Shown here: positions 1 to 64,000 of the stretch, in pieces
Layout of the letters: each line of letters opens with the position of its first letter
Position numbering within the stretch: position 1 is the stretch's first letter
Origin: Trichocoleus sp. FACHB-46
Lineage (GTDB): Bacteria > Cyanobacteriota > Cyanobacteriia > FACHB-46
Reading direction: 5' to 3'
DNA: 64,000 nt
Assembly (NCBI RefSeq): GCF_014695385.1
Contig: NZ_JACJOD010000006.1
Coordinates: 372,001-436,000, forward strand
The notes under the pieces: generated by a model
The model's input: the letters and a program-made list of their open reading frames with translations, nothing else
What the model was told of the DNA's origin: nothing
Databases searched by the model: none
Program-made: the position numbers and the translations under genes

Positions 1-363
1 AAGGTATTTGTAGGGCAACAAGTGATATTGAAAAAGGTTTATTCAATCAGTCACAGGTGTCAGTACATCGACCCTCTATCCAATCATTTCTTCGCTCAGC
101 TGGTACTAATTCCGGACAAGCCTTGAGATTATTATCTATCGTGAGATTTGGCTATAAGATTTGGCGATCGCGACCTAGCAAAATGCGAGCCCTGAGATCA
201 TTAAAGACTCAGAACTCGCATCGTTGTTATCTATAACCGCATCCATCGTCTAGGGAGTGTATGGATGATGACAATCAAAATCTGGCAGATGCGGTGATTT
301 TAATCATAGGTAAAAATTTATGGCTGCTCAGAAATAAGGAATAATTCCTCAGAGCAAATCCTT
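1..363. other. Non-coding stretch at the left edge
   Basis: No convincing gene is seen. It holds the hairpin at 183-221 and a second weaker palindromic hairpin at 325-356 (TGCTC...GAGCA around GGAATAATTCC). Both fit 3' flanks of minus-strand transcription from the small ORF at 364-522. A gene extending in from the left cannot be recognised. Confidence 0.4.
183..221 (-). terminator. Hairpin, probable terminator on the minus strand
   Basis: Two-step inverted repeat: ATGCGAG (183-189) pairs with CTCGCAT (215-221), and inside it CTGAG (192-196) pairs with CTCAG (208-212). Read on the minus strand the stem is followed by a short T run (CTCGCATTTTGC). It lies about 140 bases downstream of the small minus-strand ORF at 364-522, which it could terminate. 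The T tract is short, so strength is uncertain. Confidence 0.45.
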
Positions 364-522
364 TTAGCGGCGTCCTTCGGGTTCATAGGCTCTCGACCAG
401 CAACGCTCTAACACTTCAACTTTGTGCACATGCCAGAAGCGCTGGGGATTTAAAATCACTTTATGGCTGGAGGAGAAAACAGGTTGATTGAGGAATTGCC
501 AGAAGGGGAAACTCATGTTCAT
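364..522 (-). CDS. Small hypothetical protein (52 aa)
   Basis: The ORF begins ATG at 522, with an alternative ATG two codons later at 516, and stops with TAA at 364-366. The product is rich in aromatic and basic residues (FWQF near the start, RFWHVHKVEVLE in the middle) and ends with a charged tail EPEGRR. There is no membrane segment or signal peptide. I do not recognise the family. In favour of a real gene are the balanced composition, the hairpins downstream on the same strand and the otherwise gene-free surroundings. Against it, there is no clear Shine-Dalgarno sequence. Function unknown. Confidence 0.4.
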   Translation of the reverse strand: MNMSFPFWQFLNQPVFSSSHKVILNPQRFWHVHKVEVLERCWSRAYEPEGRR

Positions 523-1075
523 AGGGTTGTGCTCTTGAGGTGTAGGGCGGAGGTGATGAAGCAGGTGTCAGAAGATACCGACGTTTTATTCTGCCGCGCT
601 GTTTGGTGTTGTTATTAACATGCCAGAAGTCACTACTAAATTTCCTAGTGAGGATTGCGGAATCTTAGAGGCTATTTTTTCAGGCTCCGTATTTTCACGA
701 GGTAAAGAACGCGACAGTACTGAAATATCGGTGGTGGGTAATGCTGTTGAACTGCACCAAATGGGCTGGCTGTAGTCATGTCGTGGGGGCTCTATTTCAT
801 GAATCGCTCCAAAGGAATCGAAACAAAATCTCTATCTTTAGATTCCGCAATGGTAAGAGCTAATCCGCACTGTTATAGATGAAAAGTTGATGTTTAAATG
901 CACTTTAAAGAGATTTCTTTATGTAGTTGAGGATGTGGACAGGGGCAGCGATCGCTATAGCGGCAAATTTGGGATTTCCTCAAATCCGTTCGGGACACGT
1001 CCGACAGGATTCTTCCCAAGGTAAACTGTTGAAATTGGCTGGTACTTGGCCGCTTGACGTTTGAGATGGGGCGCT
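523..1075. other. Intergenic stretch upstream of glyS
   Basis: No supported gene. A 51-codon ATG ORF at 620-775 exists but lacks a ribosome-binding site and family resemblance. The last 150 bases should hold the glyS promoter; I could not pick a clear -35/-10 pair. No glyQ (alpha subunit) lies here, so the two glycyl-tRNA synthetase genes are unlinked, as is common in cyanobacteria. Confidence 0.4.
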
Positions 1076-3250
1076 ATGGCGACGTTTTTGTTAGAAGTAG
1101 GCACGGAAGAACTGCCTGCAAGTTTTGTGGATTCAGCTTTGGAGCAGTGGCGATCGCAGATTCCTCAAAGCCTGACTGAGCGCTACTTATTGCCTGAAAA
1201 TCAAGCGACTGAAGCGGTTGAGGTCTATGGCACCCCCCGGCGCTTAGCTGTACTGATTAAAGGTTTGCCCACTCAACAACCGGACCAAACAGAAGAGGTG
1301 AAAGGCCCTCCGGTTCAGGCAGCTTTTAAGGATGGGAAGCCTACCAGAGCCGCAGAAGGATTTGCTCAGAAGCAGGGTGTGACTCTGGAGGCGCTAGAAA
1401 TCCGGGCGACGGAGAAAGGAGAGTTTGTTTTTGTTCAAAAGGTGATTGCTGGCCGCCCCACGGCTAAGCTGCTCACAGAGCTGGTGCCGCAGTGGATCAA
1501 CAGCTTGGAAGGGAAGCGATTTATGCGCTGGGGAGATGGCGACCTGAAGTTTCCTCGCCCAATTCGTTGGCTCGTGACTTTGCTAGACGAGACTGTTTTA
1601 CCCCTCAAAATCGTGAGCGGTTCGGAAGTGGTGACGAGCGATCGCGTTTCGCGCGGTCATCGGGTGTTACATCCCCAACCTGTCACCATTCAGCAGCCTG
1701 GAGATTATTTAGCAACCATGCGGGCAGCCTCGGTAGAGCCTGACCCAGAGCAGCGGCGAACTACGATTCAATCACAGGTACAGGCGGCGGCGCAAAAGGT
1801 TGGAGGTTACGCTTTAATCTCGCCTAGCTTGTTGACAGAAGTAACGAATTTAGTGGAATGGCCTTCCGCTGTCGTCGGTCAGTTTGATGCGGAGTTTCTG
1901 GAGCTACCCTCGGAAGTTAGCATCACCGAAATGGAAAGCCATCAACGCTACTTCCCAGTTTTTCAAAGTGAAGGCTCTACGGAACTCCTGCCCTATTTCA
2001 TTACTGCTTCTAATGGCGATCCTGCCAAGGCTGACATCATTGCTGCGGGAAACCAGCGGGTGATTCGAGCGCGGCTTTCCGATGGCAAGTTCTTCTTTGA
2101 TGCCGATCGCGCTAATCCTCTAGAGAGTTATCTGCCGCGTCTGGAAACTGTGACTTTTCAAGAAGCCTTAGGGTCAGTGCGAGATAAAGTGACGCGAATT
2201 GGTCAAATTGCCGATCGCATTGCTGAGCAATTGCACGTGTCAGAGCGCGATCGCAGCCAAATCCAACGGGCAGCGCTGCTGTGTAAGGCGGATTTGGTGA
2301 CGCAGATGGTGGGTGAGTTTCCGGAACTGCAAGGAGTGATGGGCCAAAAGTACGCTCTGGCTAGTGGTGAACCCGAAGCCGTAGCGACGGCAATTGTGGA
2401 GCATTACTTACCGAAGGGCGCAGGCGATCGCTTGCCGCAAACTTTGGCGGGCCAGGTGGTGGGCTTGGCGGATCGCTTAGATACCCTGGTTGGCATTTTT
2501 AGTTTGGGCATGATGCCCAGCGGTTCCTCTGATCCCTTTGCTCTACGTCGGGCTGCGAATGCGGTAGTGAACGTTACTTGGGTGGCTAGCTTACCTCTGA
2601 ACTTGTTGCAACTACTGGAACAAGTGACGGCTGACTTTGCGGCCAGTCATCCAGCAGTTTTGAAAATGAGCGTGTCGGAACTGTTGCAACAGTTGAAGGA
2701 CTTTTTCTTGCAACGGGTTCGGACGCTGCTGCAAGAAGACCGCCATATCGATTACGACTTGGTGAATGCGGTGTTGGGGGAAAACGACCCTGAATATACA
2801 GAGCGAGCGTTGAAAGACTTGCTGGATGTTCGCGATCGCGCTCTCTTTCTGCAATCTCTTCGCAACGATGGCACGCTAGCGAAAATCTATGAGACGGTGA
2901 ATCGAGCTTCGCGGTTGGCGGCTCAGGGAGATCTGGATACGAAGTCGTTAGACCCAGCAGCTTTGGTTAATTCTGATTTGTTTAAGCAGCCCTCTGAACA
3001 GGCGTTTTATGATGCGTTGGTGCAGTTGGTGCCTCAAACTCAAGTGGCTCAGGCGGAGCGAGATTACCAAAAGTTAGTGGCTGGGTTGAGTCAGATTGCG
3101 CCAACGGTTAGCAGCTTCTTTGATGGTCCGGAGAGCGTTTTGGTAATGGATTCTGACCCGGAGATTAAGCGGAATCGGCTGAATCTGTTGGGTTTGCTGC
3201 GAAATCATGCGCGGGTGTTGGCGGATTTTGGGGCGATTGTGAAGGGGTAG
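1076..3250 (+). CDS. glyS: Glycine--tRNA ligase beta subunit
   Basis: Beta subunit of the bacterial alpha2beta2 glycyl-tRNA synthetase, which charges tRNA-Gly in the cytoplasm. The product starts [17 protein letters not shown], the diagnostic N-terminus of GlyS, and at 724 aa has the usual family length. The body (about residues 1-550) is the tRNA-synthetase 2f region and the last 100 or so residues ([19 protein letters not shown] onward) form the DALR-like anticodon-binding end. An in-frame TTG at 1061 would add five residues (MRWGA), but the ATG at 1076 matches the family start exactly. The catalytic alpha subunit GlyQ is not in the window. Identification is by clear sequence resemblance. 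Confidence 0.97.
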
Positions 3251-3292
3251 GTTGGTTTGTTTTCTCTAGCTGAGTTCTGTGGAAACCGAGCC

Positions 3293-3374
3293 TTGGGGGC
3301 ACTCGCCCCCAAACCCCCGCTGAAGGACGGTTGCGTCCTCCAGACCTCCTCCAAAAGGGGTTTGCCTCCAAAAG
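3293..3374. repeat. Compound hairpin repeat after glyS
   Basis: Contains two perfect short hairpins: TTGGGGGC (3293-3300) / GCCCCCAA (3305-3312) with a 4-base loop, and GGACG (3325-3329) / CGTCC (3334-3338) with a 4-base loop. A direct repeat CCTCCAAAAG follows at 3348-3357 and 3365-3374. GC-rich elements with this GGGGGC-hairpin plus GGACG-hairpin layout recur between genes in cyanobacterial genomes, so this is probably a dispersed repeat rather than a gene. It could also act as a glyS terminator, though no T tract follows directly. Confidence 0.55.
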
Positions 3375-3409
3375 AGTTTGGTAATTGGAAGTGAGTCATA
3401 GGGTGGGTT

Positions 3410-3622
3410 ATGGATGGTTCTGGCTTGGATGGTAGAAGGCGATCGCGGTGGCGGTTGTGGGTGTTGATCGTGAGTAGCGGGGTGTTGGTGCCTACGGCGA
3501 TCGCGTTGACGGATTCTAAAGCGGTTTTGGTAGGAGCGCTGTTCGGCTTATGCCTGTATCAGGTGCGCCGATATTACTCTTCATCTCCGGAAGTTTTCCC
3601 TGGAAGAGAACCAGAGGATTGA
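3410..3622 (+). CDS. Small putative membrane protein (70 aa)
   Basis: The ORF has a basic N-terminus (GRRRSRWRLW) followed by one long or two short hydrophobic segments (about residues 16-32 and 38-53: VLIVSSGVLVPTAIALT and AVLVGALFGLCLYQV), then a polar tail. The positive-inside arrangement and GC-rich codon use fit a real inner or thylakoid membrane peptide. A GGGTGGG stretch lies just before the ATG but is too close for an ideal ribosome-binding site. I do not recognise the family. It lies between glyS and murD on the same strand and could be co-transcribed with murD. Confidence 0.4.
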   Translation: MDGSGLDGRRRSRWRLWVLIVSSGVLVPTAIALTDSKAVLVGALFGLCLYQVRRYYSSSPEVFPGREPED

Positions 3623-3724
3623 GCGGCATATCCTATGTCTCCCGGTCTGCTAAATCTGCCTGTGCGACTCCGTTCCGCAGTAACATAAGGGTTGCTCTTT
3701 TAGGAATGCCTACCGACTGCCAAT

Positions 3725-5092
3725 ATGCCTAACGCTTATGTGATTGGTTTGGGAAAATCAGGGATTGCTTCAGCAAAACTTCTACAGCGTGAAGGTTGGC
3801 AAGTAACGGTAAGCGATCGCGGCAATTCTGAGGAGTTGCAACAACAACGCCAATTGCTTCTGAGTGCAGGAATTGCGGTCGAGTTGGGAGATAGCTTTAA
3901 TCCGGAGGTGGCCGCTCCTGAATTAGTGGTGGTTAGTCCTGGGGTGCCTTGGGATGTGCCTGGATTAGTGCGGGCGCGAGAGCTAGGAATTGACACCATT
4001 GGCGAGATTGAGCTGGCCTGGCGATATTTGCAAAAGCAGCATTGGGTTTGTGTCACGGGCACCAATGGTAAAACGACGACGACGGCTCTGATTGCGGCTA
4101 TTTTTCAAGCGGCTGGGTTTGATGCGCCTGCGTTTGGCAATATTGGCTATGCGGCCTGTGAGGTGGCACTTGCTGATCCGCAGCCTGATTGGGCGATCGC
4201 GGAATTGAGCAGTTATCAAATCGAGTCTTCTCCTGGGGTGGCTCCTCGGATTGGCGTTTGGACGACCTTCACCCCGGATCACTTAGCGCGTCACAAGACT
4301 CTGGAAAACTACTACAACATCAAAGCTCACTTGCTACGTCAGTCTCAGCATCAAGTGTTTAACGGAGACGATCCTTTTCTGAGACAGATTGGGCCTAGCC
4401 AGTGGCCCAATGCGGGTTGGACAAGTGTGACCGGAAAGGCTGGCTTGATTGGCGATCCAGCTCTAGGCACCTATATTGAGGATGGTTGGGTGATTGCTCA
4501 AGGAGAAGCGATCCTCCCGGCGAATACCCTACGGATGCCTGGAAGTCACAATCAACAAAATCTCTTGCTAGCGGTGGCAGCGGCTCGGCTAGCAAAGATT
4601 AGCAAAGAGGCCATTACTCAGGCGATCGCAAATTTCCCTGGAGTTCCTCACCGTTTAGAACATATCTGCGATTGGCAAGGCATTGAGTTCATCAATGACA
4701 GTAAAGCCACCAACTATGATGCGGCAGAGGTCGGATTGGCTTCGGTGGAGAGCCCGGCGATTTTGATTGCAGGTGGCGAAGCTAAAGAAGGTGACGACAA
4801 AGGTTGGTTGCAAGTAATCCACGCGAAAGCGACGGCAGTGTTGCTAATTGGCAATGCTGCGCCTACATTTGCTCAGCGCCTCAAGCAAGTCGGCTACACC
4901 CAGTTTGAGATTGTGGAAACAATGGAGCGAGCCGTGATAAGTGGGGCAGAACTAGCCCAAAAGCACCAAGCAAAAGTAGTGCTGCTCTCGCCTGCCTGTG
5001 CCAGCTTTGATCAATACGCCAATTTTGAGCAACGCGGCGATCATTTTCGTCAACTCTGTAAGACGTTTGTGGCTAAGCACCCCACACTCTAA
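3725..5092 (+). CDS. murD: UDP-N-acetylmuramoyl-L-alanine--D-glutamate ligase
   Basis: Cytoplasmic Mur ligase that adds D-glutamate to UDP-MurNAc-L-Ala with ATP, an early peptidoglycan step. At 455 aa it has typical MurD length. The N-terminal Rossmann-like domain starts [16 protein letters not shown]. The Mur-ligase P-loop GTNGKTTT sits at residues 112-119, and the central domain carries the [10 protein letters not shown] motif typical of MurD. The C-terminal domain holds the [12 protein letters not shown] element. The ATG at 3725 fits the family start. The gene runs convergently into the next minus-strand gene, and the two stop codons overlap by a few bases (5089-5092). Confidence 0.97.
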
Positions 5093-5625
5093 GCTGAGGG
5101 GGCAGCTAACATGCCCTCGCTCAGACCCGCATCACAAAGCCGCTGTGCTCCGATATTACGACTCAGCACCGCCAAGCCTGCTAGATGAGCTTGTAGTCCA
5201 GCGGTACTAGCGCAACAGTCGGTAAGGACGATCGGTTCAATACCGCGATCGAACAAATCCATCGCAATCTTCAACACACACATATCGGTGTCGATGCCCA
5301 CCACATTGATCCGTTTGATTTGGTGCTCACCTAAGGATTGAATCAAAGTATTGGGTAAGCCACAAAGCCCTGGTTTTGTATAGACACATTCTGGCTTGGC
5401 ATAAGGTTCCAGTTCTGGAACCAGGCTGGTTTCGGGTTCGCGATCGCAATTGTGCCAATTTAGCAGCCGACAATAAGGCCCATCGTCTTGATTCACAAAC
5501 CGAGTGAACAAAATTGGCCCATAATCTCCTTGCTGAATTAAGCGAACCACGCGCCGAGGAATATGATGGGTAAACTCGTTGATAAAGCCCTGCTGTACAT
5601 CAACGACAAGTAATGGCACCGACAT
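5089..5625 (-). CDS. Isochorismatase-family cysteine hydrolase
   Basis: A 178-residue single-domain hydrolase of the isochorismatase/nicotinamidase fold. The family triad is visible: Asp9 in [10 protein letters not shown], Lys84 in YTKPGLCGL and the nucleophile Cys116 in [20 protein letters not shown]. Such enzymes hydrolyse amides or vinyl ethers (nicotinamide, carbamoyl compounds, isochorismate). The substrate cannot be told from the motifs. It lacks the metal-site pattern I would expect for a classical nicotinamidase, so a general cysteine hydrolase is the safest call. The gene stands alone between convergent murD and the MHYT kinase on the same strand. Confidence 0.88.
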
Positions 5626-5716
5626 GGAGAAGCCTGCTGAACTGATTACTGATCAACTTACTGCTGAGGGTAGGGGGATACATCAGTCAGGAGAGTAATT
5701 GTTATCCCTGTTACCT

Positions 5717-8700
5717 CTAGCTAATTTCGCTTTGTAGCGATCGCGCCAAAATAACAATCTGGTCGAAGCGAAAATTTGCCACCAGTTCAACTAAAGCACA
5801 GCTAAGCGCAGCATGCTCTCCAGGAATTTGTTGAATGAGCTTGAGGATTAGGAGATCACTTCCTTGTAAAGCCGCTAAATGCAACTGTTCTATCCAGTCG
5901 GGCGGCATCACCTTAAGGCTATTGGGGCTAAGTGGTTCGGGAGAACTTCGGTGAATGAGCGATCCATCTGCCTGCGTAGTGCGAGGAAAGATTTTTGCAG
6001 AGTGGCTATCCTCTAGTTCGCTGTAGATGTACTGCACGCCCAAATACTGGCTGATTTTCCCTAATAATTCCTCTCGGTTGAAAGGTTTGCCCATAAAGTC
6101 ATCGCATCCAGCCAATAAGATGGACTGACGTTGTTCTTCAAAGGCACTGGCAGTTAAAGCAATAATCACCGTGGCTTCTCCTTTTAGCGAAGCCCGGATA
6201 CATTGAGTTGCTTCATAACCATTCATCACGGGCATCCGCATATCCATCCAGATTAGATGTGGAGCCCAGCTTTCCCAGAGAGCGATCGCTTCTTGGCCAT
6301 TGGTGGCTTCTCTAACCTCAAACCCTACAGAACTGAGGAGCCTGGTGAGCAGAAGGCGATTGGTGCGTTGGTCTTCGGCAACCAAAATGCGATAAGTGGG
6401 CTGATTGGGTACTATGCCAACGACTTTATGGCGGATTGGTAGAGAGATGGCTACCTGAGCGGTTTGCACTGGGTAAACGGGTAAGGTAAAGCGGAACTGA
6501 GAACCCTGCCCCATCGTGCTACTAACAGCAATTTCTCCACCCATGAGTTGCACAAACTTCTGGCTAATGGCTAAGCCTAAGCCCGTTCCTTGCTGCGATT
6601 TTAAGCCACTAGTTGTTTGGGCAAAAGCTGTAAACAAATTATTCAGTTCATTGGCTTCCATCCCAGGGCCTGTATCGGCAATCTCAAAAGAAAGCGCTAG
6701 GGGTTGATCGCTGACTACATTTCCGTAGAGCAATTTTAGGTCGGAAGCAACCTCAACCTTCTGACCGCTAGCTGCTGATTCCTGTCTCCTCCCTGCTAAC
6801 TCCTGCCCGATCTCTGCTCGCTTGACCCGCAATGTCACACAGCCTTGCTGAGTAAACTTGATGGCATTGCCCAAGAGATTAATCAAGACCTGACGTAGTT
6901 TGCTTTCGTCTGCTCTGATGCATTGTGGGACTTGAGGATCACAGTCGTAGATCAGTTTTAAGTTTTTAGCAGTCGCGGCAAGTTGCAACATCTCTTCGAG
7001 GTTTTGCAGCAGACGATGGAGATCGAAATCATTGGCATTGAGTGTCGATCGCCCCGCCTCAATTTTGGACATCTCCAGAATGTCGTTGATCAGCCGCAAC
7101 AGATGCTCACCGCTGCGATTAATAATGCTGAGATACTCCTTATTTTGAGCTGAGAGAGAATTGTCGCCACTCATGAGTTGCGTGAAGCCAAGAATGGCAT
7201 TTAGAGGCGTACGCAGCTCATGGCTCATGTTGGCCAGAAATTCACTCTTGGCCCGATTTGCGGCATCTGCTGTTTCTTTGGCTTGTTGTAAAGCTTGTTC
7301 TGCCCGCTTGCGCTCGGTAATGTCATTCACAATGCTGAGGAGACAAGGTTCCCCCCTGACCTCAATCATTTCAAAAGAACAGAGTCCTTCTCGAATTTCA
7401 CCGGAGCTGGTGCGAAAAGGGGCATCTACCATTTGAGCTGAACGATCGCGTTGCAGCATTCGAATCACGCGATCGCGGTCTTTGAGATCGGCCCAGATTT
7501 GTAGCTCTCTCGAAGTACAGCCAATCAGATGTTCGCGTGGGTAGCCAAACAACTTGAGGAAACTGCTATTGGCATCGACAAAGCGGCCTTCGGCAACAGT
7601 AGTGATGCAACTCGCGACTGGATTGGAATGAAAAGCTTTGGCAAATTGGTCTTGGCTTTGTTGAAAGTCTTCTTCTGTTTGCTTCTGCTGAGTGATATCG
7701 CTAAAGGTACAAACAATCCGCTCTAAAACTCCATTTTCTATAAACTGCGGATCAGCATTGACCAGCATCCAGGTGCGCTCAGAGCTGTTGGTTTGCTCAA
7801 TGCCCATCACCACGTTTCGGATCGGTTGGCGTTGGGCGATCGCCCGCTGCACAGGCAGCTCTGTTGTGGCAAAATAAGTTCCGTCTTCGCGGAGCCAACG
7901 TTGGTTGGTCCCAAATATAGACCGGATACCTTCGGTTTGATCCAACTGCAATAGTGCGATCGCGGCTTGATTACTAATGACGATTTCTGCGTCAGCATTT
8001 AGAAACAGCACCCCAACCTGCATCTCACGAATCAAGGTCCGAAACCGCTTTTCGCTTTCTAGCAACGTTTGTTGTCGGCTCAGTTGCATCGTAAATTGCT
8101 GATCAATCAAAGACGCAATCAAGATCAAGCTGAGAAGCAGTAGAGCGCCAGCAGCGACCGCGATTGCCATGAAGGGAGCGTGAACTGTCGGCGAGGAGGT
8201 GGCAAGTACGGGTTCGGACACAAATCGGCTGGCTGCCATGCCCATGTAGTGCATGCCACTAATGCCAATTCCCATCACAAAAGCACTGCCTAACTTCTGC
8301 CAAAAGGGTGCTCTGAGTGACTTATCTTGCAGTCGAAAGGCTAGCCAAAGAGCTGTGAGTGAGGCGGCAATGGCGATCGCCACCGACAGGGCCACTAAGC
8401 CAAAGTGATACTCAATCCTCGCAGGAAGGCGCATGGCAGCCATCCCTGTGTAGTGCATCCAGGCGATGGCAACACCCATGCAGATGCCGCCAGAAAGCAG
8501 TGGCAAAAATTTTGAATTAGGACGCCTCCAGATCCACAGGGCGATGCCAGAGGCAATAATGGCATAGAGCAGCGAAAGCAGAGTGGTCAACAGGTCGTAT
8601 TCAACGGGCACGGAGAGGTGAAAAGCCAACATGGCCACGAAGTGCATCGACCAAATGCCAGTCCCCATTGCCACAGCTCCACCCAACAGCCAAAGGTAGC

Positions 8701-8827
8701 GCGTTGATCTTTTGGTTGGTCGCACCCGTCCAGATAAATCCAGGGCTGTGTAGGAAGCAAAGACGGCGATCGCAAACGAAAGCGCAACTAGGCTGAGGCT
8801 ATAGCTGCCAGTCATGCCATGATTCAT
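5717..8827 (-). CDS. MHYT-domain hybrid sensor histidine kinase
   Basis: 1036-residue membrane sensor. Residues 1-250 are a seven-helix MHYT domain with the three signature motifs MHFVAM (61), MHYTGM (124) and MHYMGM (192), proposed in this family to bind metal (copper) and sense a gas or redox signal. Two PAS domains follow (about 258-380 and 390-505). Next come HisKA with phospho-acceptor His536 in MSHELRTPL, an HATPase domain (N-box [21 protein letters not shown]) and a receiver domain with acceptor Asp862 ([11 protein letters not shown]) and Lys914. About 100 residues after the receiver show no recognisable HPt motif. An insertion of about 38 residues, roughly 671-708, splits the ATPase domain; it is encoded partly by a heptad DNA repeat at 6757-6805. 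No partner regulator is adjacent. Confidence 0.95.
6757..6805 (-). repeat. In-frame heptanucleotide repeat tract (STRR-like)
   Basis: On the minus strand seven consecutive heptamers of pattern nAGnAGn run without a gap: CAGGAGT, TAGCAGG, GAGGAGA, CAGGAAT, CAGCAGC, TAGCGGT, CAGAAGG. They encode part of the extra segment ([16 protein letters not shown]) inside the kinase ATPase domain. Degenerate heptamer tracts are known as short tandemly repeated repetitive (STRR) sequences in cyanobacteria and usually lie between genes. Confidence 0.7.
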
Positions 8828-9266
8828 GGTGCTTCAAGCAAGTTTGTGTAATAACTTTTTCGTTCTCTACGAAGAAGTGTGGGAAGCTCTGTAACTTAAT
8901 CACTATAAAGTTCCCTTTGGTTAGAGCGGCTACACCCTGAAGCGCCTGTTTAAATTATGTCCACATATGTCTACAACTATGTCTTCTATAACGGAGCTGG
9001 TAGACAAAGCAGGCAAGTTGGCAAATATTGATTTTTTCTGGCACTGTAAGCGCGATCGCCTCAGAAGGGACAGGGGCGATCCGTTACGGTTCAAGTGGCT
9101 CAATTGTTGTCTATGTAACAGCTTCAGGATTGTGATTCGGAAACTGCAAGCATTCAATGTACTTAGCGCATTTCCGAGTGGAGCTTCCTAGCTAACCCTT
9201 TTAAGATGTGAGCAGGGTGAGTAGTTCGCTGCACGCTCTTCCCCAGTTATCCAGGTACCGACGGTT
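8828..9266. other. Divergent intergenic region
   Basis: About 440 bases between the MHYT kinase start and the small plus-strand gene at 9267. Overlapping short ORFs on both strands (8930-9157 minus, 8967-9191 plus) have no family resemblance or ribosome-binding sites. Promoters for both neighbours should lie here; none is clear enough to call. One HIP1-like site is present near 9050. Confidence 0.35.
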
Positions 9267-9425
9267 ATGGAAACCAAAACTAAGAAACCACAAACTCCTC
9301 CCGATGAGGCAGTGGTAGATAGAAATGTAGAGAAGATCGGCTTTGAATCCTGGGCTGCCCAGGTCAGGCAGCAAATGCTAGCCTCATTGCGAAAGCGAGG
9401 AGTAAACCCAGACGAAATTGCATAA
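9267..9425 (+). CDS. Small hydrophilic protein (52 aa), unknown function
   Basis: ATG at 9267, TAA at 9423-9425. The N-terminal third is a polar Lys/Pro-rich stretch (ETKTKKPQTPPDE). The rest looks like one amphipathic helix with the core FESWAAQVRQQMLASLRKRG followed by VNPDEIA. It has no signal peptide or membrane segment. A well-formed hairpin terminator follows immediately (9452-9482), which together with the helix-forming composition supports a real gene. I believe similar short proteins occur in other cyanobacteria but cannot name a family. Function unknown. Confidence 0.6.
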   Translation: METKTKKPQTPPDEAVVDRNVEKIGFESWAAQVRQQMLASLRKRGVNPDEIA

Positions 9426-9451
9426 ATCTAAAAAGCCCAGAATTGCTAATT

Positions 9452-9482
9452 AGCCCTATGGATTTCAAAAATCTGTAGGGCT
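9452..9482 (+). terminator. Intrinsic terminator after the 52-aa gene
   Basis: Stem AGCCCTA (9452-9458) / TAGGGCT (9476-9482), extended inside by GATTT/AAATC, then TGAAGTTTTAT. It starts 27 bases after the stop codon of the small gene at 9267-9425. The stem is also symmetrical enough to serve transcripts from the minus-strand gene at 9535. Confidence 0.6.
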
Positions 9483-9534
9483 TGAAGTTTTATAGTTGTT
9501 AGCTTGTGAAGCGATTGGAACCCAACGCGTAGGA

Positions 9535-10017
9535 TTACTCCAATGGCTTTAGAGTCACGGCATCTTCTCGAACAGGTCGAATGAAATTGCTGTTGGCACG
9601 GACAAAGCAATTACCCTTGCTAGTAGAGACAGGCAACCAGGGTTTTCCTTGCCGATCAGTCAACATAATTTGATTATCCCAATTGCCAGTCTCTGCGCGT
9701 AAACGTTGCCCTCGCTTGAAGGCAAACACCACAGGCCACTGAGAGATATTGTGTTTGTTTCGCGCAGACAAATCGGGTGGTGCATCAATGCTGTCTACCG
9801 AGATACCCTGGAATTGTCTAGCCATTCGGCAGTTGAGCCCCTTGGGGTCTGAATCAACAACTTGCCAGTTGACCTGCCTACCACCTCGCTGCCCTGGAGG
9901 TGGGGCTGGGTAGTCTCCTTGCTGGTTGGTTGTAGGGATGGCCAAGGCAAAGTTAGTGCCTAAGCCTAGTAGAGCGCAGGTCAGAGAGAGCGTAATGGTT
10001 GCAAGCTTTTTTTGCAT
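9535..10017 (-). CDS. Secreted protein of unknown function (160 aa)
   Basis: With the start at ATG 10017 the protein opens MQKKLATITLSLTCALLGLG and cleaves plausibly after ALA, a classical Sec signal peptide; an upstream ATG (10068) would bury the signal behind 17 polar residues and is unlikely. The mature part starts with a Pro/Gly linker (YPAPPPGQRGG). A compact domain follows with paired cysteines (LNCRMAR and GNCFVRAN) and a segment FKRGQRLRAETGNWDNQIMLTDRQGKPWLPV that resembles SH3-like beta-barrel proteins seen in cyanobacterial periplasm. No catalytic motif is visible. Standalone gene. Function unknown; the SH3-like suggestion is inference from pattern only. Confidence 0.75.
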   Translation of the reverse strand: MQKKLATITLSLTCALLGLGTNFALAIPTTNQQGDYPAPPPGQRGGRQVNWQVVDSDPKGLNCRMARQFQGISVDSIDAPPDLSARNKHNISQWPVVFAFKRGQRLRAETGNWDNQIMLTDRQGKPWLPVSTSKGNCFVRANSNFIRPVREDAVTLKPLE

Positions 10018-10252
10018 AGTGAGAGTGAGTCCTTGATGGCAATGCTGAAGTGTAAGATTGAGCGACAAAACATCAGCTCATGGCTTACCCCCACTGGCTT
10101 GCAGGGAAATTAGCTAGAGCCTTCAGTCGCTGATAAGAACTACACAACTCATCGCCCCATTTCGCATAACCGTAAAGTTGCGATCGCGCCTGACGCACTC
10201 CCTAAGTGGTTAAGGGGCGATCGCTCAGCAGAAATAGAGTTTAGGACAAAAA

Positions 10253-10323
10253 GCGGGTGATGGGACTCGAACCCACGACATTTAGCTTGGGAAGCTAACG
10301 TTCTACCACTGAACTACACCCGC
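10253..10323 (-). tRNA. tRNA-Gly (anticodon CCC)
   Basis: 71 bases that fold as a full cloverleaf on the minus strand: acceptor GCGGGTG pairing with CACCCGC, D arm GTTC/GAAC, anticodon stem TTAGC/GCTAA around the loop TTCCCAA (anticodon CCC, reading GGG), and T arm with GGTTCGAGTC. CCA is not encoded, so the cca gene product at 18240 must add it. Glycine identity fits the discriminator region and the high similarity to tRNA-Gly(UCC). Confidence 0.95.
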
Positions 10324-10389
10324 AGCAGGCTCAGCTAGTCAATAGCTGAACGCTTATTATAGACCGATCGCGAGAGGAGACGCTAGAGG

Positions 10390-11112
10390 CTAGGAAGTCG
10401 TGAGTTGCTGCAACATTTGCTCGATTTGCTGAATTGCGTCCGAGTTGCCTTCAGTTTGCAGGAGAGTTTTGGCTTTTTGCAGCGCGGCAATCGCAGCTTT
10501 GGTTTGTTTTTGGCGAGCATAAGCAATGCCCATATTCAGGTAGGCACTGGCATTGTCAGGCTCTAATTGAATGGCTTGTTGATAAGCTTGAAGGGCGGGC
10601 TGAAATTTTCCCATATCATCTAAGGCATTGCCTAAGCTGATAAAGCCTGAGACAAACTTGGGATCAAGCTTAGTAGTTTGCTCGAAGGCGGCTACAGCCT
10701 CGTCGTACTTATTGAGGCGATAATGAGTCACCCCCAAGTTGTAGTAGGCGATCGCATCATTAGGGCGGAGACGAATCGCTTGTTGATAGGCGGCGATCGC
10801 TTTATCCGTGTTCCCGTTGTCATCCAGGGCATTGCCCAAACCGACGTAAGCTTCCACATACTTTCCATCAAGCTCAATGGCTTTGCGGTAAGCCGCGATC
10901 GCTCCAGTTAACTTCCCTTGGTGATAAAGTTCATTACCCTGCTGATAGTACGATGCAGCATTGTTAGAATCCAGTTGGACCTTCTGTTGGTTTGGATTGG
11001 GTGTAGAGCTTTTTTGGGCAGCCAAAGTTGGTTCTACAACTGTAGCCCCGATTAGACCCATCATCCCCAGGGTGAGCAGTTGCCTAGCGTAACGAACTGG
11101 GGCGTGCCTCAT
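10390..11112 (-). CDS. Secreted TPR-repeat protein
   Basis: 240 residues. The N-terminus (residues 1-32) is a signal peptide or anchor: basic MRHAPVRYAR, then a hydrophobic core, ending TLAA. After a short polar linker come five consecutive 34-residue TPR units from about residue 53 to 220, each with the A-x-x-x-Y/F-x-x-A-I-x-L-x-P pattern (for example AIAAYRKAIELDGKY, AIAAYQQAIRLRPND). TPR arrays mediate protein-protein contacts; the partner is unknown. It likely acts in the periplasm or thylakoid lumen. It sits just beyond the tRNA-Gly gene and diverges from the HD-domain gene. Confidence 0.9.
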   Translation of the reverse strand: MRHAPVRYARQLLTLGMMGLIGATVVEPTLAAQKSSTPNPNQQKVQLDSNNAASYYQQGNELYHQGKLTGAIAAYRKAIELDGKYVEAYVGLGNALDDNGNTDKAIAAYQQAIRLRPNDAIAYYNLGVTHYRLNKYDEAVAAFEQTTKLDPKFVSGFISLGNALDDMGKFQPALQAYQQAIQLEPDNASAYLNMGIAYARQKQTKAAIAALQKAKTLLQTEGNSDAIQQIEQMLQQLTTS

Positions 11113-11432
11113 GGGGATTACCTACTCCTGAAGGGAAATTAATTGAGAAAGTCTGTAGCAAGACTCACCTGCCACCACCATAACCGGGAAAACTAAAGGT
11201 TGATGCCTAGCAGATGTAGAGATTTATGCAGCTAGACGCTCGCTCAAGATTTTGTGATTTGACGCCAACCCTCTCTAGATTTCTCTGCTCAGGCGATAAT
11301 CAGACAAAAAATTTGGCCCAGTTACATGACTGGTTTGCCTGTGTTTCTCTAGAACAAATAAGCATTCGTAATGCTGCGATCGCCCGCCTTCACCATTCCT
11401 ATCCTGCAAGCCCATAAAAGCGAGTATTTAGC
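11113..11432. other. Divergent promoter region
   Basis: About 320 bases between the TPR gene (minus) and the HD-domain gene (plus). It must carry both promoters. An ORF of 63 codons at 11226-11417 has no ribosome-binding site and a Cys/His/Leu mixture unlike a folded protein; I do not call it. No operator or hairpin stands out. Confidence 0.35.
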
Positions 11433-12275
11433 ATGTTTAATGCCACGGAAATTCTGATTGATAACTTTGTTCAGAGACTCAAAGAAGGTTATCGGCGTAC
11501 CTATGGCGGGTGGAAGCCAGACTACGAAGACATTATTGGTTGGGCAGGCAGCATGGCGCTAGAGAACATTGCAAACAGTGATGCGCTCTACCACAATGTT
11601 GAACACACCATCCTCGTCACCTTGGTAGGCCAAGAAATCTTGCGGGGCAGGCATATTCGGGAAGGCGGTGTTTCCTGTGAAGATTGGCTGCACTTCATTA
11701 TCTCCCTGGTCTGCCACGATATTGGCTACGTGAAAGGGGTTTGCCGCCAAGACAAAGACGGTTACTATGCCACAGGTAAAGATGGAGCAATGGTGCCTTT
11801 AGCGGCTGGGTCTTCTGATGCGAGCCTGACTCCATACCACGTCGATCGCGCCAAGCTCTTTATTGATGAGCGCTTTGGTGGGCATAAGCTGATCGATGCC
11901 GATGTAATTAAGTACAACATTGAACTAACTCGTTTTCCAGTGCCTTCGGTAGAAGACCATCAGGATACGGTTGACTATCCGGGACTGATCCGAGCCTCTG
12001 ACTTAATCGGTCAACTGAGCGACCCCCGCTACTTAAAGAAAATCTGTGCTCTGTACTATGAATTTGAAGAAACAGGCGTGAACAAAGCGTTAGGTTACCG
12101 TAACCCTGCCGACCTGCGGAAGAACTATCCCAAGTTTTATTGGCATGGCGTTCATCCCTACGTCAAAGATGCCTTGCATTATTTGTCCTTAACTCAGCAG
12201 GGTAAGCAGATTATTGCCAACTTGTACTCTAATGTTTTTGTGGTAGAACACGAAGATCCAATTCCCGTTGCTTAG
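11433..12275 (+). CDS. HD-domain metal-dependent phosphohydrolase
   Basis: 280-residue cytoplasmic protein with an HD-type metal site: His54 and His58 in ALYHNVEHTI, the His95-Asp96 pair in LVCHDIGYV and a later Asp in LIRASDLIGQLSD. HD proteins hydrolyse phosphoesters, often cyclic nucleotides or nucleotides; YHNxxHT followed by a downstream HD is reminiscent of cyclic-nucleotide phosphodiesterase-like members. Substrate is unknown. The protein is of a type widespread in cyanobacteria. It is followed after 24 bases by the AI-2E-type permease on the same strand, so the two may be co-transcribed. Confidence 0.88.
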   Translation: MFNATEILIDNFVQRLKEGYRRTYGGWKPDYEDIIGWAGSMALENIANSDALYHNVEHTILVTLVGQEILRGRHIREGGVSCEDWLHFIISLVCHDIGYVKGVCRQDKDGYYATGKDGAMVPLAAGSSDASLTPYHVDRAKLFIDERFGGHKLIDADVIKYNIELTRFPVPSVEDHQDTVDYPGLIRASDLIGQLSDPRYLKKICALYYEFEETGVNKALGYRNPADLRKNYPKFYWHGVHPYVKDALHYLSLTQQGKQIIANLYSNVFVVEHEDPIPVA

Positions 12276-12299
12276 CAAAACGGCATAGCGCTAACACTC

Positions 12300-13490
12300 A
12301 TGAACCGTGTTTTTTCTCCTGTTCAACAACTTTTAATCACCTGGTTACTGGTGCTGGTTGCGGGCTGGTTGACTCTAAACGCCCTCAACTACTTTGGCGA
12401 TCTCATTAGCATCTTGGTGACGGCAGGCTTGATTGCCTTTCTGCTAAATTATGCAGTGGCTAAGCTACAGACTTTTTTACCTCGTGGGGTCGCTGCAGCT
12501 CTGGTGTACTTGGCCGCAGGGCTGGGAGGGGTAGTGATTGGTTTGACGATCGCACCTCCAGTTTCAGAGCAAGCTCGTCAGTTAGCTACGAATTTCCCTA
12601 GTTTGATGGAGTCTGGGCGGAATCAGTTAGCAGATTTTCAGCTTTGGAGCGAGGTGCACAACCTACCCTTTGATGTGCAGCTTTTGGAGCAGCAGTTATC
12701 GGCGGAGGTGCGGGAACGGGCACAGGCGATCGCGGCTCAAGGATTTGGCTTGGTCCTGGGAACGGTCAACTGGACACTGGATCTGGTTTTGATTTTGGTG
12801 ATTTCGTTTTATATGCTCCTGGATGGGGAGCGTGTCTGGCGGGGACTGGTCAATATTTTTTCGCCCCAAATTCGGACTTGTTTAACGGATTCTTTACGGC
12901 GCAATCTCCGACAGTTCTTTGCGGGCCAATTATTGCTAGGGCTATTTATGGCCGTGGTGCTGTCTTTGGCGTTTTTATGGTTGCGAGTGCCATTTTTCTT
13001 ACTGTTTGCCGTGTTTATCGGTGTGATGGAAGTGATTCCATTCATTGGGGCGACCTTGGGAATTGCCACCGTGAGTGTCGTGGTGGCATTTATCGACTGG
13101 TGGTTGGCGTTGCAAGTTTTAGGAGTAGCGATCGCGACCCAACAGATCAAAGACAACTTGTTGGCTCCCCGACTCATGGGTAACCTGACGGGACTTAGCC
13201 CAGTGATTATTTTTACGTCGTTGCTGCTCGGTGCTAAAGTGGCGGGCCTACTCGGCGTGATTTTGGCGATTCCTCTAACTGGTGTCGTGAAAAGTATTGC
13301 CGAAGTGGTTCTAGACCCAACTTTGCCTCCGCAAACGGGTTCCTTCTTCTACAATCCTCTTAACCCAGAAGCGCTGGATACAACAACCCTAGAATTGGTC
13401 AACTCAGATTCTAGAGATGGCTTGAAAGATGGATCTGAGCCAGTGCCTCCTGTTATGGTGAGTTCCACAGGCCCACAGCGCGATCGCTAA
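12300..13490 (+). CDS. AI-2E family (PerM/UPF0118) membrane transporter
   Basis: 396-residue inner-membrane protein with about eight hydrophobic segments and the characteristic cytosolic or periplasmic loop between helices 3 and 4 (about residues 90-165). The C-terminal half shows family signatures: IGVMEVIPFIGATLGIA and LAPRLMGNLTGLSPVIIFTSLLLG. Members export autoinducer-2, other small solutes or ions; here the substrate is unknown. The last 45 residues form a polar tail, and its final codons lie in the first copy of a 26-base tandem duplication (13468-13519). Confidence 0.9.
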   Translation: MNRVFSPVQQLLITWLLVLVAGWLTLNALNYFGDLISILVTAGLIAFLLNYAVAKLQTFLPRGVAAALVYLAAGLGGVVIGLTIAPPVSEQARQLATNFPSLMESGRNQLADFQLWSEVHNLPFDVQLLEQQLSAEVRERAQAIAAQGFGLVLGTVNWTLDLVLILVISFYMLLDGERVWRGLVNIFSPQIRTCLTDSLRRNLRQFFAGQLLLGLFMAVVLSLAFLWLRVPFFLLFAVFIGVMEVIPFIGATLGIATVSVVVAFIDWWLALQVLGVAIATQQIKDNLLAPRLMGNLTGLSPVIIFTSLLLGAKVAGLLGVILAIPLTGVVKSIAEVVLDPTLPPQTGSFFYNPLNPEALDTTTLELVNSDSRDGLKDGSEPVPPVMVSSTGPQRDR

Positions 13491-13519
13491 GTACAGGCCC
13501 ACAGCACGATCGCTAAGTA
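13468..13519 (+). repeat. 26-base tandem duplication across a stop codon
   Basis: Two adjacent 26-base units, 13468-13493 and 13494-13519, differ at one base (G13480 versus A13506). The first unit contains the last codons and the TAA stop (13488-13490) of the AI-2E permease gene and an intact HIP1 site GCGATCGC. In the second unit the single change destroys the HIP1 site. Confidence 0.9.
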
Positions 13520-13556
13520 CGAGAGTTTTCGTCAGTTCGCATTAGGTAGCAGTGTT

Positions 13557-14621
13557 ATGGATTGGTGGCAGAAACTTAAAAAGAATCCTTTGGCCCGATT
13601 TGGGGCGTTGGTGCTGATAATTTTCTACCTGGCAGTGCTCGCCGCTGATTTTGTGGCCCCCTATGACCCCTACGCTTCACAGCCAGATGGCGGGCTGCTA
13701 CCCCCAACGCAAATCTACTGGCGCAATCAGGCGGGTCAATTTATTGGGCCTCATGTCTATCCCACGATTCAAGGTCCGGTTGACATCAATACAGGCGATC
13801 GCAAGCTAATCATTGATCGCAGCCAACCGTCACCACTGCGCCTCTTTGTAGCAGGGCATCCTTACAAAATCTTGGGGTTGGAGTTTAAACGGCATCTCTT
13901 CGGTGCGGCTGGGCCAGCTAGATTTAACTTGCTAGGTACCGATGAGCAAGCGCGAGATCAGTTTAGTCGATTGCTATATGGTGGACGCATCAGCCTTAGC
14001 ATTGGCTTGGTGGGGGTGGCCATTTCCTTTCCTCTGGGTATGCTGGTCGGTGGTATTTCGGGATTTTTTGGTGGCTTCACCGATAGCTTCTTAATGCGTT
14101 TGGTAGAAGTTTTGATGACGATCCCCAGCATTTATTTGTTGGTAGCTCTAGCAGCAGTGTTACCACCGGGGCTAACGAGTGCCCAACGATTTCTTCTAAT
14201 TGTATTGATTACATCGTTTATTAGCTGGGCAGGTTTAGCGCGAGTGATTCGAGGGCAAGTCTTGTCGATCAAACAGCGGGAATTTGTTCAGGCTGCGACA
14301 GCGATGGGTGGTCAGCCTTTCTACATCATTGTGCGTCACATCCTGCCCCAAACCGCGACCTATGTGATTATTTCGGCGACCCTATCCATTCCGAGTTTTA
14401 TTGTGGCGGAGTCGGTGTTGAGCTTGATTGGCTTGGGCATTCAGCAGCCCGATCCCTCATGGGGAAATATGCTATCTCTGGCGACCAACGCCTCCATTCT
14501 GGTGCTACAACCTTGGCTCGTATGGCCTCCAGCTTTGTTAATTATTCTCACAGTGCTGTCTTTTAATGTGCTGGGTGATGGCTTGCGAGATGCACTTGAC
14601 CCCCGCAGCCTACAACGATAG
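13557..14621 (+). CDS. ABC transporter permease, OppC/DppC type
   Basis: 354-residue integral membrane permease of the peptide/nickel importer class. The N-terminal helix (about 13-32) is followed by a large external segment of about 100 residues, then five helices. The EAA-type ATPase-docking loop is seen at REFVQAATAMGG followed by HILPQ. The C-terminus ends NVLGDGLRDALDPR, the usual OppC ending. The matching OppB permease, the ATPase subunits and a binding protein are absent from the neighbourhood, so they must be encoded elsewhere. Substrate is probably peptides but unproven. A 66-base gap with the tandem repeat separates it from the permease upstream. Confidence 0.93.
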   Translation: MDWWQKLKKNPLARFGALVLIIFYLAVLAADFVAPYDPYASQPDGGLLPPTQIYWRNQAGQFIGPHVYPTIQGPVDINTGDRKLIIDRSQPSPLRLFVAGHPYKILGLEFKRHLFGAAGPARFNLLGTDEQARDQFSRLLYGGRISLSIGLVGVAISFPLGMLVGGISGFFGGFTDSFLMRLVEVLMTIPSIYLLVALAAVLPPGLTSAQRFLLIVLITSFISWAGLARVIRGQVLSIKQREFVQAATAMGGQPFYIIVRHILPQTATYVIISATLSIPSFIVAESVLSLIGLGIQQPDPSWGNMLSLATNASILVLQPWLVWPPALLIILTVLSFNVLGDGLRDALDPRSLQR

Positions 14622-14767
14622 TTAGTGAGAAACGGGGATAAGTAATTTCCCTGAGCAAAGTTTAGAAGAACTACGTAAAGAGTAAATGTGGCATTGGCAA
14701 TGAGTGGGCGATCGCTGCATACCGGAATTTGCAGTGCTTCCAGCCATCAAGACTAAAAGAAGCTCTA

Positions 14768-14974
14768 ATGAGACTCGTCATATTCTTGATTTTTGTCACA
14801 TTTCTATCATTTCCTTTCCCGGTTCCCCTAGAATTAGCTCAGTATATTCTCTATGTGACTGTATCGGTCATGCAAAACGCTCCTGGAGATAACACTGATT
14901 TGGTTGCAAAACCTCAGGACTCTAGATCAGCGCTTCAGCAGAAAAGTAACGTGGGAAAAACAACTGCTGTGTAA
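14768..14974 (+). CDS. Doubtful small protein with hydrophobic N-terminus (68 aa)
   Basis: From ATG 14768 the ORF encodes MRLVIFLIFVTFLSFPFPV, a strong membrane or signal segment. A second moderately hydrophobic stretch (LAQYILYVTVSVM) and a polar tail (about residues 36-68) follow. The upstream purine stretch AAAAGAAGC is a poor ribosome-binding site. A strong intrinsic terminator lies 80 bases downstream. I do not recognise the family, and overlapping ORFs in another frame exist, so this is a weak call. Confidence 0.3.
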   Translation: MRLVIFLIFVTFLSFPFPVPLELAQYILYVTVSVMQNAPGDNTDLVAKPQDSRSALQQKSNVGKTTAV

Positions 14975-15054
14975 GCATTGGTGCTCTCTACCCTTACGAA
15001 TTGCTGCAACGCTCGTGAGCTGACTGATAGGGCAAATACTGGGTGAACAACCAA

Positions 15055-15085
15055 GACAGGAAGCAGGCACTTCCTGTCTTTTTTT
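15055..15085 (+). terminator. Strong intrinsic terminator
   Basis: Perfect 9-bp stem GACAGGAAG (15055-15063) / CTTCCTGTC (15070-15078), 6-base loop, followed directly by seven T. It is oriented for plus-strand transcription and ends whatever is transcribed from the OppC gene side, or an independent small transcript. It also protects against read-through into the 3' end of tsaB on the opposite strand. Confidence 0.9.
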
Positions 15086-15148
15086 GTGCCTTCTTTATGA
15101 TTTGTGAGAGGTGTACTTAGATACACTGCTCACAAACACTTAGGATTC

Positions 15149-15838
15149 CTACTGGGTGACTGGATGTTGACCATAAAAGGGCAACGCTTCTGACCAATGC
15201 GATCGCTCCCCTCGATGCCAATGCTGTTCAGCCAAAGCTAAAACTCCCAAAACTGAGCTACCCAATCCGCCTTCCGCTTTCACCAACTCATAGGCAGTGG
15301 GCCAACTAGCTAAAGTTGCTTCCCAATTGGCTAGGGGCTGGATGGTATCTGCCAAGAGAGGCGTTAAACCAGTCTCCGAGCCTACTTGGTAAATAGCGCC
15401 ATACACTTCCCCTCGTTGAGCTGGCATCTGCACCGCAATCACCTGTGGCTCAAGGACAGGTTGAGATTGCTGGGAGACAGAAATCCAAGCGTAGGCAGCT
15501 AGCGAAGAAATGGCGAAGAGAGGAATTTCTAGCTGTTGCGCTAAGGTGCGAGCCGTGACCATGCCGATACGTGTGCCCGTAAAGCCGCCGGGTCCTCGCG
15601 CTACTGCGATAAAGGCGAGGTCTGACCAAGTTTGAGGTGCCATGAACTCACCCAAATAGTGGTGCAGATGGGTAGACAACCCCCGATCCAAGCTCCAAAC
15701 TTGATGGCGGCGATTGCCTGCAAAGTTACCCAAAGCTAAGCCAAGTTCGGGAGTGCTGGTATGTAGCGCTAAGCCGTATTGGGCGGCACAAGAGGAAGGA
15801 TCAGGAGTCAAAGTTAATTCAGAAATCACAAATATCAA
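15149..15838 (-). CDS. tsaB: tRNA threonylcarbamoyladenosine biosynthesis protein TsaB
   Basis: 229-residue non-catalytic paralogue of TsaD. It works with TsaC, TsaD and TsaE to place t6A on position 37 of ANN-decoding tRNAs in the cytoplasm. The ASKHA-fold signatures are visible: LALHTSTPELGLAL near the N-terminus and the dimer segment VARGPGGFTGTRIGMVTARTLA at mid-protein. Start is uncertain: TTG at 15838 or GTG at 15829. It begins only a few bases after the stop of the WD40 kinase (15846), so translation is probably coupled to that gene. Length is typical for TsaB. Confidence 0.93.
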   Translation of the reverse strand: MIFVISELTLTPDPSSCAAQYGLALHTSTPELGLALGNFAGNRRHQVWSLDRGLSTHLHHYLGEFMAPQTWSDLAFIAVARGPGGFTGTRIGMVTARTLAQQLEIPLFAISSLAAYAWISVSQQSQPVLEPQVIAVQMPAQRGEVYGAIYQVGSETGLTPLLADTIQPLANWEATLASWPTAYELVKAEGGLGSSVLGVLALAEQHWHRGERSHWSEALPFYGQHPVTQ

Positions 15839-15845
15839 TAGTCAT

Positions 15846-17735
15846 TTAATCACGTTGCCAGATCTTGATGGTGCCATCATCACCAGCACTAGCGATGGTT
15901 TGGCCATCGGCACTAATCGCGACTGACCAAATCCAAGCAACATGCCCTACTAATGTTTCCAGCAGGGTTCCGGTATCGAATTGCCAAACTTTAATGGTTT
16001 TGTCTTGGCTACCGCTCACCAGTAGCTGTCCATCGGGGCTGAGAGTGACAGCATTCACTGCGTCTGCATGACCCGTTAGAGTCCGGAGCAGGGTTTGGTT
16101 TTCGAGTTGCCAAACTTTGATGGTTTTGTCTTGGCTACCGCTCACCAGTAGTTGTCCATTGGAACTAAGCACCAGGGTAGTGACGGGTTCATCATGCCCT
16201 GTCAGCGTGTGGAGCAGTCGTTGAGTATTCAGTTGCCAAATTTTGATGCTGGTGTCGCGGCTACCACTCACCAGTAGGGGTTGCTTAGTAGTTGACGCAT
16301 TTACTGTTCCTGTGGCTAGGACGATCGCTAACACCCAATGCTCATGCCCTACCAGCGTTTGGAGCAGTTGACCTGTTGCAACTTGCCAGAGCTTGATGCT
16401 TTTATCTTGACTACCGCTGGCTAAATACTGGCTATCGGGGCTAAAAGTGACTGAGCGCACCCAATCCGTATGACCACTCAGCGTCTTTAATAACTTTCCG
16501 GTACTGAGTTGCCAGATTTTTACTGTTTTGTCATTGCTGGCGCTGGCGACTAACTCTCCATCTGGGCTAATCGCCACCGATCGCACCCAGTGCTCATGAC
16601 CTAATAGAGTTTGTGACAACTGTCCGGTTGTGAGATCCCAAATTTTTACAGTCCGGTCTCCGCTACCACTTACCAGTACTCGACTGTCTGGGCTAATGGC
16701 AAGCGATCGCACCCAGCGAGAATGCCCAGTCAAAGTTCGCACGCAACGCCAAGTTGGGGATGTTAAATCACTGGGCGTAGTTTCTGAGATCGACGGTAAT
16801 GCTGAGCCTGCCTGATCAGCTGCGGTTGCTCTGTTTGAAGCTGGTGTGAGTGATAATGCTGGAGCCTGTAAATCTTGTAATGCTGCGATCGCGGATTGAT
16901 AGCGTTTCTTCGTTGCGCTTTGCAACAGGCGATCGAGAATCTGACCCAAATCACCACTAATAGGTTGTTTGAGGTGAGGTTGCCACAGCCAAGTGCCTTC
17001 TTCGGTATCAAATAAATCTGAGGGATGGGTGTGAGTCAACAAGTAAATACAAGTGACCCCTAGACTGTAGAGATCGCTGGCAAAGATAGCCTTACCCATC
17101 GCTTGCTCGGGAGATACAAATGCGGGGCTGCCAATGCTAGTGCCCGTACGAGAAAGATCGGCGCTGCTAGCCGACTTTGCCGCCCCAAAATCCACTAAGA
17201 CCAATTGTTGGTCAGTGCGGCGGCGAATAATATTTGTGGGTTTAATGTCGCGATGAATCACATGGTGTTCGTGGACAAATTGCAGCACTGGCAGCAGATC
17301 GCCCAGTAACTGCCGAATTTGGGTTTCGTTAAAGACACCGTTTTGAGCCACTTCTTGTTCTAGCGTGGCTCCGTCAATAAATTCTTGAATCAGATACTGA
17401 AACTGGTCCTGCTGAAAGTACGCCAGTAGCTCTGGAATCTGAGGGTGGTGGCCTAATTCTTCTAGCCGAACGGCTTCTAGCCGAAATAGCTCGGCTGCTT
17501 TAATCGGGTTACGAATGCTTTGGGGCAAGGGAAAACACTGCTTGATCACACAGCGCGGCTTGGAAGGCTTGTAGTCATCTAAAGCCAAAAAAGTTCTGCC
17601 AAAACCTCCCTGCCCAATGGGTTCGATGGCGCAGTAGCGATCGCCCAAAACAAGCTTAAAGCCACAAGTTTCACAGAACTTGGCTGGCTCTGCATGGTGC
17701 GGATTTCGACAAACCGGATTGAGGCAGTAGCGCAT
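15846..17735 (-). CDS. Serine/threonine protein kinase with WD40 repeats
   Basis: 629 residues. Residues 1-30 form a zinc-ribbon-like element with Cys4, Cys9, Cys21 and Cys24. The kinase domain (about 33-290) carries the glycine loop GQGGFG (41-46), Lys65, catalytic HRDIKPTN (161-168) and DFG (182-184), so it should be active. After a Ser/Thr/Ala-rich linker come seven WD40 units (about 335-629), each ending KIWQL or a variant, which should close into one beta-propeller. No transmembrane segment is seen, so it is probably cytoplasmic. This kinase-propeller arrangement is common in cyanobacteria; its substrates are unknown. It sits directly upstream of tsaB with 7 bases between them. Confidence 0.96.
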   Translation of the reverse strand: MRYCLNPVCRNPHHAEPAKFCETCGFKLVLGDRYCAIEPIGQGGFGRTFLALDDYKPSKPRCVIKQCFPLPQSIRNPIKAAELFRLEAVRLEELGHHPQIPELLAYFQQDQFQYLIQEFIDGATLEQEVAQNGVFNETQIRQLLGDLLPVLQFVHEHHVIHRDIKPTNIIRRRTDQQLVLVDFGAAKSASSADLSRTGTSIGSPAFVSPEQAMGKAIFASDLYSLGVTCIYLLTHTHPSDLFDTEEGTWLWQPHLKQPISGDLGQILDRLLQSATKKRYQSAIAALQDLQAPALSLTPASNRATAADQAGSALPSISETTPSDLTSPTWRCVRTLTGHSRWVRSLAISPDSRVLVSGSGDRTVKIWDLTTGQLSQTLLGHEHWVRSVAISPDGELVASASNDKTVKIWQLSTGKLLKTLSGHTDWVRSVTFSPDSQYLASGSQDKSIKLWQVATGQLLQTLVGHEHWVLAIVLATGTVNASTTKQPLLVSGSRDTSIKIWQLNTQRLLHTLTGHDEPVTTLVLSSNGQLLVSGSQDKTIKVWQLENQTLLRTLTGHADAVNAVTLSPDGQLLVSGSQDKTIKVWQFDTGTLLETLVGHVAWIWSVAISADGQTIASAGDDGTIKIWQRD

Positions 17736-17874
17736 ACCCTAGGAACCCAAGTTCACTGAGTTTATCCTACGCCGTTCCTCCAAATTTCCAGGTAGCTAAA
17801 TGTGCTTTATCTGGCGATCGCAGCTGCAATCCTGAGAAACTCCAAGAAAATTGGCTGGAAACATCGCAACCAGG

Positions 17875-18123
17875 TTAAGTTGGAACTAACTCACCTGGGC
17901 GCAAGTTAGCCCACTTACCTGTTTCTTGCTTGAAGCTCTGACAGCCAACTACATCCCATTCCATCTGGATTTCATCCTCTGAGGAACGGATATTGACATT
18001 AATAGTAGGTTCAACCGCTTCAAAATCTGGTGTATTTGTGAGGTGAGGCTGTTGATGCTGCCCTTCGACTGCATGATACGTGGTGCAGCGATCTACGTAG
18101 TGGCAGTTCACACAAATGCACAT
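17875..18123 (-). CDS. ycf34: Ycf34 family iron-sulfur protein
   Basis: 82-residue protein starting MCICVNCHYVDRCTTYHAVE, with four clustered cysteines (2, 4, 7, 13). This is the hallmark of Ycf34, a protein shared by cyanobacteria and some plastids. The Synechocystis homologue has been reported to bind an Fe-S cluster and to affect photosynthetic electron transport. The start at ATG 18123 matches the family; an upstream ATG at 18150 adds nine non-conserved residues. Soluble, no signal peptide. It lies between the WD40 kinase and the divergent cca gene and looks monocistronic. Confidence 0.93.
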   Translation of the reverse strand: MCICVNCHYVDRCTTYHAVEGQHQQPHLTNTPDFEAVEPTINVNIRSSEDEIQMEWDVVGCQSFKQETGKWANLRPGELVPT

Positions 18124-18239
18124 GATCAGAACCTCTCCGTAGGTTGACAAGATGGGTTTACCAGACCCCGCATGTCTTTCTGTTACTCTAGCTTAGGCGA
18201 GTCAATTCTTGGCTAGCCGCTCGATTGATTTTTGTTTCC

Positions 18240-19616
18240 ATGTACGCTACTTCTTCAATTTCTTTATCTGTTTTATCGCCTCAAACTTGGCCTTTTGGTT
18301 TGCAATGGTTGCCTCAGCCTGCCTATTTGGTGGGAGGTGTGGTGCGTGATGCGTTGCTCGGTCGTCATGCCGATTACCTAGACCTCGACTTTGTCATGCC
18401 AGAAAAGGCAGTGGAAACGGCTCAAGCGATCGCGCATCATCACAAGGCTGGCTTTGTTTTATTAGACGCAGAGCGGCAAATTGCCCGGGTGGTGTTTGAG
18501 CAAGCTACCGCAGATTTCGCGCAACAAATGGGGTCTAGCCTCGAAATTGATCTCCAGCGGCGGGACTTTACGGTGAATGCGATCGCCTACAACCCGCATA
18601 CTGAAGAGTTGATTGATCCACTGGAAGGCTTTGTGGATTTGAAGCAAAGCTCGATCCGCATGGTAGCTTCGGAAAACTTGCGCGAAGACCCCCTACGTCT
18701 GTTGCGGGCTTATCGCCAAGCAGCTCAGTTGGGCTTTAGCCTAGACGCGGAAACGCGGGCTGTGATTCGTCAGTTTTCTCCTTACTTAAGCCAGGTTGCC
18801 GCCGAGCGCATCCAGTCGGAACTCAACTATTTATTTGGCAGCGTTCAGGGAACTCCGTGGTTGACCGCCGCCTGGCAAGATGGCTTGCTCCAAGCTTGGT
18901 TTCCTCAAGCCACTGCTCAAAGTCTGGCTCAAATTGCGGCGATCGATCGCTCAGCAATTAGTTTGGTGGCCGCTTGTCCTAGCTTCAAAGCTGAACTTTA
19001 TGCCTCCCTACGCCACACAACCAAAGCTAGTCGTAAAGGCACTAAAAATTCATCTAGCGCCACGGGCAACAAATCTGCTAATAGCAACTCTGGTGTTGAG
19101 GCGGGAGCTGCTAAAGCCAAGCTTGCAGGCGATCATCGCACTTGGATCACGGTGGCCAAGCTAGCTAGTTTGCTGTCTCCAGACCTAGCGCAGGCTGAGG
19201 TAGAGTTATTGACCTTGAAATACAGCCGAGCCGAGATTCAAGCGGCCCTAACTATTATTAAGTTTTTGCCTCAGTTACAAGCAGTTAGCGTCACGGCTGG
19301 TTTGTCTTGTCGAGAGCAGTATTTTCTGTTTCAATCGGTCGGCCCTGTATTCCCAGCGCTGATGGTGCGGGCTTTAGCTGTAGGTGTACCGATATCAGTG
19401 CTATTGGGGCTGATTGAGCGTTTTCTAACTCCTGACGATCCAGTCGCGCATCCTATGCCTCTTGTCAGTGGTCAAGACCTAATGACGCATTTGAAGCTGG
19501 CTGCTGGCCCGCAAATTGGGCAACTTTTAGCTGAGATTCAGTTGGCACGAGCTGAGGGACTAATCACTACTCCAGCCAATGCCCTAGAATTGGCGGCCAA
19601 AATGACCAAACTGTGA
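18240..19616 (+). CDS. cca: CCA tRNA nucleotidyltransferase / poly(A) polymerase family
   Basis: 458-residue class II nucleotidyltransferase. The head domain has LVGGVVRDALLGR followed by the two metal-binding Asp residues in DYLDLDFVMP, and RRDFTVNAIAYNP as the second conserved block. Next comes ENLREDPLRLLRAYRQA, typical of the neck. It probably adds or repairs the 3' CCA of tRNAs; the tRNA-Gly gene in this window lacks an encoded CCA. In cyanobacteria the work may be split between related enzymes, so an A-adding or CC-adding specialisation is possible. A TTG at 18225 would add five residues; ATG 18240 is preferred. A low-complexity Ser/Asn/Ala/Lys segment (about residues 258-295) interrupts the C-terminal half. 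Confidence 0.92.
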   Translation: MYATSSISLSVLSPQTWPFGLQWLPQPAYLVGGVVRDALLGRHADYLDLDFVMPEKAVETAQAIAHHHKAGFVLLDAERQIARVVFEQATADFAQQMGSSLEIDLQRRDFTVNAIAYNPHTEELIDPLEGFVDLKQSSIRMVASENLREDPLRLLRAYRQAAQLGFSLDAETRAVIRQFSPYLSQVAAERIQSELNYLFGSVQGTPWLTAAWQDGLLQAWFPQATAQSLAQIAAIDRSAISLVAACPSFKAELYASLRHTTKASRKGTKNSSSATGNKSANSNSGVEAGAAKAKLAGDHRTWITVAKLASLLSPDLAQAEVELLTLKYSRAEIQAALTIIKFLPQLQAVSVTAGLSCREQYFLFQSVGPVFPALMVRALAVGVPISVLLGLIERFLTPDDPVAHPMPLVSGQDLMTHLKLAAGPQIGQLLAEIQLARAEGLITTPANALELAAKMTKL

Positions 19617-19862
19617 CTCTAATTGGCTTTGAAAGCTTGGCCTTTTTCGGTCAACAGCTTTGCCAACGGCTCTGTCAACCGCAATTCAGCTAAAATTAAA
19701 GGCTGAGCTGTTTGGGTGAGAGTCACAGATTAGGTTAGAGTAAACATCTGACCGATTTTTTTAGGCGTTCTGGTTTTTAGATCGCTGGCTTGAGATCGCT
19801 TCTCGCAAAAGTTTGGGAAAGCGATCGCTTTTCGCGTGGCAGATAGATTCAAAGAGGTAAAC

Positions 19863-20045
19863 ATGGCTAAACGCCGCAACTTAAAGAAAGAAAAAGCTCT
19901 CCGTAATGAAGCTTACGCTCGCAAATTCCGTAAGCGCACCAACAAAGGCCGCTTTGGCAAGAGACGCTTTGGTAATGACAACCGAGCTGAAGAAACTGAA
20001 ACTGATCAAGAGGGCGCAAGAGACGGCGCTGAAGCGACAGACTAG
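19863..20045 (+). CDS. Small basic cyanobacterial protein (60 aa)
   Basis: Starts MAKRRNLKKEKALRNEAYAR with a good AGAGGT ribosome-binding site seven bases upstream (an in-frame start at 19836 is ignored). The first 45 residues are strongly basic (KFRKRTNKGRFGKRRFG) and the last 15 acidic (EETETDQEG). The basic half suggests nucleic acid or ribosome binding, but that is inference. I recognise it as a type of short protein found widely in cyanobacteria without an assigned function. It appears to be transcribed alone after cca. Confidence 0.85.
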   Translation: MAKRRNLKKEKALRNEAYARKFRKRTNKGRFGKRRFGNDNRAEETETDQEGARDGAEATD

Positions 20046-20142
20046 TCTCCCAGGGTTTCCCATTGAGATGCAGTCAAGCTTGCTAAGAGCCTAAGTATGA
20101 AAGGCAATAGCAAGAAATTCCGGGTCATTGCTTGAAATTGCT

Positions 20143-21279
20143 TCAGCCCGTGGAATCGACAAAGTGACTGGAAATGGTATGCCAAAAGCTGGTTTCTGGC
20201 AGGGGTAGATTCCGAAGCTGATGATTAATTTCGGCTGCTGCTGCCAGTCCAGATTCTAAAGCGTTTTCGATCTGCATCCCCCCGCACCAGTCGCCACTAC
20301 AAACGAGTGGTAAAGCGGTCGGGGCAACTAAACAAGGTGCTAGCCAACCCTGAGCAGGAAAGGCATAGCGCCAACGGTGAACTTGTAACCAGTCGGGGGC
20401 GTCGAGCCAAGCAAAGAAAGCTTGGGCGGCATAGTCTAAGAGTTGACGCCCCACTGCTGGTAAATCAGAAGTTTCTAAGTTTGTTTGAGCAAAGGCAGCA
20501 CTGCTTTGGATGACGAAAGTGGGCGGCTGTGGTTCTGAGCCTTGACTGGGGCGTTTACTGTTCTCCAGGCTAATCCAATCAATCATTGAATCATCAGGAC
20601 AGGTGACAGCTTGCCAAGCTGGGTTGTGAGTGGCTAAATCAGCTTGGCGATCGCGAGAATAACCTGCGATCGCAGTGATGCAAGGATGATATTGGACCGC
20701 GCGTAGAGTTTTGAAGAACTTATCAGCAGGTATTGTTTCTTCCAAAGGCTTGAGCAACGTCAGGGCTTGCGGGGCAGGAATCGCTACAACCACTGCCTGA
20801 GCAGCCAACGTTGTAGGAGTTGCAGCAGGATCACTGGTGTTTGCCAAAGTCAGTTGCCAAGTATTTTCTGGGGTCAAGGCGATCGCTTCTACTCGCTGGC
20901 TCCGCTGAATGTCTAATCCAGTTGCTAAAAATTTGGCGATCGCGCTCATGCCAGCGGGAGCTGTATAGCGAGGATAAATGTCTTGAGATTGCGGTGCATG
21001 CAGGTGGCGATCGCTCCCTAGTTCATAAACAGTATCTGTCCAAGTTCTTAGAATTTGGTTTTCGCACAAAACTGGAATGAGTTGGGCCAGATGCTCTCCT
21101 TGGGCACTGAGATGGCGGGCTCCATGATCCGTGCAAGTATCCTGCACCCGACGAGTGGCAATGCGGCCACCCAACCCCCGAGACTTTTCTACTAGGACAA
21201 CGCGATAGCCCCATTGCCGCAACTGCTGAGCGCAACTAATGCCTGCAATGCCAGCTCCAACCACAGCAACATCAAACAC
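20143..21279 (-). CDS. FAD-dependent oxidoreductase, renalase-like
   Basis: About 378 residues if started at GTG 21279 (VFDVAVVGAGIAGISCAQQL), which places the dinucleotide-binding GxGxxG at the very N-terminus as in the family; an upstream start at 21345 would add 22 unconserved residues. The FAD fold is completed by VVLVEKSRGLGGRIATRR and, near the C-terminus, PLVCSGDWCGGMQIENALESG. The pattern resembles bacterial renalase-like amine oxidase-fold enzymes, which act on reduced nicotinamide isomers; the substrate here is unproven. A GGAG sequence lies upstream of the GTG. Divergent from the YaaW-family gene. Confidence 0.88.
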   Translation of the reverse strand: MFDVAVVGAGIAGISCAQQLRQWGYRVVLVEKSRGLGGRIATRRVQDTCTDHGARHLSAQGEHLAQLIPVLCENQILRTWTDTVYELGSDRHLHAPQSQDIYPRYTAPAGMSAIAKFLATGLDIQRSQRVEAIALTPENTWQLTLANTSDPAATPTTLAAQAVVVAIPAPQALTLLKPLEETIPADKFFKTLRAVQYHPCITAIAGYSRDRQADLATHNPAWQAVTCPDDSMIDWISLENSKRPSQGSEPQPPTFVIQSSAAFAQTNLETSDLPAVGRQLLDYAAQAFFAWLDAPDWLQVHRWRYAFPAQGWLAPCLVAPTALPLVCSGDWCGGMQIENALESGLAAAAEINHQLRNLPLPETSFWHTISSHFVDSTG

Positions 21280-21311
21280 GAATGTTGAGTCTCCTAGAGA
21301 ATTTGCATCGG

Positions 21312-21354
21312 GCCAATAGCGAACAAGCCAACAGCGAACAGCCAATCGCTAAGA
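21312..21354 (+). repeat. Heptanucleotide repeat tract (STRR-like)
   Basis: Degenerate heptamers GCCAATA, GCGAACA, (one A), GCCAACA, GCGAACA, GCCAATC, GCTAAGA, in the divergent region between the FAD oxidoreductase start and the YaaW-family gene. They read as NSEQ-like residues if an upstream start is used for the plus-strand ORF, which argues that this part is not coding. Confidence 0.65.
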
Positions 21355-21401
21355 GTAGAATATGGGACAGCGGGGTTAACAGTGCAGTTGTGGAGGAATT
21401 T

Positions 21402-22259
21402 ATGGCGGACGAGCTAAGAGCAGCCTTGGAGTTAGCGACTGAAGAAGAATTAGGTGAGCTAACTGAGATTTTGTTTCGCCGTAAGTTTAACCCAATTGAC
21501 TACCTGTATACCCCGGACCCGATGGATGTGCAAAGCCAAGGGCGACAAGCTTGGCTAGATGCCTTAGAGCAACGCTTTCGGTTTTTAGCGGCAGATGGCA
21601 TGACAGTGCTGCAAGGTCATGCCGATCGCATCACTTATCGCCAATGTTTAATTCAAGTTTGCCGCTACCTCAGAATTCCTTACTCCGAAGAATTATCAAC
21701 TACTGACTTAGAAGCGGAAGTGTTTCTCAATCTGCTGAGTCGTGCCTGGAAACAACTATCGACCAAAGAAAAAGGAGCTTTGACGCTGCGGGTACAACAA
21801 TCACTAGCTTGCTCTGAAATTCGGGATCAGCTACCTCTGGCAGTGCAGCAAGATCCAATGGGATTGCTGGTCAAGGGGGGTAGTGCTTTGGCGATTAGCT
21901 CAATTGTGCGTCCCATGTTGATGCAATTGATCGCAAAACAGTTTGCCTACCACTTTGCAACTTACCAAGTAGCCCAGCAAGCGATCGCGAAAGGTGGCGC
22001 TGTGGCAGCCGCTCAATTTGAAAGTTATGTAGCGCTACAAACCGCAAAACAAGGGATGGCTCTCAGTGCGGCTCGCTATGGCGTGACTCGCAGCGTTTTG
22101 GCTTTTGTGGGACCAGCGATGTGGGCTTTGTTTTTTGCGGATTTAGGCTGGCGGGCGATCGCAACTAACTATGGGCGGGTGATTCCCACTGTGTTTGCTT
22201 TGGCGCAAATTCGCTTGACTCGCGCCGATTGCCTTGAAGCGGCTTGGGAACCAGTGTAG
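21402..22259 (+). CDS. YaaW family protein (UPF0174)
   Basis: 285 residues from ATG 21402, chosen because a strong TGGAGGAAT ribosome-binding site precedes it and the family-like start MADELRAALELATEEELGEL follows. The in-frame sequence upstream (from 21282) is repeat-derived. The N-terminal part has the LTEILFRRKFNPIDYL element of the YaaW group. The C-terminal third is hydrophobic (SSIVRPMLMQLIAKQFAYHF and VLAFVGPAMWALFFADLGW), suggesting membrane association. Function in the family is poorly known. The O-antigen-ligase-like gene begins 10 bases after its stop, so the two are probably co-transcribed. Confidence 0.85.
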   Translation: MADELRAALELATEEELGELTEILFRRKFNPIDYLYTPDPMDVQSQGRQAWLDALEQRFRFLAADGMTVLQGHADRITYRQCLIQVCRYLRIPYSEELSTTDLEAEVFLNLLSRAWKQLSTKEKGALTLRVQQSLACSEIRDQLPLAVQQDPMGLLVKGGSALAISSIVRPMLMQLIAKQFAYHFATYQVAQQAIAKGGAVAAAQFESYVALQTAKQGMALSAARYGVTRSVLAFVGPAMWALFFADLGWRAIATNYGRVIPTVFALAQIRLTRADCLEAAWEPV

Positions 22260-22268
22260 GAAGCAACC

Positions 22269-23678
22269 TTGAACAAGTTATTCCACTTACAGACTCATCC
22301 GCAACGGCATCTGCAAATGCCTTGGCACTGGGTTCAAATTGGTTTGCTCCTGTTTCCTTTTAGCCCTTTGTTGGGTGGCTTGAGCTTGTTGGGAGCCGCG
22401 ATCGCTACCTGGATTAAGCAAGCTACTTGGATCAAACGCCGTCCTTTTAATCGGGGTTTGGCGGTTCTGAGCTTGTGGTTTGTGGTGGCAGCAATTTTTG
22501 CTTACGATCGCACTGCGGCACTCTTGGGCTTGGCTAACTTCTTACCGCTATTCTTTTTATTTACAGCCCTCAGTACGCTGATTCAAACGCCTGCTCAACT
22601 ACGACAGCTCGCTTGGGTCTTGGTTTTAACCTCAGTGCCCGTGGTCATTATTGGCTTGGGTCAGCAGTTTTGGGGCTGGGCAGGACATTTACGTTTGCTG
22701 GGAATTATTGTCGATCTGGGTGTGGAACGAGGCGGCAATCCTTTGGGTCGCATGTCTTCGATTTTTGCCTATGCCAATGTCTTAGCTAATTACTTGGTGA
22801 TTGCGTTTATTTTGGCAATTGGACTGTGGATCGATGCGTTTCCAGGCCGTAGGAGCCAGTCGCAATCAATTGCGGAACCTGCGATCGCGGCACTATCTGA
22901 GGAGCCCTATCCTGCCCTAAACGCTTCCACTTCATCAAGTATCGCTTGGGGGCGTTGGTGCTTTTTAGCTGCCGTCGTGCTGGGGAATGCGATCGCGCTT
23001 CTCCTCACGAACTCCCGCAATGCTTGGGTCTTAGCAGGCTTGGCTTGCCTAACTTATGCTTTGTATCTCGGTTGGCGCTGGCTAGTAATTGCGGTTGGTA
23101 TAGCTGTTACTGGTATTGGCGGAGCAGCTTTTGGCCCTGCGGTCATCAAGGCTCCACTCAGGCTGATTGTTCCAGCGTTTCTCTGGGCAAGACTGTCGGA
23201 TGAGTTGTATCCCAATCGCCCTGTCGCCACCCTCCGGGCAACCCAATGGCAGTTTGCTTGGTCTCTAGCCGAGCAGCGGCCTTTCACAGGTTGGGGCTTA
23301 CGCAACTTTACCCCGCTGTATCAAGCCAAGTGGCAAGTCTTTATGGGCCATCCTCACAGTTTGCCGTTGATGTTGATGGCAGAGACAGGGGTGTTCGCGA
23401 CCTTGCTACTGGTGGGATTAGTGGGCTGGATGGTGTATCGTGGCGTGCGGTTGTTCCTGTCTTGGAATCCTGCCTCAGATCCTTTGCAGCAAAGCGATCG
23501 CCTGATTTTATTTACCTATTTAGTAGCGTTCTTAGCTTGCAGCTTATTCAACTTATTTGATGTCACTCTGTTTGATATCCGCATCAATGTTTTAGGCTGG
23601 TTGCTGTTAGCCGCCATTTGTGGCTTAGTAGAGCGACAGCAAGCTGGAGCTAGGAATTTTAGCGAGGAACCTGGTTAG
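22269..23678 (+). CDS. O-antigen ligase family membrane protein
   Basis: 469 residues with about ten to twelve transmembrane helices and the Wzy_C/O-antigen-ligase core, including NSRNAWVLAGLACL and the external loop RPFTGWGLRNFTPLY leading to HPHSLPLMLMAETG. Family members polymerise or ligate surface polysaccharides; related cyanobacterial proteins were once annotated as IctB bicarbonate transporters, an assignment that should not be assumed here. The start is TTG 22269, supported by AGGAAG six bases upstream; ATG 22317 is the alternative. Probably in one operon with the YaaW-family gene upstream and the J-domain gene downstream. Confidence 0.85.
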   Translation: MNKLFHLQTHPQRHLQMPWHWVQIGLLLFPFSPLLGGLSLLGAAIATWIKQATWIKRRPFNRGLAVLSLWFVVAAIFAYDRTAALLGLANFLPLFFLFTALSTLIQTPAQLRQLAWVLVLTSVPVVIIGLGQQFWGWAGHLRLLGIIVDLGVERGGNPLGRMSSIFAYANVLANYLVIAFILAIGLWIDAFPGRRSQSQSIAEPAIAALSEEPYPALNASTSSSIAWGRWCFLAAVVLGNAIALLLTNSRNAWVLAGLACLTYALYLGWRWLVIAVGIAVTGIGGAAFGPAVIKAPLRLIVPAFLWARLSDELYPNRPVATLRATQWQFAWSLAEQRPFTGWGLRNFTPLYQAKWQVFMGHPHSLPLMLMAETGVFATLLLVGLVGWMVYRGVRLFLSWNPASDPLQQSDRLILFTYLVAFLACSLFNLFDVTLFDIRINVLGWLLLAAICGLVERQQAGARNFSEEPG

Positions 23679-23711
23679 AATAATCAAAAGCTAGGTAGGG
23701 TGGGAACTCGC

Positions 23712-24320
23712 GTGACTCAAGATGGAGCAACGCCAAATCAGGTGAATCAAGGGTCGCCATTGCCAAAAACTGCGGCTCCTAATTACTACGCCCTGCTAGG
23801 ATTGCATCCTTCCGCATCACCGCAACAAATCCGGCGAGCTTATCGCGATTTGAGCAAACAATTGCATCCCGATACCACCATATTGCCTCCGGCGATCGCC
23901 ACAGCAAAGTTTCAGCAACTCAATGAAGCCTATGCTACCGTCAGTAATCCGGAGCGTCGTGTTGCTTACGACCTCAAAATTGGCTATTCCCGTTTGCATG
24001 TGATGCAAGCCCCAGCGGACCTTAACCGTTCTGCCTCACAATCTCGGCGCTATTCTTCCTCTGCCTATCTAGACCCTACCGATCGGCCCCTGTCACCCGG
24101 AGAAATCTTTGCTTTATTTATCTTGGGTGTCACGTTTGTAGCTTGCTTAATGCTAGCGATCGCGATTGGTCTAACGAGAGGCGATATTGCCTTTCATCCT
24201 TTGCAATTGCAGAGTCAGAGTGCTCCTAGTGAGCAAATTGAGACAGCGAGATCAGAACTGGCAGCTCCATCTGCTAAGGTTTTAGATTCTGATGCCAATC
24301 AAAAAAATTCTCAGTTGTAG
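23712..24320 (+). CDS. J-domain (DnaJ-like) membrane protein
   Basis: About 202 residues. The J domain near the N-terminus reads NYYALLGLHPSASPQQIRRAY, with the essential HPD in KQLHPDT and the downstream FQQLNEAYATVSNPERRVAYD. After a Ser/Arg-rich linker a single transmembrane helix (EIFALFILGVTFVACLMLAI and following) and a polar tail come last. It should recruit and stimulate an Hsp70 at a membrane. It lacks the Gly/Phe and zinc-finger regions of classical DnaJ. The start is GTG 23712, or GTG 23700 just upstream. The DUF3143 gene follows on the same strand. Confidence 0.9.
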   Translation: MTQDGATPNQVNQGSPLPKTAAPNYYALLGLHPSASPQQIRRAYRDLSKQLHPDTTILPPAIATAKFQQLNEAYATVSNPERRVAYDLKIGYSRLHVMQAPADLNRSASQSRRYSSSAYLDPTDRPLSPGEIFALFILGVTFVACLMLAIAIGLTRGDIAFHPLQLQSQSAPSEQIETARSELAAPSAKVLDSDANQKNSQL

Positions 24321-24444
24321 GAGTGAATGGTTATTCGCCCCTACGAGGGTCTACAAATCCAATTTAGAGAATTGGTAGTATTCCTGAGTTGCTTCTTGAG
24401 GCTCATTCTGTGCACAATTTTGGTCTACGCAATCTTTGAGATTT

Positions 24445-24711
24445 ATGACGCTACCTTCTAGTGACACTCCCCTCTATAATCACTCCCTACCAGACCTTGA
24501 AACTTGGTTAACTGAACAAGGTTGCGAACAAGACCCAGCAGAACTTCACTGCTGGCGTATAGCAAAACCCGCATGGAAAGCCGAGTTGTATCTAGATGTA
24601 GACCAACTGACAGTACGTTATCTGGAAGTGGGAGGGGAGGCGATTCAGCGCTCCTTTAAGTATTTGCTCAGCCGCCAGGATGTGGAAGATGCCATTTTCT
24701 CGGGGCCTTAG
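24445..24711 (+). CDS. DUF3143 domain protein
   Basis: 88 residues from ATG 24445. The sequence LYNHSLPDLETWLTEQGCEQ, then CWRIAKPAWKAELYLDVDQL and TVRYL, matches what I know of the DUF3143 family, a short soluble protein of cyanobacteria and plastid-bearing lineages that is frequently next to a J-domain gene, as here. Function is unknown. A TTG at 24436 would add three residues. No signal peptide. Confidence 0.85.
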   Translation: MTLPSSDTPLYNHSLPDLETWLTEQGCEQDPAELHCWRIAKPAWKAELYLDVDQLTVRYLEVGGEAIQRSFKYLLSRQDVEDAIFSGP

Positions 24712-24744
24712 TTAGCTACAGCTTTAATTGATTCACCTCACGGC

Positions 24745-25494
24745 TTAGAGCTTGCCAAAGCGACGATGCCGTTGTTGATAAGCGCATAAAGCTTGGTGGA
24801 ACTCGGCGCGATCGAAGTCAGGCCAGAGCGTATCTGTCACATAAAGCTCGGAATAAGCCATCTGCCAAAGCAAAAAATTGCTCAGTCGCATTTCGCCACT
24901 GGTCCGAATTAGCAAGTCAGGATCGCCCACGCCTGCGGTATAGAGATGCCGCTCAAACACTGCCTCATCAATATCTTCTGGTTGCAAGTGTCCCTGCTGA
25001 ACTTGAGTGGCGATCGCTCGACAAGCTTGCAAAATTTCTTGCCGCCCTCCATAGTTGGTGGCAACCGTAAAGTGAATGCCAGAATTATTCCGAGTTTCAG
25101 CCATAGAGCGCTCAATCTCGGCTCGCAGAGATTGGGGTAGCGCGTCCAAATTACCCACAAAAGTAATGCGGACATTTTCTCGCATCATTTCCCGGAGTTC
25201 TTGCCGCAACACCCGCTCGAACAGTGTCATCAAAAAGTCAACTTCTTCAAACGGTCGCCCCCAATTTTCTGTCGAAAAGGCATAGGCCGTTAGAGCTTGA
25301 ACTCCCCAATCGCGACAGCAGCGCAACAGATCCTTAAGCGCGTCTACTCCTCGGCGGTGGCCCATGATCCGAGGTAGACCTTGGCGCTTAGCCCAGCGAC
25401 CATTGCCATCCATGATTACAGCTACATGCTTAGGCAGCCGCTCTCGATCTAGATCAGCAGGCAGATCTTGTAAGATGGTTGGCTTTGCAGTCAT
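24745..25494 (-). CDS. uppS: Isoprenyl transferase (undecaprenyl diphosphate synthase)
   Basis: 249-residue cis-prenyltransferase that adds isopentenyl units to farnesyl or geranylgeranyl diphosphate to make the C55-type carrier lipid for peptidoglycan and polysaccharide synthesis. Signatures: [20 protein letters not shown] with catalytic Asp29, [26 protein letters not shown] and the C-terminal [20 protein letters not shown] followed by WPDF. Its start codon overlaps the stop of cdaA by four bases (ATGA), so the two are translationally coupled. Length and motifs are standard. Confidence 0.97.
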
Positions 25495-26414
25495 TTTTTT
25501 TCCCGAGAGGCCGAAGAGGGCAAACGAAGTAAACGTGAAATGAGTGCCAATCCTTGAGACCCAATTTGACGACCAAAGTTGCGTAAATCTGAGGCAACTG
25601 CTTCGCGGTCAACGGATGGGGAGAAGCTTGCTTCTAAGAGTTCTTTCAGTTTACTGCTGGTCAGGGGCCGATTGAGTGTTCCCCTTTCTGCTAGGGAAAT
25701 CGACCCTGTTTCTTCAGATACAACAATACACATACAATTTTCGATTCGCTCAGTGATTCCCATCGCGGCTCGGTGGCGTGTGCCTAATTGCCGGGAAGCA
25801 GTACGCTCTGAGATGGGTAAAATGACGCCAGCAGCCATGATGCGGGAAGCTCGGATTAAAACCGCACCATCATGAAGCAGGGTAGTGGGTTGGAACAAGG
25901 TCTGGATGAGTTCTTTAGAAACTTCAGCGTTCAACCTCACGCCTGGCACCGAAAAATCGCGCTCATCAATCGGAGCACTGGTTTCTAAAATCAATAGCGC
26001 TCCGATGCGGTTTTGGGAAAGTTCTTTGACTGCATCGACAATCTCATCAATGACATTGTCAGGTTTGGGAATAGCGCGGCGTGAAGGTTGAAACAATTGC
26101 AGAATTTCACCCCGCCCCAACTGCTCTAGAAAGCGGCGAAATTCTGCTTGCAAGATAAAGGCCATTGAGACAGCTGAGCCAATCACCAAGCTGTTCAAGA
26201 CAAAACTCAAAAGTTTGAGTTTCAAGTTAGTGCTGACGGCTGCGGCTAGCATTAGGATAATGAATCCCCGTACCATCCACAGTGTCCGGCGCTCACCAAT
26301 AATGATGAGCACCATATACGTCAGGAGTAGCACCAGTCCAATATCAATAATTTGAAGCAGCAAAGACTGAGTCCAACCTGGATCAGCCAGCCATCGCTTC
26401 CACAATTGTCCCAT
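25491..26414 (-). CDS. cdaA: Diadenylate cyclase CdaA
   Basis: 307 residues. Three transmembrane helices (about 17-38, 44-62, 70-88) are followed by the DAC domain with both catalytic motifs: DGA (182-184, in [10 protein letters not shown]) and RHR (213-215, in [12 protein letters not shown]). It condenses two ATP to c-di-AMP, a signal controlling potassium and osmolyte transport and, in many bacteria, wall homeostasis. The C-terminal 40 residues are a polar tail. It overlaps uppS by four bases. lysA lies 169 bases upstream on the same strand, so three genes related to the cell wall are grouped; the usual regulators CdaR and GlmM are not adjacent. Confidence 0.97.
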
Positions 26415-26583
26415 CAGAACCTGAATTACGCTTGCGCCTCAACGGGGACAACTGAGAGGCTGTGCAGCCTTCTAGCCTCCCAGTTGCCAGTCAAGAATAT
26501 TTCGGTTAAGCCTTGTGCAAGTCACTGCATGGCCACCTGATCGTGAAGAAACTAGCAAGCTAGCTCTAAATCAGGTTAGCGGG

Positions 26584-27990
26584 TTAGGCCGTTAATCCGC
26601 TCAGGCGCTCTGGTAGGCGATCCTGTCGAATTAAATCTTGGTAAGTTTCCCGCTGCAGGATCAGGTTGGCTTCTCCAGCTCTAACTAAAACTGCTGCCGG
26701 ACGAGGCAACCGATTGTAGTTAGAAGCCATGCTGTAATTGTAGGCTCCTGTGCCCATTACGACGAGAGTATCACCGGGTTCCGTTTGGGGCAGACTGGCT
26801 TCTTTGATCAAGATATCGCCGGATTCACAATGCTTGCCCGCGATCGCCACTGTCTCAGACATGGCTGCTGACATTTTGTTCGCGACTACGGCCCGATAAA
26901 CTGATTGGTAGGTGATCGGTCTTGGGTTGTCAGACATGCCACCGTCCACAGTGACGTAGGTGCGAATGTCAGGCACTGTCTTCTGGCTACCTATCGTGTA
27001 GGCCGTAATGCAAGTGGGACCGACGAGCGATCGCCCTGGTTCGGAAAGGAGTTTGGGTAGGGCGATATTTTGGGCTTGGCAAGCTGCCGCGATCGCCTCA
27101 CTGATCACCTTCACCCAAGCGTCAATGCTGGGTGGGTCATCGGATTCGGTGTAGCGAATCCCTAAACCACCGCCAATGTTGAGCTCTTGAATGGAGAGAC
27201 CATAACCTGCAGCTTTAGTCAGCCACTGTACCATCACTCCTGCCAAGTCTTGGTGAGGTTGCAGCTCAAAAATTTGGGAACCGATATGAGCATGCAATCC
27301 AGCACAATTTAATGTGGGCTGCTGACTAACGAAGGTAAAGACTTCATCCAGTTGGTTGGGATCAAAGCCGAACTTGCTGTCTAGGTGCCCGGTGCGAATG
27401 TATTCGTGGGTATGGCACTCGATCCCAGGCGTCAAGCGCAACAAAATGCGGATGGGTGTTTCTTTGGCTGGCATGCCTGCAAGGGTTTGCAGTTCTAGCC
27501 AGTTATCGACCACAATGTTGCAACCCGATTCCACCGCAAACTCAAGTTCTGCAACTGATTTGTTATTGCCGTGAAAATAGAGCTTGTCGGGGCTGACTCT
27601 TGCTTGCAGTGCCGTGTACAGCTCGCCGCCAGAAACGACATCAATGCCTAATCCTTCACTGGCCGCGATCGCGCAGATGGCTAGACAACTCCAAGCTTTG
27701 GAGGCATAAAGAACCTGAGATTCGCCGGGGTAATATTGCTTAAAAGCATCACGGTATTGGCGGCAGGTTGTGCGTAGCGTTTCTTCATCCACAACGTACA
27801 GTGGCGAACCAAACTGCTGCACCAGTTCCGTAACGTCACAACCCCCAACTTCCAAGTGATCCTGCCCATTGACTTGAGCGGTCAGGGGCAAAAGGAATTG
27901 GTTTGGGGATCGGGTTGCCGCAGCATCTCCAGGGGCAGGTAAATACTGACGGCCAGAGTTCTGAACCTCCACAGAGTAAGTCGATACCAT
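26584..27990 (-). CDS. lysA: Diaminopimelate decarboxylase
   Basis: 468-residue PLP enzyme converting meso-diaminopimelate to L-lysine, the last step of lysine synthesis. The PLP lysine is Lys98 in VLYASKAWSCLAI. Other signatures are HGNNKS, LHAHIGSQIFE, LNIGGGLGIRYT, SEPGRSLVGP and the active-site Cys in KHCESGDILIKE, with AYNYSMASNYN near the end. A 30-40 residue N-terminal extension precedes the family core, as seen in cyanobacterial versions. The gene diverges from rimI; the roughly 100-base gap must hold both promoters. Confidence 0.97.
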   Translation of the reverse strand: MVSTYSVEVQNSGRQYLPAPGDAAATRSPNQFLLPLTAQVNGQDHLEVGGCDVTELVQQFGSPLYVVDEETLRTTCRQYRDAFKQYYPGESQVLYASKAWSCLAICAIAASEGLGIDVVSGGELYTALQARVSPDKLYFHGNNKSVAELEFAVESGCNIVVDNWLELQTLAGMPAKETPIRILLRLTPGIECHTHEYIRTGHLDSKFGFDPNQLDEVFTFVSQQPTLNCAGLHAHIGSQIFELQPHQDLAGVMVQWLTKAAGYGLSIQELNIGGGLGIRYTESDDPPSIDAWVKVISEAIAAACQAQNIALPKLLSEPGRSLVGPTCITAYTIGSQKTVPDIRTYVTVDGGMSDNPRPITYQSVYRAVVANKMSAAMSETVAIAGKHCESGDILIKEASLPQTEPGDTLVVMGTGAYNYSMASNYNRLPRPAAVLVRAGEANLILQRETYQDLIRQDRLPERLSGLTA

Positions 27991-28092
27991 TGCGTAATAG
28001 TTGTCCTTGGTTAGTTGACAGGCGTGAGTGCGTCTTGTTTCTCAGTGTACAATTGAGGGCTGTGCATCCAGAGCTTTCGACCCAGACTTCTC

Positions 28093-28707
28093 GTGAATTT
28101 CCTGGATCTCCAATCATTAACTCCAGAATTGTTGCCCGCCACTCTAGTCCTCGATCAGTTGTGTTTCGGGGGCCTATGGACTTTGGAGGGTTATCGAAGA
28201 GAACTAGAGAGCCCAAACAGTGAATTATTAGTCCTGCAAACCAGCCAAGCTCACCAAACTTTAGAGAAACAGCCTATAGAGCCTATAGAACTGGGGTCTA
28301 AAGATGATCCTGCTGCTCCACTAGTTGGTTTGGGGTGCTTTTGGGCGATCGTCGATGAAGCTCACATCACCATCGTAGCGGTGCATCCTAACTATCAAGC
28401 TCAAGGACTGGGCCAAACTCTCTTGTATGCGCTCCTTAAAAAAGCGCGACAACGAGGTTTAGATCGAGCCACTCTAGAAGTTCGCGCCTCTAATCAACCT
28501 GCATTGTTACTTTATGAGAAGTTTGGCTTCCAAGAAGCAGGGCGGCGACGGCGTTATTACGAAGAAACCGGGGAAGATGCCTTGATTTTGTGGCGTGGTG
28601 GGCTACAATCACCTGAGTTTGGTCAAGCACTTATAGATTGGCAAGCTCAGGTTCAGGCTCGGCTACACCAAGCAGGTTGGCACTTGCGGGGACTGGGCAA
28701 TCCTTGA
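28093..28707 (+). CDS. rimI: Ribosomal-protein-alanine N-acetyltransferase (RimI-like)
   Basis: 204-residue GNAT acetyltransferase. The acetyl-CoA loop is VHPNYQAQGLGQTLLYALL (the Q/R-x-x-G-x-G/A motif), followed by ATLEVRASNQPALLLYEKFGF and RRRYYEETGEDALILW, the typical RimI end. RimI acetylates the N-terminal Ala of ribosomal protein S18. Cyanobacterial members are longer than the 150-residue E. coli enzyme; here the extra length is an insertion near residues 50-80 and a C-terminal extension. Start is GTG 28093 by alignment of the first helix (LQSLTPELLPATLVLDQLCF). Confidence 0.88.
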   Translation: MNFLDLQSLTPELLPATLVLDQLCFGGLWTLEGYRRELESPNSELLVLQTSQAHQTLEKQPIEPIELGSKDDPAAPLVGLGCFWAIVDEAHITIVAVHPNYQAQGLGQTLLYALLKKARQRGLDRATLEVRASNQPALLLYEKFGFQEAGRRRRYYEETGEDALILWRGGLQSPEFGQALIDWQAQVQARLHQAGWHLRGLGNP

Positions 28708-28831
28708 GCTTGAAGAACTTGGGGCTTACCCCTTGACTTTGTAACAAATCTTTGTCCAAAATCTCCCTTCGGAAGTAAATATTCAAAAACTTCAGCGATC
28801 GCCACCTTGAATTGGGATCGCTCGGTCTGTA

Positions 28832-28861
28832 TTGCTGCTATCTTGCGGATGATAGCAGCAA
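28832..28861 (+). other. Perfect hairpin upstream of clpC
   Basis: TTGCTGCTATC (28832-28842) and GATAGCAGCAA (28851-28861) form an uninterrupted 11-bp stem with an 8-base loop, 58 bases before the clpC start. No T tract follows, so it may be a rimI terminator of weak type or a structure in the clpC leader. A TGnTAAAAT extended -10 candidate lies just after it (28872-28880), which would put the hairpin upstream of the transcript. Confidence 0.6.
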
Positions 28862-28871
28862 AATTTCCCTA

Positions 28872-28880
28872 TGCTAAAAT
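28872..28880 (+). promoter_or_regulatory. Candidate extended -10 promoter of clpC
   Basis: TGCTAAAAT fits an extended -10 element (TGn plus TAAAAT). It is located about 40 bases before the clpC ATG. No good -35 is seen at the right distance, so this is tentative. Confidence 0.3.
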
Positions 28881-28918
28881 CAGCGTACCGGCAACGCAGC
28901 AGGTGATGGATACACGCC

Positions 28919-31387
28919 ATGTTTGAACGCTTTACAGAGAAAGCCATTAAGGTAATTATGTTGGCCCAAGAAGAGGCTCGCCGCCTTGGGCACAACTTTG
29001 TAGGTACAGAACAGATCCTCCTGGGTCTAATTGGAGAAGGGACCGGCGTCGCCGCCAAAGTACTGAAGTCTATGGGTGTCAATCTCAAAGACGCTCGGAT
29101 TGAAGTAGAAAAAATCATTGGTCGAGGTTCTGGCTTCGTTGCTGTAGAAATTCCGTTCACTCCTCGCGCCAAACGTGTCTTAGAACTGTCCTTGGAAGAA
29201 GCTCGGCAGTTGGGACACAACTACATTGGCACCGAACACCTGCTCTTAGGTCTGATTCGGGAGGGCGAAGGCGTTGCAGCTAGAGTGCTGGAAAATCTTG
29301 GAGTTGACCTCTCCAAGGTACGGACACAAGTCATCCGTATGTTGGGTGAAACCGCAGAAGTTTCAACCACGCCAGGGGGCGGTCGGACGAAGACTCCTAC
29401 CCTGGATGAATTTGGCTCTAACCTGACCCAAATGGCAGCGGAAGGAAAGCTCGATCCCGTTGTAGGTCGTCAGAAAGAGATTGAGCGCGTCATCCAAATC
29501 TTGGGCCGTCGGACCAAAAACAACCCAGTCTTGATTGGGGAGCCAGGGGTCGGTAAGACGGCGATCGCCGAAGGTTTGGCCCAGCGCATCGCTAACAACG
29601 ATATTCCAGACATTCTGGAAGACAAGCGTGTGGTTACACTCGATATTGGTTTGCTGGTAGCAGGCACCAAGTATCGAGGTGAGTTTGAAGAACGCTTGAA
29701 GAAAATCATGGATGAAATCCGTTCTGCCGGAAATGTCATCCTGGTAATCGATGAAGTTCACACCTTGATTGGTGCAGGGGCGGCTGAAGGCGCGATCGAC
29801 GCAGCCAACATCCTCAAACCTGCCTTAGCTAGAGGTGAGCTGCAATGTATTGGTGCTACCACCTTGGATGAATACCGCAAGCACATTGAGCGGGATGCTG
29901 CGCTAGAGCGTCGCTTCCAGCCTGTGATGGTGGGTGAACCCAGCGTGGATGAAACCATCGAAATCCTACGCGGTTTGCGTGAGCGCTACGAACAGCACCA
30001 TAAGCTAAAAATTTCTGATGCTGCCTTAGACGCTGCGGCTAAGCTGTCGGATCGCTACATTTCCGATCGCTTCCTGCCTGACAAGGCAATTGACTTGATT
30101 GATGAGGCGGGCTCTAGAGTCCGTTTACTTAACTCGCAATTACCTCCTGCTGCTAAAGAACTCGATAAGGAACTTCGTCAAGTTCTGAAAGAGAAAGATG
30201 ATGCAGTGCGGGCACAGGACTTTGATCGAGCGGGTGAGTTGCGCGATCGCGAAATGGAAATCAAAACTGAAATCCGGTCGATCGCTCAAACCAAGAAGGC
30301 TGAACCTGGCAATGAAGATGCTTCTCCAATGGTGGATGAAGAAGACATTGCTCATATCGTGGCTTCTTGGACAGGTGTCCCTGTGAACAAGCTCACCGAG
30401 TCTGAGTCTGAAAAGCTGCTCCACATGGAAGACACCTTGCATGGGCGCTTAATTGGACAGGACGAAGCGGTTAAGGCTGTGTCTCGTGCCATTCGTCGAG
30501 CACGAGTTGGCTTGAAGAACCCCAACCGCCCGATCGCTAGCTTTATCTTCTCTGGTCCTACCGGGGTTGGTAAGACTGAGTTGACCAAGTCGTTGGCAGC
30601 TTACTTCTTTGGTTCCGAAGATGCCATGATCCGTCTTGACATGTCGGAATACATGGAGCGTCATACCGTTTCCAAGCTAATCGGTTCGCCTCCGGGCTAC
30701 GTTGGCTATAACGAAGGCGGTCAGCTGACCGAAGCAGTCCGTCGTCGGCCTTACACAGTGGTGCTGTTCGATGAAATCGAGAAAGCCCACCCCGACGTGT
30801 TTAACATGCTGTTGCAAATCTTGGAAGATGGTCGCCTGACCGATGCCAAGGGCCGCACAGTAGACTTCAAGAACACGCTGCTGATCATGACCTCCAACAT
30901 CGGTTCCAAGGTGATTGAGAAGGGTGGCGGTGGTCTTGGCTTTGAGTTCTCGGCAGAGAGCCAGGCTGATTCTCAGTACAACCGCATCCGCTCGCTGGTC
31001 AACGAAGAACTGAAACAGTACTTCCGTCCAGAATTCCTCAACCGTCTTGACGAGATTATTGTCTTCCGTCAACTGACGAAGGACGAAGTCAAGGAAATCG
31101 CGGACATCATGTTGAACGAGGTCTTCCGCCGTCTCGGCGAGCAAGGCATCACGCTGGAAGTCACTGAGCGGTTCAAGGATCGGTTAGTGGAAGAAGGTTA
31201 CAACCCCAGCTATGGTGCTAGACCGTTACGTCGAGCCATCATGCGGTTGTTGGAAGATAGCCTCGCTGAAGAAATCCTCTCTGGCCGAATACAGGATGGC
31301 GACACCGCCGTTATGGATGTAGATGAGGGTCAGGTGAAGGTGCTGAAAGGTGAGAAGCGCGAGCTACTGCCTCAAGCGGCTGAATAG
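28919..31387 (+). CDS. clpC: ATP-dependent Clp protease ATPase subunit ClpC
   Basis: 822-residue HSP100 unfoldase that feeds substrates to ClpP; essential in cyanobacteria and equivalent to plastid ClpC. The N-domain has two Clp repeats ([38 protein letters not shown]). NBD1 has Walker A GEPGVGKT and Walker [10 protein letters not shown]. The M-domain contains the UVR element [18 protein letters not shown]2 has Walker A GPTGVGKT and Walker [14 protein letters not shown]. The C-terminus carries GARPLRRAI. Standard length. A perfect terminator follows at 31420-31451. Confidence 0.98.
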
Positions 31388-31419
31388 CCTTTAGTTCCGA
31401 GAAATAACTAATACTTAAG

Positions 31420-31451
31420 CGGTAGAGCGTTAAATCCTCTACCGTTTTTTT
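31420..31451 (+). terminator. Intrinsic terminator of clpC
   Basis: CGGTAGAG (31420-31427) / CTCTACCG (31437-31444), 9-base loop, followed by seven T (31445-31451). It begins about 33 bases after the clpC stop codon and separates clpC from the SDR gene. Confidence 0.93.
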
Positions 31452-31479
31452 GTGTTTGCTGAAGAAGAAAGGAGGATCT

Positions 31480-32301
31480 GTGAAAGTTGCAATTATTGGC
31501 TGTGGGTATGTCGGGATGGCAACCGCTCGACATTGGCAGCAAGTGGGCTGGACTGTCACGGCTACCACAACCAGCGTGCCGCGTTTGTCAGAACTGGAGG
31601 CGATCGCAGACCATGCCGTTTTAGCCCAAGGCAATGATGAAACCTCACTAGCTGAGGCTTTAACGGATCAACAAGTCGTGCTGCTGAGTGTGGGGGCGCG
31701 TAGCCCTAACAGCTATGAAGAAACTTATCTGCACACCGCTAAAACCCTGACTAAAGTTTTGGCCCAAACGCCGAGCGTACAGCAGCTCATTTACACAGGG
31801 AGCTATGCCGTTTATGGTGACCAGCAGGGCAATTGGGTAGATGAAACCTCACCCGTTAAACCTGCCAACCGCAACGGTGAAATCCTGGCGGAAACTGAAC
31901 AGGTATTGCTCAACGCTGCGAATTCTCAACTCAAGGTTTGTGTACTGCGGCTAGGCGGTATTTATGGGCCAGGACGAGAACTCCAGCGAATTTTTGGGCG
32001 AGCGGCGGGCACGACTCGACCGGGAACAGGGGCAGAGCCGAGTAATTGGATTCACCTAGATGACATCGTGGGCGCGATCGCCTTTGCCCAAGAGCACCAA
32101 CTCCAGGGAGTTTATAATCTGGTGCAAGAAGTGACGCTAACCAGTCGAGAACTGATTGAGCAGGTGTGTCAGCGCTACAACCTAGCTCCTGTAAATTGGG
32201 ACGAATCGCAACCCAGTGCTCGCTCCTACAATGCGAAGGTATCTAACCAAAAGCTCAAAACTGCGGGATACCAATTCATCCATCCTGAATTGCAAGTGTA
32301 A
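31480..32301 (+). CDS. SDR-family NAD(P)-dependent epimerase/dehydratase-like protein
   Basis: 273 residues from GTG 31480, which is preceded by a near-perfect AAAGGAGGATCT ribosome-binding site; the in-frame codons before it overlap the clpC terminator. The Rossmann motif is VAIIGCGYVGMATARHW. Further extended-SDR features are LIYTGSYAVYGDQQG, VCVLRLGGIYGPGREL and SNWIHLDDIVGAIAFA. The usual YxxxK catalytic pair is not evident (the region reads RNGEILAETEQVLL), so it may be an atypical or non-catalytic member. The substrate is unknown. It is separated from groEL by the CIRCE operator. Confidence 0.85.
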   Translation: MKVAIIGCGYVGMATARHWQQVGWTVTATTTSVPRLSELEAIADHAVLAQGNDETSLAEALTDQQVVLLSVGARSPNSYEETYLHTAKTLTKVLAQTPSVQQLIYTGSYAVYGDQQGNWVDETSPVKPANRNGEILAETEQVLLNAANSQLKVCVLRLGGIYGPGRELQRIFGRAAGTTRPGTGAEPSNWIHLDDIVGAIAFAQEHQLQGVYNLVQEVTLTSRELIEQVCQRYNLAPVNWDESQPSARSYNAKVSNQKLKTAGYQFIHPELQV

Positions 32302-34092
<1,791 letters not shown>

Positions 34093-34135
34093 GCCTGCTG
34101 CCACAACGCTAATTTGAACATCTAAACTCATTGGA

Positions 34136-34165
34136 GCAGTAGCTATTACAAGCTGCTGCTTTTTT
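34136..34165 (+). terminator. Intrinsic terminator of groEL
   Basis: GCAGTAGCT (34136-34144) pairs with AGCTGCTGC (34151-34159) with one G-U pair and a 6-base loop, followed by six T (34160-34165). It lies 44 bases after the groEL stop. Confidence 0.9.
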
Positions 34166-34313
34166 AGCTTTAGGAGTACAACTTCATCCCATGAGATTTC
34201 TGGGCTTGGGTGGAGTGAGCTTTGCCCAACTAGCAAAATCAACGTGCTGGAATAGTACTCAATCCTGATTGAATTGCTTAAGATGGCGGTGCGCGTCTTG
34301 TCCAAAACTCTCT

Positions 34314-35525
34314 ATGTCTAACCGACCGAGTCAACCATTGCGTGGTTTCAATTCCCAAACTCCTAAGAACGCTTTCGACTTGTCTGAAGCAAGTCTTTTA
34401 GGAGACGAACCGTCCTATATTGACTATTTCTATGACCAGCCCGGGAGCATGCCCGGAACGCTCAAGATTGAGGTCGATGCGCCACCCCCAGTCATAGTTC
34501 TGATCGACTACAGTGATACCAAAGCGACAAAAGTAGAGATTGAAGCACCAGAGGAGTGTGAGCCTTACCTGGATACTGAATCAGTGTCTTGGGTGGATGT
34601 GAAAGGGCTAGGCAGTGAGGACATCTTGAAGCGGTTAGGCCATGTATTCAATTTGCATCCGCTCGTCCTAGAAGATATCGTCAATGTGCCGCAGCGACCC
34701 AAGGTTGAAGAGTACGAAGACCAACTGTTAATTGTGGCGCGGATGGTAACGCTGCAAGCCAACGGGCAAAGCTTCATTAGTGAGCAAGTGAGCTTTATCT
34801 TGGGGCAGCATTATCTGCTGACTGTACAAGAAGAACCAGACCATGACTCTTTCGGGCCAGTCCGAGAGCGAATTCGCTGTAATAAAGGAACGATTCGGAA
34901 ACAAAAGTCTGATTACCTCACCTATGCCCTCTTAGACTCGATTATTGACGGGTTTTTTCCGGTTTTAGAAGCCTATGGAGAACGGATTGAGGAGTTAGAA
35001 GACGAGGTTGTCTCAAACCCTACCAGACAAACCCTCGAAAAAATTCATGGAATCAAGCGAGAACTGTTGACCCTACGCCGCTCTATTTGGCCTCAACGCG
35101 ATGCCATTAACATGCTAATTCGTGACGGCAGTGACCTGATTAGCCATGACGTGCAGATTTACTTGCGGGACTGCTATGACCATACAGTTCAGGTGCTTGA
35201 CATGGTAGAAACCTATCGAGAGTTAGCCTCTAGCTTGATGGATGTCTACCTATCCTCGGTCAGCAACCGCATGAACGAGATTATGAAAACTCTCACAGTG
35301 ATTTCAGCCATTTTTATTCCCCTGACTTTTGTGGCTGGTATTTATGGCATGAATTTCAACACAGAAATCTCTCCTTGGAATATGCCTGAGTTGAACTGGT
35401 ACTTAGGGTATCCAGCCTGCTTAACCCTGATGGTTCTGATTACAGTGAGCCTCTGTGCTTTTTTCTGGCGGAGGGGCTGGTTTGAAAATATTTCTACGGT
35501 CAAATCTACGGCCAAAGATGATTGA
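34314..35525 (+). CDS. corA: Magnesium/cobalt transporter CorA
   Basis: 403 residues from ATG 34314 (MSNRPSQPLRGFNSQ). A large cytosolic funnel domain (about 60-330) includes WVDVKGLGSEDILKRLGHVF and HPLVLEDIVNVPQRPKVEEY. Two C-terminal transmembrane helices follow, with the pore signature YGMN between the first helix (MKTLTVISAIFIPLTFVAGI) and the second (YPACLTLMVLITVSLCAFFW). It forms a pentameric Mg2+ channel in the inner membrane. The gene is followed after three bases by a 215-residue unknown protein, almost certainly co-transcribed. Confidence 0.96.
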   Translation: MSNRPSQPLRGFNSQTPKNAFDLSEASLLGDEPSYIDYFYDQPGSMPGTLKIEVDAPPPVIVLIDYSDTKATKVEIEAPEECEPYLDTESVSWVDVKGLGSEDILKRLGHVFNLHPLVLEDIVNVPQRPKVEEYEDQLLIVARMVTLQANGQSFISEQVSFILGQHYLLTVQEEPDHDSFGPVRERIRCNKGTIRKQKSDYLTYALLDSIIDGFFPVLEAYGERIEELEDEVVSNPTRQTLEKIHGIKRELLTLRRSIWPQRDAINMLIRDGSDLISHDVQIYLRDCYDHTVQVLDMVETYRELASSLMDVYLSSVSNRMNEIMKTLTVISAIFIPLTFVAGIYGMNFNTEISPWNMPELNWYLGYPACLTLMVLITVSLCAFFWRRGWFENISTVKSTAKDD

Positions 35526-35528
35526 GCA

Positions 35529-36176
35529 ATGAATCAGTTTGATCTGCTGATTTTGGCCATTTACATTATTTGCGTCACCTATGTGATCAACGAGGCGATC
35601 AAATCGCTGGATGCCCGATTCACCGTGCGGTTTGAGCCGGATGATTTGAAGCAGCAATTGCAAGAACAAAATTTACAAGACACCCTTGGGGTTGGTTTTG
35701 GCCTGGCTGCACGCTACACCAAGCCAGATGAGCTGCAAAAGCTGCCTATCATCATTAGCAACCGTTCTAGTCGCTACTCTATCTATGTGGATTGGGACCA
35801 CAGCTCCTTTGCCGATTTTGATGGGCGATCGCGACGGGTGATCCGGCTGATGCCAGGATTAACCACAGATTTATTTCAACCGCAGGTCTTTAGTGTGATT
35901 GCTCCAGGCAAAACTCTCAAGGAGGCTGTAACCGCAGAAGATACTCTGAAGCGCGAATCTGATGCGGGTGCGGTCAAGGTGGGTGCTCCTTTAGTGAACT
36001 TAGCGAGTCTAAAGACTGCTATGGACAAAAAAGAATTTTCCTTAAGGCTGGTTTTACGAGTTTTTGATCCGGTCGGGGGCGGCGGGGGCGATCGCTTCCA
36101 TGTGCTGTCTTGTAAATTTACAGCGAGACGCTTGCCTTGGACGGATGCCCTCCCTTGGAAACACCTGAAAACCTAA
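35529..36176 (+). CDS. Membrane-anchored protein of unknown function (215 aa)
   Basis: Begins three bases after the corA stop. One N-terminal hydrophobic helix (LLILAIYIICVTYVINEAI) is followed by a soluble domain of about 190 residues with beta-rich character (PIIISNRSSRYSIYVDWDHSS, RRVIRLMPGLTTDLF, FSLRLVLRVFDPVGG). No catalytic motif is seen. I do not know the family by name; proteins like this appear in other cyanobacteria. Tight coupling to corA suggests a role linked to ion transport or membrane state, but that is inference only. rnpB follows 60 bases after it. Confidence 0.8.
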   Translation: MNQFDLLILAIYIICVTYVINEAIKSLDARFTVRFEPDDLKQQLQEQNLQDTLGVGFGLAARYTKPDELQKLPIIISNRSSRYSIYVDWDHSSFADFDGRSRRVIRLMPGLTTDLFQPQVFSVIAPGKTLKEAVTAEDTLKRESDAGAVKVGAPLVNLASLKTAMDKKEFSLRLVLRVFDPVGGGGGDRFHVLSCKFTARRLPWTDALPWKHLKT

Positions 36177-36235
36177 CCCGACAGTTTTGGCTATAACACT
36201 TTGGCTGTTCCACGGCTTGTTAAACTGGATGGTTA

Positions 36236-36693
36236 GGAAGAGTTGGTGTAGGTGGTTGCGGACTTGGTAGGAGTGAGAAACTCATTCCAGCGCGCTAAGG
36301 CATCGCGCTTTAAGCCAGTCTGAGGAAAGTCCGGGCTCCCCAAAGACCAGACTTGCTGGGTAACGCCCAGTGCGGGTGACCGTGAGGATAGTGCCACAGA
36401 AACATACCGCCAACGGAGATCTTTTTATTTTTAATGAACTTGTTCATTAAAAATAAAAGAAATCACGGGTAAGGGTGCAAGGGTGCGGTAAGAGCGCACC
36501 AGCAGCATCGAGAGGTGCTGGCTCGGTAAACCCCGGTCGGGAGCAAGGTCGCGGGAACAAGGGTTGGTCTTTTTCCTGTTCCTAATGCAAATACCGCTAG
36601 AGGCGTTTGGTAACAAACGTCCCAGATAGATAACCGCCTTCTAAGGTGCCTAGCACCGAGGAAAACAGAACCCGGCTTACGTCCAACTCTTCC
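36236..36693 (+). ncRNA. rnpB: RNase P RNA (class A)
   Basis: Catalytic RNA that trims tRNA 5' leaders. The ends pair: GGAAGAGTTGG (36236-36246) with CCAACTCTTCC (36683-36693). Universal core blocks are present: GAGGAAAGTCCGGGCTCC near the 5' side, ACAGAAA about 36397, the GGTAAACCCC region, and ACAGAACCCGGCTTACG close to the 3' end. The overall layout is the cyanobacterial type A form. Within it, where helix P12 is expected, lies an AT-rich perfect stem of 16 bp (36423-36438 / 36443-36458, loop CTTG). It replaces the heptamer repeats found at this place in heterocystous species. Confidence 0.97.
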
Positions 36694-37029
36694 AACTCCT
36701 TAAAATCAAGCTTTCAACTTGGGTCCTGGCTGAAGTTTTATCTATTTCTCATAAAGTTTACGTACTTGTATTGAAGTTGCTCGCCTCAACGCCAGCCAGC
36801 CAGTTCTGGGCTTAGAGCTGTTGGCTTGGGAGTTTACGGATTTTTTAGATTCAAGAAGCCATTGTGTAGATTATTAGAAGTCTGGGGTTCATCGCTAGGC
36901 AAGGTATTATCCCTGCTCTAAGATGAAGGCATTCTGACTTAGAAAGGTTTGCTTAGATACATAGCTGGTTCAACTGAACCAGGCTTGTGGATGGCGAACC
37001 CTAATTTTTAATGAGGTGGATCAAAGCCT
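36694..37029. other. Intergenic region between rnpB and the next ORF
   Basis: About 335 bases. A perfect 7-bp hairpin CTGGTTC/GAACCAG lies at 36965-36982 without a T tract. No gene is seen. The stretch presumably holds the promoter for the ORF at 37030. Confidence 0.35.
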
Positions 37030-37620
37030 GTGCCACACTGCAACCCTATCCTCGCTGTGAGTGAACAGAAAAAATGTGGACTGATCCTCTGCAAAGCCTA
37101 TCATGCTGATTTTGCTGGGCCTGGGGCAGCGGTAGGGAGCCCGGTTGAGCAAGGCTATAACGTTGTAATTGCCATTGGTTCGCCTGAATTAGTTCCAGTC
37201 GAAACCTTTGAAGAACGGCAGAAAGCTTATGGGCGACGAATTCAGTGGATGCGGTGGCTAGAAAGAATTACTAACTATTCTGATCCAGCTCTGAGAGTCG
37301 AAAAGTTATTGGCTGGGTTTGAAGCGTTTTTTAGCCGTCAAGTTGTCCTTGAACTGCCTGATGAGGTGTTGGCACTTTTAGTCGGAGTGCTACCGCAGAC
37401 TGTCAATGCTGTTCGATCGCAACAATACGGCTTCTGGTATACCCATCAAAAAAAGCAAGCTTCGAGCTGGCAGCAGTTATCTCAGCCTGTGCTGGTTCCG
37501 CGATCGCAGCGTGAACCTGCCGGATCTACAACCGATTATTGTTTTTTTGACGCTACAAGCTCCTATTTGAGCGTCTACAATTTCAATCAGAGTATTCATC
37601 AGCTACCTTGCTCTGCCTAA
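37030..37620 (+). CDS. Uncharacterised protein (196 aa)
   Basis: ORF starting GTG 37030 (GAGGTGG lies 12 bases upstream; a later GTG at 37063 is an alternative). The first 65 residues look unconserved. The centre (RRIQWMRWLERITNYSDPALRVEKLLAGFEAFFSRQVV, then LPDEVLALLVGVLPQTVNAVR) is predicted mostly helical, and its end resembles a helix-turn-helix or ParB-like segment of the sort found in small cyanobacterial proteins. The last 50 residues are Gln/Ser-rich. I do not recognise a named family. It lies between rnpB and rnc, two RNA-processing genes, on the same strand. The reading frame could be shorter than shown. Confidence 0.6.
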   Translation: MPHCNPILAVSEQKKCGLILCKAYHADFAGPGAAVGSPVEQGYNVVIAIGSPELVPVETFEERQKAYGRRIQWMRWLERITNYSDPALRVEKLLAGFEAFFSRQVVLELPDEVLALLVGVLPQTVNAVRSQQYGFWYTHQKKQASSWQQLSQPVLVPRSQREPAGSTTDYCFFDATSSYLSVYNFNQSIHQLPCSA

Positions 37621-37705
37621 ACTGGTCTGAGGGGCTCATTCTCCCTGAGGCAGAACCCTACGGTTGGCAGTAGCAAGTGGGCTCAAGTCACTGATTGAGT
37701 TTGAA

Positions 37706-38440
37706 ATGACAACCTTGGGCTATCCGCATCGTCAGCAGCAACTCCAGAGTCTACTGCGAAAATTGGCTCTACCCGAAACAGCCCCTGTCCAGTGGTCACT
37801 TTTGGATTTAGCGCTAACGCATCCCACGATTTCAGCCGAGTCGAATTACGAACAACTAGAATTTGTGGGAGATGCAGTCGTTCGGTTGGCTGCTTCTGAA
37901 TTGCTGTTTGAAACCTATCCGGATTGTCCTGTAGGGGAGTTTGCCGCGATTCGGTCGATGTTGGTCAGCGATCGCTCCCTGGCTCGCATTGCCCAACACT
38001 ACGGCTTAGAACGGTATCTGTTGGTTTCTGGCAGCGCTTTGGGTGACAAAGCTGGGGAGGAGTCCCGCTTAGCTGAGGCGCTAGAAGCCTTAGTCGGCGC
38101 ACTGTACTTGAGTACCCACACCTTGACGTTGATTCGCTCTTGGCTAGACTTTCACTTTAAGGCATTCGCGATCGAGATTCGTACTGATCCGGCGCGGCAA
38201 AACTACAAAGCGGCTCTACAAGAATGGACTCAAGCTCAACATAAAAGCTTGCCCACTTATCGCACCCAAGAAATTGGTTTAATGCATGGTGATCCAAATC
38301 GCTTTGCGGCTGAGGTTTGGTTACAAGAACAGTTTTTGGGGCGAGGCACTGGACGCTCGATTAAAGCTGCGGAACAGGCAGCCGCGCAAGCAGCCTTCCT
38401 CCAACTGACACAGCCTGCATCTCACTCAGAAGATAATTGA
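37706..38440 (+). CDS. rnc: Ribonuclease III
   Basis: 244 residues from ATG 37706 (MTTLGYPHRQQQLQSLLRKL). It cuts double-stranded RNA, including rRNA precursors. The catalytic domain has the signature YEQLEFVGDAVVRL and the second acidic site RLAEALEALVGALYLS. The dsRNA-binding domain is at the end (NYKAALQEWTQAQ, then GRGTGRSIKAAEQAAAQAAF). An in-frame start at 37664 would add 14 residues. The Gfo/Idh gene follows after 36 bases. Normal length for the family. Confidence 0.95.
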   Translation: MTTLGYPHRQQQLQSLLRKLALPETAPVQWSLLDLALTHPTISAESNYEQLEFVGDAVVRLAASELLFETYPDCPVGEFAAIRSMLVSDRSLARIAQHYGLERYLLVSGSALGDKAGEESRLAEALEALVGALYLSTHTLTLIRSWLDFHFKAFAIEIRTDPARQNYKAALQEWTQAQHKSLPTYRTQEIGLMHGDPNRFAAEVWLQEQFLGRGTGRSIKAAEQAAAQAAFLQLTQPASHSEDN

Positions 38441-38476
38441 GACGCACACAAGCCCTTGGGTAGAAGGACCAATCAA

Positions 38477-39547
38477 ATGACGAATCGAATTGGAATCGCG
38501 GTTATCGGTGCGGGGCGTTGGGGAGTGCATTTGGTGCGGAATTTCTTAGAGCACCCTCAAGCTCGTTTAGTCGCAGTGATTGATCCTGATCCGGAGCGTT
38601 TAGCCGCCCTACGCCAACGCTTTAATTTCGACGAGCAAGTGATTTTAGCAACTGATTGGTCAGCGTTGCCGCCGCCGCCTGAACTAGCAGCAGTCGCGAT
38701 CGCCACACCTGCCACCACTCACTATGCTCTGATCACCACTGCCTTGAAGCAGGGCTACCACGTTTTAGCGGAGAAACCCCTCACTCTAGCGTTATCCGAA
38801 TCGCAACAACTCTGTCGTTTAGCGGCAATGCAACAACGACAATTAGTGGTGGACCATACCTATCTATTTCATCCGGCGGTAGAGCGGGGGCGAGAGGTGG
38901 TGCATTCAGGGGTGTTAGGAGAGCTGAAGTATGGGTATGCGGCCCGTACTCATCTAGGTCCCGTGCGCCCCGACGTAGATGCGCTTTGGGATTTAGCCAT
39001 CCACGACATTGCCATTTTCAATACCTGGTTGGGAGAAACCCCAACTCAAGTGCAAGCTCAAGGTCAGGTCTGGTTACAGACGCGATCGCCCAACCAAGAT
39101 TACTTCCCCCAGGGTTTAGCAGATTTAGTTTGGGTAACACTGGTTTACCCAAGCGGTTTTCAAGCTTCGCTGCACTTGTGTTGGCTGAACCCAGATAAGC
39201 AGCGTCGCTTAGGGGTAGTGGGCAGTCAAGGTACTCTGGTATTTGATGAACTAGCGATTGAAGCTCCACTTACCATTCAACATGGTCAACTACAACCCCT
39301 TGCCAGTAATCAACTCAGCCCAGCAGAGCTTGCCCCAACTTACTACACCCCTATAGAGCAGCGTCGCGAAATTCTGAGCCTTGAACCTGGGGAGCCATTA
39401 CATCAAGTCTGCACTCATTTTTTAGATTGCGTGCGTCATAATATTGCTTCGCCAATCTCTTCTGGGCTGGTGGGGGCTGAGTTGGTGCGGGTGCTAAATG
39501 GCCTAACTGAGTCACTTAATCAATCGGGACAACTAGTGCTGCTTTAG
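38477..39547 (+). CDS. Gfo/Idh/MocA family oxidoreductase
   Basis: 356 residues from ATG 38477, preceded by AGAAGGACC. The N-terminal Rossmann fold starts IGIAVIGAGRWGVHLVRNF; the conserved EKP (HVLAEKPLTL) and the C-terminal alpha/beta domain with DLAIHDIAIFNTWLG (equivalent to the GGGxxxDxxxH-type catalytic block) follow. Such enzymes oxidise or reduce sugars, inositols or related alcohols with NAD(P); the substrate is unknown. Its 3' end overlaps that of the convergent sensor kinase by about 32 bases (39516-39547). Confidence 0.92.
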   Translation: MTNRIGIAVIGAGRWGVHLVRNFLEHPQARLVAVIDPDPERLAALRQRFNFDEQVILATDWSALPPPPELAAVAIATPATTHYALITTALKQGYHVLAEKPLTLALSESQQLCRLAAMQQRQLVVDHTYLFHPAVERGREVVHSGVLGELKYGYAARTHLGPVRPDVDALWDLAIHDIAIFNTWLGETPTQVQAQGQVWLQTRSPNQDYFPQGLADLVWVTLVYPSGFQASLHLCWLNPDKQRRLGVVGSQGTLVFDELAIEAPLTIQHGQLQPLASNQLSPAELAPTYYTPIEQRREILSLEPGEPLHQVCTHFLDCVRHNIASPISSGLVGAELVRVLNGLTESLNQSGQLVLL

Positions 39548-41708
39548 GAATACTGCGCCTGTGGCTAGGCTCCTTCAGTTCTGACTTGGATAACTGTGCC
39601 CCATCTATCACAGGTAGGGTGATTTCAACCGTTGTCCCTTGGTCTAGCCCAGCACTATCTAAGGTGATGTTGCCACCCATTAGTTCCATAAAATTGCGTG
39701 AGATCGCCAAGCCTAAGCCTGTGCCCTCAAACCGCCGGGTGGTAGTGCCATCGGCCATCACGAAAGGACGAAAGAGCTTCGGAACCTGAGTCGGCTCAAT
39801 GCCAACCCCCGTGTCTCGGACGGCAATGACTACTCGTGCACCTCGATGCCCATTTTGAGTGCCTGTGGTCGGCTCAATCCGGAGTAAAATCTCAATTTTT
39901 CCTTGCTCGGTAAACTTAATTGCATTACAAACCACATTGAGCAAAACCTGCTTCAGTTTAGCTGGGTCTGCGTAAACGGCAATCGGTTCTTTCAAGTGAG
40001 GAAAATCTAACTCTAGGCCTTTCTGCTGAATCGGCACGCTTTGTAAAGCAATTACATCTTGGAGAATGGTGCGCAAATCGATCGCTTGCAGATCGACTGA
40101 GAGGGTCCCCGCCTCGATTTTGGCAATGTCCAGCAAATCGTTGATCACATCGAGTAAGTGAATCGCTGCGTCATCCGCGCGCTGCAAAAATTCGTTTTCT
40201 TCTTCGCGATCGTCGCAGCAGCCATCTCGCACCAGACGAATGCAACCAATAATGGCGTTTAAGGGGGTGCGTAATTCGTGAGACGTGTTAGCCAAAAATT
40301 CGCTTTTGAGTCGGTTAGCCGCTTCTGCCTCCCGCCAAGTTGCTTCTAGTTCTTCAGCGCGTTCTTCCAGTCGTTCCACCATACTATTGAGCGCTTTAGC
40401 CAGTTGATTGAGCTCCCGAATTCTAAAGTTGGTGGGAGCGCGATCGCTAATGCCTAGAGGCTCGGTGATGCTCAATGAAGAACTTCCTTCCGGAAGCGCC
40501 GAGTGAAGCGTTGCGTGCTGATTTGTCTGAGCCGAGTTGGTTAGATTGGAATCGGGTGAAGCAGTACTATCAGCCGCGCTCGCCGTGGAACTAGTTTGGG
40601 ATGAGGTTGCAGTATGACGCTGCTGGATATGTAGAGCATAGTTGCCTAATTGCTCTAACGGTCGCGATAGTTCCCGTGCTACGTATAGGGTGGCCAGTAA
40701 GTTCGCCGCTATCAGCCCTAAGGTTAGCACCACTAAAATCTGCTTGATTTCATCGAGACCATAAAGGGCATTGTCAATCCGAGTCACAGCCAGCACGACC
40801 CAAGTATGGTTCTCGGATTGGTTAATGGGCACCCGAATTGGACTGTAGCCAGCCAGCCATTCGGCACCGTTGTCTTCAAACCCAAATAGATGCCGCACAT
40901 CTGAGTTGCCGTCAACAACCGCGTTGTGCAAAATCCCCTCTAAACGGTTAGAATCCGCCTCCTGCCGAATATTTTTGCCAATTCGGACTGGGTCGGGATG
41001 CGCCAAGATTGTGCCATCTTGATCGATGACCACTGTGTAGCCAGAGAGCGAACCCGGTTTATCGCCCTCTTTCTGATGCAGCGCGGTCTGAACGCTAAGA
41101 GCATACTTGAGCTGCCCCTTGTCGCTGTAAACTGGCACGCTGAGAACTAAACCGAGCTGACCTTGCGGATGGTTAGCCTGGTTAATTTGGCTTGCTGGGG
41201 TGACATAGGCAATGGAGCGACCTGGCCTTAACTGCTTCTGATCTGGTGGCCACAACTGATTGACACTGCCAGCATTGGGAGTAGTCGCAAAAGTATCGGG
41301 CTGTGGAGTAGAGGGGGCTGTGGCAGAAAGCAGTTGTAGCTGAGTGCCACAGGTACTTAGGGCCAACTTTCTCGTTTGAATCTCGGTCAGCTGAATGCAC
41401 TGAACTTGCGTGGGGATCGTTTGCTGCAACTGACTTAAAGATTGCCGAGCTTGAGCTAGCGAGCCTGACTGTAGAGCTGAGGTTTCACTAGCGGTAATTA
41501 AATTGGCTTGTAAGGCTGTGATGGAATCTTTGATATCATTGCCTTTTCGCACTGCACTTTCGGTTAGATTGCGGCGAGCTGTTTCTAATAAACTGGAGCG
41601 CGCCTTCTTGTAGGTCACAACTTCCCCTAACAACAGCACTGGAACGCTGAGTAGCAGAATGCAGGATAACAAAACACGACGGAAAGAAGATTGACCTAGC
41701 TTAGCCAT
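39516..41708 (-). CDS. Cache-domain sensor histidine kinase
   Basis: 730 residues. TM1 (about 11-31) and TM2 (about 325-348) flank a large periplasmic region with double-Cache features, including YTVVIDQDGTILAHPDPVRIG and LAGYSPIRV. A polar Ser/Thr-rich insertion (about 365-420) precedes a coiled linker, then HisKA with the acceptor His in [14 protein letters not shown], and the HATPase domain ([37 protein letters not shown]). No receiver domain and no response regulator adjacent. The ligand is probably a small organic molecule as in other Cache sensors. The gene's end overlaps the convergent Gfo/Idh gene. Confidence 0.94.
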   Translation of the reverse strand: MAKLGQSSFRRVLLSCILLLSVPVLLLGEVVTYKKARSSLLETARRNLTESAVRKGNDIKDSITALQANLITASETSALQSGSLAQARQSLSQLQQTIPTQVQCIQLTEIQTRKLALSTCGTQLQLLSATAPSTPQPDTFATTPNAGSVNQLWPPDQKQLRPGRSIAYVTPASQINQANHPQGQLGLVLSVPVYSDKGQLKYALSVQTALHQKEGDKPGSLSGYTVVIDQDGTILAHPDPVRIGKNIRQEADSNRLEGILHNAVVDGNSDVRHLFGFEDNGAEWLAGYSPIRVPINQSENHTWVVLAVTRIDNALYGLDEIKQILVVLTLGLIAANLLATLYVARELSRPLEQLGNYALHIQQRHTATSSQTSSTASAADSTASPDSNLTNSAQTNQHATLHSALPEGSSSLSITEPLGISDRAPTNFRIRELNQLAKALNSMVERLEERAEELEATWREAEAANRLKSEFLANTSHELRTPLNAIIGCIRLVRDGCCDDREEENEFLQRADDAAIHLLDVINDLLDIAKIEAGTLSVDLQAIDLRTILQDVIALQSVPIQQKGLELDFPHLKEPIAVYADPAKLKQVLLNVVCNAIKFTEQGKIEILLRIEPTTGTQNGHRGARVVIAVRDTGVGIEPTQVPKLFRPFVMADGTTTRRFEGTGLGLAISRNFMELMGGNITLDSAGLDQGTTVEITLPVIDGAQLSKSELKEPSHRRSIPKAALVVPID

Positions 41709-42020
41709 AGGAAGTCTTTAACCTAAGGTGCAAGACCCAGCGATGAAGGTGCTTTGCAGGATAGACGCAGATGGAAGTTGACGCTTGCGCTACAAAATGA
41801 ATTGTGCCGTCAAGACTGACTGAGCAGAAATGACACAATCTAGCCTGGATAAGTACGTACCTAGTATAATCACCCATTCTAAATGAACTCCATTTAAGCT
41901 GGGTCTACTGTGTGAGCTATTCTTGGCTTAAACTCAGGCACTTGAGCGTTTTAGAACTCTACCCTGTCTTAAGAAGCCGTCATTGAGCGTTTGATGGACC
42001 TAGTTTATCGGTTTAATTGA
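41709..42020. other. Intergenic region
   Basis: About 310 bases between the sensor kinase start and the end of the FAD oxidase gene, both on the minus strand. It should contain the kinase promoter on the minus strand. A perfect TATAAT (41865-41870) is on the plus strand, where no gene follows for several kilobases. No repeat or hairpin is conspicuous. Confidence 0.35.
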
Positions 42021-43205
42021 TTAAGTTACAGGCGTAGCGAAGCGAGCTGGCGAGAGTTGCGTCAAAATTGAGTCTGTTTGGCCTGAGGCAGCTTCAGCAA
42101 ACCGTTCTGCTAAAGGAGGCACGATCGCGAAGGGGTTGCTAAAGCCAGAGAAAACGTATAACCCAGTGGTTTCGGGAACCGCCCCAATTAAGGGGAGGCG
42201 ATCGCGGCTAAAGGCAACCAAGCATTGCTGCCATTGACCAGGGAGATTTTGCAAACTTGGTAACACCTGGCCAACTGCTGTCCGGATGGCGGCTTCGCTG
42301 GCCACAGCATCCACTTGAGCTTGTGGATTACTAAGGACCCGGCTAATTTGCCCCAAGCGGAGACTGCCATTTGCCAGTTGCACGGCACCTGCATCCAGAA
42401 CGAAAGGCGATAACTCTGTATCCGGTTGCTGCCACTGCTGCTCTTTATCAGTTGTGCTGGCTTGCGCCTCTAACTGAAAACGCTGCATCTCTGCTGTCAT
42501 TACTAGCGTTCGTAGCTGGACATCAACTGGGGGTGTCTCGATTAGTTCAGCATGGGTAAAGTAGAGGGGCACTGTCAATCCTGCTTCGGCCAACAAAGCT
42601 CGGCTCCAGCCACCCGCACAAATCACGACATTGGCGGCTGTATAAATCTGCTGTGTCGCGATCGCCCCGGTAATGCGCTGGTTTTGTCGCTGCAATCCCA
42701 TCACTGAGTCGATGACAATTTTGCCGCCCGATCGCACAAAGGCTTGCTGATAGGCTTGGGTCATGGCTTCTGGGTCAACCTGACCGTGGCGCACCGTAAA
42801 GGCTCCGGCGATCGCCTCAGGATTTAACAAGGGCTCTAACTCGCAGGCTTCAGCCACGCTGAGCAAACGCGGGGGAATCGCATAATCAGTGTAACTAGAA
42901 GCGATAGCAGTGGGGTCACGATCGGCAGCCACTGTGAGCAACAAATCTAATTCCCGAAAGTGAATTTCTGCTCCTAGCTCCGCTGCTAAGTTGGGATAGC
43001 GCTGCCAACCTGCTTGGCAAAGTTGTCGGGTTAAATCGGTTGTGCCAGACCAATAGGCAATGCCGCCATAGCTTAACCGAGTTGCCCCTTGTAAGGTGGC
43101 ATGTTGCTCGATGAGGAGCACAGAAAACTGTTTCTGAGCGAGTTCATAACTCAGGGCTGCTCCTGTGACTCCACCTCCGAGCACAATCCAGTCGTATGTA
43201 CTCAT
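42021..43205 (-). CDS. FAD-dependent amino acid/amine oxidase (DAO family)
   Basis: 394-residue flavoenzyme starting YDWIVLGGGVTGAALSYELA, the GxGxxG dinucleotide site of the D-amino-acid oxidase/glycine oxidase/sarcosine oxidase superfamily. The segment GQVDPEAMTQAYQQAF is typical of the substrate-domain entry, and the end carries LIGAVPETTGLYVFSGFSNPFAIVPPLAERFAE, the second FAD contact. The substrate (a D-amino acid, glycine, N-methyl amino acid or similar amine) is not readable. Its start overlaps the amidase stop by four bases, so it is part of a three-gene operon with atzE and atzG. Confidence 0.92.
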   Translation of the reverse strand: MSTYDWIVLGGGVTGAALSYELAQKQFSVLLIEQHATLQGATRLSYGGIAYWSGTTDLTRQLCQAGWQRYPNLAAELGAEIHFRELDLLLTVAADRDPTAIASSYTDYAIPPRLLSVAEACELEPLLNPEAIAGAFTVRHGQVDPEAMTQAYQQAFVRSGGKIVIDSVMGLQRQNQRITGAIATQQIYTAANVVICAGGWSRALLAEAGLTVPLYFTHAELIETPPVDVQLRTLVMTAEMQRFQLEAQASTTDKEQQWQQPDTELSPFVLDAGAVQLANGSLRLGQISRVLSNPQAQVDAVASEAAIRTAVGQVLPSLQNLPGQWQQCLVAFSRDRLPLIGAVPETTGLYVFSGFSNPFAIVPPLAERFAEAASGQTDSILTQLSPARFATPVT

Positions 43206-44599
43206 ACCTCGATTCGCGGTTGAACAATAGGCGCAGATACGATGCCAGCCGTTTCTAGGAATGCGGCTACACGAAGAATCAAGGCTTCATTATAAGGTGC
43301 GGCTATGAGTTGTACGCCTAGAGGCAACTGGCCTGGTCGCTGAATCGGCACTGATAAGACTGGCAGCCCAATAAAGGATAGAGGCTGAGTAAATAACCCT
43401 AGGTTGGGTCGAATGAGCATCTCGACTCCATCAAGCACGATGGTTTCTTGGCTGATCAAGGGAGCAGGATAAGGAGTTGTGGGAGCCAAGATCAAGTCCA
43501 CAGTTTGAAAGATTTCTTGCACCTGATGCTGAAACCAGCGGCGAAAGCGTTGGGCTTGGAGATACCAATGAGCTGGAATTAAAGACCCAGCTAGAAAGCG
43601 ATCGCGAGTCGCAGGGTCGAAGTCTTGGGGGCGCGATCGTAAGTTGGCCGCATGAAAATTAGCGCCTTCCGCTGCGGTAATGACAAAAGCTGCGGCTCTA
43701 GCTCGGTGCGCCTCTGGTATGGTAATGCGCTGAGTTGCGCCTAGAGCGGCTGCGACTTGCTCCACCACCTCTAGCGCTTCTGGGATCGCGCCTTGGGCAA
43801 AGTAGTCAGTTGCGATCGCGATTCTCACTCCGTCAAAGCCTTGCTGGAGTTGGGGCAGACATTGTTCAGGCGCGCGCGCGGTACAGACGGGATCGCGGGG
43901 GTCGGGGCCTTGCAACACATCAAAAACAGCGGCTAAATCTCGTACTGAATGAGCAAAAGGTCCAATATGGTCAAAGCTACTGGAAAACAAAACGGTGCCA
44001 GCGCGGGATAAACGCCCATAAGTAGGTTTGAGGCCAAGCACGCCACATAACGCCGCGGGCACCCGGATAGAGCCATTCGTATCAGACCCTAAGGTCAAGG
44101 GAACGCAACCCGCTGCCACTGCCGCTGCTGAACCTCCAGAGGAGCCACCTGCCACCCGATTTAGATCGTGAGGGTTGTGAGTCGGTCCATAATGGCTGTT
44201 CTCGGTGACAAAGCCATAGGCATACTCGTCCATGTTGAGCGTACCCAGCAAAACTGCTCCCGCTTGGCGCAACTTGGCTACTGCTGTTGCATCGGTGGTG
44301 GCAGGTGCTTGTTCCGCGTTGATCTTGGAGCCTGCTAAGGTGGTCAAACCTTGAACATCAAACAGATTTTTGACCGCAAAGGGCACGCCAGCTAAAGGCC
44401 CAGGATCTTGCCCTTGGGCGATCGCATGGTCAATCTGCTCAGCGGTCGCTAAAGCCGTATCTGCTATCACTGCGGTAAAGCAGTTGAGGTGCTGATTTAG
44501 TTCCGCAATTTTTGCCAAAGCCGCCGCTGTAACCGCTTTAGCTGTGACTTCGCGATCGCGGATTGCCGCCGCTATGCTTGTAGCATCTGCTGGCCTCAT
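43202..44599 (-). CDS. atzE: AtzE-type amidase (amidase signature family)
   Basis: 465 residues of the amidase-signature superfamily. The Ser-cisSer-Lys triad is readable: Lys77 (FAVKNLFD), Ser153 in AGGSSGGSAAA and nucleophile Ser177 in GSDTNGSIRVPAA. AtzE from atrazine/cyanuric-acid degraders is 1-carboxybiuret hydrolase and needs the small subunit AtzG; a DUF4089 gene lies exactly upstream here, which supports the AtzE-type assignment over GatA. No other cyanuric acid genes (atzD, atzF) are near, so the real substrate in this organism may be another amide. Overlaps both neighbours by four bases. Confidence 0.88.
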   Translation of the reverse strand: MRPADATSIAAAIRDREVTAKAVTAAALAKIAELNQHLNCFTAVIADTALATAEQIDHAIAQGQDPGPLAGVPFAVKNLFDVQGLTTLAGSKINAEQAPATTDATAVAKLRQAGAVLLGTLNMDEYAYGFVTENSHYGPTHNPHDLNRVAGGSSGGSAAAVAAGCVPLTLGSDTNGSIRVPAALCGVLGLKPTYGRLSRAGTVLFSSSFDHIGPFAHSVRDLAAVFDVLQGPDPRDPVCTARAPEQCLPQLQQGFDGVRIAIATDYFAQGAIPEALEVVEQVAAALGATQRITIPEAHRARAAAFVITAAEGANFHAANLRSRPQDFDPATRDRFLAGSLIPAHWYLQAQRFRRWFQHQVQEIFQTVDLILAPTTPYPAPLISQETIVLDGVEMLIRPNLGLFTQPLSFIGLPVLSVPIQRPGQLPLGVQLIAAPYNEALILRVAAFLETAGIVSAPIVQPRIEV

Positions 44600-44784
44600 G
44601 GGACAAAAATCGGAGCAGCTTCAATCTGGTCGGGGAGCGGAAACTCCAGCACCAGCTCCGCGATCGCCTGAATGCGAGCAAAGTTGGTGACGACACTAGG
44701 GACACCTTCTGGGTCAAGGGGCAAATCGATCAAGCTGGCCGCAGCGTGAACGTAATCCGTTGGGTCAATAGTGGCGTTTGACAT
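44596..44784 (-). CDS. atzG: AtzG-like small subunit (DUF4089)
   Basis: 62-residue helical protein: YVHAAASLIDLPLDPEGVPSV and then NFARIQAIAELVLEFPLPDQ followed by EAAPIFVP. The spacing of the helices and the ending PxDxxEAAPxF are characteristic of DUF4089/AtzG, the small subunit that, like GatC with GatA, stabilises its amidase AtzE. Its last codon overlaps the atzE start in an ATGA, so synthesis is coupled. First gene of the operon. Confidence rests on sequence pattern plus operon position. Confidence 0.88.
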   Translation of the reverse strand: MSNATIDPTDYVHAAASLIDLPLDPEGVPSVVTNFARIQAIAELVLEFPLPDQIEAAPIFVP

Positions 44785-45261
44785 GGTTTAGTAAGACGTG
44801 GCTAAGCCTATAGTAATGAATTTGCGTGATATCTCAGGGCTGGAAAAATAAATCTCGGCGTGGGTAGATGGCTGAATCTTCGCTTCAGAGAGTCAGTATT
44901 AAAACCTACAAAAATGCTGTGACGAGCGAATAAGCAACTCTACTTAACTGGATTTCCTTAATCTATTCTTAACTGAAGTAAAACTTGTTATTCTAATGAG
45001 TCCTGCTGCGAATCACCGCCTTAAGGCTGCTTTAAAGCTAAGAGAGATATATATGTATTGACTATTACTGGAGTGGGAGCACTTTTTGGTTAAGATCTGG
45101 TTAATAAGTAATTAAAGATCCATTAGCTTTTTTTGATCAAACCCTGGCTTCTGAAATCTGTTCAGATCTTCGAGCCAGCGATCGCCGCAGGAACTTGTAT
45201 CAGGGGCTACAGGGTTAACAACTCAGACAAGATAACAATTTAAAAACTCAGGGAGGAAACT
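44785..45261. other. Divergent regulatory region
   Basis: About 480 AT-rich bases between atzG (minus) and the DUF7219 gene (plus). TTGACT at 45058-45063 could be a -35 but has no good -10 partner. The long leader of the plus-strand gene ends in a strong AGGGAGGAAACT ribosome-binding site. No inverted repeat worth calling is seen. Confidence 0.35.
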
Positions 45262-45519
45262 GTGACAGAACGCTCTAACTTTCTCTATCCGCGCAGTCGT
45301 TATCATGGCGAGGTGAAGCCAGAAAATTTAGTTTTCAACGCCAACTTGCAAGAGTTCGCTCAACGAGTGAGTTACATCTGTTGCCTAGAGACAGGTGGCA
45401 AGCTCACGCCTGAGGAGTCCTACAAACAAGTGAAGGCGCTGTGGAAACAGCTAAAGCGGACCAAGAAGCAGCTAGGAATTGGGCAAAAGCCTTTTCATCA
45501 GCAAGACGAGGGCTTTTAA
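45262..45519 (+). CDS. DUF7219 family small protein (85 aa)
   Basis: GTG start at 45262 with AGGGAGGAAACT directly upstream, an excellent ribosome-binding site. The sequence LYPRSRYHGEVKPENLVFNA is followed by LQEFAQRVSYICCLETGGKL and the helix YKQVKALWKQLKRTKKQLGI. I believe this corresponds to a family of short conserved cyanobacterial proteins now listed as DUF7219. Soluble, no motif for function. Transcribed alone, followed by a long hairpin shared with the convergent cyclase gene. Confidence 0.8.
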   Translation: MTERSNFLYPRSRYHGEVKPENLVFNANLQEFAQRVSYICCLETGGKLTPEESYKQVKALWKQLKRTKKQLGIGQKPFHQQDEGF

Positions 45520-45563
45520 CCAAGGTTTTGAGCCAAGTTTGTTGGCAATTGAGCGATCTAAGC

Positions 45564-45602
45564 AGCGTCCATAGAAGTGAATAGTCTACTTCTGTGGACG
45601 CT
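45564..45602. terminator. Long hairpin between convergent genes
   Basis: AGCGTCCATAGAAGT (45564-45578) and ACTTCTGTGGACGCT (45588-45602) form a 15-bp stem with one G-U pair and a 9-base loop. It lies between the DUF7219 gene stop (45519) and the cyclase stop (45613), and may terminate both. T tracts are weak on either side. Confidence 0.7.
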
Positions 45603-45612
45603 GTTGACTTGG

Positions 45613-48249
45613 CTACTTACTTGTCATCGTGTGCACGCCGTCCCAGTCTTCGGGGGGCGGATTCGTGAGGTAGTCTTGAATTCGCCGGAGATGGGCTTCC
45701 ACCGCTTGATCAGTTTCTCGCAATTTTTGAGCAGCGCTGAAGTGCTTGAGCGCGGCTTGAAATTCCATTTGAGTGTAGGCTGTGCGTCCAGCAATATACA
45801 GACCTAAAAAATCTTCGCTTTCGGCTGGCAGAGCCTCCCGGCGATCGCCAATTAGCTCAAAAATGCTGACAGGTCTGTTCTTGCCTTTGACTCGAATTTT
45901 GTCGAGTTCTCGCACCCAAATGCGATCGCGGCACAGTTCGTAAGTGAACTCGCTCAGCACAATATCGCAGCCATATTCCTTCGTTACACTTTCTAGGCGA
46001 GAGCTGAGATTGACGCCATCGCCGATCACGGTGTAGTCCATGCGCTTCTGGGAGCCGATGTTGCCAGAAACCACTTCTCCAGAACTAATCCCAATCCCGA
46101 TGTGAATTTGGGGCTGGGCTTCCACCATTCGCGCCTCGTTAAACTCCTTGAGCCGTCGCCGCATATCCAGCGCCGATTGCACTGCCATCCAGGCATGGTT
46201 TTCGTTGAGAGGGAGAGGCGCACCAAACACAGCCATGATCGCATCCCCGATGAACTTGTCCAGGGTGCCTTCATAGTTAAAAATCGCTTCCACCATCGTC
46301 TCAAAGTACTGATTCAGCAGCTCGACGACTTTGGTCGCTTCCAAGTTTTCCGTCAAAGTGGTGTAGCCACGAATATCCGAGAACAGAATCGTAACTTCTT
46401 TACGCTCACCTACCATGAGGCCATCTTCGCCCAAAGCCATGACTCGCTCTGCCACGCCTGGGGTCATGTAGCGATACATGGTTGTCTTCATCCGCTTCTC
46501 TTGGCTGATGTCTTCTAGCACTACCAAGCCACCGCGCACGCTACCTTCTGGGTTGGTGAGGGGATTCACCGTGAGGTTAATACTACGCTCAATTTCCCGG
46601 ATTTGCGCTTTGGTGAAGTAAGTCGGCTCGACTACATAGTTGCCATTGCTGGCTTCATTTGCTGGTTCCGTCGGCAGTTCGTTCCAAGCAACGTAGCGGC
46701 TGGGGTCGGTGCGATCGCTAATCGTTAAGGTGTATACGGTGTTGCCGTCATCTTCTACAGTTCCTTCGCTTACAGCACTCGTGGCAATATGCAGCCCCAC
46801 TGTTAAGCTTTGTTCTGGTACATAGTGTTTAGCCGCAGTTTTTAAGCTATCTTGCAAACGCATTTGCAAGTTCTCAATGGGAATAATGTCCCAGACGTAG
46901 CGGCCCACCAGCTTGTCTTGCCAGTGCAATTTATTCACCTTGCCACTGGCTTTGCGGACCGGGCAGCCTAGCAACTCAATGGCCGCATCATTAATAGTGA
47001 CGATTCTGCCTTGCATGTCGGTGGAGATCACCGCATCCGACAGACTTTGCAGCATGTCTTTCTGATACTGTTTCTCCAGCAGCACGTTCTCAAACAGTTG
47101 GGCATTTTCTAAGGCAATCCCCGCCTGAATATTAAAGGCCCGCATGAACTCTTCGTCAGAGTTAGTAAAGCTGCCTTGGTGCTTATTAATTAACTGGGTG
47201 ACTCCAATCAGCTCGCTGCTGGAGTTAAATACGGGCATACAGAGAATATTGCGAGTGTAATAACCCGTTCTCTTATCAGTGCTGGGATCAAAGCGTGGGT
47301 CTTCGTAAGCATTCGGGATGTTTAGGGTTTCACCCGTCGAAGCGACGTACCCAGCAATGCCTTTATTGGCAGGAATGCGGATTTCCAAAATTGTTTTTTC
47401 GTCGGCTGCCGCAACTTTGGTCCACAGCTCATTGGTTTCCCGGCTCAATAAGAACAAAGTGCTGCGATCGGCCTGCATCAAGTCACGCGCTTGATTCATC
47501 ACTGCCCGCAGGGTGGTTTCTAGATCTAAGCTGCGCCCCAACATTTTGGTCGCTTCTAGTAGCGCTGCCACCCCCCGCTGGTTGCGGGCGGCAATGTAGA
47601 ACGTATTACAACTTTCTAGGATGATGCCAATCGAAGAAGCAAATTCACGGAAGTGTTGCTCATCTGTGGCGTCAAATGGCATCCCTCCCATCTTGTTCAG
47701 CAACTGGACGACTGCAACCACCCGCTCATGCTTATTAAAAATAGGCATGCACAAGATATTTTTGGTATGGTAGCCCGTTTGCTTATCAACTTCTTTATTA
47801 AAGAGAGGATGACTGTAGGCGTCAGGAATATTTAGGCATTCTCCGGTCGTAGCGACGTGACCTGCAATGCCTTTATCAATGGGGATGCGAATTTCTGGTG
47901 ACTTGCCGTCATCGCTCTGAGCAATTTTGGCCCAAAGCTGCGCTTTTTCTTCATCTACCAAAAAAATAGTGGTGCGATCGGCCTGAAGAATTTGGCCAAT
48001 TTTTAAGGTAAATGCCTCTAGAATCTGCTCTAGCAGCGTCTCTAAGGTTTCATTATTAATTAAATCGATCGCCCGTAAAAAGTGCTCAAACTCACGGGTA
48101 ATCTGCTCCAGCAAATCAATGAATTGCGGAATAGGTAAATCCTTGACGCGATGAGTTAGGTTGCCTTTACGGTTATTGGCTTGAGTCAGGGTAGCCAGCA
48201 TGCCACCCGCTTGAGGCACAGCGCCAGAATTATGGAGTGTCATAGTCAT
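45613..48249 (-). CDS. cyaB1: GAF-GAF-PAS adenylate cyclase, CyaB1-like
   Basis: 878 residues. Order: N-terminal helix, GAF-A (about 70-215) and GAF-B (about 235-390), both with the NKxnFx3DE motif of cyclic-nucleotide-binding GAF domains, a PAS domain (about 400-540), a class III cyclase domain (about 620-800) and a short TPR-like end. In the cyclase, metal Asp residues are in FSDIRGYT and KFIGDAIMAVFG, the adenine-selecting Lys precedes FIGD, and the second selector position is Thr (DYTVIGDGVN), the Lys-Thr pair also known from Anabaena CyaB1. The transition-state region NLSSRLES is intact. It makes cAMP under control of cyclic nucleotide binding to the GAF tandem. Confidence 0.93.
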   Translation of the reverse strand: MTMTLHNSGAVPQAGGMLATLTQANNRKGNLTHRVKDLPIPQFIDLLEQITREFEHFLRAIDLINNETLETLLEQILEAFTLKIGQILQADRTTIFLVDEEKAQLWAKIAQSDDGKSPEIRIPIDKGIAGHVATTGECLNIPDAYSHPLFNKEVDKQTGYHTKNILCMPIFNKHERVVAVVQLLNKMGGMPFDATDEQHFREFASSIGIILESCNTFYIAARNQRGVAALLEATKMLGRSLDLETTLRAVMNQARDLMQADRSTLFLLSRETNELWTKVAAADEKTILEIRIPANKGIAGYVASTGETLNIPNAYEDPRFDPSTDKRTGYYTRNILCMPVFNSSSELIGVTQLINKHQGSFTNSDEEFMRAFNIQAGIALENAQLFENVLLEKQYQKDMLQSLSDAVISTDMQGRIVTINDAAIELLGCPVRKASGKVNKLHWQDKLVGRYVWDIIPIENLQMRLQDSLKTAAKHYVPEQSLTVGLHIATSAVSEGTVEDDGNTVYTLTISDRTDPSRYVAWNELPTEPANEASNGNYVVEPTYFTKAQIREIERSINLTVNPLTNPEGSVRGGLVVLEDISQEKRMKTTMYRYMTPGVAERVMALGEDGLMVGERKEVTILFSDIRGYTTLTENLEATKVVELLNQYFETMVEAIFNYEGTLDKFIGDAIMAVFGAPLPLNENHAWMAVQSALDMRRRLKEFNEARMVEAQPQIHIGIGISSGEVVSGNIGSQKRMDYTVIGDGVNLSSRLESVTKEYGCDIVLSEFTYELCRDRIWVRELDKIRVKGKNRPVSIFELIGDRREALPAESEDFLGLYIAGRTAYTQMEFQAALKHFSAAQKLRETDQAVEAHLRRIQDYLTNPPPEDWDGVHTMTSK

Positions 48250-48728
48250 GACCGATAAATGGGGCGAGGCAGCCCATGCTTGGTAGATGGATTCTGAGCG
48301 AGGCGATCGCAGGAGAATTAGATGTTTTTATAGACACTACACTAAAGCTCATTTCCTGTTGATTAGCGTAGCTTGTCTAGTCAAGCTGATACCACCCAGA
48401 GCCAGTCAGAAAACTTGATTCAGGTCTGGGGATACCCAACTCGTTCAAGTTCAGATCGGTTCTTATCTATAGTGTCGTGAGGTATTCTCGATTAATCAAG
48501 AGATCGCTGCAACTAAAACAGGTTATTGGTTCAGTCAAGGTTAGTATCCCCTCACAAGACTGAGCAATAACAGAACCACTACGAATGTAACTGGTTGTCT
48601 ACAGTCCAACAAGCAACAACTTATACAGAACTGTAGTTCTGCTGAGCATACCCTCTCCTCCATCCCCTCTCATATGGGAGAGGGGTGCCGTAGGCGGGAT
48701 GAGGTTTGAATTGTCTGAATCGGTACTT
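48250..48728. other. Intergenic region with a hairpin repeat
   Basis: About 480 bases between the cyclase start and the sqdX stop, both minus strand. It holds the dispersed-type hairpin at 48655-48703 and otherwise no gene. The promoter of the cyclase gene should lie in the part next to 48250. Confidence 0.4.
48655..48703. repeat. Dispersed hairpin repeat
   Basis: CCCCTCTC (48664-48671) pairs with GAGAGGGG (48678-48685), loop ATATGG, and outer arms CCTCCATCCC and GGGATGAGG extend the stem. The sequence GAGAGGGGTGCCGTAGGCGG resembles a repeat commonly found between genes in many cyanobacterial genomes. It lies just downstream of sqdX and might double as a terminator. Confidence 0.6.
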
Positions 48729-49862
48729 TTAAGCTGCTGAAGGTAAGACTTGAGAGTTAACCACAGCACGGTAATAACTCTGAAGCTGACGAGTGGCAGC
48801 GGCCCAACCCCAACGTTCTGCTTCTAGGCGGGCATTTTGGCGCAGAGTTTCGCGCTTCTCAATTTGATTGAGCAAAGCTTGAGTGGCCGCGATCGCCCCT
48901 TGCTCATCGGTGGGGTCAAACAGGTAGCCATTGACGCCATCCGTAACAATGTCAGGAATTCCCCCAGAGCGAGCTGCAACCACTGGGCAACCTGCCGCCA
49001 TCGCTTCTAGGAGTACCAGCCCTAAAGTTTCGGTCCGGGAAGGAAAGACAAAGGCATCAGCAGAAGCAAAGGCACTCGATAGCTCTTTGCCTCCGAGATA
49101 CCCAACGAAGTGGGTGGGGGTGCCCGCAAAATGCTTTTCGAGTTCCTGCCGAAACGGGCCATCTCCCACTAAAGCCAAGCGAGCGTTGGGAATTGCTTCC
49201 AAAACAGGCTTGATCCGATCGATTTCTTTTTCGGCGGAGAGGCGACCCACATAAAGCAATAACGGTGCTTCTGGGTGGCCTTGACTGAGGCGCGATCGCA
49301 TCTCCTGACTGGCTAAGCTCGGTTGAAATGTTTCTGTATCTACGCCTCGTTGCCAAAGGTCTACGCGCTCAATGCCGTGAGCGGTGAGTTCTTCTACCAT
49401 CGCGGTAGAGGTGCATAAGTTGAGCTGCGCTTGGTTGTGGCCCGCTTTCAGCAGTTCCCAGAGCAGACCTTCTAACATGCCCAAGCCATAGTGCTCCAAG
49501 TACTTAGGGAGGTGAGTGTGGTAGGAAGCAACTAAAGGAATTTTTAGGGTTTTGCTGTAGTACAAACCTGCCAATCCCAACACGGCAGGATTGACGATAT
49601 GAACTAGGTCTGGGCGAAATCGCTCCAAGGCTTCCCCAATTGAAGGGCGAGGAAAAGCCAGCTTTAGCTCTGGGTACAAGGGCAGAGGAATTCCCGGTAC
49701 CCCATAAATTTTGGCACCTTTGTACTCAGTTAATCCTCCGTCTGGGGAAAAAACAAGCACTTGATCGCCAGTACGCTGTAAGTGCTCAACGGTATGGCGT
49801 AGGCGCGTGACAATTCCATCAACCTTGGGCAAAAAGGTTTCAGTGAATAGAGCAATTCGCAT
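48729..49862 (-). CDS. sqdX: Sulfoquinovosyltransferase SqdX
   Basis: 377-residue GT4 (GT-B fold) glycosyltransferase that moves sulfoquinovose from UDP-sulfoquinovose to diacylglycerol, the last step of sulfolipid (SQDG) synthesis at the membrane. The N-terminus MRIALFTETFLPKVDGIVTR is the typical start. The C-terminal domain has LLYVGRLSAEKEID, the ALVGDGPFR block and the nucleotide-binding E(x7)E in PSRTETLGLVLLEAMAAGCPVV. It lies 84 bases downstream of sqdB on the same strand, but a strong terminator sits between the two. Gene identity is supported by the partner sqdB. Confidence 0.94.
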   Translation of the reverse strand: MRIALFTETFLPKVDGIVTRLRHTVEHLQRTGDQVLVFSPDGGLTEYKGAKIYGVPGIPLPLYPELKLAFPRPSIGEALERFRPDLVHIVNPAVLGLAGLYYSKTLKIPLVASYHTHLPKYLEHYGLGMLEGLLWELLKAGHNQAQLNLCTSTAMVEELTAHGIERVDLWQRGVDTETFQPSLASQEMRSRLSQGHPEAPLLLYVGRLSAEKEIDRIKPVLEAIPNARLALVGDGPFRQELEKHFAGTPTHFVGYLGGKELSSAFASADAFVFPSRTETLGLVLLEAMAAGCPVVAARSGGIPDIVTDGVNGYLFDPTDEQGAIAATQALLNQIEKRETLRQNARLEAERWGWAAATRQLQSYYRAVVNSQVLPSAA

Positions 49863-49905
49863 AAAGTCTAGAAATACTTAATTGCTGACAACTTTTTTAG
49901 GGTTG

Positions 49906-49937
49906 AAAAAAAGCAGAGCCCCTAGAAGAAGCTCTGC
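49906..49937 (-). terminator. Intrinsic terminator between sqdB and sqdX
   Basis: On the minus strand GCAGAGC (49937-49931) pairs with GCTCTGC (49919-49913) with an 11-base loop, followed directly by seven T (49912-49906). It begins about 10 bases after the sqdB stop codon and should end or attenuate transcription before sqdX. Confidence 0.9.
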
Positions 49938-49946
49938 CTGAGATGG

Positions 49947-51173
<1,227 letters not shown>

Positions 51174-51281
51174 CTAAGTTCTGAGTTCACTATCAGCCCA
51201 AGACTGGAATGAACTTTGAGAACCTTTTACACACCGTACCAGGAATGGGGCTCATTGAGACCTCCCCCCGGAACAGAAATT

Positions 51282-51872
51282 TTAAACTCTCACTTCGTCG
51301 CCAAAGTTGGCCCAACGGACGAAATAGAAGGGGCCCGCAACTGCACCCCAGACATGCTCGTCTGTTTCAGGATCTCGACCGCGATCGTGGCTAATAAATT
51401 TTTCGCCGTCTATCTCAAACGTGCTGTCGAGATAGGTGGTTTGACCTTTGCGAACCACGATGCATCCTTTCCCAGGTTCTACGTAGCCCTTAAAGCTGTC
51501 GCCCGTCCACTCGGCAATCATGTTGCATCCGGGCAATTTTTCTAGATCTTCAACCTTGAGGCTTTTAAGGCGCTCTAGGTCTCGTGAGGCTCCATAAAAC
51601 CGCGCTTCTTCCCGGACGGTGTAGTTCTCAATTTCAATGCGATCGCCCTGCACCACCAAATTGAGCACTCGCACCCGATAGGGATCATTCAGCTGATAAT
51701 CATAGGCTTGCTCAACGAGCAGGCTGATGCCAGACAGAATTTTTTGGGGAATGGGACGCATACAAACCCGGATGTGGGCAAAGAAAGGCGGGTTCTCAAA
51801 GGCTTGTTCTTGGTTGCTAAAGTCTGCCGCCATCCAGCGGGCTAAGGTGCCAACATCGGTCGAGTGAGTCAT
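51282..51872 (-). CDS. cpcT: CpcT/CpeT-type phycobiliprotein chromophore lyase
   Basis: 196 residues. The sequence LARWMAADFSNQEQAFENPPFFAHIRVCMRP and PGKGCIVVRKGQTTYLDSTFEI match the CpcT/CpeT family, which attaches phycocyanobilin to Cys-153 of the phycocyanin beta subunit (or the matching phycoerythrin site). GAVAGPFYFVRWANFG is close to the C-terminus. It is a beta-barrel, calycin-like cytosolic enzyme. Located away from phycobilisome structural genes, as is usual for cpcT. CpeT-like specificity cannot be excluded. Confidence 0.93.
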   Translation of the reverse strand: MTHSTDVGTLARWMAADFSNQEQAFENPPFFAHIRVCMRPIPQKILSGISLLVEQAYDYQLNDPYRVRVLNLVVQGDRIEIENYTVREEARFYGASRDLERLKSLKVEDLEKLPGCNMIAEWTGDSFKGYVEPGKGCIVVRKGQTTYLDSTFEIDGEKFISHDRGRDPETDEHVWGAVAGPFYFVRWANFGDEVRV

Positions 51873-51913
51873 GGAAAAATTAAAATCGCATATCTAAAAG
51901 TGATCCCCACTAT

Positions 51914-51941
51914 TGTCTAGGATCTAGTGTCTAGGATCTAG
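51914..51941 (+). repeat. Perfect heptamer-based tandem repeat
   Basis: TGTCTAG GATCTAG occurs twice in a row (51914-51927, 51928-51941), a 14-base tandem duplication built from two related heptamers, 42 bases upstream of the cpcT start codon on the opposite strand. Confidence 0.85.
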
Positions 51942-52032
51942 CTAGTTTTTAAGGGCCAGCTTTTGAGTGCCAATGTTTAAGGCAGAGTGAGGGCGATCGC
52001 TTGATTGATTTTGCTACTGTCGAGGATTCTGG

Positions 52033-53607
52033 TTAAATTCGTTGGGCTCCAGGTTGCCCATCTTGTACGACAAAACTCGCCAAAGTACTGACGGTCGCCT
52101 CGGGAGCCAGAATGGTAGACACAACTCGGAAATCAGTCTGCCATTGCTGGGGTGTGACCTCGCAGCGGACGTAGCCCCGGAAAGCACCATCAAAAAACTT
52201 GGTGTGAAGGTTAGCAGGCAGCGCTGCAGTGACAGGAGCAATAAAGGCTTGGGGGAAATCAGACGTAATGGAGGTGCCCACAAATTCAGTGCCGAGGGTG
52301 GCCGAATTGGGGTTGTTGAAGTCAGCCTTTAAATCGTGGACCCAGCTAGAGTGAATGTCACCTGTCAGCACAACCGGATTGCTAGGTTGGCGATTTTGAA
52401 GAAACTGGAACAGGCGTTGCCGAGCCGCCACATACCCATCCCACTGATCCATATTGAACAGTTCTGAGGTGGGTCGGGGATCAAAGTCGAACTGAGCCAG
52501 CATCACCTGCTGAGCCAAGACATTCCAGCGCGATCGCGAACGGGTTAAATTCCGGTAGAGCCACTGCTCCTGCTTGAGGCCTGTGAGGGTTGCTTGAGTT
52601 GCAAACGCTTCTGGGCAGCGAGGTTTGAGTTCATCTCCACAAGGCTGATCGGTGCGATATTGCCGAGTGTCTAGCACATTAAATTCCAGCAAGTCCCCAA
52701 AGGCGAAGCGACGATAAAACTGCAAATCTGGCCCTTTCGGAAATGCGGTAGGGCGTAAGGGCATGTGCTCGTAGTACGCGCGGTAGGCATTGGCCCGACG
52801 GCTGAGAAACGCTTGTTGGCTTTGGTCATCTTCAGGAATGGCATCGGCGTAGTTGTTGTCAACTTCATGGTCATCCCAGGTGACGATCCAAGGAAAGTTG
52901 GCGTGAGCCGCCTGAAGGTTAGGGTCAGTTTTGTAGAGAGCGTGGCGGTTGCGGTAATCTTCTAGACTGACAATTTCAGGGCCATTATGTTGTCTGGGTT
53001 TGCCTGCTTCGGGGCCGTATTCGTAGATGTAGTCGCCTAAATGGAGAACCAGATCTAGGTCTTCTTCAGCCAAATGTTTATAAGCAGTGTAATAGCCGTT
53101 TTGCCAATCTTGGCAAGAGGCAAAGGCAAAGCGCAAACGAGCGAGGCGATCGCCTAAAGCAGGGGCAGTCCGAGTGCGACCAATGGGACTAATTTCTTTA
53201 CCGACCTGAAATTGATACCAATACCAGCGATCGGGTTGCAAACCTTCCACAACCACACGTACTGAGTGGGCGAGCTCCGGGGTAGCCATTGCTGTGCCCC
53301 GCTGGACTACTTGCCGCATGGGGGCATCTGTCGCCACTTGCCATTGGATTGGCACTGGGTTGGGAATCATCCCGCCACCGTTGAGGGGATCAGGTGCGAG
53401 TCTGGTCCACAGCACCACGCTGGTAGGCAACGGATCACCGGAGGCGACACCCAGACTGAAGGGATAGTCCGTAAAGCGAGGAGTTGCAATGACTCGGCTG
53501 GGTTTCTGGCTCGCGATCGCCAACCCTGCTAACGCTCCTGCCCCAATGATTAGACTACGCCGCTTCATACGAGCGGATAGCAAACGGTCAAATTGCAAGG
53601 AATCCAT
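52033..53607 (-). CDS. phoD: Alkaline phosphatase D (PhoD family)
   Basis: 524 residues from ATG 53607, which has GAGGAGAG just upstream; an in-frame start at 53664 adds 19 residues with no function. A Tat-type signal (KRRSLIIGAGALAGLAIAS, about residues 15-33) targets it to the periplasm folded. The PhoD N-terminal domain gives FSLGVASGDPLPTSVVLWTRL. Metal-binding motifs of the phosphatase domain are LHLGDYIYEYGPE, TWDDHEVDNNYAD and VVLTGDIHSSWVHDL. It releases phosphate from mono- and diesters using Ca/Fe. It is expected to be controlled by phosphate starvation, but no clear Pho box was recognised upstream. Confidence 0.95.
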   Translation of the reverse strand: MDSLQFDRLLSARMKRRSLIIGAGALAGLAIASQKPSRVIATPRFTDYPFSLGVASGDPLPTSVVLWTRLAPDPLNGGGMIPNPVPIQWQVATDAPMRQVVQRGTAMATPELAHSVRVVVEGLQPDRWYWYQFQVGKEISPIGRTRTAPALGDRLARLRFAFASCQDWQNGYYTAYKHLAEEDLDLVLHLGDYIYEYGPEAGKPRQHNGPEIVSLEDYRNRHALYKTDPNLQAAHANFPWIVTWDDHEVDNNYADAIPEDDQSQQAFLSRRANAYRAYYEHMPLRPTAFPKGPDLQFYRRFAFGDLLEFNVLDTRQYRTDQPCGDELKPRCPEAFATQATLTGLKQEQWLYRNLTRSRSRWNVLAQQVMLAQFDFDPRPTSELFNMDQWDGYVAARQRLFQFLQNRQPSNPVVLTGDIHSSWVHDLKADFNNPNSATLGTEFVGTSITSDFPQAFIAPVTAALPANLHTKFFDGAFRGYVRCEVTPQQWQTDFRVVSTILAPEATVSTLASFVVQDGQPGAQRI

Positions 53608-53790
53608 TTCTCTCCTCACCCTAGTTAAAAGCAGGACTTGTTCAGCATTGGCCCGAATCATCACGACCCATAGAGCTGAAAGTGACTGCCCAGCTAGAAA
53701 TAACCTACCAGTGAGGGATTAACGAGGCTTCAAGATGTCATTAAAGTCAAATTAATCAGTAACGCAGCCGAAGCAAAGGTTTGAGCCAGC

Positions 53791-55017
53791 TTAGGTAGAA
53801 TTTTTGAGCCGAAACAAGAGCACTTGAGTTGGTTGTTCGGCTTGTAAGTGGTTATTGCTGACCAGCAGTAGGCTTTGGGAGCCATCTGGCAACTGTGGCC
53901 CCAAAGTCATCCCGGCTAAGTCACCCAGCGGAATCCCAAGCTTGTTCAAGTCTAATAGCGATCGCTTGCGGATTGGCTGGATGCCTTCTGCGCCTTGCAG
54001 GCTAGCCAAACTAGAAGTGTCTGTAGCGCTGCCCATTGCCAATTGGAAAATTTCGGCAGAAGGGGTGGAGTCATCTAGGGTTTCTTCCAAGCTCAAGAAA
54101 TGCCCGCCTTGGTCGAGCACCATCAGTTCTGTGAGTTGAGGCGCGATCGCACCAACGGGAGGAGCCTTGATGGGATACACATGCTCGGCAATCAGCACCG
54201 GAGGGCCTTCTCCGATCAGATAGTGAAGTAAGCGATTATTGGCGGTTTGGTTCTCTGTTTCCCGATCTTGCACCAAGGCTGATTGAGTGGCAGTGAAGAT
54301 GCGAAATGGTTCTAAGTTAGCAGGGCTGACACTAGGAGCGCTGATGGTGAGGGCCGAAAATGCTCCGTGTTCTTGAACCCCTACGGGTGCTTCTGGCGTG
54401 CCAGTGCTAGGCAAATACCGATTGGGGATGGGCAAGCGATGCCGTAACTTGCCTGTCGCTAGATCAAACTCGCCGACTAAAGGAGTGCTCCCTGCGGCAT
54501 CTAAGCTGTCACTCGAAATAAAGACAGACTGTTGTGGAGACAGGGCAATGCCAGCGGGAGCGATCGCATTAGGAGCATAGGGTTGACCGTTCTCTTGCGT
54601 CAGTAGTGTCACCTGCTCCACTTCTAGCTGCTGAATTTTGGGAGCCTGCGCGTCGCTGGTATCCAGGCTGAGCTTGAAGGTGTAAAACCTGGCTGGCGCT
54701 TGCTGACTCGAATCACTAGAAACGGCATAAAAGCGATCGTGCTGTCGATCATAAGTAAGAGCTGACAAAGCTCCGACTGGGGTGTTGTCGTAAGTGGACT
54801 GGGATAGTTGATACTCGTCCAAAAACTCTAGGGAGCGGTCTAAAAACAGTCTGGACTCGGCGGAAATCCTCGGTACACCGCAAGCAGTGAGTAAAAGGGG
54901 GATGATCAAAATCAGGGCGCTCAAGGCTCGACGGTAAGCCCTAAACGATGGGGCGATCGCTCGTAGAACTGCTGAGGAAAAAGATTGATCCTGTTTCACT
55001 GCCCATCCTCGACGCAT
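53791..55017 (-). CDS. Esterase-like activity of phytase family lipoprotein
   Basis: About 408 residues from ATG 55017. A hydrophobic segment ending in the lipobox LLLTACGVP predicts a lipid-anchored exported protein, although about 30 residues precede the hydrophobic core, so the true start may be a later codon. The mature part fits the phytase-like esterase beta-propeller family: VGALSALTYDRQHDRFYAVSSDS, PAGIALSPQQSVFISSD, QEHGAFSALTIS and GDLAGMTLGPQLPDGSQSLLLVSNN. It may hydrolyse phosphate or carboxyl esters outside the cell; neighbouring phoD suggests phosphate scavenging, which is inference. Confidence 0.88.
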   Translation of the reverse strand: MRRGWAVKQDQSFSSAVLRAIAPSFRAYRRALSALILIIPLLLTACGVPRISAESRLFLDRSLEFLDEYQLSQSTYDNTPVGALSALTYDRQHDRFYAVSSDSSQQAPARFYTFKLSLDTSDAQAPKIQQLEVEQVTLLTQENGQPYAPNAIAPAGIALSPQQSVFISSDSLDAAGSTPLVGEFDLATGKLRHRLPIPNRYLPSTGTPEAPVGVQEHGAFSALTISAPSVSPANLEPFRIFTATQSALVQDRETENQTANNRLLHYLIGEGPPVLIAEHVYPIKAPPVGAIAPQLTELMVLDQGGHFLSLEETLDDSTPSAEIFQLAMGSATDTSSLASLQGAEGIQPIRKRSLLDLNKLGIPLGDLAGMTLGPQLPDGSQSLLLVSNNHLQAEQPTQVLLFRLKNST

Positions 55018-55057
55018 ACACAAAGCATTATCTATATTTGCTAAATTCACTAGCAAT

Positions 55058-55080
55058 TAAAAACCCCCTGGAGAGGGGGT
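55058..55080 (-). terminator. Terminator of the ctaCDE operon
   Basis: On the minus strand ACCCCCT (55080-55074) / AGGGGGT (55069-55063) with a 4-base loop, followed by TTTTTAATT. It lies 32 bases after the ctaE stop codon and just before the start of the phytase-like lipoprotein gene. Confidence 0.93.
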
Positions 55081-55111
55081 AAGACTGATTAAGTTTAAGT
55101 TGCAGCAGTTT

Positions 55112-55744
55112 CTAGAGTAGATAGAGCAGCAGAAAGAGTAGCACCCAGATTACGTCTACAAAGTGCCAATAGAGTTCAGCCGCTTCTACGCCAAAGTGGT
55201 TTTCCTTCGAGTAATGGTTGGGCTTGAGCGATCGCCACAGCACACCCAGCATCAGCACTAAACCGAAGCAAACGTGTAAACCGTGGAAGCCAGTCAAGAC
55301 ATAGAAAGTGCTACCAAACAAGTTTGAGGTGAGGCCAAATTCTAGATGCTTGTACTCATAGATCTGACCGCACAAGAAGACGGCTCCCATCAGAGCGGTG
55401 ACGGCAAACCAAGTCCGCAACCCTTTCACATCGTCCTTTTTGACTGCTGTATCGGCTTGGTGAATCACAAAGCTGCTAGCAATCAGAATGACTGTGTTGA
55501 TGCTGGGCAAAAGTAATTCCAGCTTGGGTGTCCCTGCGGGGGGCCAACTCGGAGCCACAGCCCGGAAGGTTAAATAAGCCGTAAATAAGCCCAGGAAGAT
55601 CATGCCCTCAGCAATCAGGAAGACAATCACGCCTAGTAAGCGATAGTCGTGATGCTCAACACCGTGTGCCGAAACTTCTGACACTTCGGCTTGGTGATGG
55701 TAATTTAGCTCAGCTTTTGACGGATCAATCGTGGAACCTTGCAT
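55112..55744 (-). CDS. ctaE: Cytochrome c oxidase subunit III
   Basis: 210 residues with five hydrophobic helices. Family signatures are GMIFLGLFTAYLTFRAVAPSWPP, FYVLTGFHGLHVCFGLVLML and the C-terminal AAELYWHFVDVIWVLLFLLLY. Subunit III of the aa3-type terminal oxidase in cytoplasmic and thylakoid membranes; it does not carry metal but stabilises proton uptake. Third gene of ctaCDE with a 49-base gap from ctaD, and followed by a terminator. Confidence 0.96.
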   Translation of the reverse strand: MQGSTIDPSKAELNYHHQAEVSEVSAHGVEHHDYRLLGVIVFLIAEGMIFLGLFTAYLTFRAVAPSWPPAGTPKLELLLPSINTVILIASSFVIHQADTAVKKDDVKGLRTWFAVTALMGAVFLCGQIYEYKHLEFGLTSNLFGSTFYVLTGFHGLHVCFGLVLMLGVLWRSLKPNHYSKENHFGVEAAELYWHFVDVIWVLLFLLLYLL

Positions 55745-55793
55745 GAATCTCCAATGCCTTTAGCGCAACGACAAGTGCATTTATCTGGGTTGA

Positions 55794-57566
55794 TCAGCGG
55801 TTGTGACTTTCGCCTTGGCGATCATCAGGATGAGCTGCAACCGCTGGATCAGGCTCAGCCCTGAGAGCAGAGCTAGGACCCGCTGATAAAGCTGGATCGC
55901 GGGCATCTGAGAACGGTACATCTACTTGAGTGGCGCGATTGCCCATCCCATAGTCGTAGGGGCCTGTAGCCAAAACGGGATCACTCTCAAAGTTTTCCAC
56001 AGGGGGTGGGGAAGTCGTCATCCACTCTAAGGTGAGACCTTGCCAAGGGTTGTCGGGGGCTTTGGGACCCGCTATCCAACTCCAGCAGGCATTCACAATG
56101 AAAGGAATCGTAGAGAGCGCCAGCAAATAGGCACCGATCGAACAAATTAGGTTCAGGGTGGCGAACTTGGGATCGTACTCAGCAATGCGTCGGTTCATCC
56201 CTTCCATGCCTAGCTTGTGCATGGGCATGAAGGTGATATTGAAGCCGACTAGCATCATGGCAAAGTGAATTTTGCCCCAGGTTTCATTCAGCATCCGCCC
56301 CGTCATTTTGGGGAACCAGTGATAGAAGCCAGCGTAGATGCCAAAGACGCTACCACCAAACAGGACGTAGTGTAAGTGGGCGACGACAAAGTAAGTGTCG
56401 TGGACGTGAATATCAAAGGGGACAGCCGCCACCATCACGCCGCTGATGCCACCGATCACAAACATGGAGACAAAGCCCATCGCAAACAGCATGGCGCTGT
56501 TAAGCCGTAGCTTGCCGCCCCAGATGGTAGCCAGCCAACTGAACACCTTGATCCCCGTGGGGACGGCGATCACCATTGTCGTGATCATGAAAAACATGCG
56601 CAGCCAAGCGGGGGTGCCGCTGGTGAACATGTGGTGTGCCCACACGATCAGGCCCAAGAAGCTAATCGCCAAGCTGGAGTAAGCGATCGCCTTATAGCCA
56701 AAGATGGGCTTGCGAGCATGGACTGGCAGAATTTCTGAGATCATGCCAAAGAACGGCAAGATCATAATGTAAACGGCGGGGTGCGAATAGAACCAGAACA
56801 AATGCTGGTAAACAATCGGGTCACCGCCACCCGTGGGGTTGAAAAATGCCGTTCCCGCCAGCAAATCAAAGGCTAAGAGAATCAGTGCGCCTGCTAGAAC
56901 TGGAGTCGCAATCAGCGCTAGGGCTGAAGTGGAGAGCATAGCCCAGCAGAACAACGGCATCTGGTTGTAGCCCATGCCAGGGGCCCGCATCTTCACAATC
57001 GTGACGATGAAGTTGACCGCTGCCAGGATCGAAGAGGTTCCAAGCAACAGCACACTCATGATCCAGATTGCTTCTCCAGCCTTGCCAGCAGCCATAGTGC
57101 TGAGAGGCGGATAAGAGGTCCAACCTGAACCTGGTGCCCCCACCAGAAAGCTACTAAGGAGCAATAAGCCTGCGGGTGGAATAATCCAGAAGGCGATCGC
57201 ATTCAGGCGGGGGAAGGCCATGTCTCTGGCCCCAATCAGTAGGGGCACCAAGAAGTTGCCAAAGCCACCCGTCCCTGCTGGCACGATCCACAAAAAGATC
57301 ATGATCGTGGCGTGGACCGTAAATAAGCTGTTGTAAACCTCGCGGCTGACAAAATCAACTTCTGGCGTTGCCAGTTCGGTGCGGACGGCAGTTGCCAGGA
57401 CACCACCAATTAAATAGAAGATAAACGTAGTGACTAGGTACTGAATCCCAATCACCTTGTGGTCAGTACTAAAGCCAAAATATTCGCGCCAATGGGTCAC
57501 TTTAGGCTCGGAGCCGTGGGCGGGGATGTTGGCAGTTTCTTGAAGCTGTGCTTGTGTCATAGCCAA
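55794..57566 (-). CDS. ctaD: Cytochrome c oxidase subunit I
   Basis: 590 residues with twelve helices. Low-spin heme ligand His85 (LFTVHATIMIFLW), CuB ligands His262 and His311/His312 (WAHHMFTSG), and heme ligands in HDTYFVVAHLHYVLFGG. The CuB-His region reads WFYSHPAVYI: Tyr266 is the conserved crosslinked tyrosine, but the position before Val265 is Ala264 rather than the Glu of HPEVYI oxidases, and Tyr260-Ser261 precede the His. This is the YSHPxV arrangement of A2-type oxidases. The polar C-terminal tail (about residues 520-590) is long and variable. Receives electrons from CuA of CtaC. Confidence 0.97.
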   Translation of the reverse strand: MAMTQAQLQETANIPAHGSEPKVTHWREYFGFSTDHKVIGIQYLVTTFIFYLIGGVLATAVRTELATPEVDFVSREVYNSLFTVHATIMIFLWIVPAGTGGFGNFLVPLLIGARDMAFPRLNAIAFWIIPPAGLLLLSSFLVGAPGSGWTSYPPLSTMAAGKAGEAIWIMSVLLLGTSSILAAVNFIVTIVKMRAPGMGYNQMPLFCWAMLSTSALALIATPVLAGALILLAFDLLAGTAFFNPTGGGDPIVYQHLFWFYSHPAVYIMILPFFGMISEILPVHARKPIFGYKAIAYSSLAISFLGLIVWAHHMFTSGTPAWLRMFFMITTMVIAVPTGIKVFSWLATIWGGKLRLNSAMLFAMGFVSMFVIGGISGVMVAAVPFDIHVHDTYFVVAHLHYVLFGGSVFGIYAGFYHWFPKMTGRMLNETWGKIHFAMMLVGFNITFMPMHKLGMEGMNRRIAEYDPKFATLNLICSIGAYLLALSTIPFIVNACWSWIAGPKAPDNPWQGLTLEWMTTSPPPVENFESDPVLATGPYDYGMGNRATQVDVPFSDARDPALSAGPSSALRAEPDPAVAAHPDDRQGESHNR

Positions 57567-57649
57567 TTCTCACAACAGAGAGATGCCAAGTGACAGTCTC
57601 TAAATTTCTCTGAAAGCAAAACTCAACAGACCTTAAATTTGAGCGTGAT

Positions 57650-58777
57650 TTAGCTAGCAGTACTACCAACAGTATCCGCATGATGCATTTGATGCATGCT
57701 ATGGGGAAGTTCCTGGAGGGCTGCTGCGCTGATGCCTAAATCTTGGGTGTAAGGCGCTAAAAATTCATCGGTAGATAGCTCGGCTGGGTTAGCCGCGATC
57801 GCCTGGGTTAAGTCTGCTGATGCAGTTGCCTTCTGACTTTGAACCCAATTATCAAAGTCTCCAGGGGCCTGAACCAAGACTTTAGTTTTCATCGCACCGT
57901 GGTAGGCACCGCAAAGCTCGGCACAAATCAGGGGATATTCGCCAACTCTATTAGGCGTAAAGCGTAGTTCACTCTGCAAGCCAGGCACTGCATCTTGCTT
58001 CAAGCGAAATTCTGGTACCCAGAAGGCATGAATCACATCGTTGGCAGAGATGTTGAGCTTAACTTCGCGCCCTGCCGGGACATGCAACTCAGCCGCAACA
58101 ATACCGCTGTCTGGGTAAGTAAAGATCCAGGCGAATTGCAAGCCTGTGACGTTCACCACCATTTCGGGGGCTTTGCCTTGCTTATCAGGTGTTGCCCCTA
58201 CCTTGCCTGCGGTAACTCCTTCACTCGGAGCATCCTTGCGCTGAGGAATCGTTTCATTTCTAACCGCAGCTGTCGCCGGATCTTGCAGAGCCTTCTCTTG
58301 CTCTAGTTGATTGCGATTTTCTGTGGCGGGTGCATCCGTGAGGGTGGCCGCGATCGCCGCTCCAGGCATTTGAGCGATCCGCTCTGGTTTAGGAGCATGG
58401 GCAGCCGCGTGATTCATGGGATCAACCCCCCCTTCCCGCAGATAAACCTCGAAGCTATAGACCGAAATACCCAAAACAATGATGGCGGGGATCGCGGTCC
58501 AAAGGATTTCCAGGGGAATGTTGCCGTGGATGGGAGGCCCGTCTGTATCGTCCCCCTCACGCCGTCGGAATCGAATGATGGAAACAATGAGGACTCCCTG
58601 AACTAACAAGAAAATGCCAGTTCCGATAGTCATCATCACATTGAAGAGCCCGTCTACGAGAGAAGCTTCTTCAGAAGCTGCAATTGGCAACAAATCATGA
58701 TTTTGGCCGTACCAAACACTCACGAGTGTCAGTAGGATGCCAGCAATCATGGCTGAAATAGCGCTTGGGATTTTCAC
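57650..58777 (-). CDS. ctaC: Cytochrome c oxidase subunit II
   Basis: 375 residues. Two transmembrane helices (about 8-24 and 46-68 or 90-112 depending on processing) lead into a cupredoxin domain with CuA ligands His250 (DVIHAFWVPE), Cys285, Glu287, Cys289, His293 and Met296 (CAELCGAYHGAM). Between the last helix and the CuA domain there is an extra Ala/Pro/Glu/Lys-rich segment (about 117-205). The C-terminus ends in a Met/His cluster (HSMHQMHH, about 359-366). Both are unlike short canonical subunit II. First gene of the ctaCDE operon; the 500-base upstream region is shared with divergent ctaA. Confidence 0.96.
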   Translation of the reverse strand: MKIPSAISAMIAGILLTLVSVWYGQNHDLLPIAASEEASLVDGLFNVMMTIGTGIFLLVQGVLIVSIIRFRRREGDDTDGPPIHGNIPLEILWTAIPAIIVLGISVYSFEVYLREGGVDPMNHAAAHAPKPERIAQMPGAAIAATLTDAPATENRNQLEQEKALQDPATAAVRNETIPQRKDAPSEGVTAGKVGATPDKQGKAPEMVVNVTGLQFAWIFTYPDSGIVAAELHVPAGREVKLNISANDVIHAFWVPEFRLKQDAVPGLQSELRFTPNRVGEYPLICAELCGAYHGAMKTKVLVQAPGDFDNWVQSQKATASADLTQAIAANPAELSTDEFLAPYTQDLGISAAALQELPHSMHQMHHADTVGSTAS

Positions 58778-59277
58778 GGCTAGTTAGAGAGTCCTATCAA
58801 AACTAAGTTTGAGATTAAGTAGCAACTAATTCTTTATTCATGAGTTCGGATCTCATTAAATGAGGAAATTCAACTCAGAGACTTCCCACAAAACTGAATT
58901 AATTTGCTAAATGCAAATAGGATCATCAAGCTTTATCAGTGCGATCTACCTACCAAGGTAAAGCAGGGAGTTAGGAAGATCGGTCGTCATTGTATATCTT
59001 TAGGAATTTCTTCGGGATCGCACCGAAGAGAGATGAATCAAGCGCTAGAAGTGTTTATCCTAGGTCTGAATTTTACACGGGTTTAACTTTTCAAAGTCAG
59101 ATGTAACCACTCACGGCTTGCTTCACAATCCGAAGAAATTCCTAAACCTACCTCTATCTCAGGATAGCGTCCTTAAAGTAATAACTAGAGCCCTTCATCC
59201 TGAAAATCCAGTGTTAGGGTGAGGATAAGAGATGGCTCAAATCTTTGTAAATTTTGATTTTTGTTAGGGTACCGCTT
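58778..59277. other. Divergent ctaC/ctaA regulatory region
   Basis: 500 bases without a supported gene. It contains an exact 17-base inverted repeat (58999-59015 and 59130-59146). An ORF of 60 codons at 58904-59086 overlaps one arm and has no family resemblance. Promoters for the oxidase operon and for heme A synthesis must both lie here. Confidence 0.5.
58999..59146. repeat. 17-base exact inverted repeat between ctaC and ctaA
   Basis: TTTAGGAATTTCTTCGG at 58999-59015 recurs as its reverse complement at 59130-59146, with 114 bases between. The core GGAATTTC/GAAATTCC is itself partly palindromic, which is common for operators bound by dimeric regulators. Confidence 0.85.
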
Positions 59278-60252
59278 ATGACAGATTCTGTCTTACCTCG
59301 CCACCCTGAATCAGCGACAGAGTCATCCCAGCTCATTCAATGGATCTCACGCTTTGTCATGCGGATGGCGATCGCGACGTTGCTGTTGATGGCGATTGGC
59401 AGTGCTACCCGAGTCATGAATGCTGGATTAGCCTGCCCCGACTGGCCTTTGTGCTATGGCGAGTTGGTGCCCCGCCAGCAGATGAATCTGCAAGTGTTCC
59501 TAGAGTGGTTTCACCGCTTAGATGCCGCCCTTCTAGGTTTGTCTTCGCTCGCTTTATTTGGAGTTACTTGGTGGAATCGCCGCCAATTGCCAGCTTGGTT
59601 GCCTTGGTCTGCCACGCTGGTAGTGAGCTTAATTGTGTTTCAAGGAGCGTTGGGAGGGCTGACGGTTACTGAACTCCTCCGCTTCGACATCGTTACGGCT
59701 CATTTGGGAACGGCGCTGTTATATTTCACGACGTTGCTCGTGATTCGCATGGCATTGGTGCCTTACCAAGGCACAGGCACCGTTGGCCAACTTCCCTGGG
59801 TCAGCTTGAGCGCCGCTGTTTTCGTCTATGCTCAAAGCATTTTAGGCGCGTTAGTTGGCTCTCAGTGGGCATTACACCAATGCTTTGGTGCCGCCCAGCT
59901 TTGCCAAGTCATGAACAGCCATATCGCTGGAGTGGTGCCCGCTAGTTTAGCCACCATTGCAACGGTGTGGCTCGCTTGGCGAACCCCTGCGCTCAGCCCC
60001 CTGCTGCGCCAATTTGCCAACTGGATTGCAGGTTTGTTGGTGTTGCAAGTTGCCTTGGGGATCGCTACATTTCGCTTACACCTACAAGTTGAACCCCTGA
60101 CTGTGGCTCACCAAGCAATCGGTGCTGGCTTACTCGGAACGCTGGTAGCGTTTACGGTGCTGGCTCTTCGCGATCGCGCTAGTGCTAAAGCTACTGAGTC
60201 AACAACCTCATCAGGGCAATCCTTGCCGAGTGCTCAGTCTGAACCTGCCTAG
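59278..60252 (+). CDS. ctaA: Heme A synthase (COX15/CtaA)
   Basis: 324-residue membrane enzyme oxidising the C8 methyl of heme O to give heme A. Eight helices; family signatures GSATRVMNAGLACPDWPLCYG, EWFHRLDAALLGL, DIVTAHLGTALLYF and LTVAHQAIGAGLLG hold the heme-liganding histidines. A Cys pair, HQCFGAAQLCQVMNSH, in the C-terminal half matches bacterial type CtaA. ATG 59278 is preferred over an in-frame start at 59254. ctaB follows 110 bases later, and the oxidase operon it serves lies divergently next to it. Confidence 0.96.
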   Translation: MTDSVLPRHPESATESSQLIQWISRFVMRMAIATLLLMAIGSATRVMNAGLACPDWPLCYGELVPRQQMNLQVFLEWFHRLDAALLGLSSLALFGVTWWNRRQLPAWLPWSATLVVSLIVFQGALGGLTVTELLRFDIVTAHLGTALLYFTTLLVIRMALVPYQGTGTVGQLPWVSLSAAVFVYAQSILGALVGSQWALHQCFGAAQLCQVMNSHIAGVVPASLATIATVWLAWRTPALSPLLRQFANWIAGLLVLQVALGIATFRLHLQVEPLTVAHQAIGAGLLGTLVAFTVLALRDRASAKATESTTSSGQSLPSAQSEPA

Positions 60253-60362
60253 CTTCTTTTCTGGCAAGACCTGAAAGAACAGAGTCAGGCCATTGATGGC
60301 TTACAAATCAGTAGATGTATGGCTCTGCTGTTGTAGCCTGCAAGTTTTATAGGAACTAAATA

Positions 60363-61358
60363 ATGCAAGAAACGCTTTGGACTCAAGCCCCCCGCCGCAA
60401 CCAAAACTTGGTTCAGGTTATTCAGAGCTACTACCAACTCACCAAACCTCGCATTATCCTGCTGCTGCTAATTACGACTGCGGGTGGCATGTGGATTGCA
60501 GCCGAGGGCCAAGTTAATCCGCTGCTCCTGCTCGTGACGCTGACGGGTGGTACTTTGGCAGCGGCTTCAGCGAACACGATCAACTGTTTATACGATCGCG
60601 ATATTGACTATGTGATGGAGCGGACTCGCCATCGACCCCTACCGTCTGGACGAGTGCAGCCTCGGGATGCGCTGATTTTCGCGCTCGCCCTAGCTTCAAT
60701 TTCCTTTTCTTTGCTGGTAGTCTTTGCCAATCTACTCAGCGCCCTGCTAGCGATGTCGGGCATTTTGGTCTATGTCTTGGTCTATACCCATTGGCTCAAA
60801 CGGCACAGCACCCAAAACATTGTGATTGGCGGAGCTGCGGGTGCGATCCCACCCTTAGTGGGTTGGGCGGCTGTGACAGGTGATCTGAGCTGGGCCGCTT
60901 GGGTGCTGTTTGCAATTGTCTTTTTCTGGACACCACCGCATTTCTGGGCCTTGGCGCTGATGATCCGTAAAGACTACGCGAGTGTTGGCGTGCCGATGTT
61001 GCCCGTGGTTGAAGGAGAAGCAGCAACGGCTCGGCAGATTTTGTGGTACAGCTTGCTCTTGATCCCCGTCACGCTACTGCTGGTTTATCCGCTGCATGTA
61101 ATGGGCGCTGTGTACGCAGTCGTGGCATTGCTGCTGGGTGGAGTCTTGGTTCAGAAGGCATGGCAACTGATGCAAGCTCCTGAGGATCTAGACCAAGCGC
61201 GATCGCTGTTTAAGTATTCCATTCTCTACATGATGCTGCTTTGTGCAGGCATGGTAGTTGATAGTCTACCTGTCACCCATCAACTCTTGAGTTTCTGCAC
61301 CGAGCATTTGCAAGCTCTCATCAGCGCCATTCCGATGCTGCAAGGTCTAACTGTTTAG
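60363..61358 (+). CDS. ctaB: Protoheme IX farnesyltransferase
   Basis: 331-residue UbiA-superfamily membrane prenyltransferase that converts heme B to heme O, the substrate of CtaA. The first Asp-rich motif is in [20 protein letters not shown], followed by [10 protein letters not shown]. The second conserved block is [20 protein letters not shown] and GVPMLPVV. About nine helices. Its position with ctaA and the oxidase genes confirms its role. The ABC ATPase gene follows after 58 bases. Confidence 0.96.
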
Positions 61359-61416
61359 AATAAAAGGAGATGCTGCTTAAACTTTAGTTATAAATTGCCA
61401 AGGAATATTGATCGCT

Positions 61417-62436
61417 ATGCCTCCCGCTGTTCTGATTCAACACCTCCAGAAGCACTACGGTCAGGTTGAAGCGGTTAAAGACGTTTCTTTTCAGGTGGAG
61501 CCAGGAGAGATTTTTGGTCTCCTAGGACCGAATGGTGCGGGTAAAACTACTACGATTCGCTGCCTTTGCACCCTGGCGCAACCGGACGCTGGCCAAGTCG
61601 AAGTGTCCGGTGTCTCAGCCACTGAAAACCCCAGAGCGGCTCGACAGTTGCTGGGGTATGTCGCTCAAGAGGTGGCGTTGGATAAGGTTCTGACTGGACG
61701 GGAACTGCTGCAACTGCAAGCGGCGCTGTATCATTTGCCCCGTGCGATCGCTAAAGAACAAATTGCTAAGGCGATCGAATTACTGGGTTTGGCAGAGTGG
61801 GCCGATAAAAAGACAGGCACCTATTCAGGTGGACTCCGCAAGCGGCTAGATTTGGCGGCAGGTTTGCTGCACCAACCAGATGTCTTGGTTTTGGATGAGC
61901 CAACCGTAGGCTTAGATATTGAGAGTCGCGTGGCCGTCTGGAACTTCCTGCGACAGTTGCGGGCAGAAGGCACTGCGGTACTGATCACTAGCCACTATCT
62001 AGAAGAAATTGATGCTCTGGCCGATCGCGTCGCCATTATCGATCGCGGTTTGGTGATTGCTACAGGTACTCCTTCTGCCTTGAAAGATCAAGTTGGTGGC
62101 GATCGCATTACCCTGAGAATTCGAGAGTTTACACCTCTTGAGGAAGCAGAAGCAGCCAGAGCCATGTTGTCAGCTTTGCCAACTGTGCAAGAAGTGATTA
62201 TCAACAGTGCTCAAGGTAACTCACTCAACTTAGTGGTCGCGTCCCAAACCGAGGCACTGGGCACTGTGCAGCAAGCCTTGAAAGAAGCTGGGCTACCTAC
62301 GTTTGGCATTGCCCAAGCCCGCCCCAGTTTAGATGATGTTTACCTCGCTGCTACAGGTCGTACCCTGGTAGATGCAGAACTGGCAGCGGCAGAGAGTCGT
62401 GATCCCAAAGCCGAACGTAAACAAAATATGCGCTAA
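61417..62436 (+). CDS. ABC-2 type transporter ATP-binding protein
   Basis: 339 residues from ATG 61417. Walker A GPNGAGKTT, signature YSGGLRKRLDLAAGL, Walker B VLVLDEPTVGLD and the switch His in LITSHYLEEIDALAD define an active ABC ATPase. The C-terminal 100 residues (GDRITLRIREFTPLEEAEAA onward) are the extra domain of the DrrA (daunorubicin-resistance-like) group. It powers the membrane protein encoded 40 bases downstream. The exported substrate is unknown. The position behind ctaB is a common arrangement in cyanobacteria and may be a shared transcript. Confidence 0.94.
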   Translation: MPPAVLIQHLQKHYGQVEAVKDVSFQVEPGEIFGLLGPNGAGKTTTIRCLCTLAQPDAGQVEVSGVSATENPRAARQLLGYVAQEVALDKVLTGRELLQLQAALYHLPRAIAKEQIAKAIELLGLAEWADKKTGTYSGGLRKRLDLAAGLLHQPDVLVLDEPTVGLDIESRVAVWNFLRQLRAEGTAVLITSHYLEEIDALADRVAIIDRGLVIATGTPSALKDQVGGDRITLRIREFTPLEEAEAARAMLSALPTVQEVIINSAQGNSLNLVVASQTEALGTVQQALKEAGLPTFGIAQARPSLDDVYLAATGRTLVDAELAAAESRDPKAERKQNMR

Positions 62437-62461
62437 TCCCTGAGCCCTAATTCCTAAGCTA
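62434..62461 (+). repeat. Heptamer tract at the end of the ABC ATPase gene
   Basis: TAATCCC, TGAGCCC, TAATTCC, TAAGCTA follow one another, four degenerate heptamers, and the first contains the stop codon TAA of the ATPase gene. Same style as the other heptanucleotide tracts in the window. Confidence 0.6.
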
Positions 62462-62476
62462 ACTGAGGACAGTTGA

Positions 62477-63394
62477 ATGAGCCGTAGTGTAACTCCCCCA
62501 AAACCCAGCTTGACTTCCGAGAATACAGCCTTACCTAGTCAGGCCGTTGGACTAGCTACAAAACCAGCCTTGCCTCAGACCAGCACTTTGAGCGACTTTA
62601 TCCAAGAAACATTAGCGCTGACTCGTCGCCTGTTTATCCAGTTGCAGCGTCGTCCCTCCACACTGATTGCTGGCATCATTCAGCCGTTGATGTGGCTGGT
62701 GCTATTTGGGGCATTGTTCCAAAACGTGCCGCAGGGCTTGTTTGGGGATAGCCAAAGTTACGGGCAGTTTTTGGGCGCAGGCATTATTGTCTTCACGGCC
62801 TTTGGTGGAGCGTTGAATGCGGGCCTTCCGGTCATGTTCGATCGCGAGTTTGGCTTCTTAAATCGTCTGCTGGTAGCACCTCTCGCTTCTCGCTTCTCGA
62901 TTGTGGTGGCCTCAGCGATTTTCATCACCACGCTCAGCCTGATTCAGACAGCAGTGATTGTCAGCGCGATCGCCTTCTTGGGTGCTGGCTTACCTAATCT
63001 TTTAGGCTTGGGTGTCGTGACTTTAATTGTGTTTGCCTTGGTTCTAGGTGTAACTGGTTTGAGCTTAGGGTTGGCCTTCGCCTTACCTGGGCACGTCGAA
63101 CTGATTGCCGTGATTTTTGTCACAAATTTGCCGCTGTTGTTTGCCAGTACAGCCCTCGCCCCTCTGTCGTTTATGCCCCACTGGTTGCAAGTGGTAGCGA
63201 CGCTCAATCCCCTGAGTTACGCGATCGAGCCGATTCGCTATCTCTATCTACACAATGACTGGGCTTTGAGCAGTATCGTGATGCAAGCACCTTGGGGATC
63301 AGTCAGCCTAGGTGGGGCCTTATTGGTGCTCTTTGCTTTTGACCTCGTCGCTTTGTTGAGTATTCAGCCTCTGCTCCGGCGCACCTTTGCTTAA
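62477..63394 (+). CDS. ABC-2 type transporter permease (DrrB-like)
   Basis: 305 residues. After a polar N-terminal 50 residues come six hydrophobic segments. The ABC-2 landmarks are RRPSTLIAGIIQPLMWLVLF, GFLNRLLVAPLASR and LNPLSYAIEPIRYLYL near the end. It forms the membrane half of the exporter with the upstream ATPase. Substrate unknown; the family exports lipids, glycans or drugs. Confidence 0.93.
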   Translation: MSRSVTPPKPSLTSENTALPSQAVGLATKPALPQTSTLSDFIQETLALTRRLFIQLQRRPSTLIAGIIQPLMWLVLFGALFQNVPQGLFGDSQSYGQFLGAGIIVFTAFGGALNAGLPVMFDREFGFLNRLLVAPLASRFSIVVASAIFITTLSLIQTAVIVSAIAFLGAGLPNLLGLGVVTLIVFALVLGVTGLSLGLAFALPGHVELIAVIFVTNLPLLFASTALAPLSFMPHWLQVVATLNPLSYAIEPIRYLYLHNDWALSSIVMQAPWGSVSLGGALLVLFAFDLVALLSIQPLLRRTFA

Positions 63395-63575
63395 CTGGTC
63401 TTGGGGCCGTTGCGAGGTCAGAGCGGCAGGGTTAGACTGTCCTTAGGTTAAGTGAACCTGTCAAACTAGAAAACAACGTAGCCTCATACTCAAGCATGGG
63501 AGCTTTTCTGGTTTCCTAGCGTCTTAAAATCTCAGTCAAAGTTTAGTAAATATTGGATTGGAGCCGAAAGGGCTT

Positions 63576-64000
63576 ATGAAGATGCAGCCTCAGACTAAAT
63601 TAGCTTTTCCTCGCTTCCAGGCTCGACTTGCCCTCGGTCTGCTGCTTGGTGTTGCGCTTGCTCCTTGTCTACTGCCTCAAGCTACCTCGGCTCAAACTGC
63701 TGGGGCTGTGCAGCCGCTAGAGGATTTTCAAAATAAGGATGGGGGCACTGATCTCTTTTCTGACCGTTCTGGCAATGGTGCCTCTAGTTTGTTTGACTTG
63801 ATGCATCGCGCTGCTTTTGGTGGTATGCGGAGCGCGGATGACTACGGGACTGAGCAGCAACAAAATTTAAATGATGCCGCAGCTCAATTTCGGGCAATCC
63901 AACTACAACGCCTGAAACAGCAAAAGGGCCCTGCTAGTCGGCCCTCGGCTCCTGCAACGACCCTAGAAATTGCTCCTGCTACTGGCACTTCAGTTAAATA
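63576..64000 (+). CDS. Secreted protein of unknown function (cut by window end)
   Basis: From ATG 63576 (a second ATG is two codons on, at 63582) the frame stays open for 141 codons, and the last two bases of the window, TA, may begin a stop. The N-terminus is a Sec signal (LALGLLLGVALAPCLLPQ with ATSAQT as cleavage site). The mature part is polar, Gln/Ala/Ser-rich (LFDLMHRAAFGGMRSADDYG; EQQQNLNDAAAQFRAIQLQR) with a proline-threonine tail. I do not recognise a family; such lumenal or periplasmic proteins occur in many cyanobacteria. Confidence 0.7.
   Translation, partial: MKMQPQTKLAFPRFQARLALGLLLGVALAPCLLPQATSAQTAGAVQPLEDFQNKDGGTDLFSDRSGNGASSLFDLMHRAAFGGMRSADDYGTEQQQNLNDAAAQFRAIQLQRLKQQKGPASRPSAPATTLEIAPATGTSVK

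Follow-up and report, generated by a model that had tools for sequence, protein, structure and literature searches.

Histidine- and methionine-rich segments of a cyanobacterial cytochrome c oxidase subunit II as possible copper collectors

The subunit II of cytochrome c oxidase (CtaC) encoded in the window, the whole stretch of 64,000 nucleotides of Trichocoleus sp. FACHB-46 DNA analysed here, carries two segments whose His/Met density exceeds chance, a patch in the opening part of the linker that precedes the CuA domain and a cluster close to the C-terminus. We tentatively propose, while stopping short of calling it probable, that in the ordinary CuA-type subunit II these two segments act in cis as copper collectors. 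Since Cyanobacteriia seem to be without the usual helpers that load CuA, CtaC may partly collect its own copper. The segments, their distribution, their constraint within the genus, the near-absence of the loader families and the contrast with the CuA-less homologue ARTO are direct observations and are described first.

The gene and its two His/Met-rich segments

The ctaC gene (57650..58777, minus strand) starts with a GTG codon and, by the open reading frame list and its translation, specifies 375 residues. Its identity, already given in the first-pass annotation of this DNA, stands: Pfam finds both COX2_TM (70.3 bits, cut-off 22.8) and COX2 (55.1 bits, cut-off 22), and the PCuAC domain PF04314 is absent from its Pfam matches. 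The CuA (cupredoxin) domain, placed at residues 207-303 (57869..58159, minus strand) by the COX2 match and the invariant ligand columns, keeps intact the spacing HX34CXEXCX3HX2M (H250, C285, E287, C289, H293, M296), described as the CuA ligand motif (PMC9145763). All six ligand columns are invariant across 109 aligned rows. An AlphaFold2 model of the subunit alone, built from a 109-sequence alignment, reaches a mean pLDDT of 81.4 (a model from 18 sequences was poor, at 45.0), and its best Foldseek matches are solved COX2 chains, with 7au6_B at the top. The gene sits in a ctaCDE cluster, adjoined downstream by ctaD (55794-57566, minus strand; Pfam COX1) and ctaE (55112-55744, minus strand; Pfam COX3), while upstream and divergent lie ctaA (Pfam COX15-CtaA) and a UbiA-family gene (59254..61358, plus strand) that we take to be ctaB from its position and from knowledge of the family. 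As a query this CtaC matches one gene in the genome; an ARTO subunit II query has two matches, and the one listed is this same ctaC. The open reading frame thus reads as a genuine, ordinary cyanobacterial CuA-type CtaC.

The linker runs from the end of TM2 (Y112) to the start of the CuA domain (V207), bounds drawn from the alignment and the model, and comprises the 94 residues 113-206 (58160..58441, minus strand), rich in Ala, Pro, Glu and Lys. At its start lies a Met/His patch that the first-pass annotation had missed, residues 119-138 (DPMNHAAAHAPKPERIAQMP; 58364..58423, minus strand), visible in the sequence, in the class-wide enrichment described below and in the dN/dS values. Further along comes an insert that marks the long form of the linker, residues 156-184 (58226..58312, minus strand), which contains DPATAAVRN and was delimited by a motif survey and by the helices of the model (155-164 and 167-172). 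Two stretches of the linker, residues 135-147 and 178-186, have pLDDT below 50. Beyond the CuA domain a C-terminal helical extension, residues 330-357 (NPAELSTDEFLAPYTQDLGISAAALQEL; 57707..57790, minus strand), bears an EFLAPY-like motif and is modelled as helices at 336-347 and 351-355. The tail motif HSMHQMHH follows at residues 359-366 (57680..57703, minus strand), read directly from the sequence, and the last 15-20 residues have a pLDDT of about 60. The first-pass annotation had the protein end in this motif; the motif is there, but ADTVGSTAS follows it, so the end was off by nine residues.

For a chance background we took 274 non-overlapping stop-to-stop open reading frames of at least 180 residues from 464 kb (the window plus 20 stretches of the contig). 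CtaC alone has six His/Met in any eight residues, and three of the 274, CtaC included, have at least three His in their last 20 residues. The only other one to equal the His/Met count of CtaC in the last 20 residues is the Cpn60 chaperonin (window 32302-34089, plus strand), which ends in a Met/Gly run (MGGMGG...).

Within the genus, both linker and tail are kept in all three genomes, which are all those present in the order search; a linker and tail of random composition in close relatives, which the first-pass annotation had named as grounds for abandoning the idea, is not what we find. HSMHQMHH is identical in the three, and two of its codons vary, synonymously. On the few changes that three genomes provide, dN/dS is 0.016 for the CuA domain, 0.033 for residues 113-140 and 0.063 both for residues 141-206 and for the last 20 residues.

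Linker patch and tail across the class and in ARTO

We surveyed CtaC more widely by means of a phylum search, in which 151 of 292 genomes were CtaC-positive, together with fetched stretches, named genomes (the best 80 loci) and another search of 28 genomes. The CtaC set was picked by hand among the matches listed and by the CuA motif (one locus, L110, had no open reading frame with the motif), and the resulting alignment holds 214 distinct proteins from 220 open reading frames, 202 from the class Cyanobacteriia and 12 from sister classes; 65 representatives share less than 70% mutual identity.

This CtaC has in common with those of other Cyanobacteriia the COX2_TM and COX2 domains, the CuA spacing, the gene cluster and the linker patch; it differs in the long-form insert, which it has in common with part of the class, and in the HSMHQMHH tail of its genus. 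All 202 aligned class proteins carry a linker (40-105 residues, median 65; none is linkerless), which rules out a linker peculiar to this genome. The first-pass annotation had counted about 90 extra Ala/Pro/Glu/Lys-rich residues; its composition was right and its length close to the 94 found, but as the linker is class-wide, the surplus specific to the long form is only some 30 residues. The DPATxxVR motif that marks this form occurs in 64 of the 202, and close variants of it are seen in some of the rest.

Linker His is nearly universal, with at least one in 194 and at least two in 186 of the 202 class proteins, and it is concentrated: His accounts for 7.3% of the first 35 linker residues and 0.3% of the remainder, and Met for 9.3% and 1.6%, respectively. 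Among the 65 representatives, 94% of linker His fall within these first 35 residues, compared with a shuffled mean of 56% and a maximum of 68%. The Met/His patch, as judged from the alignment, is a class-wide feature of cyanobacterial CtaC. The CtaC of the sister non-photosynthetic classes share the COX2 fold with its CuA ligands; however, in the 12 that were read (from genomes that can hold further copies) the linker has only 11-15 residues, 1 of 12 has a His there, Met makes up 6.0% of the linker, and 11 of 12 have a CxxCH motif near the C-terminus.

The tail behaves differently from the linker patch across the class. At least three His in the last 20 residues are found in 29 of the 65 non-redundant CtaC, and 36 are without such a cluster. 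Where present, the cluster comes after the helical extension, whose EFLAPY-like motif is matched by a loose pattern in 45 of the 65 representatives, and it takes varied forms (HSMHQMHH, LHPPAHHEHHNS, LQHMHPQMHHHL, GGDMHMMHMSH). The last of these ends a divergent CtaC (L199, the locus of G195) and is even more Met-rich. Mapped on a quick tree from which linker and tail were excluded, and in which 34 of 62 inner branches are open, the tail-His state shows 15 changes, of which at least seven are forced by starred branches; the shuffled mean is near 21, so the state is also clustered by kinship. The tail across the class thus reads as a composition gained or lost repeatedly, its positions drifting and not conserved. 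The alignment of CtaC that the first-pass annotation had called for therefore gives a divided answer, the linker patch being class-wide and the tail fixed in the genus, but with tail positions that shift beyond it.

The seven representatives of one family with small genomes (f20, which we infer to be picocyanobacteria) retain two His in the linker and have no cluster in the tail. Replacement of linker His and tail His by one another is a trend (Fisher p 0.066) that is not significant in tree-based pairs, and clear mutual replacement was rejected. One protein, L080, apparently the sole CtaC of its genome (G118), has neither linker His nor tail cluster and yet keeps its CuA ligands intact; Pfam finds no Sco match in that genome. 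A second, L060, likewise lacks both at the thresholds used.

A useful contrast is provided by ARTO subunit II, a homologue of CtaC in the same organisms that is described as having no CuA (PMC6616624). The set was assembled from the loci that best match a single ARTO protein, with five others added; a usable open reading frame was present in 33 of 35 loci, and the sample leans to one type. In it the linker between TM2 and the cupredoxin domain has at least two His in 30 of 33 proteins, often as GPMEHxH, as in CtaC, whereas the CuA ligands are missing and none of the 33 has at least three His in the last 20 residues. The ARTO linker pair also occurs as HLHNP (loci L257-L291). After clustering, the tail comparison is 29 of 65 CtaC against 0 of 11 ARTO (Fisher p 0.005). 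A CuA-specific linker patch was rejected, because ARTO keeps the linker His; the pair rather suggests a role common to both oxidases. The tail cluster, in the sample examined, appears confined to CuA-bearing subunits. The suggestion of the first-pass annotation that the tail resembles copper-binding motifs gains from this contrast, but as a statement about the whole class it suffers from the shifting His/Met positions and from the 36 of 65 proteins without a cluster.

It might be that linker and tail are simply disordered and drift freely, their His/Met enrichment being what flexible sequence tolerates, with no metal function. The unconserved tail positions and the 15 changes of His state on the tree would fit this, as would the existence of L080 and the unstructured parts of the linker in the model. 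However, the enrichment is confined to one part of the linker, the tail clusters stand far above the genome background and are absent from ARTO, and dN/dS within the genus is low in both linker patch and tail, though on few changes. We consider free drift unlikely.

Copper-loading families and a factor in trans

Several protein families are associated with the loading of CuA, and one account treats them mainly in alphaproteobacteria (PMC6431628). PCuAC works with Sco in bringing copper to CuA, and CtaK (YtkA) is a CuA assembly factor of Bacillus subtilis (PMC9145763). For cyanobacteria, the ATPases CtaA and PacS are reported to supply copper to the oxidase and to plastocyanin, feeding the thylakoid and the periplasm, and the accounts in question name no loading factor for CuA or CuB (PMC7558416, PMC4284471). 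Within the open-access literature we found no report of Sco absence in cyanobacteria, of a role for His/Met in CtaC or of the overall pattern presented in this account.

We searched 76 CtaC-bearing class genomes, picked from the CtaC-positive ones, for five Pfam families, taking absence as no Pfam match at E 0.001. Sco gave two weak matches, one over the cut-off. That one (L192, in G013) is an AhpC-TSA protein instead, scoring 151 bits for AhpC-TSA and 22.9 for Sco, and the other (L193, in G038) resembles it by eye. Cox11 and PCuAC (PF04314) were each found in 0 of 76, Caa3_CtaG gave one weak match with none over the cut-off, and CtaK/YtkA (PF13115) gave two matches with one over the cut-off; these four counts concern the 76-genome set, and the sister-class and wider results given below concern Sco. 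The only CtaK domains over the cut-off are a tandem pair (62 and 58 bits) in L292, the locus of G172. The genome of the present ctaC has no match to PF02630 (SCO1-SenC) and none to CtaK. In 14 control genomes the same families were matched, Sco in 6, Cox11 in 1, PCuAC in 3, Caa3_CtaG in 2 and CtaK in 2.

A wider draw of 388 class genomes, taken irrespective of CtaC status, matched Sco in seven, five over the cut-off and two strongly. The two strong ones, L294 (G429) and L295 (G451), are real Sco domains at 93 and 63 bits; three others, L296-L298, score 21-23 bits. By eye, the neighbours of the Sco gene in G429 look native (there is a leuB-like gene), and those in G451 foreign. Another search detected Sco in none of 16 class genomes, against 11 of 12 sister-class genomes. 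Cyanobacteriia thus seem to have almost no detectable Sco, Cox11, PCuAC or Caa3_CtaG. Scarcity of Sco coincides across classes with a His-rich linker, but gain of the linker and absence of Sco form one event on the tree, so that only one independent instance stands behind the correlation.

These results could also mean that another factor, acting in trans, loads CuA, and that the patches serve as its docking site or as a buffer for metal (copper, nickel or zinc) and not as the loader. The known families are nearly absent where the CuA ligands are intact, and the linker patch, shared with ARTO, need not serve CuA. Binding of nickel has a precedent too: CopM of Synechocystis is a His/Met-rich periplasmic protein that binds copper, and binding of nickel by His-rich sequence is reported for it as well (PMC4335983). 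On the other hand, no candidate factor was found in a search limited to five Pfam families, and the tail cluster is, in the sample examined, restricted to CuA-type subunits. We regard a factor in trans as quite unlikely. The least successful alternative, which takes up the docking idea of the first-pass annotation, sees in the linker a spacing or contacting element that alters the seating of the CuA domain or the docking of cytochrome c6 or plastocyanin. The analysis brought no evidence for docking, and we hold this alternative very unlikely. The insert does recur as a motif and is modelled as partly helical, in excess of what a bare spacer needs, and its helix could be a contact element; but linker length varies over 40-105 residues within one class and the His/Met bias is left unexplained.

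Copper collection in cis

If CtaC does collect its own copper, then copper reaching the lumen or periplasm would be caught by the flexible His/Met segments of CtaC itself. The tail would hand it to CuA, and the linker patch, which ARTO has too, would pass copper on in a less specific way, possibly to CuB as well. The binding of copper, its transfer and the physiological need for the segments are the parts of this proposal that we infer. Counted in its favour are the concentration of His/Met in the linker, the excess of the tail over both genome and ARTO, the purely synonymous variation of HSMHQMHH and the scarcity of the loaders, which together suggest such a function. Counted against it are the 36 of 65 proteins without a tail cluster, L080 without either segment, the drifting tail positions, the linker His of ARTO, the single-event correlation and the weak trade-off between linker and tail. 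Loading and buffering of copper, both offered by the first-pass annotation, would look alike in sequence; what it had observed is partly confirmed, and its interpretation is partly supported.

The known systems offer partial parallels. In PCuAC the C-terminus is often extended by an unstructured segment, rich in His and Met, that carries Cu2+ (PMC9145763), and the CtaC tail would do in cis what that extension does in trans. The resemblance of these flexible segments is in composition only, and PCuAC differs in being a separate soluble protein whose domain is found neither in this CtaC nor in the 76 genomes. CtaK ends in EEEHSHHH (PMC9145763), a His-rich C-terminal end like that of this CtaC; however, it is a separate lipoprotein of another family, over the cut-off in 1 of 76 genomes and not in this one. 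Added copper is reported to rescue Sco and CtaK mutants, and CuA to form with no protein factors given reduced thiols and available copper (PMC9145763).

A broader and more doubtful possibility is that oxygenic cyanobacteria replaced Sco, PCuAC, Cox11 and CtaG by copper-collecting segments that belong to the oxidase subunit itself: a linker patch of old standing, common to aa3 and ARTO, and His/Met tails that arose repeatedly on CuA-type subunits only. The combination of scarce loader families, His/Met segments on the recipient and contrast with a CuA-less paralogue makes the gap in CuA and CuB loading testable by mutation; if in-cis collection is true, assembly of CuA in these organisms could be partly self-sufficient.
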